Shown: positions 1-44,564 of the stretch, in pieces | Numbering within the stretch: position 1 is the first letter of the stretch | Layout: every line of letters begins with the position of its first letter | Origin: an uncultured Bacteroidota bacterium | Lineage (GTDB): Bacteria; Bacteroidota; Bacteroidia; Flavobacteriales; Schleiferiaceae | Assembly (NCBI GenBank): GCA_913057235.1 | Contig: CAJXNI010000021.1 | Span: 1 to 44,564 of the forward strand | Direction of reading: 5' to 3' | Length of the DNA: 44,564 nucleotides | The notes under the pieces: generated by a model | Database searches by the model: none | What the model was told of the DNA's origin: nothing | The model's input: the letters and a program-made list of their open reading frames with translations, nothing else | Translations under genes and position numbers: made by a program

Positions 1-276
1 GTCGTAGTCCTTGAGGATACTTACAATCTTTGTGGGGGTGAATTTACTTTTTCTCATATCTGACAGTTTAAAGGTAATTACTCTTGTTTTAAACTGTCCT
101 ATTTTTGGGGAAGCTTACAGAAGGGCGGCTATGATCAGCTTCAAGTTGAATATGAAAAAGCACTACGTGAAGATAAAGAAAGTGATTTTTGGCTAGAAAT
201 AATTGAACGGCACCTTACCCAGTTTAAAAGCTTAAATTTAGTTGAAGACCCTCTGCCTTACCGCGGAGAAGCCTAG
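1..276 (+). pseudogene. 3' remnant of an unrecognised gene with an in-frame stop
   Basis: Frame 1 reads as coding from the window edge to a TAG at 274-276, but a TGA interrupts it at 61-63. Upstream of the stop it reads VVVLEDTYNLCGGEFTFSHI; downstream it continues QFKGNYSCFKLSYFWGSLQ and then a charged amphipathic stretch ending in EDPLPYRGEA. Both sides have normal composition and stay in the same frame, which fits one gene broken by a point mutation. No ATG follows the stop in this frame. I do not recognise the family. An overlapping 61-residue frame at 11-196 is hydrophobic and looks like a shadow. The 5' end lies outside the window, so an independent downstream gene with a rare start cannot be excluded. 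Confidence 0.4.
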
Positions 277-306
277 GTTTTTAAATACTTAATTGGACTT
301 TGCCTT

Positions 307-612
307 TTAATCACTCACTTTCATCTTCTCAATCATTTCCGTGGTCAATGGATCGCTGTAAGTTCCATAGGCATCCGTTAAAGTACCTTTAGTGCCGTCA
401 TGAGCGGTTACCGCAAAAACAATCGACATGTCGCCAGGATTGGTCATGCCTTCAAAGCGGTGATACTCATCTACTTTAAACTCATCAGGTGAATAGGCTT
501 TGTCCTCACCCTTGCTGTAAATTTTATCGGGTTGCAAGGTAAAATCTAAGGTGTAACCGCGCTGATTTAATTCATTAATGGCTTCTGAGAGTGTGTTATA
601 TCTATTGTTCAT
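307..612 (-). CDS. small conserved Bacteroidota protein of the family often labelled phosphoribosylpyrophosphate synthetase
   Basis: A 101-residue soluble protein with no signal peptide. It opens with an amphipathic helix (residues 5-20, NTLSEAINELNQRGYT), then short beta strands with YHRFEGMTNPGD and VFAVTAHDGTKGTLTDAYGTY. This pattern matches a short family common in Bacteroidota that databases often call phosphoribosylpyrophosphate synthetase. At 101 residues it is far too small for that enzyme and has no PRPP-binding loop, so I regard the name as an annotation error and the function as unknown. It lies 48 bp downstream of the LpxH-like gene on the same strand and may be co-transcribed. 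The family match is from memory. Confidence 0.75.
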   Translation of the reverse strand: MNNRYNTLSEAINELNQRGYTLDFTLQPDKIYSKGEDKAYSPDEFKVDEYHRFEGMTNPGDMSIVFAVTAHDGTKGTLTDAYGTYSDPLTTEMIEKMKVSD

Positions 613-660
613 TGCGTTATTTTATAGAGGCAACGACCTCCCGTAACCATTGTTTATGAG

Positions 661-1428
661 TTACGCGGGTTTTGAAAACTCTTTAAGGTGCATTTTCTCG
701 CCATCAAAAACACCATAGGTATAGTATTGAATCCAATCACCTAGATTGAAATAGGTGCTGCCATTTTTCTTTAATTCAATTTGAAGGGGCAGATGCCTGT
801 GGCCAAAAATGAAGTAGTCGAAAAACTCCTTCTCCAGCACCTCTTTTGCGTAAATAACTAACCATTCTTGATCCTCGCCATGAAACTCAGCATCTTTATG
901 GCCGGTTTTAGCACGGCTACTGCGTGAGAAGTAATCGGCCAGGCCTATGCCAAAATTAGGATGCAATCGGGCGAAAGCCCACTGTAAAAAAGGATTGGCA
1001 AAGACCTTTTTAATGAACTTATAACCGTGATCACCCGGACCCAAACCATCTCCGTGTCCAATGTAAAATTTCTTGTTGTTCCAGGTTCTCGTGATAGGTT
1101 CTCGGTACAATTGAGCTCCAAGCTCCTGCGGCAGATAGTCAAAAATCCACATATCGTGATTGCCGGTAAACAAATGAATGGGAATGCCTTCATCGGCCAA
1201 CTGAGCCAGTTTACCCAAAACCCGCACAAAGCCGCGCGGCACCGCCTTTTTGTACTCAAACCAAAAGTCAAAAAGATCACCTACAATAAATATTTCGGCC
1301 GCGGTGGGTGCAATCTCATCCAGCCATTTTACAAACTGCTTTTCACGCTTTAGACTAGCCTGATAATTAGGCACACCTAAATGCAAGTCTGAGGCGAAGT
1401 AGATTTTTTTTCCAGGCGCTAATTGCAT
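661..1428 (-). CDS. lpxH: UDP-2,3-diacylglucosamine diphosphatase (LpxH-type metallophosphoesterase)
   Basis: Calcineurin-like phosphoesterase of 255 residues. All metal-site motifs are present in order: SDLHLG (about 14-19), GDLFDFWFEY (about 50-59), GNHDMW (about 89-94), GHGDG (about 124-128) and GHRH near residue 209. The FDFWFEY extension and the length are typical of LpxH, which cleaves UDP-2,3-diacylglucosamine to lipid X and UMP at the inner face of the cytoplasmic membrane in lipid A synthesis. The ATG at 1428 directly precedes MQLAPGKKIYFASDLHLG. It lies 48 bp downstream of an envelope protein gene on the same strand. Other UDP-sugar phosphoesterases of this superfamily are possible, but LpxH is the best reading. 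Confidence 0.85.
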   Translation of the reverse strand: MQLAPGKKIYFASDLHLGVPNYQASLKREKQFVKWLDEIAPTAAEIFIVGDLFDFWFEYKKAVPRGFVRVLGKLAQLADEGIPIHLFTGNHDMWIFDYLPQELGAQLYREPITRTWNNKKFYIGHGDGLGPGDHGYKFIKKVFANPFLQWAFARLHPNFGIGLADYFSRSSRAKTGHKDAEFHGEDQEWLVIYAKEVLEKEFFDYFIFGHRHLPLQIELKKNGSTYFNLGDWIQYYTYGVFDGEKMHLKEFSKPA

Positions 1429-1476
1429 GGGGGCTAAGATAGCAGTCTCTGCCCAAAAGGATCACCTATTCTGAGG

Positions 1477-2493
1477 CTAAAAACGCAATTGTAAACCGCC
1501 TTGCCAAAGATGGTCAGCAGCAGCATCTAAATCATACACCATAGGCGTGTATTGGGCGGTGGCCAATAGCCAGGAAAAAATCTGGTAACTAACTCCTGCA
1601 TGGCCTACCATCATGAAAGAATCTGTATTGGCTGTAAACTCATAATTTAAGGGAGGGTTATTAAGGGTAATCGTTTCTTCAATCCAAGCGTTACCCAAAC
1701 CGGCTAGCAAATGAGCTTTTAGCCTTTCTGATTTCAGCGGGGTAAACTCTATTCCCGTGCCCAGGTATACACCGTCTAACTCATAGGTTGAGGTGTTTCT
1801 CTGCTGATCAAAATATCCCAGTTTTAGCAACCAATTTCCAGTAACTATCCCAAACTCAAAGCCAGAGCCTGGCCCGTAACGGTGTGCCCCCGCTAAAATA
1901 TTGAAGTAAAAATCTTGCTTGATATTTTTCCGCTTGGGCGATGTTTTACGCTTGTCGGGCGGTAAGATGCTCCTGCCGGGCCAAGTGCCAAAGCGCAGCC
2001 CTAAGCTTAACTGTAGCCAGTTTTCTGTAAAAACACCAACAGGGAGATTTAAGGCCAGGCTGGTATTAAAGGCCCAACCTTTATGCAGCTTAAAGCTAGA
2101 CTGAAGCATGGGCAGGAAAATTGGAATAATCTGATAATCTGGCTCCATGCCTCCTGTACCGTCCATTAAAAAACCATCTGTGATAATGCTTACAGCGGGG
2201 CCAAGGCGAAAATCCATATTAAAACGATCGCTGACGGGAAAGTGAAAACCGGTACCCAAGTAAATATCATGCGCCCGGGTGCCAAAGCGATAATCTGCAT
2301 AGTTATGAAAACGATAGCCCAAGGTAAAGGCCTTATTATTGAGGGCTAAATGTGCCTCTGCACCTACGTTGTAACCCATTTCACCGGTAATACCCGGGCC
2401 GGCCGTGAGGGTATACCAATGGTTTACTTGGTATGACTGGGCGCAAAGCCACCAGGATTGTGAAAGCAGAAGGATCAGAAAAGTTTTTTTCAT
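1477..2493 (-). CDS. secreted/outer-membrane beta-barrel-like protein
   Basis: A 338-residue protein with a signal peptide (MKKTFLILLLSQSWWLCAQ, cleavage likely after residue 18 or 19). The rest is built from alternating hydrophobic and aromatic strands with turns (LGYRFHNYADYRFGT, IYLGTGFHFP, LLATAQYTPM) and ends LWQGGLQLRF. A C-terminal aromatic residue is characteristic of outer-membrane barrels. It starts 2 bp after the stop of the preceding envelope gene (2496-3077), so the two are probably translated from one mRNA. No domain name can be assigned. A role as a small outer-membrane barrel is inferred from composition and ending only. Confidence 0.7.
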   Translation of the reverse strand: MKKTFLILLLSQSWWLCAQSYQVNHWYTLTAGPGITGEMGYNVGAEAHLALNNKAFTLGYRFHNYADYRFGTRAHDIYLGTGFHFPVSDRFNMDFRLGPAVSIITDGFLMDGTGGMEPDYQIIPIFLPMLQSSFKLHKGWAFNTSLALNLPVGVFTENWLQLSLGLRFGTWPGRSILPPDKRKTSPKRKNIKQDFYFNILAGAHRYGPGSGFEFGIVTGNWLLKLGYFDQQRNTSTYELDGVYLGTGIEFTPLKSERLKAHLLAGLGNAWIEETITLNNPPLNYEFTANTDSFMMVGHAGVSYQIFSWLLATAQYTPMVYDLDAAADHLWQGGLQLRF

Positions 2494-2495
2494 TT

Positions 2496-3077
2496 CTAAA
2501 AGAATTTGCCAAAGCCTAGGGTGAGTCCGGCATAGAATCCTGCATCAGCTCTTGCCCCGGTGGCACCTACATTAAGCCCTAGCAGAAATACTTTCAAGTT
2601 AAAGGAGGCCTGGGCGGCCACAACCCAGCTGAAAGAGGGATTTTCCGCTATATCGTAATCGTATCCTAAAAAACGTGACGACACATTAACCGGAACTCCA
2701 TAACTACCAAAGCCCACCCCTGCATGCAGATCCACTAAAAATAACTTGGCCTTAAAAAGCTTTCCTGCCTTTAAATTGAAAGCACGCAATCTAGGATTAG
2801 GCTCACCAAATATCTCCAACTCACCCATTGAAGATTCTCTATATTCCAAACCTAGTCGGATTGGTCCTACTTCGCCATTAAGGCTCACGCTGCCAGAAGA
2901 AATGGAACCTAAACCACCAGAAAACTCTAGCCAATAATAGGCTTGGGCAGCCGGCCCAGTAACAATGTTGGTTTTATTTTCTGATTGTGCTCCTAGTTTA
3001 ATAGGGTTTGCCAAGAGCAGAAGCAGAAGAGTGCCCCAATACGCCTTTCCAAAAAAACGAAGCTTAGAATAGCCCAT
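2496..3077 (-). CDS. secreted beta-strand-rich envelope protein
   Basis: I place the start at the ATG at 3077 (MGYSKLRFFGKAYWG), giving 193 residues with a signal peptide ending near LGAQ. The same frame is open further upstream to 3149, but that extension runs through the terminator of the superoxide dismutase gene (3119-3144) and would add a basic leader before the signal peptide, so I reject it. The mature part alternates strands and glycine turns and ends GLTLGFGKFF, a barrel-like aromatic C-terminus. It is probably expressed with the similar-looking gene at 1477-2493. Function is unknown. Confidence 0.65.
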   Translation of the reverse strand: MGYSKLRFFGKAYWGTLLLLLLANPIKLGAQSENKTNIVTGPAAQAYYWLEFSGGLGSISSGSVSLNGEVGPIRLGLEYRESSMGELEIFGEPNPRLRAFNLKAGKLFKAKLFLVDLHAGVGFGSYGVPVNVSSRFLGYDYDIAENPSFSWVVAAQASFNLKVFLLGLNVGATGARADAGFYAGLTLGFGKFF

Positions 3078-3116
3078 GCTTTTAGGTTTTGTCAGAATTA
3101 GTACGCGCCTAAAACT

Positions 3117-3144
3117 AACAAAAAAACCCCGCAAAATGCGGGGC
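3117..3144 (-). terminator. intrinsic terminator of the superoxide dismutase gene
   Basis: On the minus strand a 7-bp GC-rich stem (CCCCGCA at 3127-3133 paired with TGCGGGG at 3137-3143, loop of three) is followed by a run of T's. It begins about 27 bp beyond the sod stop codon. Confidence 0.85.
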
Positions 3145-3170
3145 CTCACTCTAAATAAAACAGTGGGTGA

Positions 3171-3779
3171 TTATTTGGCAGCTGCGTAGCGCTTAGCCAC
3201 TTCGTCCCAATTAATCACATTAAAGAATGCGCTCACATAATCAGGGCGTTTGTTTTGATACTTTAAGTAGTAGGCATGTTCCCAAACGTCTAAACCTAAA
3301 ATGGGCGTACCTTTTACCTCAGCCACATCCATTAAAGGATTGTCTTGGTTAGGGGTAGAGCTTACGTGTAGTTTACCATCGGCTCCCACCAAAAGCCAAG
3401 CCCAACCTGAACCAAATTGCGTGGTAGCTGCTTTGGCAAATTCTTCTTTAAAGCTTTCGTAAGAACCAAAAGCTGCATTAATAGCATCGGCTAGCTCACC
3501 GCTGGGGTTTCCTCCGCCATTGGGACCCATAACTTCCCAAAACAAAGCGTGGTTGTAAAAGCCACCGCCATTGTTGCGCACTCCCGCACCATGCTGCGAA
3601 ATGTTTGCTAAAATATCTTCAATCTTTTTGCCTTCTAAGTCCGTGCCTTCTATGGCTGCATTCAACTTAGTAGTATAGCCCGCGTGGTGTTTATCATGAT
3701 GTATTTCCATGGTTTGGGCATCAATATGCGGCTCTAAGGCATCTTTAGAATAAGGTAATTCTGGAAGTTCAAAAGCCAT
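3171..3779 (-). CDS. sodA: superoxide dismutase, Mn-type (Fe/Mn family)
   Basis: A 202-residue cytoplasmic enzyme that converts superoxide to oxygen and hydrogen peroxide. The metal ligands are H27 (in [10 protein letters not shown]), H77 (in [11 protein letters not shown]), D164 and H168 (in [12 protein letters not shown]). The glycine-rich GGGFYNH segment, with Gln supplied instead by TPNQDNPL (Q145), is the arrangement of Mn-dependent rather than Fe-dependent members, although Bacteroidota enzymes of this family can use either metal. There is no signal peptide. A minus-strand TAnnTTTG box (TAGATTTG, 3830-3837) lies about 50 bp upstream and a terminator follows the gene, so it is probably transcribed alone. 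Confidence 0.95.
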
Positions 3780-3829
3780 AATGTTGGTTTTAATTATTTG
3801 AATTTTTGTTTAATAAAGAATTGGGCTAA

Positions 3830-3837
3830 CAAATCTA
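3830..3837 (-). promoter_or_regulatory. putative -7 box of the superoxide dismutase promoter
   Basis: Minus-strand TAGATTTG fits the Bacteroidota -7 consensus TAnnTTTG and lies 50 bp before the start codon. No convincing -33 element is visible. Confidence 0.5.
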
Positions 3838-3984
3838 TTTGAAAGAAGGTTTTTATAAAAACCCTAAATGCAGAAAGTTTTTAGGGTGCCTCTTTTAAAC
3901 CCGGCAAATTGGCTTTAAGCCGATGGTAAAACTCTGGCGGTAAAGCCTTTGTGAACCCATCTAAACTAAGGAGGGCAATTTTTC

Positions 3985-3992
3985 TACCTTTG
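3985..3992 (+). promoter_or_regulatory. putative -7 box of the hppD promoter
   Basis: TACCTTTG followed by CGGC matches TAnnTTTG and lies 19 bp before the hppD ATG. The same TTTGCGGC continuation is seen at the asd promoter. Confidence 0.55.
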
Positions 3993-4011
3993 CGGCAAAG
4001 CCAAAAAAAAA

Positions 4012-5157
4012 ATGAAAACAACATACGATAACAGCTCTTTAAAATTAAAAAAGGAGTTTGCTGAAGCGGAAGACTTTCTGCCTCTAAATGGAACTGATTA
4101 CGTTGAACTTTACGTGGGCAACGCCAAGCAGGCGGCTCACTTTTATAAAACAGCCTTTGGCTTTCAAAGTGTGGCCTACAGTGGTTTAGAAACCGGCATG
4201 AAAGATCGCGTAAGCTACGTTTTACAGCAAGATAAAATCAGACTGGTACTAACCTCGCCCATGGAGCCCCATGGCCCCATTAATGACCATATTAACACCC
4301 ATGGCGATGGCGTTAAAAATGTAGCCCTTTGGGTAGATGATGCCACCAAAAGCTTTGAGGAAACCGTAAAGCGGGGCGCTGAAGTTGCCTTTGAACCTAA
4401 AACCATTGAAGATGACCACGGCAAAGTGGTGATGAGTGGCATTAAAACCTACGGTGAAACGGTGCACATCTTTGTGGAGCGCTCTGCCTATGAGGGTCCG
4501 TTTATGCCCGGCTTTAGAAAATGGGAAAGTGATTACAACCCGCAGCCGGCCGGACTCAAATTTATTGACCACATGGTAGGCAACGTGGGTTGGGGCGAAA
4601 TGAATAAGTGGGTAGATTTTTACGCCAAGGTTTTAGGCTTCGCACAGCTGGTTTCTTTTGATGATAAGGATATTTCTACCGATTACACCGCGCTCATGAG
4701 CAAGGTAATGACCAATGGCAACGGCCGTATTAAGTTCCCCATTAATGAACCGGCCAAAGGCAAAAAGAAAAGCCAAATTGAAGAATACATAGACTTTTAC
4801 AAGGGCGCAGGGGTACAACACATTGCCGTGGCAACCGATGACATTTTAACTACCATTGATCGGCTTAAAGCCGGAGGGGTAGAGTTTTTATACGTACCAG
4901 ACACCTACTACGATGATCTTTTAGACCGGGTGGGCCATATTGATGAAGAAATTGAGGAGCTGCGCAAGCGCGGCATTTTGGTAGACCGTGACGATGAGGG
5001 CTACCTCTTACAGCTGTTTACCAAACCGGTAGGCGATCGGCCTACGTTGTTTTTTGAGATTATTCAGCGTAAAGGCGCCAAAAGCTTTGGCAAAGGAAAC
5101 TTCAAGGCGCTGTTTGAAGCCATTGAGCACGAGCAAGAATTGCGCGGTACTTTGTAA
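4012..5157 (+). CDS. hppD: 4-hydroxyphenylpyruvate dioxygenase
   Basis: A 381-residue non-haem iron enzyme converting 4-hydroxyphenylpyruvate to homogentisate in tyrosine breakdown. It has two vicinal-oxygen-chelate halves, residues about 27-155 and 183-352. The iron ligands are visible in the C-terminal half: H187 (FIDHMVGNV), H270 (GVQHIAVATDD) and E349 (PTLFFEIIQRKG). The FFEIIQR ending and the LLQLFTKPVGDRPT segment are diagnostic. The ATG at 4012 follows an A-rich leader 19 bp after a TAnnTTTG box. The next homogentisate-pathway enzyme is not adjacent. A strong terminator follows, so the gene looks monocistronic. Confidence 0.95.
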   Translation: MKTTYDNSSLKLKKEFAEAEDFLPLNGTDYVELYVGNAKQAAHFYKTAFGFQSVAYSGLETGMKDRVSYVLQQDKIRLVLTSPMEPHGPINDHINTHGDGVKNVALWVDDATKSFEETVKRGAEVAFEPKTIEDDHGKVVMSGIKTYGETVHIFVERSAYEGPFMPGFRKWESDYNPQPAGLKFIDHMVGNVGWGEMNKWVDFYAKVLGFAQLVSFDDKDISTDYTALMSKVMTNGNGRIKFPINEPAKGKKKSQIEEYIDFYKGAGVQHIAVATDDILTTIDRLKAGGVEFLYVPDTYYDDLLDRVGHIDEEIEELRKRGILVDRDDEGYLLQLFTKPVGDRPTLFFEIIQRKGAKSFGKGNFKALFEAIEHEQELRGTL

Positions 5158-5179
5158 AAAGTGCGTACCTGATTTTAGA

Positions 5180-5216
5180 AAGCCATTCGGGAAAAGTTTC
5201 CGGATGGCTTTTTTAT
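5180..5216 (+). terminator. intrinsic terminator of hppD
   Basis: An 11-bp stem, AAGCCATTCGG at 5180-5190 with CCGGATGGCTT at 5200-5210 (one G-T pair), is followed by TTTTTATTT. It sits 22 bp after the hppD stop and may also serve the converging gene. Confidence 0.85.
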
Positions 5217-5247
5217 TTCTCAGCCATTGAAAGTCTAAATCGCCTGG

Positions 5248-7842
5248 CTAACGGCTCAGTACCACCGTTTCCTTTACCACCCCACTGCTACCGTTGGGAT
5301 TAAAATAGTCCATCACCACCAGGTAAGGCCCCCTTTGCGCCAACTGCCCTTGCCGGGTTGTACCATCCCACGTAAGTGTACCGGTTTGTGCCGTAGGCTC
5401 CTGGGTGCTAAGGGTGGTGAGAAGCTGCCCTTTGACGGTGAAAATGCGCACCGAAACTACCTGGCCGCCTTGCGGAAACTGGTACTGAATGCTCACAAAA
5501 TCATGGTAGCCGTCTTGGTTGGGTGAAAATACTTTAGGGCTAAGGCTCAGTTTGGCTTGGCCGGGCATTGGCTGGTGCCACTGTGAATTTTGCCTACCGG
5601 GTGTTGCGTAACCGTCTGCAGCAGCAGCGCTCAGCCAGTTGTTAGGGTCTTGGCTGGCGCCCGTGTAGCGGATGCGCTCCAAACTCACCCCTTCGGTTTG
5701 GTCCAGCACCTGCAAATGCCAATCTTCCTGATAGGCCACCGCGTCTAGCACCTCAAAATTGGCACTGGTCAGGCAAACCGTGCCTTCCCCGTCTGGCATA
5801 GAAGGGAGATCGGCCACCGGTACCAAAGCTCCCTCAGGAATATTCTCATAAAAAGGCAAAACACCAGGCAGGCTTTCGGTGAGCGCCAGGTGGTCGCCCG
5901 GGTACATTAAATAACTCACACTTAAAAGGGGCTCTAAATCCAAGGGGCTTTGGCCGATGGGATCCCAATTCCCCATCCGCAGCGTAGCCAGGTCTATAAT
6001 TTTGGCGCTGGCATTGTAAATTTCCACAAAATCACTGCCCCCAGTGTAAGGGTTAAAAAGGAGCTCATTAATCACTAGGTCGCCCTTTTCGGCTGCAGCC
6101 GGAAGGCCGAAGGTCAAAGTATCAGGGGCCATGGTGTTTCCCGCACAATCATTTGGCCACTCGGCCAGCCATAGCTTGTACAGTTCTTGGGGTTGAAGCG
6201 GCTGGTTCAGCTGTAACAAAACGCGATCGCGGGTGGGCAGCACCGTTACACGGTTTACGCTCAAGCCCGCGTTAAACTGATACAGGCCAGACTTTTCCAG
6301 AAAGCCAGGCGCGAGGCGCTCGGTGAAAAAAAGTAGCATGGCACTATCCCCAGGCAACGTGATCCGTTGAAAGGCTGGCGGCACCGTATCGGGGTTTAAG
6401 CCAGCCACGCTGTTCACGTAGCCGGGCGTGCCCCCCACCGCACTGACCGAACCGCGCCAATTGGTAGCACCGCTGCAAATATTCTGGGGGTCAATTTGCT
6501 CCAGGCTCCAGCCGCCCTCCGCTTTATTGGGGTCGCGAAACCACTCTGGGCGGTAGCTAACCGTACTTAAAATGATTTGCTGCGGACTGCGCAGAGTTAC
6601 GGTAGCGCCTCCGTTGGTGAGGGCTACGCTGCTTAAATCGAGACCTAAAAGCGGAGTGCCGGGCGGAAATTCAGCCAGACCCTCATCTTTGGTGAGCACC
6701 ACGTAGCCACCAGCTGGCAAAAGGTAGTCAGGCAGCGTGGCCGTGCTATTGCCGGCTTCCAGTACGTAATCTCGCAGGTTTAAATCCAAAGCACTTTGGT
6801 TATAAAGTTCCAGGTATTCCCGTTCTGGTAAGGCATTGGGTGGCGTGCCAACTACCGGATTGGGGTCAAACATGATTTCGTTGAGCACCACATCGCCTTC
6901 TTGGGGCACCACGTAACGGAAGGACAAACTATCCTGAGCCCGGTTGCCCACACGGTCGCTTACCCCGTTCACGCGCAGCCAGTACAGTTGTTTATTTACA
7001 AAAGTGTCGGTAAAACTTAAGCTTACCCTGCGGGTATCTTGCGCATCCAGCACCGCCAGGGCTGGGTTGCCCAAGCCAGTTACACTGTAATTTTTTTCTT
7101 CTTCTGCTGAGATCTGATCTAAGCTTTCGCTGAAAAGCAGGGCCAGGGAATTGGCGCTGGAAACCCGTAAGGAGTCCAAGCGGGGAGCCAGCGTATCGGT
7201 AAAGGGGAAGCCGCTAACCTGCAGGCTATCCACGAAAAACTTATCGGCCCTGGTCTTCGTGTAGTGGCAACGCCAACCTACATGGGTGCTAAAAGTATGG
7301 GTAGCGTCTAAAGCCGAGTCTAAGGCTACTAAACCAGAGCCCGTATCGGCCTCCAGGCGCCAAAAACCACCAGCCGAACGACTGACCGCAACGGTGGCTT
7401 TTACAGGGTCCAAATCCAACCAGTCGGCTGGGCTTTCACACACCAGCGTGCTGGCGGCCCCCGTTTGCCGGTACAGACTTACCTTATCGGCCGAAGAGCC
7501 CCCCAAACGAAGGTAATAACCATTGAGGCCACCGGCTAAATTGGCTTGGTCACTCATCAGGTAAAAGCGGGCGTAATTGCTGCCCGAGGGGTTAAAATCC
7601 AACTCAAAGGTGATGGTCCAGCGGGCGTTGTTGATCAGATTAACAGGCGTGCTTAAATAGGCCCTGCCGGCTGCGGTGTCTTGCAATTGCAGGCGTTGTT
7701 GACTTACCCTAAAAAGGGCCGTATCTCCTTGCCAGGGCGGGTTTTGGGTGAAGTCGCCATCGGCAAAGTTTTCGGTGAAAACTTGCTGCCCCCAGGCAAA
7801 AAGAGAACAAAGGGTAAGGCTCAGGCTTAGGAGGTATTTCAT
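5248..7842 (-). CDS. large secreted multi-domain protein with two lamin-tail domains
   Basis: An 864-residue exported protein with a signal peptide (MKYLLSLSLTLCSLFAWGQ). Visible order: a jelly-roll-like N-terminal region (about 20-215), Ig-like segments resembling bacterial Ig-like domains (about 220-310 and 480-580), a lamin-tail domain at about 315-465 (GDVVLNEIMFDP and EYLELYNQSALDLNLRDY), a second at about 585-750 (GDLVINELLFNP and DFVEIYNASAKIIDLATL), and a C-terminal domain with FSPNQDGYHDFVSI and VRIFTVKGQLL resembling FlgD-Ig or CHU_C modules. Such architectures are common in Bacteroidota surface proteins. The C-terminus (VVKETVVLSR) is suggestive of, but not proof of, type IX secretion. 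It stands alone, divergent from asd. The substrate is unknown. Confidence 0.8.
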   Translation of the reverse strand: MKYLLSLSLTLCSLFAWGQQVFTENFADGDFTQNPPWQGDTALFRVSQQRLQLQDTAAGRAYLSTPVNLINNARWTITFELDFNPSGSNYARFYLMSDQANLAGGLNGYYLRLGGSSADKVSLYRQTGAASTLVCESPADWLDLDPVKATVAVSRSAGGFWRLEADTGSGLVALDSALDATHTFSTHVGWRCHYTKTRADKFFVDSLQVSGFPFTDTLAPRLDSLRVSSANSLALLFSESLDQISAEEEKNYSVTGLGNPALAVLDAQDTRRVSLSFTDTFVNKQLYWLRVNGVSDRVGNRAQDSLSFRYVVPQEGDVVLNEIMFDPNPVVGTPPNALPEREYLELYNQSALDLNLRDYVLEAGNSTATLPDYLLPAGGYVVLTKDEGLAEFPPGTPLLGLDLSSVALTNGGATVTLRSPQQIILSTVSYRPEWFRDPNKAEGGWSLEQIDPQNICSGATNWRGSVSAVGGTPGYVNSVAGLNPDTVPPAFQRITLPGDSAMLLFFTERLAPGFLEKSGLYQFNAGLSVNRVTVLPTRDRVLLQLNQPLQPQELYKLWLAEWPNDCAGNTMAPDTLTFGLPAAAEKGDLVINELLFNPYTGGSDFVEIYNASAKIIDLATLRMGNWDPIGQSPLDLEPLLSVSYLMYPGDHLALTESLPGVLPFYENIPEGALVPVADLPSMPDGEGTVCLTSANFEVLDAVAYQEDWHLQVLDQTEGVSLERIRYTGASQDPNNWLSAAAADGYATPGRQNSQWHQPMPGQAKLSLSPKVFSPNQDGYHDFVSIQYQFPQGGQVVSVRIFTVKGQLLTTLSTQEPTAQTGTLTWDGTTRQGQLAQRGPYLVVMDYFNPNGSSGVVKETVVLSR

Positions 7843-7853
7843 GGCTAATTACC

Positions 7854-7861
7854 TAATTTTG
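7854..7861 (+). promoter_or_regulatory. putative -7 box of the asd promoter
   Basis: TAATTTTG, again followed by CGGCC, fits TAnnTTTG and lies 45 bp before the asd start in the short gap from the divergent lamin-tail gene. Confidence 0.5.
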
Positions 7862-7906
7862 CGGCCTTTTGGGCCAATAATTTAAAGGCATTAAGATAGG
7901 TATTTT

Positions 7907-8902
7907 ATGAAAGTAGCGGTTGTAGGCGCCACCGGCATGGTGGGACAAGTAATGATGGATTTATTGGCACAACGGGAGTTTCCGGTAAGGGAATTGTTGG
8001 CGGTAGCCTCTGAGCGCTCGGTGGGTAAAGAACTGGTTTTTAAAGATCAAAAGGTGAAAGTAATGGGTTTGCAGGAGGCTGTAGACCAAAAACCCGATCT
8101 GGCTCTTTTTTCTGCCGGGGGTGCTACGTCCCGCGCCTGGGCGCCCAAGTTTGCCGAGGTAGGCTGCGTGGTGATTGACAATTCTTCGGCCTGGCGGATG
8201 GAACCAACCGTAAAACTGGTGGTACCTGAAATTAATGGCGATAGCCTTACGGCTGAAGACCGCATTATTGCCAACCCCAACTGTTCTACCATTCAACTGG
8301 TGATGGTGCTAAACCCCTTGCATAAAAAATACGGGATTAAACGGGCGGTGGTAAGCACCTACCAAAGCATTACCGGTACCGGTATGGCAGCCTTGCAGCA
8401 AATGCAAAACGAGCGCGATGGCCTGGAAAGTAAAATGGCCTATCCCTATAAAATTGACCAAAACTGCCTGCCACACTGCGATGTGTTTCTGGAAAACGGC
8501 TATACCAAAGAGGAAATGAAACTCACCCAGGAAACGAAAAAAATACTAGCGGATGATACGGTGTTGGTGACCGCCACCGCGGTGCGGGTTCCGGTACTGG
8601 GCGGGCACAGTGAGAGCGTGAACCTGGAGTTTGCTCAAGAGTTTCACACCACGGATTTACGCAAGCTTTTAGCCGATACCCCCGGGGTGGTAGTGCAAGA
8701 CAATCCGGATGTAAATCAGTACCCCATGCCCTTGTACGCCCAGGGGCGCGATGAAGTTTTTGTAGGCCGCATCCGCAGGGATTTAAGTTTGGTAAACAGC
8801 CTGAACCTTTGGATTGTAGCCGACAACCTACGCAAAGGAGCCGCCACCAATGCCCTGCAAATTGCGGAAAAACTTTTGGAGAAGGGGGTTTTGAAAAGTT
8901 AG
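7907..8902 (+). CDS. asd: aspartate-semialdehyde dehydrogenase
   Basis: A 331-residue cytoplasmic enzyme that reduces aspartyl phosphate to aspartate semialdehyde with NADPH, feeding lysine/diaminopimelate, threonine and methionine synthesis. The Rossmann loop is VVGATGMVGQ (5-14), the catalytic cysteine is C126 in ANPNCSTIQ, and the catalytic histidine is H234 in GGHSES. Other family segments seen are SAGGATSR and STYQSITGTGM. Length is normal. No other amino-acid biosynthesis genes lie next to it. Three copies of a 14-bp repeat begin 8 bp after its stop codon. Confidence 0.95.
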   Translation: MKVAVVGATGMVGQVMMDLLAQREFPVRELLAVASERSVGKELVFKDQKVKVMGLQEAVDQKPDLALFSAGGATSRAWAPKFAEVGCVVIDNSSAWRMEPTVKLVVPEINGDSLTAEDRIIANPNCSTIQLVMVLNPLHKKYGIKRAVVSTYQSITGTGMAALQQMQNERDGLESKMAYPYKIDQNCLPHCDVFLENGYTKEEMKLTQETKKILADDTVLVTATAVRVPVLGGHSESVNLEFAQEFHTTDLRKLLADTPGVVVQDNPDVNQYPMPLYAQGRDEVFVGRIRRDLSLVNSLNLWIVADNLRKGAATNALQIAEKLLEKGVLKS

Positions 8903-8909
8903 GGGACGG

Positions 8910-8951
8910 ACATCAGTACAAAGACTTCAGTATAAAGACATCGGTACAAAG
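8910..8951. repeat. 14-bp tandem repeat, three units
   Basis: Three adjacent 14-bp units, ACATCAGTACAAAG, ACTTCAGTATAAAG and ACATCGGTACAAAG, start 8 bp after the asd stop. A similar three-unit array lies after msrA at 12377-12418. On the minus strand the unit reads CTTTGTACTGATGT. Confidence 0.85.
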
Positions 8952-9012
8952 ACCCCTCTCAAGTGCGCTTGTAGCGCGTTTGGATGGTACCTTGATTTCA
9001 TAATTATTGAGG

Positions 9013-9052
9013 TGACTCATACCAACGATACGCACGCGGTGCCACCGCGCAC
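9013..9052 (-). repeat. 40-bp dispersed hairpin repeat, copy 1
   Basis: This 40-bp segment matches 11668-11707 except for the three loop bases (GCC here, AGA there). Read on the minus strand it forms a 9-bp stem, GTGCGCGGT with ACCGCGTGC, which includes two G-T pairs. It lies inside the 3' end of the truncated gene and directly abuts a second perfect inverted repeat at 9053-9067. Confidence 0.85.
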
Positions 9053-9067
9053 GAGAGGGTCCCTCTC
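9053..9067. repeat. 7-bp perfect inverted repeat next to the hairpin repeat
   Basis: GAGAGGG-T-CCCTCTC lies immediately beside the 40-bp repeat. It is not conserved at the second copy of that repeat, where the following bases differ. Confidence 0.7.
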
Positions 9068-9408
9068 CAGAAGCGAGAGGTTGGCCTGAACGATTTAATC
9101 CAAAGTCTACGAAGACAAGTTCCCAACCGTCTTCATGAAAATAGGTATCACCTTCATCCAAATCACGCATGGCCCCTTGGTTAGAGGCATAGGGGTTACC
9201 CATAGTCGTAGTGTTTCCTCCTTCAAAAAACACATCGTAAAAAGGAGCCGTCCAATCAAAATGATTGGTGTAAAAGGGACTTTGTGGGTTTTGTGGGTTT
9301 TGCGGATTGGTGGTTACTCCAGTAGGTGGACAAGGCTCATTTTGAGCATTGGCCCAATATGTCATGTAAAAAACTAAGAGAATTATATAATACTTTTTCA
9401 TTTTGTTA

Positions 9409-10263
9409 TTATTTTCTACCCGTAAAACGGTTGTTGTTATAAGGATCATTTCGTACACTCCACTGACATGAGTCTTGACTTTCTGGATAGCTGCCATATT
9501 TCAAGGTTAATTCTTGGTCTTTTACTATTCCAAAAGCACTTAAGCCATGACAACAACCGAGTTTTGTACCTAGGCTGCTTACATAAAAACTACGGTAACC
9601 AATAGCATAATCTTCTAAGCCCCATGAAGGGTTAATAGAGCAATTGCGGGATATGCCTTGAACGGTGTATAAATTACGGCCATCCGATCGTTTGTAAGTC
9701 TCTATTTGAAAAAAGTTAGGCTCATTGGGTTTACTATCTACAAAGCCTTGGTATTTCCCGTATATTTTTGAGCTGTCATAGGGCACGGTAATTAGGGTGC
9801 GTTTAAAAACAGCGGTATCATTTGCATTAGGAAAACATGCGCTGCTGGTAGATTTATAAACTTTTAGCTGTATATCTACTGGCGTGTAATAGGGTATTAG
9901 GCCAAACCTAAGGGTTAGGTCCTTGGTATTCCAAGTACGTTCGTCATCACCCACCTTCCATTCGTAATAGTCGGCTTCAAAATCGGCCACCATTTTTGCG
10001 AAATTTATGAAAATGATGGTATCCGTTGGCTGGTCAACCACCTCAAATCCCACGATATTAGGCTGAGGCTTGTAACCTAACACCTCATAAATCGTAAAAC
10101 TGGCATCCGCGGGGCTTTGCCCGCAGCAGGGGTCGTAGTTATCGCAATCTATATTGCAGGGGTCATTGCATTTTTTGCAGGCTCCTAAACCCAAGGTAAG
10201 CAGCAAGGCCAACAGCACCACTAGCGGGCGCATGGGCCTTATCAATTTAAACTGTTTCATCAT
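9409..10263 (-). CDS. putative lipoprotein with a cysteine-rich N-terminus
   Basis: A 284-residue protein with a lipoprotein signal: a long hydrophobic run, then LGLGACKKC with the lipid-bearing C29. The first mature residues are unusually rich in cysteine and aspartate (KKCNDPCNIDCDNYDPCCGQ), which may bind metal or form disulfides. The rest looks like a beta-sandwich, with YYEWKVGDDERTWNTKDLTL reminiscent of PKD-like repeats. It begins directly after the stop of the gene at 10264-11370, so the two are translationally linked. Function is not recognised; a surface-anchored role is likely from the lipobox. Confidence 0.7.
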   Translation of the reverse strand: MMKQFKLIRPMRPLVVLLALLLTLGLGACKKCNDPCNIDCDNYDPCCGQSPADASFTIYEVLGYKPQPNIVGFEVVDQPTDTIIFINFAKMVADFEADYYEWKVGDDERTWNTKDLTLRFGLIPYYTPVDIQLKVYKSTSSACFPNANDTAVFKRTLITVPYDSSKIYGKYQGFVDSKPNEPNFFQIETYKRSDGRNLYTVQGISRNCSINPSWGLEDYAIGYRSFYVSSLGTKLGCCHGLSAFGIVKDQELTLKYGSYPESQDSCQWSVRNDPYNNNRFTGRK

Positions 10264-11370
10264 TTATTGTTTTTCTACTTGCTTTTCCAGTTCAATCAAG
10301 CGCAAGTGTAGTTCTTCAATTTTCGCTAAAAGAATTTTATTCATTTCGGCCAGTTCTACCCCGTTTTCCACTACTTCTTCGGCACTGGGTACGCCCGGTA
10401 AATGCTTATTTTGTTTAATATAGGCCTCTACTTCTACCAAAGGCATTAATACATAATCATCGGCAAAAACATAATCGGCCCAGCCGTTTACGCTGGCAAT
10501 ATCTACTTTAACTTTTTCTGTACGTATACCGCCTTCTACCCACAGTTTATATTCACTATCAGGTATGCTACGGTTTAAGGTATTACCTATGTGCACTGTG
10601 CCTGCATTTCCTACTGTAAATACCTTGCCAAGGCCGCTGTTTATTTGCAGGGCGTAATCATGGTTTCTCCAGCCATTATTTTCAATGAGTAGACCATTAA
10701 TTTTTTCAGTAGGGCTGCCTTCTTGGTTTATTTCGGCTGATGGCGTGTTGTCTTTTAGGTGTAGCACGGTTGCGGGCGTTTGCGTGCCAAGGCCAGCCAA
10801 TCCATAAGGGGTTAGGGTAAAAAGGTTAGTTTGAGTGGTGTTGCCAGCGTTGCCAAAACCTATCTGAAAGGGGTTGTTGTTGCCACTGTACCAGCGTATG
10901 CTATTTTGGTGCAAATAGGTATATCTATTAGGGTTGGTGTACACGCCCATAGAGTGTAAAACGTTTAAGCGCGAATTGAACACTACAGGGAATCCGGTAA
11001 AATCACCGCCCAAATCTAAGCGGCCATTGGCGTGCCAACGTGCGCGTAATTCATTATTTATACTTGGCTGTAAGTTAGCATCGGTGTAGAAAATCTCCAA
11101 TGGATAAATGGAGCTTGGCGTTGAAGTATTGTTTTCACCAGGCTCACCTAAAGCCGGCCCAGCCCCTCCCGCTAATTGGTTTACGTCAATAACAATTCCA
11201 ACTTCAGAGCTGGTTTTCACATGCAATTTGCCTTGCGGGTTGGGAATGCCAATACCCACGTTTTGGTTACCGGAGCTGCCTTGTATTTGTCCATTAGAAC
11301 CAGGGGTGTAAATTTGAGCGGTTGTGATCACGCTAAACATTGTGAACACGCAAATAATCTTTGCTTTCAT
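10264..11370 (-). CDS. secreted fibre-like protein with C-terminal coiled coil
   Basis: A 368-residue protein with a signal peptide (MKAKIICVFTMFSVITTAQ). The N-terminus has QNVGIGIPNPQGKLHVKT, the repeat style of phage-tail-fibre-like Bacteroidota surface proteins. Near the C-terminus it has WADYVFADDYVLMPLVEVEA and KHLPGVPSAEEV, then a leucine-heptad coiled coil from about residue 335 to the end. This ending is typical of Bacteroidota proteins with a tail-fibre-type chaperone or trimerisation module. It is the first gene of a three-gene minus-strand operon, with a long 5' region holding an inverted repeat and a three-copy operator-like array. The partner or substrate is unknown. Confidence 0.75.
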   Translation of the reverse strand: MKAKIICVFTMFSVITTAQIYTPGSNGQIQGSSGNQNVGIGIPNPQGKLHVKTSSEVGIVIDVNQLAGGAGPALGEPGENNTSTPSSIYPLEIFYTDANLQPSINNELRARWHANGRLDLGGDFTGFPVVFNSRLNVLHSMGVYTNPNRYTYLHQNSIRWYSGNNNPFQIGFGNAGNTTQTNLFTLTPYGLAGLGTQTPATVLHLKDNTPSAEINQEGSPTEKINGLLIENNGWRNHDYALQINSGLGKVFTVGNAGTVHIGNTLNRSIPDSEYKLWVEGGIRTEKVKVDIASVNGWADYVFADDYVLMPLVEVEAYIKQNKHLPGVPSAEEVVENGVELAEMNKILLAKIEELHLRLIELEKQVEKQ

Positions 11371-11402
11371 AGTAGAAGGTTTTGAATAATTGATTAGTTA
11401 AT

Positions 11403-11449
11403 AACTTAGGTTTTCTGCACTTTTTTTGCAGAAGATCTAAGCCTAAGTT
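11403..11449. repeat. imperfect inverted repeat in the leader of the fibre-protein operon
   Basis: Outer arms AACTTAGG (11403-11410) and CCTAAGTT (11442-11449), with inner arms TCTGCA and TGCAGA around a T-rich loop and a short bulge. It lies 33 bp before the minus-strand start at 11370 and could form a leader RNA structure. Confidence 0.55.
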
Positions 11450-11489
11450 ACTAAATTTCAGAGCTTCACGAGTAGGTTAGCATACCCTT

Positions 11490-11542
11490 AATTCATAAAC
11501 ACACCCTCTGAGTTCATGAACGGTAGGTTTGAGTTCATGAAC
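11490..11542. promoter_or_regulatory. three operator-like repeats with an exact 21-bp period
   Basis: AATTCATAAAC at 11490-11500, AGTTCATGAAC at 11511-11521 and AGTTCATGAAC at 11532-11542. The core GTTCATGAAC of the last two is a perfect 10-bp palindrome; the first copy has two changes. Centres are 21 bp apart, about two helical turns, so bound proteins would share one DNA face. The array lies between the fibre-protein operon (minus) and msrA (plus) and could serve either. Confidence 0.6.
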
Positions 11543-11667
11543 GTGTATTTTTCTAAATCTATCGGGTAAAGTCTTTTGTGCTAATCATTTTTGACGGCTG
11601 GCCCTGACGTATCTTTTTCCGGTTGTATTTCGGTTTGTCAATTTAGTCAACAGAAGCTAATGGTATA

Positions 11668-11707
11668 TGACTCATACCAACGATACGCACGCGGTAGAAC
11701 CGCGCAC
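11668..11707 (-). repeat. 40-bp dispersed hairpin repeat, copy 2
   Basis: Identical to 9013-9052 apart from three loop bases. The minus-strand stem keeps the same two G-T pairs. It lies in the non-coding gap 84 bp before msrA. Confidence 0.85.
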
Positions 11708-11791
11708 AAGAAGGAGGCCAACCATCATTTAACAATCCTTTTAAAACCCTAAGGCTGTAATTTTCGTTTGTACCATTGAAAATGCATTCCA

Positions 11792-12355
11792 ATGAAAAAA
11801 TTAAAATACGTGCTAGGTGCTTTAAGCCTAGTGCTAACCTTAAATGCCCAAAAAATGAGTGATTCTAATACCTATAAAAAAGCGGTGTTTGCCAGTGGTT
11901 GTTACTGGGGCACTGAATACTACCTCCAACAGGCCGATGGCGTGATTGAAACTACGGTGGGCTATGCCGGTGGCAACGTTAAAAACCCCAGTTACCGCCA
12001 GGTAACCACGGGTACCACCGGTCATGCCGAAAGTGTGGAAGTGGTTTACGACCCAAGCAAAACCGACTACGAAACACTGGCCCGTTTATTCTTTGAAACC
12101 CACGATCCCACGCAAGTGAATCGGCAAGGGCCCGATATTGGCACCCAATACCGCTCGGCCATTTTTTACGCTAATGAAGAGCAGAAGGCCATCGCTGAAA
12201 AGCTGGTGAAAATACTGGAAGACAAAGGCCTGGATGTGGCTACCGAAATTACCGCCCTGGAAGAATTCTTTCCGGAAGAAAAAGACTACCACCACGATTA
12301 CTACAAGAAAACAGGTGGCACCCCCTACTGTCACGCGTATAAGCAACGGTTCTGA
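11792..12355 (+). CDS. msrA: peptide-methionine (S)-S-oxide reductase MsrA, exported
   Basis: A 187-residue enzyme repairing methionine S-sulfoxide. Catalytic C37 sits in ASGCYWG (most family members have GCFWG), followed by VGYAGG, GHAESVEVVYDP and DIGTQYRSAIFY. The motif YHHDYYKKTGGTPYC near the end carries a candidate resolving cysteine. An N-terminal hydrophobic segment (residues 1-19, ending LTLNAQ) looks like a signal peptide, placing the enzyme in the periplasm. The ATG at 11792 fits that signal. It is a single gene in a repeat-rich stretch; a 14-bp tandem array lies 21 bp beyond the stop. Confidence 0.92.
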   Translation: MKKLKYVLGALSLVLTLNAQKMSDSNTYKKAVFASGCYWGTEYYLQQADGVIETTVGYAGGNVKNPSYRQVTTGTTGHAESVEVVYDPSKTDYETLARLFFETHDPTQVNRQGPDIGTQYRSAIFYANEEQKAIAEKLVKILEDKGLDVATEITALEEFFPEEKDYHHDYYKKTGGTPYCHAYKQRF

Positions 12356-12376
12356 GCAGGGGACACCATTACGAAG

Positions 12377-12418
12377 ACATCAGTATTAAGACATCTGTAT
12401 ATAGAAGTCCGTATTAAG
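12377..12418. repeat. 14-bp tandem repeat, three units (second locus)
   Basis: Units ACATCAGTATTAAG, ACATCTGTATATAG and AAGTCCGTATTAAG begin 21 bp after the msrA stop. They share unit length, orientation and most bases with the array at 8910-8951. Confidence 0.8.
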
Positions 12419-12429
12419 ACTTGAGAAAT

Positions 12430-12545
12430 AGGTTGGTGGGCTTGATGGTCAATAGCTGACAGTCCATGGTTAATGGTCATTGGGCTGTAAACTATGGACC
12501 AAAGACCGATAGCTGTGGTCTGTGAACTGCCGACTGTGAACTGCG
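12430..12545. repeat. degenerate short-period repeat, non-coding
   Basis: A stretch made of recurring words such as CTGTGAACTGC, GGTCAATAG, ATGGTTAATGGTCA and ATGGACCAAAGACC. The clearest pair is CTGTGAACTGC at 12520-12530 and 12534-12544, again 14 bp apart. I see no gene or terminator here. It separates msrA from the converging ABC-F gene. Confidence 0.45.
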
Positions 12546-12556
12546 GAGCGGACCAA

Positions 12557-14464
12557 TCACTCGGCAAACTCACTCAATTCCAGCCAACGCATTTCTTTGG
12601 TTTCCAGCTCTTGGGTGAGGGCGTTCATTTCACGGCTTAATTCCTCCAGTTTTTCGGCATCGGTGGTGGCGTCTTCAAAGGCCTGAGCAATTTCAGCTTT
12701 GCGTGCTTCCAGCGTTTCCAGGTCTTTTTCCAGTTGCTCCATTTCCAGCCGCTCGGCATAGGTGAGCTTGGTTTTGGCGCCCTGCGCTTTCGCGGAAGCG
12801 TTTTGAGTAGTAGCCGTTTTTTTGGGTTTTACCTGACTTTGCTCCTTCAGCTTGGCGGTTAACTCCTCATCGGCTTTTTTAGCGCGGTACTCGCTGTAAT
12901 TTCCAGGAAAATCGCGGATATGTCCCTCGCCCTCAAAAACGAAAAGGTGATCAGTAAGCTTGTCCATAAAATAACGATCGTGCGTAACCACCATCAGGCA
13001 GCCTTGAAAATCCTGTAAAAAGTCTTCCAGCACATTGAGAGTGAGGATATCCAAGTCATTGGTGGGCTCATCCAGAATGAGAAAATTGGGGTTGTCCATT
13101 AAAATAGTGAGCAGGTATAGTCTGCGCTTTTCACCGCCACTGAGCTTAGAAACGTAGCTGTACTGCTGGTCGCCTTCAAAGAGAAAACGCTCCAAAAGTT
13201 GGCTGGCGCTCAAATCGCCCCCCTTGCCCGCCAAGGGTATGTATTCTGCAATATCTTTCACCACGTCAATCACCCGCTGATCATCTTTCAACTGCATGCC
13301 GCTTTGGGTGTAAAAACCAAATTTGATGGTCTCACCGGTCACAATTTTGCCGCCATCAGGTGCTTCCTGGCCGGTGATCATTTTTAAGAAGGTAGACTTG
13401 CCCACGCCATTGGGTCCCACAATACCCACGCGCTCGGCCCGCTTAAAAGTGTGGCTAAAGCCATCTACAATTTTTTTAGCCCCGTATTGCTTGCGCAGAT
13501 TGTGCAACTCCAAAATCTTGCTGCCCAGGCGCGTCATTTTTACATCCAGTTGCAACTCGCTTTCGCGGAGGTCTTTGCCGGCCTCTTTCTTTAAATCGTG
13601 GAAAGCGTCTACGCGCGATTTACTTTTAGTACCGCGGGCTTTGGGCTGCCGCCTGATCCACTCCAGCTCCTTGCGCATGAGGTTTTTGGCCTTGTCCACA
13701 TTGGTAGCTTCCACCTCTTGCCGCTCTGCTTTTCGGGCTAAAAAAGCGCTGTAGTTGCCGGGGTGGCGGTACAGGTTTTCTCCATCTAATTCCAAAATAG
13801 TGGTGCAGACCCGCTCCAGAAAATACCGGTCGTGAGTAACCATCAAAAGGGCCAAGCCTTTTTGGGTCAGGTATTCTTCCAACCACTCAATCATGTCAAT
13901 GTCTAGGTGGTTGGTAGGCTCATCCAGCACCACTAGGTCGGGTTTGGCAATTAACACCTTGGCCAGGGCCACCCGCTTTTTTTGTCCCCCAGAAAGGGTA
14001 GCAATTTTTACCGAAGTGTCTTCAAAGCCCAGCTTGCTCAACACTTGCTTCACCTGGTTTTCAAAATCCCAGGCTTGGGCGCGCTCCATCTCGTCAAAGG
14101 CTTTTTGGTAGGCCTCGGTATTATCGGGATTTAGCAGGGCATACTCGTACTTTACTATGGCTTCGGTCATAGCATTTTGCGCAGCCAGTACGCTGTCTAA
14201 AATCGTTTTTTGCGGATCTAAGTTGGGCTCCTGCGCCAGGAATTCTACCGCCAAACCTTTGCGGTAGGTTACCCGACCCGCATCGGGCTGCTCTTGCCCT
14301 GAGAGAATGTTGAAGATGGTGGTTTTCCCCGATCCATTACGGGCAATCAAAGCCACTTTTTCGCCTTCGGCAATACCAAAGCTCAGGTTTTGAAACAGCC
14401 CCCGGGCTCCGTAATTCTTGCTTATATTTTCTACCGAAAGGTAATTGACCGTGCTTTGCGCCAT
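12557..14464 (-). CDS. ABC-F family ATPase, Uup-like
   Basis: A 635-residue soluble protein with two ATP-binding cassettes and no membrane domain. Cassette 1 (about 5-255) has Walker A ARNGSGKTT, signature LSGGQKKR and LVVLDEPTNHLD. Cassette 2 (about 315-530) has GPNGVGKST, LSGGEKRR and FLILDEPTNDLD. The linker of charged helices (about 240-305) and a C-terminal coiled coil rich in Glu/Lys (about 560-630) match the Uup branch. ABC-F proteins act on the ribosome as translation factors, and Uup also affects DNA repair. It starts 60 bp after the MFS transporter gene, but a TTTGCGGCC sequence in the gap suggests its own promoter. Confidence 0.9.
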   Translation of the reverse strand: MAQSTVNYLSVENISKNYGARGLFQNLSFGIAEGEKVALIARNGSGKTTIFNILSGQEQPDAGRVTYRKGLAVEFLAQEPNLDPQKTILDSVLAAQNAMTEAIVKYEYALLNPDNTEAYQKAFDEMERAQAWDFENQVKQVLSKLGFEDTSVKIATLSGGQKKRVALAKVLIAKPDLVVLDEPTNHLDIDMIEWLEEYLTQKGLALLMVTHDRYFLERVCTTILELDGENLYRHPGNYSAFLARKAERQEVEATNVDKAKNLMRKELEWIRRQPKARGTKSKSRVDAFHDLKKEAGKDLRESELQLDVKMTRLGSKILELHNLRKQYGAKKIVDGFSHTFKRAERVGIVGPNGVGKSTFLKMITGQEAPDGGKIVTGETIKFGFYTQSGMQLKDDQRVIDVVKDIAEYIPLAGKGGDLSASQLLERFLFEGDQQYSYVSKLSGGEKRRLYLLTILMDNPNFLILDEPTNDLDILTLNVLEDFLQDFQGCLMVVTHDRYFMDKLTDHLFVFEGEGHIRDFPGNYSEYRAKKADEELTAKLKEQSQVKPKKTATTQNASAKAQGAKTKLTYAERLEMEQLEKDLETLEARKAEIAQAFEDATTDAEKLEELSREMNALTQELETKEMRWLELSEFAE

Positions 14465-14523
14465 GCTCTTTTTTGTGGCCGCAAAGTTGCGGAAAAACTA
14501 GAGGGCCACACACTAATAAAGGT

Positions 14524-16311
14524 TTAACTCTGCCGTTGGGCATCCAACTCCTGCAAACGCATCACCTCGGCTTCACCAAAAAGAGGCTCCTTAATGCGCA
14601 AGGTGAAAAGCGCGGCCAGCAGAAATAAGACTCCGCCAAAGGCTAAGTAGTAGGTGGCGTAATCATTAAAAAAGGCATGCACAATGGGGCCGCCAATTAA
14701 AGCATTAATAATTTGTGGAATTACAATGAAAAAGTTAAAAATACCCATGTACACCCCCATTTTAGCCGGAGGCAAGGAATCAATCAACAGTGCGTAGGGC
14801 ATGCTTAAAATACTGGCCCAGGCCATACCTACGCCTACCATGCCTAAAAGGAGCCACTCGGGTTCGGTAATAAACATCATGGAAATGAGGCCTAAACCAC
14901 CCATGACCAGCGAGAAAATGTGGGTAAACTTGCGGCTGGTTTTGCGAGCAATAAAGGATAGCAAAAAAGCAAAGGCGGTGGCAATGGCATTGTAGGTGCC
15001 AAAAAGCACGTTGGTCCAATCGCCCCCGAGGCCATGCTGTAAATTAATGTATTTAAACTCTAAGCTGGCCCGGGCCTCTGCGCTAAGCTCGGGTAAGTCT
15101 TTCAGCTGGGCCATTAATTCCGCATCGCTGTATTTTTCTGACTCCGGCAGGGCTTGCCACTTTGAGAGAGTCTGCGCATCGGCCGAAGCCGTATTTTGGG
15201 CTATAGCCTGAGGCAGCTGCTCATTGGGGTAGACCACACCATTGGCCAAAAAAGCAGCCGCTTTGGAGTTAATAAAGTAACCCTTGTCGCCCGGTTCTAC
15301 TTCTTCTAAACTGGCCAATAGCTTTTGGGCGTCTTGTGCTTCCTTGCCCGTATGGGTTTCTACATAGGTCTGTAACTTCTCTTTAGCCAAATTGTAGATG
15401 GCAGCGTTTACCTCGGTATCGTACACGTTTTGCGAAATAGCCACCGTGGTAAACACCCACATGGTGAACAGGGCAAACCACGAGAAAAATTGCACCAGGC
15501 CTAAACGCTTCATGCGCGTGGGCATGTTCCAGGCGTCTACAAAAATATCGCTGAGCTTGCTTTTTTGAAAACCGTCATCAGCGGGCTCTCCCTGGTATTT
15601 GGCAAAGTCTTCGGGTGGATACTCCTTTACGGTGAGGATGGTGTACAAAATGGTGATGATTAAAATGGCCGCACCCAAATAAAAAGACCAAATTACATTG
15701 GGCGCTACACTACCCGCTTCAGCGGTGTTGGCAATGCCAAACCAGTTGAATAAAATCCAAGGGAAAAAAGACCCTAAAATGGCCCCTAAACCAATGAGTA
15801 TGGTTTGCACGCTAAAGCCCAGGGTACTTTGGCTCTTGGGCAGCATATCGCCCACCAGGGCCCGGAAAGGTTCCATGGAAATGTTAAAAGAAACATCCAT
15901 AAGGGCTAGAAAGCCTATGCCAATCCAAAGAATGGCTGAGATGCCCATGAACTCCATTACCGACATGCCCTCACCGGCAACGATGTTGGAGTTGGGTAAA
16001 AAAATCAGGCCCAGGGCTGCTAAAATTGCGCCTACTAAAAAGTAGGGTTTTCTGCGGCCCATTTTGCCCCAGGTGTTATCACCCATGTGGCCAATAATTG
16101 GCTGAACAATTAAACCGGTTAAAGGAGCTACTATCCAAAACCAACTCAGCTCGTGCACATCGGCCCCAAAGTCTGATAGGATTCTACTGGCATTGCCATT
16201 CTGCAGGCCAAAGCCCATTTGAATGCCCATGAAGCCCATGCTGAGATTGATGATACCGCCCAGACTTAACTTGGGCTTCTGCAGGGCGGCTTGCGTGGTT
16301 TGATTGGCCAT
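14524..16311 (-). CDS. MFS sugar transporter (SLC45/GPH-like), probable maltose/maltodextrin importer, with a large periplasmic insert
   Basis: A 595-residue inner-membrane protein with about 12 transmembrane helices. The loop WGKMGRRKPY (81-90) is the MFS signature of the SLC45-like sugar porters found in Bacteroidota maltose loci. Between predicted TM7 (about 275-292) and TM8 (about 433-455) lies a roughly 135-residue hydrophilic, Ala/Glu/Gln-rich segment (about 296-432), probably periplasmic. Most members are near 450 residues, so this insert explains the extra length. It is the last gene of the GH13-GH13-MFS operon, starting 4 bp after the preceding stop. Uptake of maltose or short maltodextrins is inferred from the operon. 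Confidence 0.85.
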   Translation of the reverse strand: MANQTTQAALQKPKLSLGGIINLSMGFMGIQMGFGLQNGNASRILSDFGADVHELSWFWIVAPLTGLIVQPIIGHMGDNTWGKMGRRKPYFLVGAILAALGLIFLPNSNIVAGEGMSVMEFMGISAILWIGIGFLALMDVSFNISMEPFRALVGDMLPKSQSTLGFSVQTILIGLGAILGSFFPWILFNWFGIANTAEAGSVAPNVIWSFYLGAAILIITILYTILTVKEYPPEDFAKYQGEPADDGFQKSKLSDIFVDAWNMPTRMKRLGLVQFFSWFALFTMWVFTTVAISQNVYDTEVNAAIYNLAKEKLQTYVETHTGKEAQDAQKLLASLEEVEPGDKGYFINSKAAAFLANGVVYPNEQLPQAIAQNTASADAQTLSKWQALPESEKYSDAELMAQLKDLPELSAEARASLEFKYINLQHGLGGDWTNVLFGTYNAIATAFAFLLSFIARKTSRKFTHIFSLVMGGLGLISMMFITEPEWLLLGMVGVGMAWASILSMPYALLIDSLPPAKMGVYMGIFNFFIVIPQIINALIGGPIVHAFFNDYATYYLAFGGVLFLLAALFTLRIKEPLFGEAEVMRLQELDAQRQS

Positions 16312-16315
16312 GGAT

Positions 16316-17701
16316 TTATTTTTTCAGTAATAGGAAATTATGGGCCGGCACGCGTACTTCCGTACCTTCATTAAACTGCAGCGTTTCGCCCGTTAACACG
16401 TTGGTGTAACTACCCAATAAATGCTCAGATTCCAAACCAAAACTATTGTTACTAAAGTTTAGCATTACCACTACTTCCTCCTGGCCCTTCGCTCTTTTAT
16501 AGGCGTACACTGGCATTTGGCTCAGGGTAATTAGCTCCTGAAAATCGCCTTGGCTGGCTCCGTTGGCTAAAGCCGGATGGTTGGTCTTGAGATCAATCAC
16601 TTTTTGGTAAAATGGTAAAAGGGAGTCATTTTTGAAATCAATGCTATCTTTTTCAAAAAAGCTTAAGCGGTGATTAAGACCAGCCTCCTGACCGCTGTAG
16701 ATTAAAGGCATACAGTTTTGAAAAGTAGCACAGAGCACAAAGAAGTTCTTGTGGTTGTTCCCCATGCGCTCATACACCGTGCCTTGCCAGGAATTCTCAT
16801 CATGGTTGGTGGTAAAAGCCATGCGGTAATCTTTGGGCTGGTACAAGCTGTCTTGCTTCTGACGGTAGGCCTCTAATTCTGTAACCTGCTTTTCACCCTT
16901 GGCAATGTCATTCATCAAGTGGTGTAGCTCCCAGCTGTAGGTCATGTCAAAAGCTGCATTGTGGAACTCAGGTCCTTCGGCCTCAGCCAGCATGAAAACG
17001 GGTTTCACCGCTTCCAGTTGTTTACGCGTGTTTTGCCAAAATTCCAGCGGCACCATCATGGCCATGTCGCAGCGGAAACCATCAATATCGGCCTCGTTTA
17101 CCCACCAAAGCATTTCATCGGTCATGGCCTGCGGCATGCCCTCCGCATCGTAGTTTAAATCTGCCACGTCACTCCAGTCTTCTACGGGCGCCACAATTTC
17201 ACCTTTCTCATTTTTAGTGTACCATTCAGGATGCTCGTTAATCCAGTGATGGTCCCAAGCGGTATGGTTGGCCACCCAGTCTAAAATCACCTTCATGCCG
17301 CGGCTATGCGCATCTTCCACTACCGCTTTAAAATCATCCAGCGTACCAAAGTTGGGATTCACAGCCGTGTAGTCTTTGATGGAATAATAACTTCCCAGGG
17401 TGCCTTTACGTTTTTCTTCGCCAATAGGCTGAATGGGCATAAACCACAGGATTTTAACCCCTAGTTCTTCCAGGCGGGGCAAGTGCGCCTGAAATGCTTT
17501 GAGCGTACCCTCTGAGGTATACTGCCTTACGTTTACCTCATAAATAGTGGCATGCTCATGCCAGTTGCTATCATTTTTCATGGCGTTGGTGTCATTAGCG
17601 TTTGTAACCTCAGCTGTGGCTTTTTGGGTGTTTTCCTGAGACGAGTTATTGCAGGCGGCAAATAGCGCCAGCGCAGCAAAAAGTACTAAAGTTTTTCTCA
17701 T
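16316..17701 (-). CDS. GH13 alpha-amylase family lipoprotein
   Basis: A 461-residue glycoside hydrolase with a lipoprotein signal (LFAACNN, lipid-bearing C17). The TIM-barrel motifs are present: DWVANHTAWDH (141-151), GFRCDMA with nucleophile D212, FMLAEAE with acid/base E240, and TTNHDENSW with H300 and D301. It should hydrolyse alpha-1,4-glucans at the cell envelope, probably trimming maltodextrins. Its ATG overlaps the stop of the upstream GH13 gene by 4 bp (ATGA), and the MFS transporter follows 4 bp later. Exact specificity (maltogenic, oligo-alpha-glucosidase or amylase) cannot be set from sequence alone. Confidence 0.9.
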   Translation of the reverse strand: MRKTLVLFAALALFAACNNSSQENTQKATAEVTNANDTNAMKNDSNWHEHATIYEVNVRQYTSEGTLKAFQAHLPRLEELGVKILWFMPIQPIGEEKRKGTLGSYYSIKDYTAVNPNFGTLDDFKAVVEDAHSRGMKVILDWVANHTAWDHHWINEHPEWYTKNEKGEIVAPVEDWSDVADLNYDAEGMPQAMTDEMLWWVNEADIDGFRCDMAMMVPLEFWQNTRKQLEAVKPVFMLAEAEGPEFHNAAFDMTYSWELHHLMNDIAKGEKQVTELEAYRQKQDSLYQPKDYRMAFTTNHDENSWQGTVYERMGNNHKNFFVLCATFQNCMPLIYSGQEAGLNHRLSFFEKDSIDFKNDSLLPFYQKVIDLKTNHPALANGASQGDFQELITLSQMPVYAYKRAKGQEEVVVMLNFSNNSFGLESEHLLGSYTNVLTGETLQFNEGTEVRVPAHNFLLLKK

Positions 17702-20034
17702 GGTTGGGATTGATTACTTAAAATAAGGTAGCTCCAGGGGGGCAAAGTATAACCCTCTGCCTCTTGATCGCTTGAAGCGCGAGCCGGTGATTTTGTAAGT
17801 TCATGGAGGGGAGCTTCTGTTTCAAAAGGTAAAGTCACCTGTTGTTTTTGACCACTGGCATTTAAGAACACCACTACTTCTTCATTCAAATAGCTGCGCC
17901 TTAACACCAGAACTTTTTCATTCACTAAACTAAATTGGGTACTGCCAAAAATCAAAGGTAAGTGCTCTGCCCTTAGCTGGTTGAGCGTTTGCACCTGCTG
18001 ATAGAGGTTTTGCTCATCGGCATCCCAATTTTCAAAATACATCATCCTTCGGTTATCCGGATCATTGGCACCCGGTAAGCCAATCTCATCGCCATAATAG
18101 GTGCAGGGTACACCCGGAATAGCGTTGTTAAAGGCATGCAGCAAAGCCAGCTTTTTGTAGGCCACCGCTTTGGGTTTGCCAATGGTGCGGTCCCAGCCGG
18201 CCAATTTTTGGTCTTCATCAAAACGCACCTCTCCGCTGGCCAGACTAATAAAGCGACTGCGGTCTTGGTTGCCCGAAATATTGCCCATCAGGTGGTGGTA
18301 GCCATAGGTCTTTAAACCGGCTTCTAACACGTTAAGCAAGTGCTGGTGATTGCTGCCGGTGGCAAAGGTGGTAACTGCCGCATCATAGAGGTTAAAGTCA
18401 AACTGGGCATCTAGCATGCCGGTAGAAATGTAGCTATTGATCAGCCCCGGACTGCCGTAGGTTTCGCCAATTTGGTACACCGGCCGCTCGGTGTTTTTTC
18501 GGATGCGGTAGGTAAGCGTGCGCCAGTACAGTTCATCAATGTGCTTGGTGGCATCGTGGCGAAAGCCATCAAATTCAAAATCAGTAAGCCACACCAAGGC
18601 ACTGTCTACCATGGGGTCAACTACTTCATAGCGCCTTAAATCCAGGGTGGGTAAGTGATCGTCAAACCAGGTGGTCAGGCGCTCTTCATCCCATTTTTCG
18701 GTGTTCTTGGTACCATCGGGTAAATACAGGTTGGTGGCCCAGTCTTTATTGTTTTGGTACACGGGGTGGTTGATGTGTACGTGATTGGCCACGTAATCCA
18801 ATAGTACATTGTAGTCTTCTTTGTGGGCTTCTTCCAAAAGATTGGTCACATCTTCGGCCTGACCAAAACGGTAATCTACCCGTACATTGCTGACCGGCCA
18901 ATAACCGTGGTACCCCGAAAATGTACTGTGTACGCGGCCCTTGTTCCAAAGCCCCCAGGCATCGGTTGGGTTTTGGGTGATGGGAGAAAGCCACAAAGTG
19001 TTGATGCCCAGCTCATCAAAGTAGCCATTGCGCAAAGCCTGCTCCACGCCTCTGATGTCGCCCCCCAGGTAATTGGACAAAGGCTGTATGCTGGTGTCAG
19101 CCACGGGTTCATCGTTGCTGGAATCGCCATTTTTAAAACGATCTACCATTAAAAAGTAGAGGCGCGCCTGATGCCAGTCGGTGCGGGTAAGCTGCGCGCT
19201 GCTACTCACCGGCTGGCCGTACTCCAAAGGAATTAGTTGGTTGCGGCCCTTTTGATTGCCATGAAAACTGTAAATGCGCAAATAGCTGCGCTTCATTTCT
19301 TGAGCCGCCTCAGGCAGAGCTATTCTGCAGCGGGGCGGTATGCTTTTGATGCAGGGTACCGTTAAGAGTTGGTTGTTCCAAAAAGCCAAAAATTGCACGG
19401 GTTTTCCCAGCCCGCTTACACTAAGGCCGCCCTCTAGAGCTTCCACCTTAAACTCGCCAGGCGCTTCTCCGGGCGATGGCACTTCCAAAACATTGTTAAA
19501 AGCGCCCATTCCGTTAGGCACGGTTTCCTGATTGGTTGGATCCATAAGCTCCTCACCTTTGCGATAGAGCTTGTACTCGTAGCGGCCGGGTTCTAAATAA
19601 TACGTGCGAGAGTAATTTCCGTCTGCATAGTCTAAGGGGGCGCTAGCACGGTTCCAGTTATTAAAAGAGCCAATTACTCTTAACTCTCCTTTGCCTATGG
19701 CCTGGCGCGGTATGCTTAAAGTTACGGCTTGAGCCGATGGTTTAATCAAAAGTAAATGCCTACTGCCTTGTGCAGTTTGAAAGGTGAGGCTGGCCATTTT
19801 TTGCGGTAAGTTGCCTACCAGCACCAAAGTATCTAAGCTGGTGCCTACCTTTTTCAGGCCTTTGGGCAAAATAACTTCTTCCAGAGGGTTGTCCACCAGA
19901 TAATCTCTGCTGTAAAGAATGGTGGTATCGCGGTTAAGCTGCAAAGGGGTGAATAAACCTCCTAAGGCAACCTGGGCCTTTAAGCCAAGTGTTCCTAGTG
20001 CTAAGGCCAGGCAAAGGGTAAAAATTCTACTCAT
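17698..20034 (-). CDS. GH13 alpha-amylase/cyclomaltodextrinase-like enzyme with a CBM48-type domain
   Basis: A 778-residue exported enzyme (signal peptide ending near LGLKA). An N-terminal beta region is followed by a CBM48/AMPK-type starch-binding module at about 115-185 (GSFNNWNRASAPL and GRYEYKLYRKGEE). A GH13 barrel starts near residue 290 (YFLMVDRFKNGD, LLDYVANHVH). Nucleophile D494 is in DGFRHDATKH and acid/base E524 in QIGETYGS. In motif IV the usual NHD reads GNQDRSR, with Gln590 in place of histidine and D591 kept. A C-terminal beta domain completes it. It is the first gene of the operon, behind an AGTGTA-N5-TACACT operator, and resembles SusA/neopullulanase-type enzymes. Confidence 0.9.
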   Translation of the reverse strand: MSRIFTLCLALALGTLGLKAQVALGGLFTPLQLNRDTTILYSRDYLVDNPLEEVILPKGLKKVGTSLDTLVLVGNLPQKMASLTFQTAQGSRHLLLIKPSAQAVTLSIPRQAIGKGELRVIGSFNNWNRASAPLDYADGNYSRTYYLEPGRYEYKLYRKGEELMDPTNQETVPNGMGAFNNVLEVPSPGEAPGEFKVEALEGGLSVSGLGKPVQFLAFWNNQLLTVPCIKSIPPRCRIALPEAAQEMKRSYLRIYSFHGNQKGRNQLIPLEYGQPVSSSAQLTRTDWHQARLYFLMVDRFKNGDSSNDEPVADTSIQPLSNYLGGDIRGVEQALRNGYFDELGINTLWLSPITQNPTDAWGLWNKGRVHSTFSGYHGYWPVSNVRVDYRFGQAEDVTNLLEEAHKEDYNVLLDYVANHVHINHPVYQNNKDWATNLYLPDGTKNTEKWDEERLTTWFDDHLPTLDLRRYEVVDPMVDSALVWLTDFEFDGFRHDATKHIDELYWRTLTYRIRKNTERPVYQIGETYGSPGLINSYISTGMLDAQFDFNLYDAAVTTFATGSNHQHLLNVLEAGLKTYGYHHLMGNISGNQDRSRFISLASGEVRFDEDQKLAGWDRTIGKPKAVAYKKLALLHAFNNAIPGVPCTYYGDEIGLPGANDPDNRRMMYFENWDADEQNLYQQVQTLNQLRAEHLPLIFGSTQFSLVNEKVLVLRRSYLNEEVVVFLNASGQKQQVTLPFETEAPLHELTKSPARASSDQEAEGYTLPPWSYLILSNQSQP

Positions 20035-20052
20035 GAAAGGCTGTTAATCCAA

Positions 20053-20060
20053 CAAATATA
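20053..20060 (-). promoter_or_regulatory. putative -7 box of the GH13-GH13-MFS operon
   Basis: Minus-strand TATATTTG matches TAnnTTTG and lies 18 bp before the start codon at 20034, with the operator immediately upstream. Confidence 0.6.
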
Positions 20061-20064
20061 GTTT

Positions 20065-20085
20065 TTAGTGTACAATTTACACTAA
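20065..20085. promoter_or_regulatory. operator site 1 of the maltose regulon
   Basis: AGTGTA-CAATT-TACACT (20067-20083). The arms extend symmetrically by two more bases on each side (TT and AA), giving 8-bp perfect arms. It stands 4 bp upstream of the -7 box of the amylase operon, so a bound protein should block transcription. Confidence 0.75.
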
Positions 20086-20141
20086 CCAAATATTGCCCAA
20101 ACCTAGTGGCCTGATTACCTCTCAATCGTTAGGCGGCCATT

Positions 20142-22427
20142 TTAGCTAAAAGCCACCTTTTCTCCATTCACCTGAACCTCTACTTGAGGGCCACTTAATT
20201 TCTCTAATTTATATTGCTTGCCGCTAAAGTTTACCTTGAGTACGGCCTCTCTAAAATTAATGGTAAAGGCCAAGGCCTTCCAGTTCTCCGGCAGCTTAGG
20301 GTTAAAGTGCAAAACGTTATCGCGCACACGCATACCGCCAAAACCTTCAATTACGCTAAGCCAGGTACCGGCCATACTGGTAATGTGCAAGCCCTCATGC
20401 ACCTCACGGTTGTAATCGTCTAAATCTAAACGACTGGTGCGCAAGTACAGCTCGTAGGCTTTGTCCATTTTGTCTAGGTAAGCAGCGGTAACCACATGCA
20501 CGCAAGGCGAAAGGGAGCTTTCGTGCAGTGTGCGTGGTTCGTAGAAGTCAAAATTGCGCTCAATCTCTTCACGGCTAAAATGATCTTCAAAGAAGTACAT
20601 GCCTTGCAGCACGTCTGCCTGTTTTATGAAACATGAGCGCAAAATGCGGTCCCAGCTCCAAAATTGGTTAATAGGTCTTTCGGCCATGCTTAAGTCATCG
20701 GCCGTGCGCTGTTCTTTGTCTAAATAGCCTTCTTGTTGTAAGACTACTCCCAGTTCCTCATTAGAAGGCAGATACACATTTTCGCTGATTTGGGCCCACT
20801 GCGCCAATTCTTTCTGCGGCTCAAAATGGGCGCGTTTAGCCAGGCTTTCCAGTTTTTCAGGTACCTCCTTCTGCATTTGCGCCACCACTTCTGCCGTGTA
20901 CCGCATGCACCAGCGGGCAATATAATTGGTGTACCAGTTGTTGTTTACGTTGTTCTCGTATTCATTGGGGCCGGTAACACCCAACATCACGTACTGCTTT
21001 TTAGCGGTGCTGTAGTTAAAGCGTTGCGCCCAGAAGCGGCTAATGGCAATCAGCACCTCCAAGCCGTATTCCTGCACGTAGGTGGGATCGTCAAAATAGC
21101 GGGTGTAATTGAAAATGGCGTAGGCAATAGCCCCGTTGCGGTGGATTTCCTCAAAGGTAATTTCCCACTCATTGTGGCACTCCTCGCCATTCATGGTAAC
21201 CATGGGGTACAGGGCAGCTCCATTGGTAAAACCTAATTTTTGGGCATTCTCAATGGCTTTGCCCAGTTGGTTGTAGCGGTATTTCAGCAAGTTCTGTGAA
21301 ACCTCCTTACCAGCCGAAGCCATGTAGAAAGGCAAGCAGTAGGCCTCGGTATCCCAGTAGGTGCTACCCCCATACTTCTCTCCCGTGAAGCCCTTAGGGC
21401 CTATGTTTAAGCGGGCGTCTTCTCCGGTGTAGGTTTGGGTTAACTGAAAAATATTGAAGCGGATACCTTGTTGCGCCTCCGGATCTCCTTCAATTTTAAT
21501 GTCGCTAGTGCTCCATCTTTGCGCCCAATCTTGCTTTTGTTCTTCCAAAAGCTTGTTGAAACCAGCCCGCATAGCTTGGCTGGCCAATTCATCGGCCAGG
21601 GGAATAAGCTCTTTGTTGGGATGCATAAAAGAAGAGCAGATGGCGGCATATTTGTGCAGCGTGTATTCCTTACCTTCTTGAGCCTTTAAGCTAAAAGAAT
21701 TCTCTACGTATTTGGGTTTTTTATCCGTTTCAGGGTAAAGGGTAAAATGCTCACCATCCACTAAAAACTCATAGCGCATGGCCGCACTTACATTAAAATC
21801 CAGTTTTTTGGTTTTGGCCTGCAACACGGCCTTTTGGCTGCCCACATTTTCGGCTACGGGTTCCCAAAACTTCTCATCGTAGTTACTGTCGTGGTTAATT
21901 ACGTCAAAGTCAAGGTAGGGTACCATTTTTAAAGAGGCACTAAAATTTTTAAGCTTCACGCTGTAGCGGATGGCCCCAATTTCTTTGCGCTTCATGCTCA
22001 CAAAGCGGGTGGCGCGCACGGCAATAAAACGGCCGTCACCAATATCGGCTGTAAAGCTGCGGCTTAGGTAGCCTTCTTGCATGTTTAACTCACGCTGAAA
22101 GTCAGTCACCTGCACCTTGGCTAAATCCAGCTCCTGCTCATCAATAAAGATACGAATGCCTATCCAGTTTACCGCGTTTAGCACCTTAGCAAAATACTCG
22201 GGGTAACCATTTTTCCACCAACCCACGCGGGTTTTATCGGGGTAGTACACCCCCCCTAAATAGGTGCCTTGTAAAGATTGGCCGGTATAAGTTTCTTCAA
22301 AATTAGCACGCTGGCCCATGTGGCCATTGCCAATGCTGAAAATAGATTCAGAGCCCTGGTGCAACTCAGGACGCCACTGGTTTTCAATAATTTTCCACTG
22401 GTCGGTTACCAGATATTTATTGTGCAT
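20142..22427 (-). CDS. GH65 maltose phosphorylase
   Basis: A 761-residue cytoplasmic enzyme that uses phosphate to split maltose into beta-glucose-1-phosphate and glucose. GH65 features: HQGSESIFSIGNGHMGQR (23-40), the helical-barrel loop YGGSTYWDTEAYCLPFY (352-368), ECHNEWEITFEEIHRNGA (416-433), and the general acid E489 in GVTGPNEYENNV. No signal peptide. The partner gene for beta-phosphoglucomutase follows the same operon order 8 bp upstream, which is the classic pairing for a beta-glucose-1-phosphate producer. Maltose is preferred over trehalose or kojibiose because of the amylases and SusCD nearby, but specificity is inferred. Confidence 0.9.
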   Translation of the reverse strand: MHNKYLVTDQWKIIENQWRPELHQGSESIFSIGNGHMGQRANFEETYTGQSLQGTYLGGVYYPDKTRVGWWKNGYPEYFAKVLNAVNWIGIRIFIDEQELDLAKVQVTDFQRELNMQEGYLSRSFTADIGDGRFIAVRATRFVSMKRKEIGAIRYSVKLKNFSASLKMVPYLDFDVINHDSNYDEKFWEPVAENVGSQKAVLQAKTKKLDFNVSAAMRYEFLVDGEHFTLYPETDKKPKYVENSFSLKAQEGKEYTLHKYAAICSSFMHPNKELIPLADELASQAMRAGFNKLLEEQKQDWAQRWSTSDIKIEGDPEAQQGIRFNIFQLTQTYTGEDARLNIGPKGFTGEKYGGSTYWDTEAYCLPFYMASAGKEVSQNLLKYRYNQLGKAIENAQKLGFTNGAALYPMVTMNGEECHNEWEITFEEIHRNGAIAYAIFNYTRYFDDPTYVQEYGLEVLIAISRFWAQRFNYSTAKKQYVMLGVTGPNEYENNVNNNWYTNYIARWCMRYTAEVVAQMQKEVPEKLESLAKRAHFEPQKELAQWAQISENVYLPSNEELGVVLQQEGYLDKEQRTADDLSMAERPINQFWSWDRILRSCFIKQADVLQGMYFFEDHFSREEIERNFDFYEPRTLHESSLSPCVHVVTAAYLDKMDKAYELYLRTSRLDLDDYNREVHEGLHITSMAGTWLSVIEGFGGMRVRDNVLHFNPKLPENWKALAFTINFREAVLKVNFSGKQYKLEKLSGPQVEVQVNGEKVAFS

Positions 22428-22435
22428 GAGAGTAG

Positions 22436-23095
22436 TTAAAAGTTCAGTTGGTTAATGACTTGGGCGGGCGTGGTATCCCCTAAACCTTCAATAATGAGAT
22501 GGGCTTTTTCAAGGGTTTTGGCATCCCCAACCCCCACGGCTTTAAAGTCTCCTTTAATAGCGGCTTCAACCCCTGCTACTGAGTCTTCAAAAACCACACA
22601 ATCGGCAGGGTCTAAATTCAGCGCGTCTGAACCCAGCAAGAAAACCTGCGGACTAGGTTTGCTTTTAGTGGTTTTGTTCCCATCAATAATGGCTTCAAAC
22701 TGATCCTTAATTTGCAGCTTATCTAAAATCTTAACCGCATTTTTAGAGGCTGAACCCAAAGCAATGCGGAGGTTCAAATCCTTGGCAGCTTGTAGAAACT
22801 CTTTGGCGCCCGGTAAGGCTTCATCTGCCGGCATCTGGTCTACATACTCCAGGTACCACTCGTTTTTACGATGCATGAGCGTTTCCTTTTCCTCCTGGCT
22901 AATGGTTTTATTGCCCCATCCTAAGATCTTTTCTAACGATTCTTTGCGGCTCACCCCTTTGAGTTGCTCGTTGTCTTGCTCATCAAAGTGAATGTCTAGC
23001 TCTTTAGCCAGGCGCTGCCAGGCCTTAAAATGGTACTTAGCAGTGTCTACAATTACCCCATCCAAGTCAAAAATAAAGGCTTTGATAGTGGCCAT
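22436..23095 (-). CDS. pgmB: beta-phosphoglucomutase
   Basis: A 219-residue HAD-superfamily enzyme converting beta-glucose-1-phosphate to glucose-6-phosphate. The nucleophile and acid/base aspartates are D10 and D12 in FIFDLDGVIVDT. The cap domain has FKAWQRLAKEL and LKGVSRKESLEKIL, the segment that recognises the substrate in this family. GSASKN and KPSPQVFLLGSDAL plus VFEDSVAGVEAA complete the site. Length is typical. It sits 8 bp upstream of the GH65 phosphorylase and 8 bp downstream of the kinase gene in one operon. Confidence 0.93.
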   Translation of the reverse strand: MATIKAFIFDLDGVIVDTAKYHFKAWQRLAKELDIHFDEQDNEQLKGVSRKESLEKILGWGNKTISQEEKETLMHRKNEWYLEYVDQMPADEALPGAKEFLQAAKDLNLRIALGSASKNAVKILDKLQIKDQFEAIIDGNKTTKSKPSPQVFLLGSDALNLDPADCVVFEDSVAGVEAAIKGDFKAVGVGDAKTLEKAHLIIEGLGDTTPAQVINQLNF

Positions 23096-23103
23096 AATTT
23101 TGT

Positions 23104-23970
23104 TTAAGTGTTTTGCAATTTTAGCACGTTCTGCCTGTGGTATTCAATCAAACCATCTACGGGCCGTCTAATAATTACACCCATGCGCAAATCAAAAAAG
23201 TTAAGCACATCGCGCAAGACAGTCTCAAAGTGATACGCTACGGACCCCACAAAGTTTATGGTGCATTCTCTGGACTGCGGGAAAGTCAGCACCTGCGTTT
23301 GAATGAACTCCTTAAAGCTATCAAACACCATGTTGTAGAAAAAGGGTTCATTGATACGCTCATGGGCAAAAGGCGCCAAATTTCCTAAAAACACGTTGGG
23401 GCCGGGCTTGCTGTAAATGCTTTCGCGGATATCTTCTTCGGTAAGGTGGTAGCGACTGAAAAATTCATGGCGATAATTTTCAGGCATAAGCCGATACAGG
23501 TAAGAACGCACCAGCTGCTTACCTATGTAAGAAGCAGAACCTTCGTCACCAATAATAAAACCAAAACCCGAGTAACCCGGCTGGGTTTTTTCGCCATCAA
23601 AATACACGCAGTTACTGCCAGTGCCTAAAATGCAGCTAATGCCCGGCTCTCCCTGATAGGTAGCGTAAGCTGCGGCCGTGAGGTCATGATCTACGCTTAT
23701 TTCCGCGTTGGGAAACCCTGCTTTTAAGCCTTCGGCAATCTCTAAATTTAACTCTGGTGAAGAACAGCCAGCGCCATAAAAGTGCACCTTGGTCACTTGC
23801 TCTCCTAGCTCTTTCACCTCAGGCACCTTCACAATTTCACGTGCCACAAAATCACGCTTGTGAAAATAGGGGTTAAACCCGATGGTTCGAATGCGCTTTA
23901 CCTCTTCACCATGGTCGTTTAAAAAAACGGCATCGCATTTAGTGCTACCACTTTCCGCTAAATAAATCAT
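23104..23970 (-). CDS. BadF/N-acetylglucosamine-kinase-type sugar kinase, candidate glucokinase of the maltose pathway
   Basis: A 288-residue ASKHA-fold kinase. The phosphate-1 loop is AESGSTKCD (5-13), with Glu6 where most members have Asp. Later motifs are DHDLTAAAYATY, ISCILGTGSNCVYFDG and GFGFIIGDEGSASYIGKQL, typical of Bacteroidota proteins labelled N-acetylglucosamine kinase. In this operon the free glucose from maltose phosphorolysis must be phosphorylated and no classical glucokinase is present, so a glucose kinase role is plausible. It lies between gap and pgmB with short gaps. N-acetylglucosamine remains a possible substrate. Confidence 0.8.
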   Translation of the reverse strand: MIYLAESGSTKCDAVFLNDHGEEVKRIRTIGFNPYFHKRDFVAREIVKVPEVKELGEQVTKVHFYGAGCSSPELNLEIAEGLKAGFPNAEISVDHDLTAAAYATYQGEPGISCILGTGSNCVYFDGEKTQPGYSGFGFIIGDEGSASYIGKQLVRSYLYRLMPENYRHEFFSRYHLTEEDIRESIYSKPGPNVFLGNLAPFAHERINEPFFYNMVFDSFKEFIQTQVLTFPQSRECTINFVGSVAYHFETVLRDVLNFFDLRMGVIIRRPVDGLIEYHRQNVLKLQNT

Positions 23971-24002
23971 ACGCTTTAAATTAATGCTAACTTCACTGGG
24001 AA

Positions 24003-24995
24003 TTAGCTGGCACCCATTTTAATGGCCATATCGGCTAAACGGGCTGAATAACCTGCCTCATTATCATACCAACCTACCACTTTGGCCATATTGCCATTGG
24101 CATTGGTTAAATCGGCATCAAAAATGCAACTATATGGGCTACCCACAATATCGGCTGATACGATAGGGTCTTCTGTGTACTGCAAAATACCTTTCAACTC
24201 GGCCTGAGCCGCTTCCTTAATGGCCGCATTAATTTCTTCTTTGCTAGCTTCTTGTTTCAACTCTACCGTCAAGTCAGTAACCGAACCTGTAGGGGTAGGT
24301 ACCCGCATGGCAAAGCCATCTAGTTTTCCTTTTAATTCGGGTAAAACCAAGCCTACCGCTTTAGCCGCGCCTGTAGTGGTAGGAATTATGCTTAAGGCAG
24401 CTGCCCGTGCTCTGCGTAAATCCTTGTGAGGAGCATCTTGCAAATTCTGATCGGCTGTGTAGGCATGCGTGGTGGTCATAAAGCCTTTAACAATGCCAAA
24501 TTTTTCATGCAATACTTTGGCCATGGGTGCCAAACAGTTGGTGGTGCAGGAGGCATTGCTGAGCAAGGTGTCTTCTGCTGAAAACTCTTGGTCATTTACA
24601 CCTAGCACAATGGTTTTAACATCGCCTTGAGCGGGTGCACTCAAAAGTACTTTGCGAGCACCCGCCTGTAAATGCAGGCTCATTTTCTCTCTATTTCTGA
24701 AAATACCTGTACACTCTAAAACCAAGTCTACCTGATGATCTTTCCAAGGTAATTGAGCAGGGTCACGCTCCGCCAATAACTTAATATTTTGATTGCCTAC
24801 CGTTAAAACGTCTCCGTTTAAACTAACCTCTTTTTTAAGCGCACCTTGTACAGAGTCATACTTTAGTAGGTGCAGCAAAGTTGCCGGATCGGTTAAATCG
24901 TTTATAGCCACAATTTTCACCTCCGGGTTCTCTAACAAATTGCGAAAGGTTAACCTTCCTATACGGCCAAAACCGTTGATTGCGATGTTAATCAT
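24003..24995 (-). CDS. gap: glyceraldehyde-3-phosphate dehydrogenase, NAD-type
   Basis: A 330-residue cytoplasmic glycolytic enzyme. NAD-binding INGFGRIGR (6-14) with D33 marking NAD preference, catalytic C150 in [13 protein letters not shown]177 in TTTHAYT, and [15 protein letters not shown] near the end. It starts 10 bp after the pfkA stop and is followed by the sugar kinase, so it is co-transcribed with maltose genes. Its presence here is unusual: gap is more often free-standing or with other triose-phase genes. A second housekeeping copy may exist elsewhere. Confidence 0.95.
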
Positions 24996-25005
24996 AGATC
25001 TTTTT

Positions 25006-25989
25006 TTAAGTAGATAAAATTTTGCTGATTCTTATTAATTCTTCGTCTATACGAGATTGTTGGGCAATAGCTTCTTGAAAGGGCGTAAAGGTGATTTTAC
25101 CGTTAATCATTCCCACCATTTCTTTGGTGCGCCCCTGACGCAAACTCTCAACGGCCGCTACGCCTAGGTGACTGGCTAAAATACGATCACTGCAAGTGGG
25201 TGCGCCCCCTCGTTGTAGGTGGCCTAGTATGGTAACTTTACTTTCTAAATGAGGAAATTTTTGACGAACCGCCTCGGCAATTTCCATGGTACTGCCCAGC
25301 TTGTTGCCTTCAGAAACAATAATTAATTTATTGGTTTTTTGATTGTCTTCGCCCTTTTGCAACTCAAAAAGGAGGTCTTCCATGGGCTGGCTTTCTTCAG
25401 GCAACACCACATCTAAAGCACCAGAGGCTAAACCGGTGTGCAAGGCTATAAAACCTGAGTCTCTACCCATAACCTCAACAAAAAACAAACGGTTATGGCT
25501 TTCTGCAGTGTCCCTGATTTTATCCACAGCATCAACCACCACGTTAGAGGCGCTGTCAAAACCAATGGTAAAATCGGTGCCGTGCAGGTCATTATCAATC
25601 GTTCCGGGCAAGCCCATTACGGGTAGGTCAAATTCTTCACTGAAATACATTCCCCCGGTGAAGGTTCCGTTACCCCCAATAATAACTAAGGCGTCTATGC
25701 CGTACTTTTTGAGATTGTTATAAGCCTTTTCACGGCCTGCTTTTGTTTTGAATCCCTCACTGCGCGATGACTTTAAAACCGTACCTCCGCGGCTTAAAAT
25801 GTTCTTTACGGAACGGGCGTCCAAGGGCTTAATACTGTCCTCAATTAATCCCTGGTACCCTTCATAAATGCCAAACACGTTTAGCTGGTAAAACTTGGCG
25901 CAACGCACAACTGCCCTAATGGCGGCATTCATGCCCGGGGCATCTCCCCCCGAGGTTAATACTCCTATGGTTTTAATGGTGTTTTTCAT
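25006..25989 (-). CDS. pfkA: 6-phosphofructokinase with an Asn in the GGDG motif
   Basis: A 327-residue enzyme of the PfkA family, phosphorylating fructose-6-phosphate. [18 protein letters not shown] (12-29), catalytic D132 in PGTIDNDL, and [17 protein letters not shown] are as expected. The nucleotide motif reads [11 protein letters not shown], with N107 where bacterial ATP-PFKs have the Mg-binding Asp103 and G108 at the position that favours ATP over pyrophosphate. It is the first gene of the pfkA-gap-kinase-pgmB-GH65 operon, behind operator site 2. The Asp-to-Asn change leaves donor preference open. Confidence 0.92.
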
Positions 25990-26005
25990 GGGTTTTGTTG
26001 CAAAG

Positions 26006-26013
26006 CAAACTTA
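26006..26013 (-). promoter_or_regulatory. putative -7 box of the pfkA operon
   Basis: Minus-strand TAAGTTTG matches TAnnTTTG, 16 bp before the pfkA start, and overlaps the edge of operator site 2. Confidence 0.55.
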
Positions 26014-26029
26014 GTGTAATTTTTACACT
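26013..26029. promoter_or_regulatory. operator site 2 of the maltose regulon
   Basis: AGTGTA-ATTTT-TACACT, a perfect 6-bp inverted repeat with a 5-bp spacer (7-bp arms if the inner A/T is counted). It touches the pfkA -7 box and lies 67-83 bp upstream of the divergent regulator gene, so it may also control the regulator. Confidence 0.75.
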
Positions 26030-26095
26030 TAATTAAACATACAGTCTTCAAATAAGCCAAAACTAATTATATTGGTCGCTTCAAAAAATTAAAAC

Positions 26096-26785
26096 TTGAG
26101 TTTAAATACGGCTATAAACCCCAATGTTTCTGTTGATTGCGTTGTTTTTGGTTTTGACAATGAGAAGCTAAACGTTTTACTGATTCAACAAAAACTTCCC
26201 AGCACCAAAGAACAGCGCTACGCCCTACCAGGCGATTTGATTTTAGATAACGAAAGCTTAGACACCGCGGCCAACCGGGTACTAAAAGAAATTTCGGGTT
26301 TATCAGGTATTTTTCTTAAGCAATTTAGGGCCTTTGGCGACCCCGACCGGGTGAGCAACATCAAAGATTTGGAGTTTTTGAAAAGCTATCGAAAAAACCC
26401 CCAAGCTCGCGTAATTACCATTGCCTATTTTGCCTTGGTGCGGATGGAGAATTTTAAACCCGAAGCCAGCAGCTTTGCTGAAAAAGTTTTTTGGCAAGAC
26501 GTTACCGAACTACCCGACCTTTCTTTTGACCACACTAAAATTGTTAGCCAAGCCCTGGAAAAACTCCGCCACGATTTTATCCGCGATAAAACCGGTTTTG
26601 AACTGCTACCAGAGCGCTTCACCTTGGGGCAAATTCAAAAGCTTTACGAAATTATTCTCAATGAGAATTTAGACAAGCGCAACTTCAGGAAAAAGATTTT
26701 AAAAGAAGAATTGGTAAAAGCCACCAATCAAAAGCAAACCGGGGTGCTCCACAAACCCGCCCGTTTGTATAAAATCAATAATTAA
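26096..26785 (+). CDS. NrtR-type transcriptional regulator (degenerate Nudix domain plus winged helix)
   Basis: A 229-residue protein. Residues about 11-150 are a Nudix fold (VDCVVFGFDNEKLNVLLIQQ, YALPGDLI), but the Nudix box is broken: the REUxEE core reads RVLKEI, so hydrolysis is unlikely. Residues about 155-229 (FELLPERFTLGQIQKLYEII, LDKRNFRKKILKEELV, LHKPARLYKI) form the winged helix typical of NrtR-family regulators, several of which control sugar use in Bacteroidota. The start is a TTG at 26096, because an in-frame TAA at 26090-26092 excludes anything upstream and no ATG follows early. Its position between operators for three sugar operons suggests it binds AGTGTA-N5-TACACT. The effector is unknown. 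Confidence 0.85.
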   Translation: MSLNTAINPNVSVDCVVFGFDNEKLNVLLIQQKLPSTKEQRYALPGDLILDNESLDTAANRVLKEISGLSGIFLKQFRAFGDPDRVSNIKDLEFLKSYRKNPQARVITIAYFALVRMENFKPEASSFAEKVFWQDVTELPDLSFDHTKIVSQALEKLRHDFIRDKTGFELLPERFTLGQIQKLYEIILNENLDKRNFRKKILKEELVKATNQKQTGVLHKPARLYKINN

Positions 26786-26855
26786 GAGCGTACCTATTCT
26801 TAAGCGTGCACGCTAAAGCGCAATGCTGCACCCTGCCCCGGCCCTTTTGAATAAT

Positions 26856-26872
26856 TGTGTAAAAAGTACACT
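26856..26872. promoter_or_regulatory. operator site 3 of the maltose regulon
   Basis: TGTGTA-AAAAG-TACACT, one mismatch in the left arm from sites 1 and 2. It lies 16 bp upstream of the susC -7 box, over the place where the -33 element is expected. Confidence 0.7.
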
Positions 26873-26888
26873 AACTAAACTTTTTGTT

Positions 26889-26896
26889 TACATTTG
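26889..26896 (+). promoter_or_regulatory. putative -7 box of the susC operon
   Basis: TACATTTG matches TAnnTTTG and lies 26 bp before the susC ATG at 26923. Confidence 0.6.
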
Positions 26897-26922
26897 AGCC
26901 ACAAAATTTTAACATTTCTTTT

Positions 26923-29900
26923 ATGAAAAGACTAGTACAAAGCTGTTTTGTATGGCTCTTTCTCTTGGCAGGCGCCAGTCTTTTGGCCCAAAACGTAAAA
27001 GGTACAATTACGGACGAAAAAGGAGAGCCGTTACCGGGAGCTTCAGTGGTAGTTAAAGGACAAGCGGGCAAAGGAGCCGCTACAGACCTTAATGGGAAAT
27101 ATACCATTAGTGACCTCCAGCCTGGGGAGATTCAATTGGAATTCTCATTTATTGGCTTTGAAAAACAGACCAAAACCATTCAACTTTCAGCCAATGAAAC
27201 CAAAGTGGTAAACGCCATGCTGAAAGAATCTTCCAGGCGTTTAGATGAAGTGGTGGTAGTGGGCTACGGTGTGCAGCGCAAGCGTAATGTTACTGGTAAC
27301 ATCGTTAGCCTTGATGGAAAAGAAGTGCGCGATATGCCTGCGCCTAGTTTTGAAGTAGCCCTGCAAGGTAAAGCGCCTGGGGTACAAATTTCAACTAGTG
27401 GCGGTATGGCCGGTAGCGCCTCAGTAGTGCGCGTACGCGGAATTGCCTCCGTTGGAGGTGGCGGTGACCCACTTTATATTGTTGACGGAGTGCAAATTAA
27501 TCAGGATTATTTTGCCGGCAGTGGCCACGGTAGAGCTGATGCAGGCGGTATGAACCAAAACCCATTGGCCTTCTTAAACCCTGATGACATTGAATCAGTA
27601 GAAGTTTTAAAAGATGCTTCGGCAACCGCCATTTATGGTTCACGGGGTGCCAACGGAGTTATCATCATTACCACCAAAAGAGGAGCGCAAAAAGGCTTGC
27701 GCTTTAATTTCTCTACCACCCAAGGTGTTTCGTTACCCACCAATCGTCCAGAAATGTTTAACGGTAGAGAATATTTAGACTTGTATGAGGAAGCCTGGAT
27801 TAACGATGGCAATACCGGAGTGCCCACAGGCCTGCCCGCTGGCTTAAGCTGGAATGAAGTGCAAAACACCAACACAGACTGGGTAGATGAAACCATTCGT
27901 ACCGGCTACAAGCAATTTTATGACTTTGGGGTAGAATACGGCAAGGATAAATACAACTTCTACGCAGGGGTTTCGTACGATGCCAACCAAAGCTACATTG
28001 AAGGTGATCAATACAACCGCTTGAGCGGAAGATTTAATGGCGACTATCGCTTTAGCGATAAATTAAGTATGTCTTTAAGCACCAACCTAACTCAAGGCGT
28101 GTATTACCGGGTAGACAACGGTCCGGCCGGAGGTTTAGGCGCGGCCATGTCTACTGCTTTGCCTATTTACCCCATCCGGTACAACCGAGACGTGTACACT
28201 CAAGACCCCGATAATCCCATGGATAGCGTGATTCAGCATCGCCAAGGTGATTATTGGTTTGAAGGTGGTGTAAACAACAACCCTACCGGCTTGCGCGATT
28301 TAAAACGCTGGCGAAACACAGAAATCCGCTCCATCAACAACCTTTCGATTACCTATTCTCCTTTTAAAAACTTTACCTTAACCGGAAGTGGTAGTTATGA
28401 CTACAGCGGTTTCACCGAAGATCTTTATGAGCCCCTTGATATTCTACCAGGAGCAGACCCCAATATTGTAGGCCAGGGTATTGCCAAGCGCTACCCGCGC
28501 ACCTCCAACAGTGTAAACCTGCACGGAACCGCCAGCTACATTTGGGATCTTAATGAGAATCACTCCTTTAATTTTATGGTGGGTACGGAGTACGTAGACA
28601 GACGCTCTGAGGTTAGCAATATTGTGCTCACCGATTCGGCTGGAAATTTTAGCGGCTTAACCAACGAGGTTTTTGATGCCAACGGTCCTTTTTACGATTT
28701 TGCTTACCTAAGAGATTCCGTAGAATTTGATTCGGTTCAGTTGGAAAGCCAGAGAATTTACGCCAGTTATTTTGGCCGCGTTAACTACGCCTACAAAAAT
28801 AAGTATCTGGCACAGGTAGTGCTTAGAGCAGATGGTAGCTCATCCTTTGGCCCCGAAAATCGTTTTGGCTTCTTCCCTTCTGTTTCGGGTGGGTGGATTA
28901 TCTCCGATGAAAAGTGGATGAAATACAACCGCGTCATCAATTACTTAAAATTGAAGTCCAGTATTGGTTTTATAGGAAATTCAGATTTTGCCCAAAACCA
29001 ATTTATCTCACGCTATAACTTTATACAGGCACCCGGTTACAACAACAACCCAATCTTATTTCCAATTAACGCCCCCAACCCCGATCTCAAATGGGAAACC
29101 ACCGAAATTTTTGACCTGGGTCTTGAGTTTGGGCTTTGGGAAGATCGTATAACGGGTGAAATTGCTTATTACCGAAAGAACACCCGCGATGTGCTGATGC
29201 GCGTTCAACTGCCCCGCAATAACGGTTTTACGGAATACTTTGATAATGTGGGAGGCGTACTAAATTACGGAGTAGAATTCAGCCTAAGCTCTAATAACAT
29301 TACCACTGAAAACTTTAGCTGGAAAACCGACTTCAACATTGCCTTCAATCGCAACCGTATCACCAGCCTGGGTGGCTATTCAGAAGATGCGGTAGCCGGA
29401 GGCACCAACGATACCCGAGTTGTTGAGGGAGAGTCAGTAGGTACTTTTTACATGGTGCCCGTTACCGGGATTGATCCCTCAACCGGTTTGCCCATTTACC
29501 GTGGCATAAATGGAGAGCCCACCAACGTGTACGATCAGGCTAACCGCGTGCCGGTAGGTAAGGGTATTCCAGACGCCATTGGCGGTATCACCAATACCTT
29601 TAACTATAAAAACTGGACCTTAAGCACCTTGTTGGTATTCTCCATTGGTGCTGACGTATACGATCACTCCGCCAAGTACCAGCAAACCGGTTGGCCTGCT
29701 TTTGGCAACTTTTGGAACTTTACCCCGGCCGCGTACGACCGCTGGACCAGACCGGGCGAAGAGGCCCGTCTACCCCGCTTAACGCTAGACAACAACACCT
29801 ATCCTGGTTTAGAAGAAGATTTTTGGAACACCAGCCTTTGGGTACAAGATGCTAGCTATTTGCGCCTGCGAAATGTAACCATCAGCTATAATTTTGATCG

Positions 29901-30108
29901 CGATAAAGCCCAAAAAATTGGTTTAGAGGGCCTAAGCATTGCTCTTATTGGTACTAACCTGCTCACCTTTACTGAGTTTACCGGATTAGATCCCGAAGTG
30001 GCCCGCGACTTTACCGATGTTACCGACCGGAACATGAGCCTGAACACCACTTACTTGACGGCCCCTCAGGAGCAAACCTATTCCATTCGTATAAATGCTA
30101 ACTTCTAA
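26923..30108 (+). CDS. susC: SusC-family TonB-dependent outer-membrane receptor
   Basis: With the start at the ATG at 26923 (MKRLVQSCFVWLFLLAGAS) it has 1061 residues; an earlier in-frame start at 26884 lies inside the promoter. Order: signal peptide ending near LLAQ, a carboxypeptidase-regulatory-like beta domain (about 23-100, VKGTITDEKGEPLPGASVVV), the TonB-box-like LDEVVVVGYG, a plug domain (about 115-230, ending YGSRGANGVIIITTKRG), and a 22-strand-type barrel ending TYSIRINANF. It imports oligosaccharides across the outer membrane with TonB energy and the lid protein SusD encoded next. Maltodextrin as substrate is inferred from the regulon. Confidence 0.95.
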   Translation: MKRLVQSCFVWLFLLAGASLLAQNVKGTITDEKGEPLPGASVVVKGQAGKGAATDLNGKYTISDLQPGEIQLEFSFIGFEKQTKTIQLSANETKVVNAMLKESSRRLDEVVVVGYGVQRKRNVTGNIVSLDGKEVRDMPAPSFEVALQGKAPGVQISTSGGMAGSASVVRVRGIASVGGGGDPLYIVDGVQINQDYFAGSGHGRADAGGMNQNPLAFLNPDDIESVEVLKDASATAIYGSRGANGVIIITTKRGAQKGLRFNFSTTQGVSLPTNRPEMFNGREYLDLYEEAWINDGNTGVPTGLPAGLSWNEVQNTNTDWVDETIRTGYKQFYDFGVEYGKDKYNFYAGVSYDANQSYIEGDQYNRLSGRFNGDYRFSDKLSMSLSTNLTQGVYYRVDNGPAGGLGAAMSTALPIYPIRYNRDVYTQDPDNPMDSVIQHRQGDYWFEGGVNNNPTGLRDLKRWRNTEIRSINNLSITYSPFKNFTLTGSGSYDYSGFTEDLYEPLDILPGADPNIVGQGIAKRYPRTSNSVNLHGTASYIWDLNENHSFNFMVGTEYVDRRSEVSNIVLTDSAGNFSGLTNEVFDANGPFYDFAYLRDSVEFDSVQLESQRIYASYFGRVNYAYKNKYLAQVVLRADGSSSFGPENRFGFFPSVSGGWIISDEKWMKYNRVINYLKLKSSIGFIGNSDFAQNQFISRYNFIQAPGYNNNPILFPINAPNPDLKWETTEIFDLGLEFGLWEDRITGEIAYYRKNTRDVLMRVQLPRNNGFTEYFDNVGGVLNYGVEFSLSSNNITTENFSWKTDFNIAFNRNRITSLGGYSEDAVAGGTNDTRVVEGESVGTFYMVPVTGIDPSTGLPIYRGINGEPTNVYDQANRVPVGKGIPDAIGGITNTFNYKNWTLSTLLVFSIGADVYDHSAKYQQTGWPAFGNFWNFTPAAYDRWTRPGEEARLPRLTLDNNTYPGLEEDFWNTSLWVQDASYLRLRNVTISYNFDRDKAQKIGLEGLSIALIGTNLLTFTEFTGLDPEVARDFTDVTDRNMSLNTTYLTAPQEQTYSIRINANF

Positions 30109-31519
30109 AATATTTGCCGTGAAATTATTTAAACACATCTTCATACTATTGGCTACCGGCCTGCTATTTACAGGCTGTGAAGATTATTTAGAAGCCGAGT
30201 TACCCAATAACGAACTATTGGAAGAAGAAGCCCTGGAAAGCAAAGAAGACGTGCTTCAGGTGTTAAATTCATGCTATGATGTAAACGCCAACGTTTTTAA
30301 CGGAAAGGTGCAATACGCACATGAACTATTAGGTGATAACCTTTCTATGCTCAATGAATCAGGTGACTTAGGCCAGATTTACAATCGTAATGTTTCCATT
30401 TTTAATGGAGTAGTAGATGGCCTATTGGCTGATTTATACCGCACGGTTTTCCGCTGCAACCGCATTGAAGAGGTGGTAGGCGACTTTGATTTTTCACCCG
30501 CTGAAGAAGCTCGCGTGATTGCAGAATTACAAACCCTAAGAGCACTTAGCCACTTTGAAATTGTGAAACTGTGGGCGCAACCTGCGGGTTACACCGCTAA
30601 CAACAGTCACCCAGGCATTATCTACCGCACCGAAACTTCCGTTACGGTTTTACCCAGACCTTCTGTGGCGGAAACCTACAACAACATTTTGGCAGATTTA
30701 ACAGCCGCGGTAAATAGCAATGCCCTTTCGGTAAACAACCCGTACGCCATTTCAGCGGGCGCAGCTGAAGCCCTTCTAGCAAAAGTTTATTTCCAGTTAG
30801 GAGACTATAGCAATGCGCTTTTACATGCTGATAATGTGATTAATTCAGGCGCCTATCGTTTGGATACCACCATTGATCGGTTTCAAACCGATACGGCCAA
30901 CTTGAGTGAAATTATTTTTAAAACCCGCAGCTTTGTAACTTCCACCATTAACGATCCACGCAGCGGTGATTTCACCGGTAACTATCGAACCGATTTACCG
31001 CAGCCTCCCTTCTTGCGGGCTTCAGCCGATTTTTATGAAGACTACGCAGAAGATACGCTAGACAGCCGCGTTACCGAACTCTTTGAGGTGATTAATGCCG
31101 ACACACCGGATGAGTTTGTGGGTGTGAAGAAATTTAACAAGCCTTATTTTGATGTGCCTATTTTACACTTAACTGATCTTAAATTGCTTAGGGCAGAGTG
31201 CTTAACTTTGCTAAACCAAGATTTAAATACCGCTACTCAAGACGTTAATGACATAAGAGAGCGTGCCTATGGTAACAGCTCGGCTAACGTGCCCGCAGGG
31301 GTGCCTGCCAACGCTTTACTAGAAGAAGTACGTAAAGAACGTAGAATTGAAATGTTTGGAGAAGGCGATCGGGTGCAACAATTAAAAAGACGGGGAGCTT
31401 TTGAAGACGATCAACTCATGATTAGAGACGTAATCTGGAATTGCGATGGAATGATTTTACAATTTCCAGGGGTAGAAAGAACCGAATTATTTGACATTAA
31501 CCCGCAAGGCGGTTGCTAA
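30095..31519 (+). CDS. susD: SusD-family glycan-binding outer-membrane lipoprotein
   Basis: A 474-residue protein from the ATG at 30095, overlapping susC by 14 bp. A GTG at 30119 (KLFKHIFILLATGLLFTGC) would give a more normal lipoprotein signal and may be the true start. The lipobox is FTGC. Helical tetratricopeptide-like repeats are seen (EARVIAELQTLRALSHFEIV, AGAAEALLAKVYFQLGDYSN), with ELLDLRAE-like LKLLRAECL and the C-terminal VRKERRIEMFGEGDR motif of RagB/SusD proteins. It forms the lid on the SusC barrel and captures glycans. Confidence 0.93.
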   Translation: MLTSKIFAVKLFKHIFILLATGLLFTGCEDYLEAELPNNELLEEEALESKEDVLQVLNSCYDVNANVFNGKVQYAHELLGDNLSMLNESGDLGQIYNRNVSIFNGVVDGLLADLYRTVFRCNRIEEVVGDFDFSPAEEARVIAELQTLRALSHFEIVKLWAQPAGYTANNSHPGIIYRTETSVTVLPRPSVAETYNNILADLTAAVNSNALSVNNPYAISAGAAEALLAKVYFQLGDYSNALLHADNVINSGAYRLDTTIDRFQTDTANLSEIIFKTRSFVTSTINDPRSGDFTGNYRTDLPQPPFLRASADFYEDYAEDTLDSRVTELFEVINADTPDEFVGVKKFNKPYFDVPILHLTDLKLLRAECLTLLNQDLNTATQDVNDIRERAYGNSSANVPAGVPANALLEEVRKERRIEMFGEGDRVQQLKRRGAFEDDQLMIRDVIWNCDGMILQFPGVERTELFDINPQGGC

Positions 31520-31536
31520 TTTTAAATTACAAAAAC

Positions 31537-32013
31537 ATGAAAAAGACAGTTGTAACCTTTATGATATTAGGGCTTTTGGCCGCCTGTACGCCAGACCCCT
31601 TCAAATCGCCTGATGGCAGCTATGACCTGTCTACGGGCATTAACGGAAACTGGGAGCTGAACAAAGTGACTATTGAAGACCGCTCTTTTCCGCAGTTTAG
31701 CACCAAAGATATTTCTGAGTTTTACGCCAGTGACCCTGTATCCATCACCTTTAATGCCGCTGACCAAAGCTATGTAGTTGAAGGCACCACCACGGGCCAC
31801 CCTTTTGGAGGTGGAGGTTTCTTTGCATTTGACAATGCTGAATACCCTGAAAACATTACCATTACTCCAGATAATGCAGATCTCGGTAGTGTAACCTTAA
31901 GCTTAGGCAATATGGTGCGTTCTATTGACCCCACCATGACCTTTTTAGATACTAAAGTTTCGTGCGATCAAGTGTACGCCCAGTACAACTATACCTTTAA
32001 CCGTAAGAAATAA
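31537..32013 (+). CDS. small lipoprotein of the SusCD operon (DUF5004-like)
   Basis: I start it at the ATG at 31537 (MKKTVVTFMILGLLAAC), giving 158 residues with lipid-bearing cysteine at LLAACTPD; the frame also opens at 31513, overlapping susD. After the lipobox it has a GNWELNKVTIED opening like the lipocalin-type beta sandwiches placed behind SusD in Bacteroidota loci; it recalls the family called DUF5004, from memory. It probably sits on the outer membrane as an accessory glycan-binding or assembly protein. Only 7 bp separate it from the next gene. Confidence 0.7.
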   Translation: MKKTVVTFMILGLLAACTPDPFKSPDGSYDLSTGINGNWELNKVTIEDRSFPQFSTKDISEFYASDPVSITFNAADQSYVVEGTTTGHPFGGGGFFAFDNAEYPENITITPDNADLGSVTLSLGNMVRSIDPTMTFLDTKVSCDQVYAQYNYTFNRKK

Positions 32014-32020
32014 AAGAATT

Positions 32021-32893
32021 ATGAAAAAGATACTTAACACCTTAGCCGCAGTGTTTTTGGGTACCAGGTTGTTGCTGGCCCAGGTAAGCACAGACCCACC
32101 CAAACCCAATGAAATTGACCCGGCTGGCGTCCTAAAGATTACCGTAAACATTAATGGCCTTAATACCACTAATGATTATGTGCAAAATCTTATAGACTCT
32201 GCTAACGCAGGTGCCGATCTCTACATTTGGACCTGGAGCCCTGCTGAGCACCCTAGCGGCCACCCCCTAGTTAATGGCACCGGACAGCGCCCTTGGCAAA
32301 ATAGCAATGATAGCCTTAAAATGACTAAAGAGGAAGAGGGCATCTACAGCTTTACCATGGTTCCTACAGAGTTTTACGAGGTTACCGTCCAAGATGTGTA
32401 TGCCAATGATATCATGTTTTTGGTTAAGACCAAAAATGGCGGGGGCTATGGTGACCCGGATGTGAAATCAGATGATCTCACCGTTCTAGTAGACCCGCCC
32501 AGCTTAGAGCGTAATCCTGCTTACCTGTTTCCCGGAAGGTTTCAACAAGATGATTTAGTGCTTCTTTACTATGACAACAATGAAGAAGAAAAAGAAGGTA
32601 TGCAAAACCTGGGTGATGATGAGGTCTACTTCTTTGCCCAAGCTACCTTATCCGACAGCTCGGTGGTGCGCATTGCCAATAACCCATTTACCGTGGGTTC
32701 TAACCCAGAGTTAAAAATGGAGAGCTATGGCAATGGGATTTTCAAAAAATACTTTATTGCCGAAGAGTTTTTTAACGTACCGGAAGGTTTAGAAATTAAT
32801 CAGATACTTTTCTTCATCCAGAAGAAAGATTATTTCAGCCCCACTACAGACCGCATTGAATACGATGTGGTGGCCAACCTGGGTTGCGATTAG
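32021..32893 (+). CDS. secreted SusE/F-position protein, candidate starch-binding accessory
   Basis: A 290-residue protein with a signal peptide (MKKILNTLAAVFLGTRLLLAQ) and no lipobox. Two beta-sandwich-like halves are suggested: about 40-165 (LKITVNINGLNTTNDYVQNL, ADLYIWTWSPAEHPSGHP) and about 180-285 (DLVLLYYDNNEEEKEG, EVYFFAQATLSDSS). The rich aromatic content (WTWSP, YIWTW) fits carbohydrate binding. It occupies the place where SusE/SusF proteins stand in starch loci, last in the operon before a strong terminator. The family cannot be named with certainty. Confidence 0.65.
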   Translation: MKKILNTLAAVFLGTRLLLAQVSTDPPKPNEIDPAGVLKITVNINGLNTTNDYVQNLIDSANAGADLYIWTWSPAEHPSGHPLVNGTGQRPWQNSNDSLKMTKEEEGIYSFTMVPTEFYEVTVQDVYANDIMFLVKTKNGGGYGDPDVKSDDLTVLVDPPSLERNPAYLFPGRFQQDDLVLLYYDNNEEEKEGMQNLGDDEVYFFAQATLSDSSVVRIANNPFTVGSNPELKMESYGNGIFKKYFIAEEFFNVPEGLEINQILFFIQKKDYFSPTTDRIEYDVVANLGCD

Positions 32894-32911
32894 ATAAAAA
32901 TAAATTCGCTC

Positions 32912-32948
32912 AAAAGCCTGACCCCAACCGGTCGGGCTTTTTTTTTTG
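32912..32948 (+). terminator. intrinsic terminator of the susC operon
   Basis: Stem AAAGCCTGACC with GGTCGGGCTTT (one G-T pair), loop CCAACC, followed by ten T's. It begins about 20 bp after the last stop of the operon. Confidence 0.9.
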
Positions 32949-32971
32949 CCGGGTGCTCTAAAAAGAGATTA

Positions 32972-34309
32972 TTAAAACTCGTCAATTAGACGACCCGCCA
33001 CACGCATGAGCTCCAACTCCGCCAATTTAACATTGTAGCTTAATTGGTTCAGGTTGGCTTTGGCATTGATATAATTTAGCTGTGCCTCGCGAAGTTGAGT
33101 GTTATTAGCCTGGCCCAAACGGTAGCTCTCTTGCGTACGTTCATAGTTCAAGCGGCTCACTTTCAGATTGCGCTTTTGCAGTGCCTTAATCTTTTTGTTG
33201 TTTTCAAAATCCAGCCAGGCGTTGGCCAGGTCAGTTTTCAGCTGTTGCCGGGCCTGTTCAAACTGCAGCTTAGATTGGTACACGCGTATCCGGGCTGTTT
33301 CAATTTGGGTTTGGGTGCGATAGCTACTAAACAAATTCCACTGGGCATTTAGTCCGTACTGCCAACCGCTGGTTTCCGTAAATCGCAAAAAGCCTCCTTC
33401 ATTTTCTTGGCGGTTAAAGTTGTAACCTCCAGAGGCTGTTACCTGAGGCAAGCGTTCACTCCAGGCCAGGTTCACCTCTTTTTGCGCAATGGAGCGGCTC
33501 ATTTCGGCTTGAACCAGGGCGGCATTGTTTTGTAAGGCTTGATTTTGCAAAGCTAGATAGTTTAAATCGGCCGTAAGGCTAACGCTGGTGTCTACTTTAA
33601 AGGAGGTATCAATGGGTAGATTTAGTGCGCGGTTTAATTCTCTTTGGCTTTTTTGCAGTTGATTAAAAGTGTTGAAATAAGCAATGCTGTCATTACGTAA
33701 ATCAACCAAGGCGCTTAACCGAGCCAAATTGTTTTGACTACCCAGCTCTGTGGCCGTTTGTGCCCGCTGATACCGCTGCTGGCTTAAGCTTAATGATTCT
33801 TTACTAATGCTTAAAAGCTCTTGCTGCTGCGCTACCTGGTAAAAGGTAGTAAACACCTGGAGTAAGGTATTTTCAACGGTGAAGCGCAATTGCGTTTTCG
33901 TGAGATCTTTCTGCAACTGCAGCTTGCGCAGATTATTCAATCGGCCTAAGCCATTGAACAAAACGTAGCTTGCGGTAACATCGTAGGCGTACACCGTGCT
34001 TTCAGCATCATTAAATTCTAAAGGGCGCTGTGGCTGACCGGTTTCGCCACCGGTGGCTAACTCTTGGGTAACATCATTTACCGAAGTGTTAAAACTGCCA
34101 TTGGCCGTAACATTGGGCAAAAAGCCTGCATTGCCCCAGTTTTCTTGTTTATCGGCAATAGCCAAATCTTGCTCTGCCACCTGAATTTGCAAGTTGTTTG
34201 CCAAAGCAATTTTTACGGCCTTGGCCAGCGTAAGCGGCTCTTGCGACCAGCCTGAAAAAAAGGTGATTAGCGCCAGAACACTCCAAAATAGCTTACTCTT
34301 CATTTTCAC
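32972..34309 (-). CDS. TolC-family outer-membrane efflux channel
   Basis: A 445-residue protein with a signal peptide (MKMKSKLFWSVLALITFFSG). It has the two-fold repeat of long helical hairpins typical of TolC/OEP: LTLAKAVKIALANNLQIQVAEQ at the start, long Gln/Leu-rich heptads at about 165-240 and 330-420, and SYRLGQANNTQLREAQLNYI, a hallmark of the second repeat. It forms the trimeric exit duct for the RND pump encoded upstream, whose stop codon it overlaps by 17 bp. The order MFP-RND-TolC is a full tripartite pump. The cargo is unknown. Confidence 0.92.
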   Translation of the reverse strand: MKMKSKLFWSVLALITFFSGWSQEPLTLAKAVKIALANNLQIQVAEQDLAIADKQENWGNAGFLPNVTANGSFNTSVNDVTQELATGGETGQPQRPLEFNDAESTVYAYDVTASYVLFNGLGRLNNLRKLQLQKDLTKTQLRFTVENTLLQVFTTFYQVAQQQELLSISKESLSLSQQRYQRAQTATELGSQNNLARLSALVDLRNDSIAYFNTFNQLQKSQRELNRALNLPIDTSFKVDTSVSLTADLNYLALQNQALQNNAALVQAEMSRSIAQKEVNLAWSERLPQVTASGGYNFNRQENEGGFLRFTETSGWQYGLNAQWNLFSSYRTQTQIETARIRVYQSKLQFEQARQQLKTDLANAWLDFENNKKIKALQKRNLKVSRLNYERTQESYRLGQANNTQLREAQLNYINAKANLNQLSYNVKLAELELMRVAGRLIDEF

Positions 34310-37300
34310 TTTTTAGTTCAATTATAGCGGGCTCTACCTCTTGCGAATTGGGCTTTTTGCCTTGCCAAAACCAAATGCCGTGCCTGCGCACCTCATTAAG
34401 AACGCTTAGTAAAATGGGCAGCACTAAAAGGGTGAGAACCGTGGCCATTACAATGCCGTAGGCCAATGCAATAGCCATGGGAATTAAAAACTGGGCTTGC
34501 ACGCTCTCTTCTAAAATCAAAGGTGCCAGCCCGGCAATAGTCGTAGCCGATGTAAGCAGTATCGCTCTAAAGCGAGAAAGCCCCGCCTGAAAAACTGCGT
34601 CTTTAAAATCAAGGCCCTCTTTAAGATAGCCGTTCATTTTGCTAACCAACACTAAGGAGTCATTTACAATTACGCCAATGAGCGCAATTACGCCTAAAAA
34701 GGAAAAAATGCTGAGCGGCAGGCCGTGCAACCAGTGGCCCCAGCCTACGCCTACCAAACTAAGGGGTATCAGTAAGAAAATGGTGACCGCCTGTGAGAAG
34801 CTCCTGAAAGTGAAGGTGATGACCAAAATGATTAAGAGTAAAACCAAGGGAAGCACCACTTTAGAGCTGGCCAGCGTTTTTTGGGCCTCCCGGTTTTGGC
34901 CCTCGTAGAGGGCGGTTACGCTAGGGTATTTCTCTAAGAGGTCGTCCAGCACCTCCGTGCGAATGCGCTCAATGGCATCTGGAGCTGAGCCATTGGGATC
35001 GGCCAGGTCTGCCTCTACCTTTATTTCGCGTTCGCCATCCAAATGGTTAATTTTTAAAGGTCCTCTTTCAATGGTATAATCAGTGAGTTCGGTTAAGGGA
35101 TACTTTTGACCTTGCGGACTACGAATGTACATGTCTTCCAGGTTGTAAAGCGAGGCGCGCTCTTCAGGCGTGTAACGCACCCAAACTTTTACCTCATCTT
35201 CTCCTTTTTGCAGCCTTTGTACCTCATAGCCAAAAAAACCGTTACGTACCTGCTGCATAATTAGAGCCGGATTTAGTCCCAATAGGTAGGCCTTGTTCTT
35301 AAGTTTCAGACGCACTTCCTTCACCCCTTCCAGGTCATTGTCTACCACGTCTCGTAACTCAGCATAACGACTCATGCTTTCTTTGAGGGTGTTTTTTACT
35401 TTACGCAGGTCTTCATAGTTTTCACCCAGCAAGGAGACCGAAACCGGCTTACCAAAGGCACTCACCGTACCAAAGGTTACGTTTTCAGCCTCATAGATGG
35501 GGCCTGTTTTTTCTCTAAGCGCATTCACCACCACACTGCTGCTTACGCCACGTATTTCACTGCTTAACAGAATAATGTTGAGGTTTCCCTCATTGGTGGT
35601 TGGGCCCACAGTTTCCTCAACCAATTGAATTACGTCTTCGCCATTAGGCATAATGGGACGTAGGCTATCGTTTACTTCCTGGGCGGCCAATCTGATTTCA
35701 TTGAGGTGAAACTGGGTAATGGAATCCCGGGTACCGGCCGGCATTTTTAAGCTCACCTCAAAATTATCACGGTCTATAAAAGGGAAATAGCTAATGCGGA
35801 TGATCTTGCCTTGCATAGCGCCCAGCGTCATGAGAAACAGGGCCATTATGATAGACAGACTCAGCACTTTATAACGCAAGGCAAAACTAAGTAACGGGCG
35901 ATACAGCTTTTCACGGGCGTAAGCCATGCCCTTGTCGAGCGCAAGTTCTAGCTTGTTCTTTTTGTATTTGTGCGAAAGTGCTTTAGAATGCCCAATGTGC
36001 GAGGGTAAAATAATGAGGGCTTCAATGAGCGAAACCGCCAAAGTGGCCACCACAATAAAAGCCATTTCTGAGAAAAAATCACCTGCGGTGCCGTCTACGT
36101 AAAAGAAAGCTGAAAAGGCAATCATGGTGGTGAGCACCGCAGAAATTACCGCGGGCAATACTTCCATGGTGCCGTCTATGGCGGCCTTTAAGCGGGTTTT
36201 ACCTTTTTCATAATGGTGGTAAATGTTTTCACTAATTACAATGCCGTCATCTACTAAAATGCCCACTACCACAATCATCCCGAAAAGGGAAATTACATTG
36301 ATAGTAGCGCCAAAATAGGTAGCCAAAATAAACATCCCAAAAAAGGAAACCGGCAAACCAGCCGCCACCCAAAAGGCCACCCTGAAATTGAGGAAAAGCG
36401 AAAGTAAAATTAAGACCAGCACAATCCCTATCAAACCGTTCTCAATCAGCAGGGCTTTACGTTGTTCCAGCACATCCGCTCGGTCATTTACAATGGTAGT
36501 TTGCAGGTGCTGATGTTGGCGGTTAAAATCTTCTACATACTGGCGCACAAATTGAGCGGTGCTTAAAATATCTTCACTGTCTGTATTCTCAATTTGCAGT
36601 TTTAGGGCGGTTTGGCCATCTAGCTCAATGGCGGTGGGCTCATCCGCAAATTGCTGTTGTACCTCTGCTACGTCATGCAGGCGCACAATATTACCGTTGG
36701 GATCGGCCTTAATAACAATGTTCAGCAACTCGGTAGGCTCGTAATTTTTGTAACGCGCACGGATTAAATATTCTTCTGTTTCAGTTTTTACGCTGCCCCC
36801 GGTAATATCAAAATTATTGGCTGCTACCGCCTCTCCTATTTGCTCAAAACTCAGGTTGTAAGCCCGCAGTGCGTCTTCATCTACCGCAATTTCAATTTCC
36901 TCATTGGGGAAGCCCTGAAGGGTAACCTTGCTAATTCCTTCAAAATTTCTCAGGTCGTCTTCAATTTGCCGCGCCAGGGTTTTTAGGCTTTTCAGCGAAA
37001 TAGCATCCCCCGTAAGGGAAAAGGTAATGGTAAGGGTGAGGTTCTCCCGCAAAAAAACGGTTACCGGCTCTAAACCTGCCGGGAAAGAAGAAATTTGATT
37101 AACTGCGTTTTCTACATCATCCAGCACTTCTTTAGAGTCTGCGCTGCGCAAGGCTTCTACGGTTACCGTAGCCGTATTTTCTGAGCTTACGGAGGTGTAA
37201 CGGTCTACGCCCGAAATACCCTTAAGGTTTTCTTCTATTTTGGTAACCACCCCTTCCTCTATTTCCTCAGGTGAAGCCCCGGGATAAATGGCTTTGATAA

Positions 37301-37439
37301 CGATAAAACGCTCTGGAATAAGCGGAAAAAAGGTAGAGTTTAAACTGTACCAGGCCACTGAACCGTAGATGAGTGCTCCAAACAAGAGCACATTCACCGT
37401 GATGGGGTATTTTATAAAAAAGCCTAAAAACTTTTTCAT
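34293..37439 (-). CDS. RND-family efflux pump inner-membrane subunit
   Basis: A 1048-residue AcrB/MdtB-type transporter with about 12 membrane helices and two large periplasmic loops. Helix 4 carries the proton-relay pair in GILVDDGIVISENIYHHYEKG near residue 390, with a matching GVIVNDSLVLVSKMNGYLKEG in the second half. The N-terminal PITVNVLLFGALIYG and PGASPEEIEEGVVTKIEE are characteristic. It works with the adaptor (37442-38563) and the TolC channel, all in one operon. The family includes drug, bile and metal exporters; the sequence does not settle which. Confidence 0.93.
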   Translation of the reverse strand: MKKFLGFFIKYPITVNVLLFGALIYGSVAWYSLNSTFFPLIPERFIVIKAIYPGASPEEIEEGVVTKIEENLKGISGVDRYTSVSSENTATVTVEALRSADSKEVLDDVENAVNQISSFPAGLEPVTVFLRENLTLTITFSLTGDAISLKSLKTLARQIEDDLRNFEGISKVTLQGFPNEEIEIAVDEDALRAYNLSFEQIGEAVAANNFDITGGSVKTETEEYLIRARYKNYEPTELLNIVIKADPNGNIVRLHDVAEVQQQFADEPTAIELDGQTALKLQIENTDSEDILSTAQFVRQYVEDFNRQHQHLQTTIVNDRADVLEQRKALLIENGLIGIVLVLILLSLFLNFRVAFWVAAGLPVSFFGMFILATYFGATINVISLFGMIVVVGILVDDGIVISENIYHHYEKGKTRLKAAIDGTMEVLPAVISAVLTTMIAFSAFFYVDGTAGDFFSEMAFIVVATLAVSLIEALIILPSHIGHSKALSHKYKKNKLELALDKGMAYAREKLYRPLLSFALRYKVLSLSIIMALFLMTLGAMQGKIIRISYFPFIDRDNFEVSLKMPAGTRDSITQFHLNEIRLAAQEVNDSLRPIMPNGEDVIQLVEETVGPTTNEGNLNIILLSSEIRGVSSSVVVNALREKTGPIYEAENVTFGTVSAFGKPVSVSLLGENYEDLRKVKNTLKESMSRYAELRDVVDNDLEGVKEVRLKLKNKAYLLGLNPALIMQQVRNGFFGYEVQRLQKGEDEVKVWVRYTPEERASLYNLEDMYIRSPQGQKYPLTELTDYTIERGPLKINHLDGEREIKVEADLADPNGSAPDAIERIRTEVLDDLLEKYPSVTALYEGQNREAQKTLASSKVVLPLVLLLIILVITFTFRSFSQAVTIFLLIPLSLVGVGWGHWLHGLPLSIFSFLGVIALIGVIVNDSLVLVSKMNGYLKEGLDFKDAVFQAGLSRFRAILLTSATTIAGLAPLILEESVQAQFLIPMAIALAYGIVMATVLTLLVLPILLSVLNEVRRHGIWFWQGKKPNSQEVEPAIIELKSENEE

Positions 37440-37441
37440 GC

Positions 37442-38563
37442 TTACTGCCCCTTAATGATTTTAACTGGCATACCACTGTAGGCACCAGGTACAGGTTTCT
37501 TGGGAACGCGTGTGCCGTTAGGCAAGTTGGTGACTACTACCGTTTCAGGGGATTTATGAATAATCTCTAACTTGACCGACCGCAGAACCGTGTCTGCCAC
37601 CACAAAAAGCTTATTGCGCTGCACTACCAGGTTCCGAGCCACTTTAGCAGCCTTGGGTATGGTTTGGGTTTGAATGGTGCCCGTGAGAAACTGCCCATCT
37701 TGCAGATATTCTCCGCTTACCTGAATAAAAACACTGACCCGTAAACTACTGCTGTTTACTTTTGAATTTATGCGGCTAACCGTGCCCTGCCAGCTTTGGG
37801 TGCCCTCTGGATTTTGCAGTTGCACGCTGTCGCCAATTTTAATAAAAGCCAGCTGGCTGGAACCTACGGTAGCTTCTAATTCAAAAACATCTTGGGCCAT
37901 AAACTCACCCAAGGGCTGCCCCGGTCTTACCAGTGTACCGGTCTCAACCAGCGCCTCGGTAAGAGTGCCGTTAAAGGGCGCCTGTATTTGATATTTGCTA
38001 AGGCGTTCTCGGCTGCTGGCCAAATTTTGGTAGTCTCGGTACAACCCCTGACCCGTTAAAAACAAACGAAGTTTATCGTTCTGGGGAATAGCGGGCTGCG
38101 GCACTTTCTTGCTTTTGGTAATTTCATTGAGGTAATTATACCACTGCTCATAACTTTCGGGGTAATCAATTTTCACATCGGGCAAGAGCCGAGCCAGAGT
38201 ATTGATGTAGGTGTTGCGCTGCGCCTCATAGGCCGCACGGGCTTCGGTATTGTTTAAAGAAAGTAGTGTTTGCCCTTTTTGATAGCTTACTCCCGCCTCA
38301 AAGGGTTTAGGTCCTGGCTGCAAGATGCCGTTTACCTCGGCATAGAGCTCAATTTTTTGGGTGGCTTTTAAAGACCCGTCTACGCGGATGGTGAGGGGAA
38401 CCGGGCCATTTTGAATCTCGGTGACTTCCACGCCCCGGGCGGAAACACTTCGGCTTAAAGCCTCTTTTTCTGGGGGAGTTTTTAGTTGGTTATAGGTCAA
38501 AAACGCTAAGCCCAAAACCACCACAGCGGCCAAAATAGACCATTGCCTTTTTTTCATGGCCAA
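37442..38563 (-). CDS. periplasmic adaptor (membrane fusion protein) of the RND pump
   Basis: A 373-residue HlyD/AcrA-type protein with an N-terminal membrane anchor (WSILAAVVVLGLAFLTYNQL, about 8-27). It has a lipoyl half-motif (GVSYQKGQTLLSLNNTEARAAYEAQ), a helical hairpin (about 110-185), then the matching half (LTEALVETGTLVRPGQPLGEF) and beta-barrel segments. It links the RND pump to TolC and is the first gene of the operon, 2 bp from the pump gene. The start may be the second in-frame ATG at 38557. A minus-strand TAnnTTTG box (38633-38640) lies about 70 bp upstream. Confidence 0.9.
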   Translation of the reverse strand: MAMKKRQWSILAAVVVLGLAFLTYNQLKTPPEKEALSRSVSARGVEVTEIQNGPVPLTIRVDGSLKATQKIELYAEVNGILQPGPKPFEAGVSYQKGQTLLSLNNTEARAAYEAQRNTYINTLARLLPDVKIDYPESYEQWYNYLNEITKSKKVPQPAIPQNDKLRLFLTGQGLYRDYQNLASSRERLSKYQIQAPFNGTLTEALVETGTLVRPGQPLGEFMAQDVFELEATVGSSQLAFIKIGDSVQLQNPEGTQSWQGTVSRINSKVNSSSLRVSVFIQVSGEYLQDGQFLTGTIQTQTIPKAAKVARNLVVQRNKLFVVADTVLRSVKLEIIHKSPETVVVTNLPNGTRVPKKPVPGAYSGMPVKIIKGQ

Positions 38564-38632
38564 TTATTGTGTTTTAAGAATTGTTGTTGCACGACTCATA
38601 AAGACAATTTGGCCGGCCCAATGTTTAAGGAA

Positions 38633-38640
38633 CAAAGTTA
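38633..38640 (-). promoter_or_regulatory. putative -7 box of the efflux operon
   Basis: Minus-strand TAACTTTG fits TAnnTTTG and lies 69 bp before the adaptor start. It is close to the oppositely oriented TACATTTG at 38663-38670. Confidence 0.45.
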
Positions 38641-38662
38641 GTACTAGCAGATTCTTTCGTTT

Positions 38663-38670
38663 TACATTTG
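38663..38670 (+). promoter_or_regulatory. putative -7 box of the ABC exporter
   Basis: TACATTTG ends 5 bp before the ATG at 38676, so the mRNA would start at or very near the start codon (leaderless), or translation begins elsewhere. Confidence 0.4.
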
Positions 38671-38675
38671 CCTTC

Positions 38676-40496
38676 ATGAAACCATTTTGGCGCATAGTGC
38701 GGTATGCCTTTCCCTACAAAGGTAACGTGCTGCTTAATATACTTTTCAACCTCTTGGCCACGGTTTTTTCCTTGGTATCTATTGGTTTGGTGGTACCGGT
38801 GCTGGAAATCATTTTTGATAAAAATGCCGGATTAACCGAAGCGCCCGTGCTGGAGGGCGACATGCTGGACTATCTTAAAGACCTGCTTTACTATGAAATT
38901 GGCCAACGCATGGCCGAAACCGGACAAAATGAAGCTTTGCTGTTTGTGAGCGTTACCGTGGTAATCAGTTTCTTTCTTAAAAACCTCTTTCGCTACCTGG
39001 CCATGTATTTTGTGGCTCCCATGCGCAATGGCGTTACCCGCGATATTCGCCAAGACCTACACGCAAAAATTCTGGCCTTGCCCTTAAGTTATTTTACCGA
39101 GCAGCGCAAGGGCGATATTATTTCACGCATGACCTCAGATTTAAAAGAGGTAGAGAACAGCATTCTTACCACCATTGAGATGATTTTTAGGGAGCCCATC
39201 ATGATTATTAGCAGCCTGGTGCTTTTGGTATGGATCAGCCCCCAGCTTACCCTCTTTGTATTTGTTTTGTTGCCCGTAGTTACTTTCTTGATTACCCGCA
39301 TCGGCAAAAGCCTCAAGCGCAGCAGTAAAAAAGCCCAAAAACGCGTGGGTGAAATACTTTCTCAAACCGAAGAAGACGTGAGTGGCCTTAAAGTTATTAA
39401 GGCTTTTAATGCCGAAGCGCAAAAAGCCACCCTTTTTGAAAAGGTGACCAACAACTACTTCAACATCATGAACAAGGTGTTTCGGAAAAACGACCTGGCC
39501 TCACCCATTAGTGAGTTTTTAGGAGTAGTGGTTATGGCCCTGGTTATTTGGTACGGAGGTGGGCTGGTGCTTTCGCAGGATGGCTTTACCGCTGAAAAAT
39601 TCATTGCCTACGTATTGTTTTTCTACCAAATAATTCCCCCCGCTAAAAACCTGTCTAAAGCCAGTTATAAAATTCAACGGGGCAATGCCAGCAGTGAACG
39701 TATTCTAGAGGTGCTAGACGCCCAAAACCCTATTCAAGACGCTCCCAATGCGGTGGCTTTACCAAGCTTCTCCAAAGCCATTCGCTTTGAAAATGTCAAC
39801 TTTTCCTACCAGGAAAAAATGGTGCTGAAAAATATAAATCTCACCATAGAAAAAGGTAAAATGATTGCCCTGGTTGGGCAAAGCGGGGGTGGGAAATCTA
39901 CCCTTACCAGCCTGGTACCGCGCTTTTACGAGGTGAATAGCGGCCGCCTCACTATTGACGACTTAGAGGTGCGACAAATCAAGCTACATGACCTACGAAA
40001 CCAGTTGGGTATTGTAACCCAGGAGACCTTACTTTTTAATGAAACCGTGGCCTATAACATTGCGCTTGGTCGCCCACAGGCCAGCCGTGAAGAAGTGATT
40101 GCTGCGGCCAAAATTGCCAATGCGCATGATTTTATTGAGCAGTTAGAAAATGGCTACGATACCAACATAGGTGACGGGGGCTCCAAGCTTAGCGGTGGCC
40201 AAAAACAACGGCTGAGCATTGCCCGGGCGGTGCTTAAAAACCCCCCTATTCTTATTTTAGATGAGGCCACCAGTGCCCTGGATACGGAAAGTGAAAAACT
40301 GGTGCAGGAAGCTTTGTATAAACTGATGAAAAACCGCACATCGCTGGTAATTGCCCACCGCTTAAGCACCATACAGCATGCCGATGAGATTGTGGTATTG
40401 CATGAGGGGGAAATTGCGGAGCGCGGCTCGCACCAGGAACTGCTAGACCAAGATGGGATTTACAAGAAGTTGGTAGACATGCAGAGTTTTGCCTAA
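38676..40496 (+). CDS. ABC exporter (MsbA-like, membrane and ATPase domains fused)
   Basis: The best start is the ATG at 38676 (MKPFWRIVRYAFPYKGNVLL), 606 residues; the frame is open back to 38556 but that part overlaps the divergent adaptor gene and carries the promoter. A six-helix exporter domain (about 1-330) is followed by an ATPase with Walker A GQSGGGKST, signature LSGGQKQR, LILDEATSALD and the H-loop in IAHRLSTI. This half-transporter layout with a homodimeric fold is that of lipid flippases and drug exporters such as MsbA. Lipid A export is plausible but not shown. Divergent from the efflux operon. Confidence 0.88.
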   Translation: MKPFWRIVRYAFPYKGNVLLNILFNLLATVFSLVSIGLVVPVLEIIFDKNAGLTEAPVLEGDMLDYLKDLLYYEIGQRMAETGQNEALLFVSVTVVISFFLKNLFRYLAMYFVAPMRNGVTRDIRQDLHAKILALPLSYFTEQRKGDIISRMTSDLKEVENSILTTIEMIFREPIMIISSLVLLVWISPQLTLFVFVLLPVVTFLITRIGKSLKRSSKKAQKRVGEILSQTEEDVSGLKVIKAFNAEAQKATLFEKVTNNYFNIMNKVFRKNDLASPISEFLGVVVMALVIWYGGGLVLSQDGFTAEKFIAYVLFFYQIIPPAKNLSKASYKIQRGNASSERILEVLDAQNPIQDAPNAVALPSFSKAIRFENVNFSYQEKMVLKNINLTIEKGKMIALVGQSGGGKSTLTSLVPRFYEVNSGRLTIDDLEVRQIKLHDLRNQLGIVTQETLLFNETVAYNIALGRPQASREEVIAAAKIANAHDFIEQLENGYDTNIGDGGSKLSGGQKQRLSIARAVLKNPPILILDEATSALDTESEKLVQEALYKLMKNRTSLVIAHRLSTIQHADEIVVLHEGEIAERGSHQELLDQDGIYKKLVDMQSFA

Positions 40497-40514
40497 TCAT
40501 AGAATTTGAAGAAG

Positions 40515-40916
40515 ATGGATAAAATTGAACACATTGGCATTGCCGTAAAAAATCTGGAAAAAAGTAATGCGCTCTTTAGCAAGCTTTTTGGTGCTGAACA
40601 TTACAAAGTAGAGCGCGTAGAACGCGAAGGCGTAAGCACCTCTTTCTTTCAGGTTGGCCCCAACAAAATAGAATTATTGGAAGCAACCAACCCTGACAGT
40701 CCCATTGCCAAATTCTTAAACAAAAAAGGGGAAGGAATTCATCACATTGCCTTTGCCGTAGAAGACATTCACGGAGAAATGGCTCGGCTTCAAGCCGAGG
40801 GGTTTACCCTTTTAAGCGATGAACCAAAGCCCGGAGCCGATAATAAATTAGTGGTCTTTTTGCACCCCAAGAGCAGCAACGGAGTGTTGATTGAATTGTG
40901 TCAGGAGCGCACCTAA
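40515..40916 (+). CDS. mce: methylmalonyl-CoA epimerase
   Basis: A 133-residue vicinal-oxygen-chelate protein from the ATG at 40515. It begins MDKIEHIGIAVKNLEKS, with metal-binding His in EHIGIAV, then KIELLEATNPDSPIAKFL, HHIAFAVEDI and a final LIELCQ. These segments match methylmalonyl-CoA epimerase, which interconverts the R and S forms between propionyl-CoA carboxylase and the mutase. It begins 18 bp after the ABC exporter stop and overlaps the converging HAD gene by 4 bp at its 3' end. No mutase genes are in the window. Confidence 0.88.
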   Translation: MDKIEHIGIAVKNLEKSNALFSKLFGAEHYKVERVEREGVSTSFFQVGPNKIELLEATNPDSPIAKFLNKKGEGIHHIAFAVEDIHGEMARLQAEGFTLLSDEPKPGADNKLVVFLHPKSSNGVLIELCQERT

Positions 40917-41539
40917 GCCAGCTTATCAATTTGCCTGCGTAATACTTCTAGATTGTGCTCTTCAGGCTGAAAGTGAAAGGTATGCATCCCTAATTTGGCA
41001 GCCGCTTTTACATTTTTCTTTTTGTCATCCGTAAAGAAACACTCCTCCGCTTGAAGCTGATGGTCGTCTAGAATTTTCTGGTAAATGGCTTTGTCTGGTT
41101 TGCGCATGCCCAATTCATGGCTGTAATACACCTGCTCAAAAAACTTGGTAAACCGTTTATAATCAAACAGGCCGCTGCGCTCCTTAATTTTTTCAATATG
41201 CAAAGCATTGGTGTTACTGAGCAAAAAAAGTTTGTAGCCTTTTTTCTTTAGCTGTTGCAGAAACTCCAAGGTTTCAGCCGGCAAGGGTGCGTAACAAATA
41301 GCCGACCACGCCTCCGCCAAATCAGGTTTAAAAATCGTATTGCGAAAAAAATGCGGTTGCAAGGCCTTTAGAAAGGCATCGGTATTCAGTTCCCCAATCT
41401 CGTATTTTTTAAAAAGCTCGGTTTGTTCGCTCAAAGAATCTTTGGCTCCCAATGCCTTAAAAGCATCGTGGGTGCGTTGTTCCTCAATAGGAATAAGCAC
41501 CGCCCCGAAATCAAAAATCAGATTTTTAGCCATGGCCAT
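40913..41539 (-). CDS. HAD-superfamily phosphatase, YihX-like
   Basis: A 208-residue HAD subfamily IA hydrolase. Motif I is LIFDFGAVLIPIE, with the nucleophile Asp followed by FG rather than xD as in the YihX-type branch; motif II is LFLLSNTNALH; motif III/IV spans MRKPDKAIYQKIL and ECFFTDDKKKNVKAAAKLGM. A helical cap lies between about 20 and 85. YihX-type enzymes dephosphorylate sugar phosphates such as alpha-glucose-1-phosphate, but the substrate here is open. Monocistronic, converging with the epimerase gene. The start may be the third codon (41533). Confidence 0.85.
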   Translation of the reverse strand: MAMAKNLIFDFGAVLIPIEEQRTHDAFKALGAKDSLSEQTELFKKYEIGELNTDAFLKALQPHFFRNTIFKPDLAEAWSAICYAPLPAETLEFLQQLKKKGYKLFLLSNTNALHIEKIKERSGLFDYKRFTKFFEQVYYSHELGMRKPDKAIYQKILDDHQLQAEECFFTDDKKKNVKAAAKLGMHTFHFQPEEHNLEVLRRQIDKLA

Positions 41540-41634
41540 TTTTTAAAAAGCAAGAATAAGGATTATTGGCTGAAAAATTTAGGGCCTACTTGGTTAAGAA
41601 TCCCTGAGGTTGAAAATAGCCCTTTACTAGGCAT

Positions 41635-41682
41635 GGCGGCTTGGCTTTCCCCAACTTGCTCACCTCAGACTTGCAAGCCGCC
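41635..41682. repeat. 9-bp inverted repeat in the gap before the tRNA
   Basis: GGCGGCTTG (41635-41643) and CAAGCCGCC (41674-41682) are perfect complements around a 30-base loop. The 248-bp gap 41540-41787 otherwise holds no gene that I can see, only the tRNA promoter near its end. Confidence 0.5.
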
Positions 41683-41765
41683 CCGTCCTAAGGGGGACAA
41701 GCGAAGGTCTTCATTCATTTACCATGCTTGCCTGAAACTTCTTTTACCGAGCCTAAAAATTTTAG

Positions 41766-41773
41766 TATTTTTG
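41766..41773 (+). promoter_or_regulatory. putative -7 box of the tRNA gene
   Basis: TATTTTTG fits TAnnTTTG and lies 14 bp before the first base of the tRNA. Confidence 0.55.
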
Positions 41774-41787
41774 CCCACCCTAAATTA

Positions 41788-41861
41788 GGGCCCTTAGCTC
41801 AGTTGGTTAGAGTAGATGACTCATAATCATTTGGTCCGCGGTTCGAGCCCGCGAGGGCCCA
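41788..41861 (+). tRNA. tRNA with CAT anticodon, probably tRNA-Ile2 (lysidine type)
   Basis: A full cloverleaf of 74 bases: acceptor stem GGGCCCT with AGGGCCC, D-arm GCTC with GAGT (G-T end pair), anticodon stem GATGA with TCATT around CTCATAA (anticodon 41822-41824), and T-arm CGCGG-TTCGAGC-CCGCG. CCA is not encoded. The CAT anticodon would be called Met by default, but the CCCTTAGCTCAGT start and GACTCATAATC..TTGGTC anticodon/variable region closely resemble tRNA-Ile2 of Escherichia coli, which TilS modifies to read AUA. I favour Ile2. Confidence 0.9.
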
Positions 41862-41968
41862 CAAAAAAAGGCTATCCGCAAGGATGGTCTTTTTTTTGGC
41901 ACCCGGGCGAGAAGCCTGTCCTGAGAGTAGCGCAGCGAAACCGAAGGGAGCCCGCGAGGGCCCACAAA
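41845..41968 (+). repeat. tRNA 3' end duplicated 103 bp downstream
   Basis: The last bases of the tRNA and its flank, GAGCCCGCGAGGGCCCACAA (41845-41864), recur at 41948-41967. Such duplications of a tRNA 3' end are the usual mark of site-specific integration, though here the copies are close and part of a tandem block. Confidence 0.8.
41863..41899 (+). terminator. terminator directly after the tRNA
   Basis: Stem GGCTATCC with GGATGGTC (two G-T pairs), GCAA tetraloop, then nine T's. It terminates the tRNA transcript. Confidence 0.8.
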
Positions 41969-42057
41969 CAAAGCTCACCTCTTTTCAGGTGGGCTTTTTT
42001 TTGGCCCACGGGCGAGAAGCCTGTCCTGAGAGTAGCACAGCGAAACCGAAGGGAGCC
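41904..42057. repeat. two copies of a 49-bp repeat, 105 bp apart
   Basis: 41904-41952 and 42009-42057 differ at one base. The repeat begins CGGGCGAGAAGCCTGTCCTG and ends CCGAAGGGAGCC. The CTGTCCTGAG..GAAGGGA pattern resembles short dispersed intergenic repeats of Bacteroidota genomes. Copies alternate with the two terminators and the tRNA 3'-end duplicate, so the whole block looks like a tandem duplication. Confidence 0.8.
41967..42002 (+). terminator. second terminator in the duplicated block
   Basis: Stem AGCTCACCT with AGGTGGGCT (one G-T pair), loop CTTTTC, then eight T's. Its stem differs completely from the first terminator although the flanks are nearly identical. Confidence 0.75.
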
Positions 42058-42144
42058 TCAATAGTCACTAAAGTCTTGGGCCAAGGAACCTCCAGCAGCA
42101 GCTAAACACGCAGCGAGGCCCGCTCATGAATTGTAGACAGCAGC

Positions 42145-42513
42145 CTAAGTTTTAGTAAATATCAATTTGAAGAAATTACCTTCTTGATCGTAAGCGCTTG
42201 AAAAGGTTGGATTTATTTTACTTTTCAGGTTGGATTTTTTTCTAGCCCTTTTTCTTTTTTGCTCGATTGAACGCAGGCATTTTTTAAAATATTCTTGCCT
42301 TTGCCCAATGAGCGGATCAGTCTTAATTCTTTTTGTACGGCACATTTGCACAAAAAGTTTAGTAAATCTTATTCTCTGTTTAGCTGCTTTTGTTTTAGCG
42401 ATATTTTCATCAAAGATTTGAACGTGATTTGCTTGATTTAAAATCTTCTCAATTTCCTGCATTTTCCTTGCAAGCCGTTGACGCGCTTTCTGTTTTCGCT
42501 CACTTCTTTTCAT
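42145..42513 (-). CDS. small, strongly basic protein of unknown function
   Basis: A 122-residue protein with about 35 lysines and arginines, mostly in helical stretches (MKRSERKQKARQRLARK at the start, EQKRKRARKKSNLKSK near 90). It has no signal peptide and no motif that I recognise. The charge suggests binding to DNA or RNA. It starts 18 bp after the stop of the methyltransferase gene on the same strand, so co-transcription is likely. Its DNA is AT-rich compared with the 3' part of that gene. It could also be a minor product of little meaning, but length, start and spacing support a real gene. Confidence 0.5.
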   Translation of the reverse strand: MKRSERKQKARQRLARKMQEIEKILNQANHVQIFDENIAKTKAAKQRIRFTKLFVQMCRTKRIKTDPLIGQRQEYFKKCLRSIEQKRKRARKKSNLKSKINPTFSSAYDQEGNFFKLIFTKT

Positions 42514-42531
42514 AATCGCTTAATTTGATTA

Positions 42532-44564
42532 TTAACTCTCCACCACCTTCATACTCTCCTCCCCAAACTGGCTGATTACCCGCACGGCAATCTTTTGCCC
42601 GGGTTTCACTTGTATGGGGTGAGACTGAAAGCCGTAAAGCCTATCAAAGGCCTCATCGTCTATTTCGATTTTTAAAGTGGCTTCGGCTTTCTTTTTGGTA
42701 GATTGTTTGGCAAGATCGCTGAGGCCTTTCTCCCATTTTTTGTACTCGTCTTTGCTACCTCCGCAGAAGAAGACTTGCTTAACCACGAAGTTGCTGCCAT
42801 CGTAGTTATCATCCACCATCCAGTAAGCGATGTCCTGTACATTTCGACTCTTTACCACATCTTTAATGGGGTCGTAAATGTCGAGGCCGGCAATTTCGAT
42901 TTGTTTCCACCCTTCGATACGATTCTTCCTATCGTCAGAATCACTCAGGGTGACAGGAGCTTCGGCATCTATCAGGCGGACATCCGGTTCACCAATTGTG
43001 ATGAAGGAGCCGGCTTTTTTGTCTTTTTTGAGGAGGCCGTCTTGCATCAGGTCATCGTGCATGCGCACTTTGGTGACGATGAAGTTGCCCACGCTCATGG
43101 ATACGTTTTCGTTTTTGATGTCGCTCTCAAAGCTGAAGCCTAGGATGATGAGCCAATCGGCATCGCCACGGTTGCGGCATTCCTTTACGGCATTATTTAC
43201 CACCTGCCGGCTTACGGTGCCAAATTTGGGGCCGATATACACATAGGCTTTGCGCTCCCGGTCTTCACTGTCTTTATAAAAACCTTCGGCATGAAGGATT
43301 TCGGAGGAAAGCCGTTCCACGCGGATGAACTTGGCTTTTTCGTTCTTCACCCCGTTCATTACCCCGGCTGAGCGCATATGCTCAAACACCCGCTCTTCAA
43401 AGTCTTCGTTTTCCTGGTGGTCTTTTTCCAGTTCCGGCATATCATCCGGGCTTACCGGCTCGTAGTTTTGCAGGGTTTCTACCGTAAAAGGCCCGGCTAC
43501 GCGCAGCTTCTTTTTGTCTTCAAAGGGCTGGTCGTAGAGGGTTTCCGTGGCGGGCGGTTCATCGTTTGCCAGGCTCTTTAAGGTGATGTGCGGCACTTCC
43601 TCGTACACAAAGCCCTGGCGGATATCCCCTTCCTGCTCGGACTCCGGTTTGGGTGAAATCTTTTTTTTGATCTTGCCCTGATCGGTATGGCTTTTCTCCA
43701 CGTTTACATCGCTGTGCAGGTGGTAGTAGGGAAACGTGGCCGTCATCAAACGGGTTTTGGCAATGTTGAGGGCAATGCGGCTGGTATCAATGGTTATCCA
43801 CCTGCGGCCCCATTGTTCAGCAACGTAAGCACCTGTACCGCTGCCACACGTTGGGTCCAGCACTAAATCACCAGGATCGGTAGTCATCAAAATGCATCTT
43901 TGGATCACTTTTATTGCAGTTTGTACAACATACATTTTGCCCATGCCGCTTCCAGTAGCAGTATCATTCCAAATATTATCTAAATAGGAGGCTGGAAAAT
44001 CTTTAGCGTATCTTATACCTGAAACAGTTTTTCCTGTTGAAGCGATACGCTTGATTTTCCCTAATTTTTCTAAACTATCTTTTGGAAAGCCCCACCATCT
44101 ATTACCGGCAGTGTATTTTTTTCCTTCAAAGTCAAAATCATATTTAGAACCAGGACCTGGTTTTGTGAGTATTATGTAACGAAAGTATTCACGTGTTTTA
44201 TCGAAGGTACCCGTATCTATTTCTTTTTGTGGAACTGACTTTATTGATCCATCTTCGTCAAAATAGTATCGATATTGTTGAATGTCATCCTCTATAAGCT
44301 TAGGAGCAAATAATTGCCGATATTTTACCTGAGATACATCCTTAGCGTACCAAATCAAATAGTCGTTTCTTCTAGGAAGTAAATTTGCACCTAATGCTCC
44401 TGATTTTGTTACACTTATCAAGCTAACAAAATTCTCACTTCCAAAAATCTCATCCATCAGGCATCGGACCAGATGCACGTTTTCATCGGAGATCTGCACA
44501 AAGCAGGAGCCGCTTTCGGTGAGCAGGTCGCGGGCCACGGTGAGGCGGTCGCGCAGGTAGGTGA
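42532..44564 (-). CDS. type III-like site-specific DNA methyltransferase (Mod), C-terminal part
   Basis: The gene runs off the right edge; about 677 residues are visible, and the frame stays open to 44564. Seen here: a catalytic-domain segment ([20 protein letters not shown]), an AT-rich target-recognition region (about 40-215 from the GTG at 44538), then the cofactor motif [13 protein letters not shown] and [18 protein letters not shown]. The order with motif I after the recognition region is that of beta-class adenine methyltransferases such as type III Mod, so the DPPY motif should lie beyond the edge. A long C-terminal domain follows. No restriction subunit is encoded downstream; it may lie upstream, outside the window. 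Confidence 0.85.

Follow-up and report, generated by a model that had tools for sequence, protein, structure and literature searches.

The DNA analysed here (the window) is a stretch of 44,564 nucleotides on contig C21, at the far end of which lies a fragment of a Type III-like adenine DNA methyltransferase gene (mod) whose 5′ part is beyond the contig end, position 44564 being the last of the contig (Table 1). The fragment matches Pfam N6_N4_Mtase (9e-23) and the PADLOC model MTase_III (PDLC03632, 6.9e-125), and the open reading frame (ORF) just downstream of it gave no PADLOC, Pfam or NCBIfam match at E ≤ 0.001. In beta-class methyltransferases the catalytic DPPY is followed by the target-recognition domain (TRD) and then by the AdoMet motif. 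In the window gene an AT-rich part is followed, within the second conserved block, by DPTCGSGT at 43834-43857, which we take to be the AdoMet-binding motif and in which D236, P237, T238, C239, G240 and G242 are invariant alignment columns. The position of DPPY falls upstream of the contig end; the motif is present in at least 90% of a 44-row alignment and, as DPPYGIKY, in a second fragment of the gene on contig C36 of the same genome. With DPTCGSGT after it and, to judge by these other sequences, DPPY before it, the AT-rich part is therefore the TRD, as had been predicted from the letters alone, and the matches to other Mods and the drop in identity among relatives agree with this.

Table 1. 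Features at the mod end of the window, with positions in window coordinates
Feature	Position	Strand	Basis
Type III-like adenine DNA methyltransferase gene (mod), 3′ 676 codons and stop	42532..44562	-	Open frame, Pfam, PADLOC
Conserved block before TRD (fragment residues 1-45)	44428..44562	-	Mean identity 0.70-0.91 in 42 relatives
TRD variable part (fragment residues 46-210)	43933..44427	-	Identity to the 42 relatives falls to 0.15-0.49
Conserved block after TRD (residues 211-270)	43753..43932	-	Mean identity 0.75-0.98 in 42 relatives
AT-rich island	43882..44457	.	Two-change-point fit; 5′ edge practically tied with 44502 (43882-44502)
122-codon ORF just downstream of mod	42145..42513	-	Open frame

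Kinship of the fragment to known Type III Mods was found in both sequence and structure. The best PDB matches of a 44-member profile were 6k0w (2e-25), 4zcf (EcoP15I, 1.3e-23) and 7dsu (Mbo45V, 2.5e-14), and all eight PDB chains matched by the predicted structure in Foldseek at E ≤ 0.001 came from these same three entries, whose molecules are modification subunits or Mod. The TRD sits between blocks alignable to 6k0w and 4zcf. The structure model is good only locally (mean pLDDT 70.5, pTM 0.34), with block means of 82-92 in residues 101-190 and of 30-47 in residues 201-270, where the rest of the fold is missing from the fragment. As in EcoP15I Mod, blocks before and after the recognition region align (2.9e-07 for the structural match), but the two proteins are distant, with 19% identity over the structural match, and the Res found in the present genome belongs to the BPTD_3080 family. 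When the mod genes of EcoP1 and EcoP15 were compared in classic work, they reportedly showed conserved ends and a divergent middle.

The second mod fragment, at the end of C36 (L003:1-1284), has the start, DPPY, the conserved block and a TRD before that contig ends in turn. Its block is 83% identical to that of the window gene over 133 nt, whereas its TRD, also AT-rich (GC3 0.33-0.34), is unrelated to that of the window (0.23 identity). Upstream of it are a 148-codon ORF, an HTH protein, a 193-codon ORF, an ORF6N protein and Res; of these four ORFs between Res and mod (L003:1301-3189), the two other than the ORF6N and HTH proteins match the PADLOC candidate models PDC-S05 and PDC-M64. The Res matches BPTD_3080 with 1055.7 bits (cut-off 800), Pfam ResIII and, weakly, PADLOC REase_III (1.3e-05). 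It lies upstream of the C36 fragment, the window fragment's own neighbour being beyond the contig end, and a Res of the BPTD_3080 family is the likely partner of the window Mod. One relative of this Res was found in the genome, in a search that a Res of another family would escape.

C36 is without the mod C-terminus and C21 without the N-terminus, and a search of the genome gave no further match, and so no third fragment completing either copy. The two fragments would be explained either by two TRD alleles of a single locus within the sampled population or by two mod copies. The contigs share no 20-mer that would join them. In the single-contig genome G043 the genes that presumably encode PEP carboxylase and an epimerase lie on opposite strands with about 30 kb between them, whereas a C36-C21 join predicts one strand; gene order in relatives is not decisive on this join. 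Phase variation by repeats is ruled out for the visible mod parts, which hold no simple-sequence tract: the 2115 bases of C36 with the mod start contain no tandem array, and the sole repeat in the window part is a 12-nt unit of 2.2 copies.

Beside mod, the window carries a tRNA-Met at 41788-41862, with a repeat of its 3′ end (26 nt, 96%) at 41948-41973, and between the tRNA and mod lies a 68-nt unit in two copies (at 41885 and 41990, 94%), so that 41788-42057 looks like an integration site. In a genome of the same family (G004, contig 7, L064) res, a 281-codon ORF and mod lie about 12 kb from a relative of the window ORF 40506-40916, which we take to be an epimerase. That ORF is near mod in the window also, but on the other side of it, and a shared insertion region is possible.

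The G+C content of the window is 46.3% and that of 43865-44455 is 35.5%, the lowest of all 591-bp stretches, with equally low values only within 43858-44457. An AT-rich centre in a GC-richer methyltransferase gene, as originally predicted, is thereby confirmed, and recomputation of the underlying hand counts gave 31.7% for 44221-44280 (about 32% by hand), 36.7% for 44101-44160 (37%), 55.0% for 44461-44520 (55%), 72.7% for 44521-44564 (73%) and 48.3% for 43381-43440 (50%). By codon position the TRD has GC1 0.426, GC2 0.386 and GC3 0.254. GC3 beside it is 0.829 in the 105 nt on the 5′ side (the first 35 codons of the fragment) and 0.654 in the 564 nt on the 3′ side, and 0.584 in the C-terminal part of mod. 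The change-point fit that delimits the island gained 24.5 in log-likelihood on a coarse grid, whereas 200 codon shuffles gave no more than 12.7, the 5′ flank being visible for about 107 nt only. The mechanical ORFs of the window mostly have GC3 of 0.38-0.60 and the conserved mod parts are richer, so that backbone and TRD depart from their neighbourhood in opposite directions. Res and the accessory genes on C36 are low as well (GC3 0.36-0.44), which makes the conserved mod parts, and not the TRD alone, compositional outliers.

Conservation was assessed in an alignment of 58 rows, 42 of which, of more than 800 residues, were used (41 fetched relatives and L064; in L021 and L041 a contig edge truncates the gene). 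Compared with the window protein, identity is high in both flanking blocks and falls in residues 46-210, the longest poorly conserved stretch of the fragment; two shorter variable stretches lie outside the TRD, at about residues 286-315 and 526-555. An alignment of alleles had been proposed as the check on the original prediction, with equal divergence over the whole gene as the outcome that would speak against it. Made across species, the alignment has conserved flanks around a divergent centre in the 42 relatives, and the divergence does not extend over the whole gene.

Identity of at least 90% in the C-terminal part occurs in 11 of the 861 pairs of relatives, and in eight of these the TRDs are less than 50% identical, the remaining three having TRD identities of 0.58, 0.70 and 0.93. 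The eight mosaic pairs share members and are not independent. In one of them (L025/L029) nucleotide identity is 0.98 in the N part and 0.96 in the C part, against 0.53 in the TRD. The reverse mosaic was found in L040/L058, where TRDs 0.80 identical in amino acids and 0.75 in nucleotides are set in backbones with N and C parts of only 0.64 and 0.68 amino-acid and 0.60 and 0.61 nucleotide identity; the flanks have GC3 of 0.74 and 0.78 in L040 against 0.31 and 0.32 in L058, and the TRDs of 0.24 and 0.21. With conserved flanks, a divergent centre and mosaic pairs in both directions, TRDs move as cassettes in this Mod family. The swap edges of the mosaic pairs, sought only in residues 10-100 and 150-290, fall at residues 37-50 and 217-235 in seven of eight, the exception being L028/L035 (73, 208). 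The GC3 step of the family is placed at residues 45-220 (bootstrap 37-45 and 220-222); since it coincides with the swap edges in seven of the eight pairs, compositional island and exchange unit are nearly the same segment. Nearly all of the fetched mod loci hold one copy of each segment when searched for extra TRD cassettes or inversions beside mod. A 3-kb contig (L055:76-366) carries an inverted copy of the conserved post-TRD block beside a mod fragment; this may be an inversion or a fold-back assembly, and the locus was not used further.

The evidence for the window's own allele comes from its comparison with relatives and with the C36 copy. The best other match to its TRD by E-value in 395 genomes of the same phylum was 39% identical, although a piece of 37 residues at the edge of a contig reached 61%; no TRD in the fetched relatives' loci was more than 0.44 identical, and neither of two pattern matches in viral contigs was confirmed. 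As there is no close relative of the window TRD in another backbone, exchange of the window allele is not directly seen, and that this TRD itself arrived by exchange is put forward as probable. The presence of two mod fragments, each at a contig end, with a block 83% identical and TRDs that have little in common, could also mean that the genome holds two mod genes or pieces and that the TRD difference reflects old paralogues or whole-gene transfer and not cassette exchange. This explanation has some weight but is doubtful: the genome holds a single relative of Res and no third fragment completing either copy, and whole-gene divergence would not confine the differences to the TRD as is seen among relatives.

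The AT shift of the TRD was measured as a GC3 residual, corrected for amino acids using each gene's own non-TRD codons. In the window gene 0.25 was observed against 0.63 expected. The TRD was below expectation in 42/42 relatives (mean −0.26), in 29/29 genes of the same phylum, which had been fetched by similarity to the window TRD and one of which is identical to L011 (mean −0.21), and in 14/14 plasmid-borne genes (mean −0.24, two of them only −0.01). The plasmid-borne set comprises Alpha- and Gammaproteobacteria, Actinomycetota, Cyanobacteriota, Chloroflexota and Bacteroidota; 15 of the 233 plasmid records with a match were fetched and L100, with a TRD of 68 codons, was dropped. The pool of 89 genes with at least 580 residues and at least 110 TRD codons was reduced to 87 by removal of a duplicate (L069 = L011) and the window gene, leaving 45 fetched relatives, 28 same-phylum and 14 plasmid-borne genes, the C36 fragment being too short. 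The TRD is AT-shifted at synonymous sites in all 87, from several phyla, with a mean of −0.24, although these relatives are deduplicated by identical TRD only and not phylogenetically independent. The shift is at least 0.10 in 76 and smaller in 11, and nearly absent in L107 (−0.008), L104 (−0.010), L034 (−0.016) and L071 (−0.020). The window of TRD length with the lowest GC3 overlaps the TRD by at least 80% in 70/87.

A low GC3 as a general trait of that position in a gene was ruled out by 75 control ORFs, mechanical ORFs of at least 700 codons and not verified genes, for which the mean at the same relative position was −0.014; 46 of the 75 were slightly negative and one was at or below −0.2. 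The lowest 168-codon window of the control ORFs was on average 0.097 below the rest (extreme −0.32), compared with a mean of 0.236 for the TRDs. A 783-codon control ORF in L032 has a GC3 dip of −0.26 at the tested position, as deep as in a TRD. Low G+C is a standing property of this family's TRDs, and with the shift present in every relative examined it is not by itself a signature of exchange in the window allele. The original prediction had read the AT-rich centre as the trace of an exchange of recognition domains. Cassette swaps and mosaic pairs uphold this for the family; for the window allele composition alone is no proof, given the shift in 87/87 and the failure to find a donor in the 395 genomes and the viral contigs.

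The reading favoured here, with a probability of roughly three in four (about 0.77), is that the segment is the TRD of a Type III-like Mod, exchanged en bloc and AT-rich through passage between hosts. In such a Mod a TRD cassette of about 165-175 residues would be set in a conserved backbone, and recombination in the flanking conserved blocks (about residues 37-50 and 217-235) would swap the TRD en bloc and alter the DNA target of methylation and cleavage. Different TRDs are accordingly predicted to confer different DNA specificity. Frequent passage between hosts would keep TRDs AT-rich, with GC3 near 0.25 and only partial drift toward the host, and this partial drift would let the TRD stand out as an AT-rich island. 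This composition would stem from a common AT-rich pool.

In place of such a pool, the coding sequence of the TRD could be kept AT-rich by selection or constraint acting on it, with slow translation for folding, easier recombination or low expression as candidate causes, and exchange may occur all the same. The AT shift in every relative examined despite hosts of very different G+C fits this explanation, as does the L040 TRD, which in its GC-rich backbone is as AT-rich as that of L058 despite drift to 75% nucleotide identity, where pure amelioration should erode the difference. We consider it unlikely, however, as TRD GC3 climbs with GC3 outside the TRD (slope 0.42 in the 87 relatives, 0.37 in the 42), which partial amelioration predicts. 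The TRD is hardly shifted in AT-rich backbones (mean 0.24 vs 0.29, n = 7), which does not suggest that host-rare codons are favoured, and other variable regions of the same genes are unshifted (−0.03 vs −0.26 in the TRD in 42 relatives). It is very improbable that the AT-richness merely follows from the amino-acid make-up of a DNA-binding domain that evolves fast: the TRD is the most extensive poorly conserved stretch and has a lower GC1 (0.43 vs 0.55-0.66), an effect that make-up may explain in part, but GC2 is not lower (0.39 vs 0.31-0.40), the corrected GC3 contradicts this cause at synonymous sites in the window gene and all 42 relatives, and outside the TRD the GC3 residual does not correlate with conservation (rho 0.01).

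Exchange en bloc with an AT-rich composition has a counterpart in Neisseria, where the recognition domain of modA12 was moved en bloc and has a G+C of 28% against 40% and 40% in the flanks, which was interpreted as evidence of horizontal transfer (PMC3311624). The present family resembles ModA of Neisseria and Haemophilus influenzae, in which conserved 5′ and 3′ regions are described as flanking a variable recognition domain (PMC3311624). It differs from the phase-variable modA in that the visible window and C36 parts are without a simple-sequence repeat tract, and in its likely BPTD_3080 Res partner. Low G+C was there reported for modA12 (PMC3311624) and is here found in 87/87 relatives of another Mod group. 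In Helicobacter pylori, Type III TRDs recombine, across species, at weakly similar sequences encoding conserved methyltransferase motifs, and are said also to move between non-orthologous genes, whereas the present swaps are between homologues with one backbone type in different species (PMC3983042). A literature search, with few subscription papers within reach, returned no report of a family-wide AT shift of TRDs. The segment belongs to a known kind of exchangeable recognition domain; what merits further attention is the AT shift that relatives share, together with the agreement of its edges with those of the swaps.

The same sign was seen, more weakly, in Type I HsdS (L112-L141), where recognition-domain GC3 was below the prediction from neighbouring ORFs in 27/29 loci (mean −0.11), from 30 loci of the same phylum of which L119, without codons, was dropped. 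The reference was neighbouring ORFs and not confirmed hsdM, so that the HsdS shift is a lead only. It is an evenly balanced question whether recognition domains of RM systems make up a separate gene pool, moving across phyla and AT-rich whatever the host. If they do, composition would mark the exchange unit in specificity genes without allele comparison. The comparison supports the view that hosts pass the recognition domains of this Mod family among themselves as cassettes, and as low G+C is general in the relatives examined, it should not on its own be taken for recent transfer in one gene. Should the AT-rich TRD pool span phyla, the unit of exchange in many specificity genes could be traced by a simple scan of composition, and the origin of new DNA specificities would become testable.
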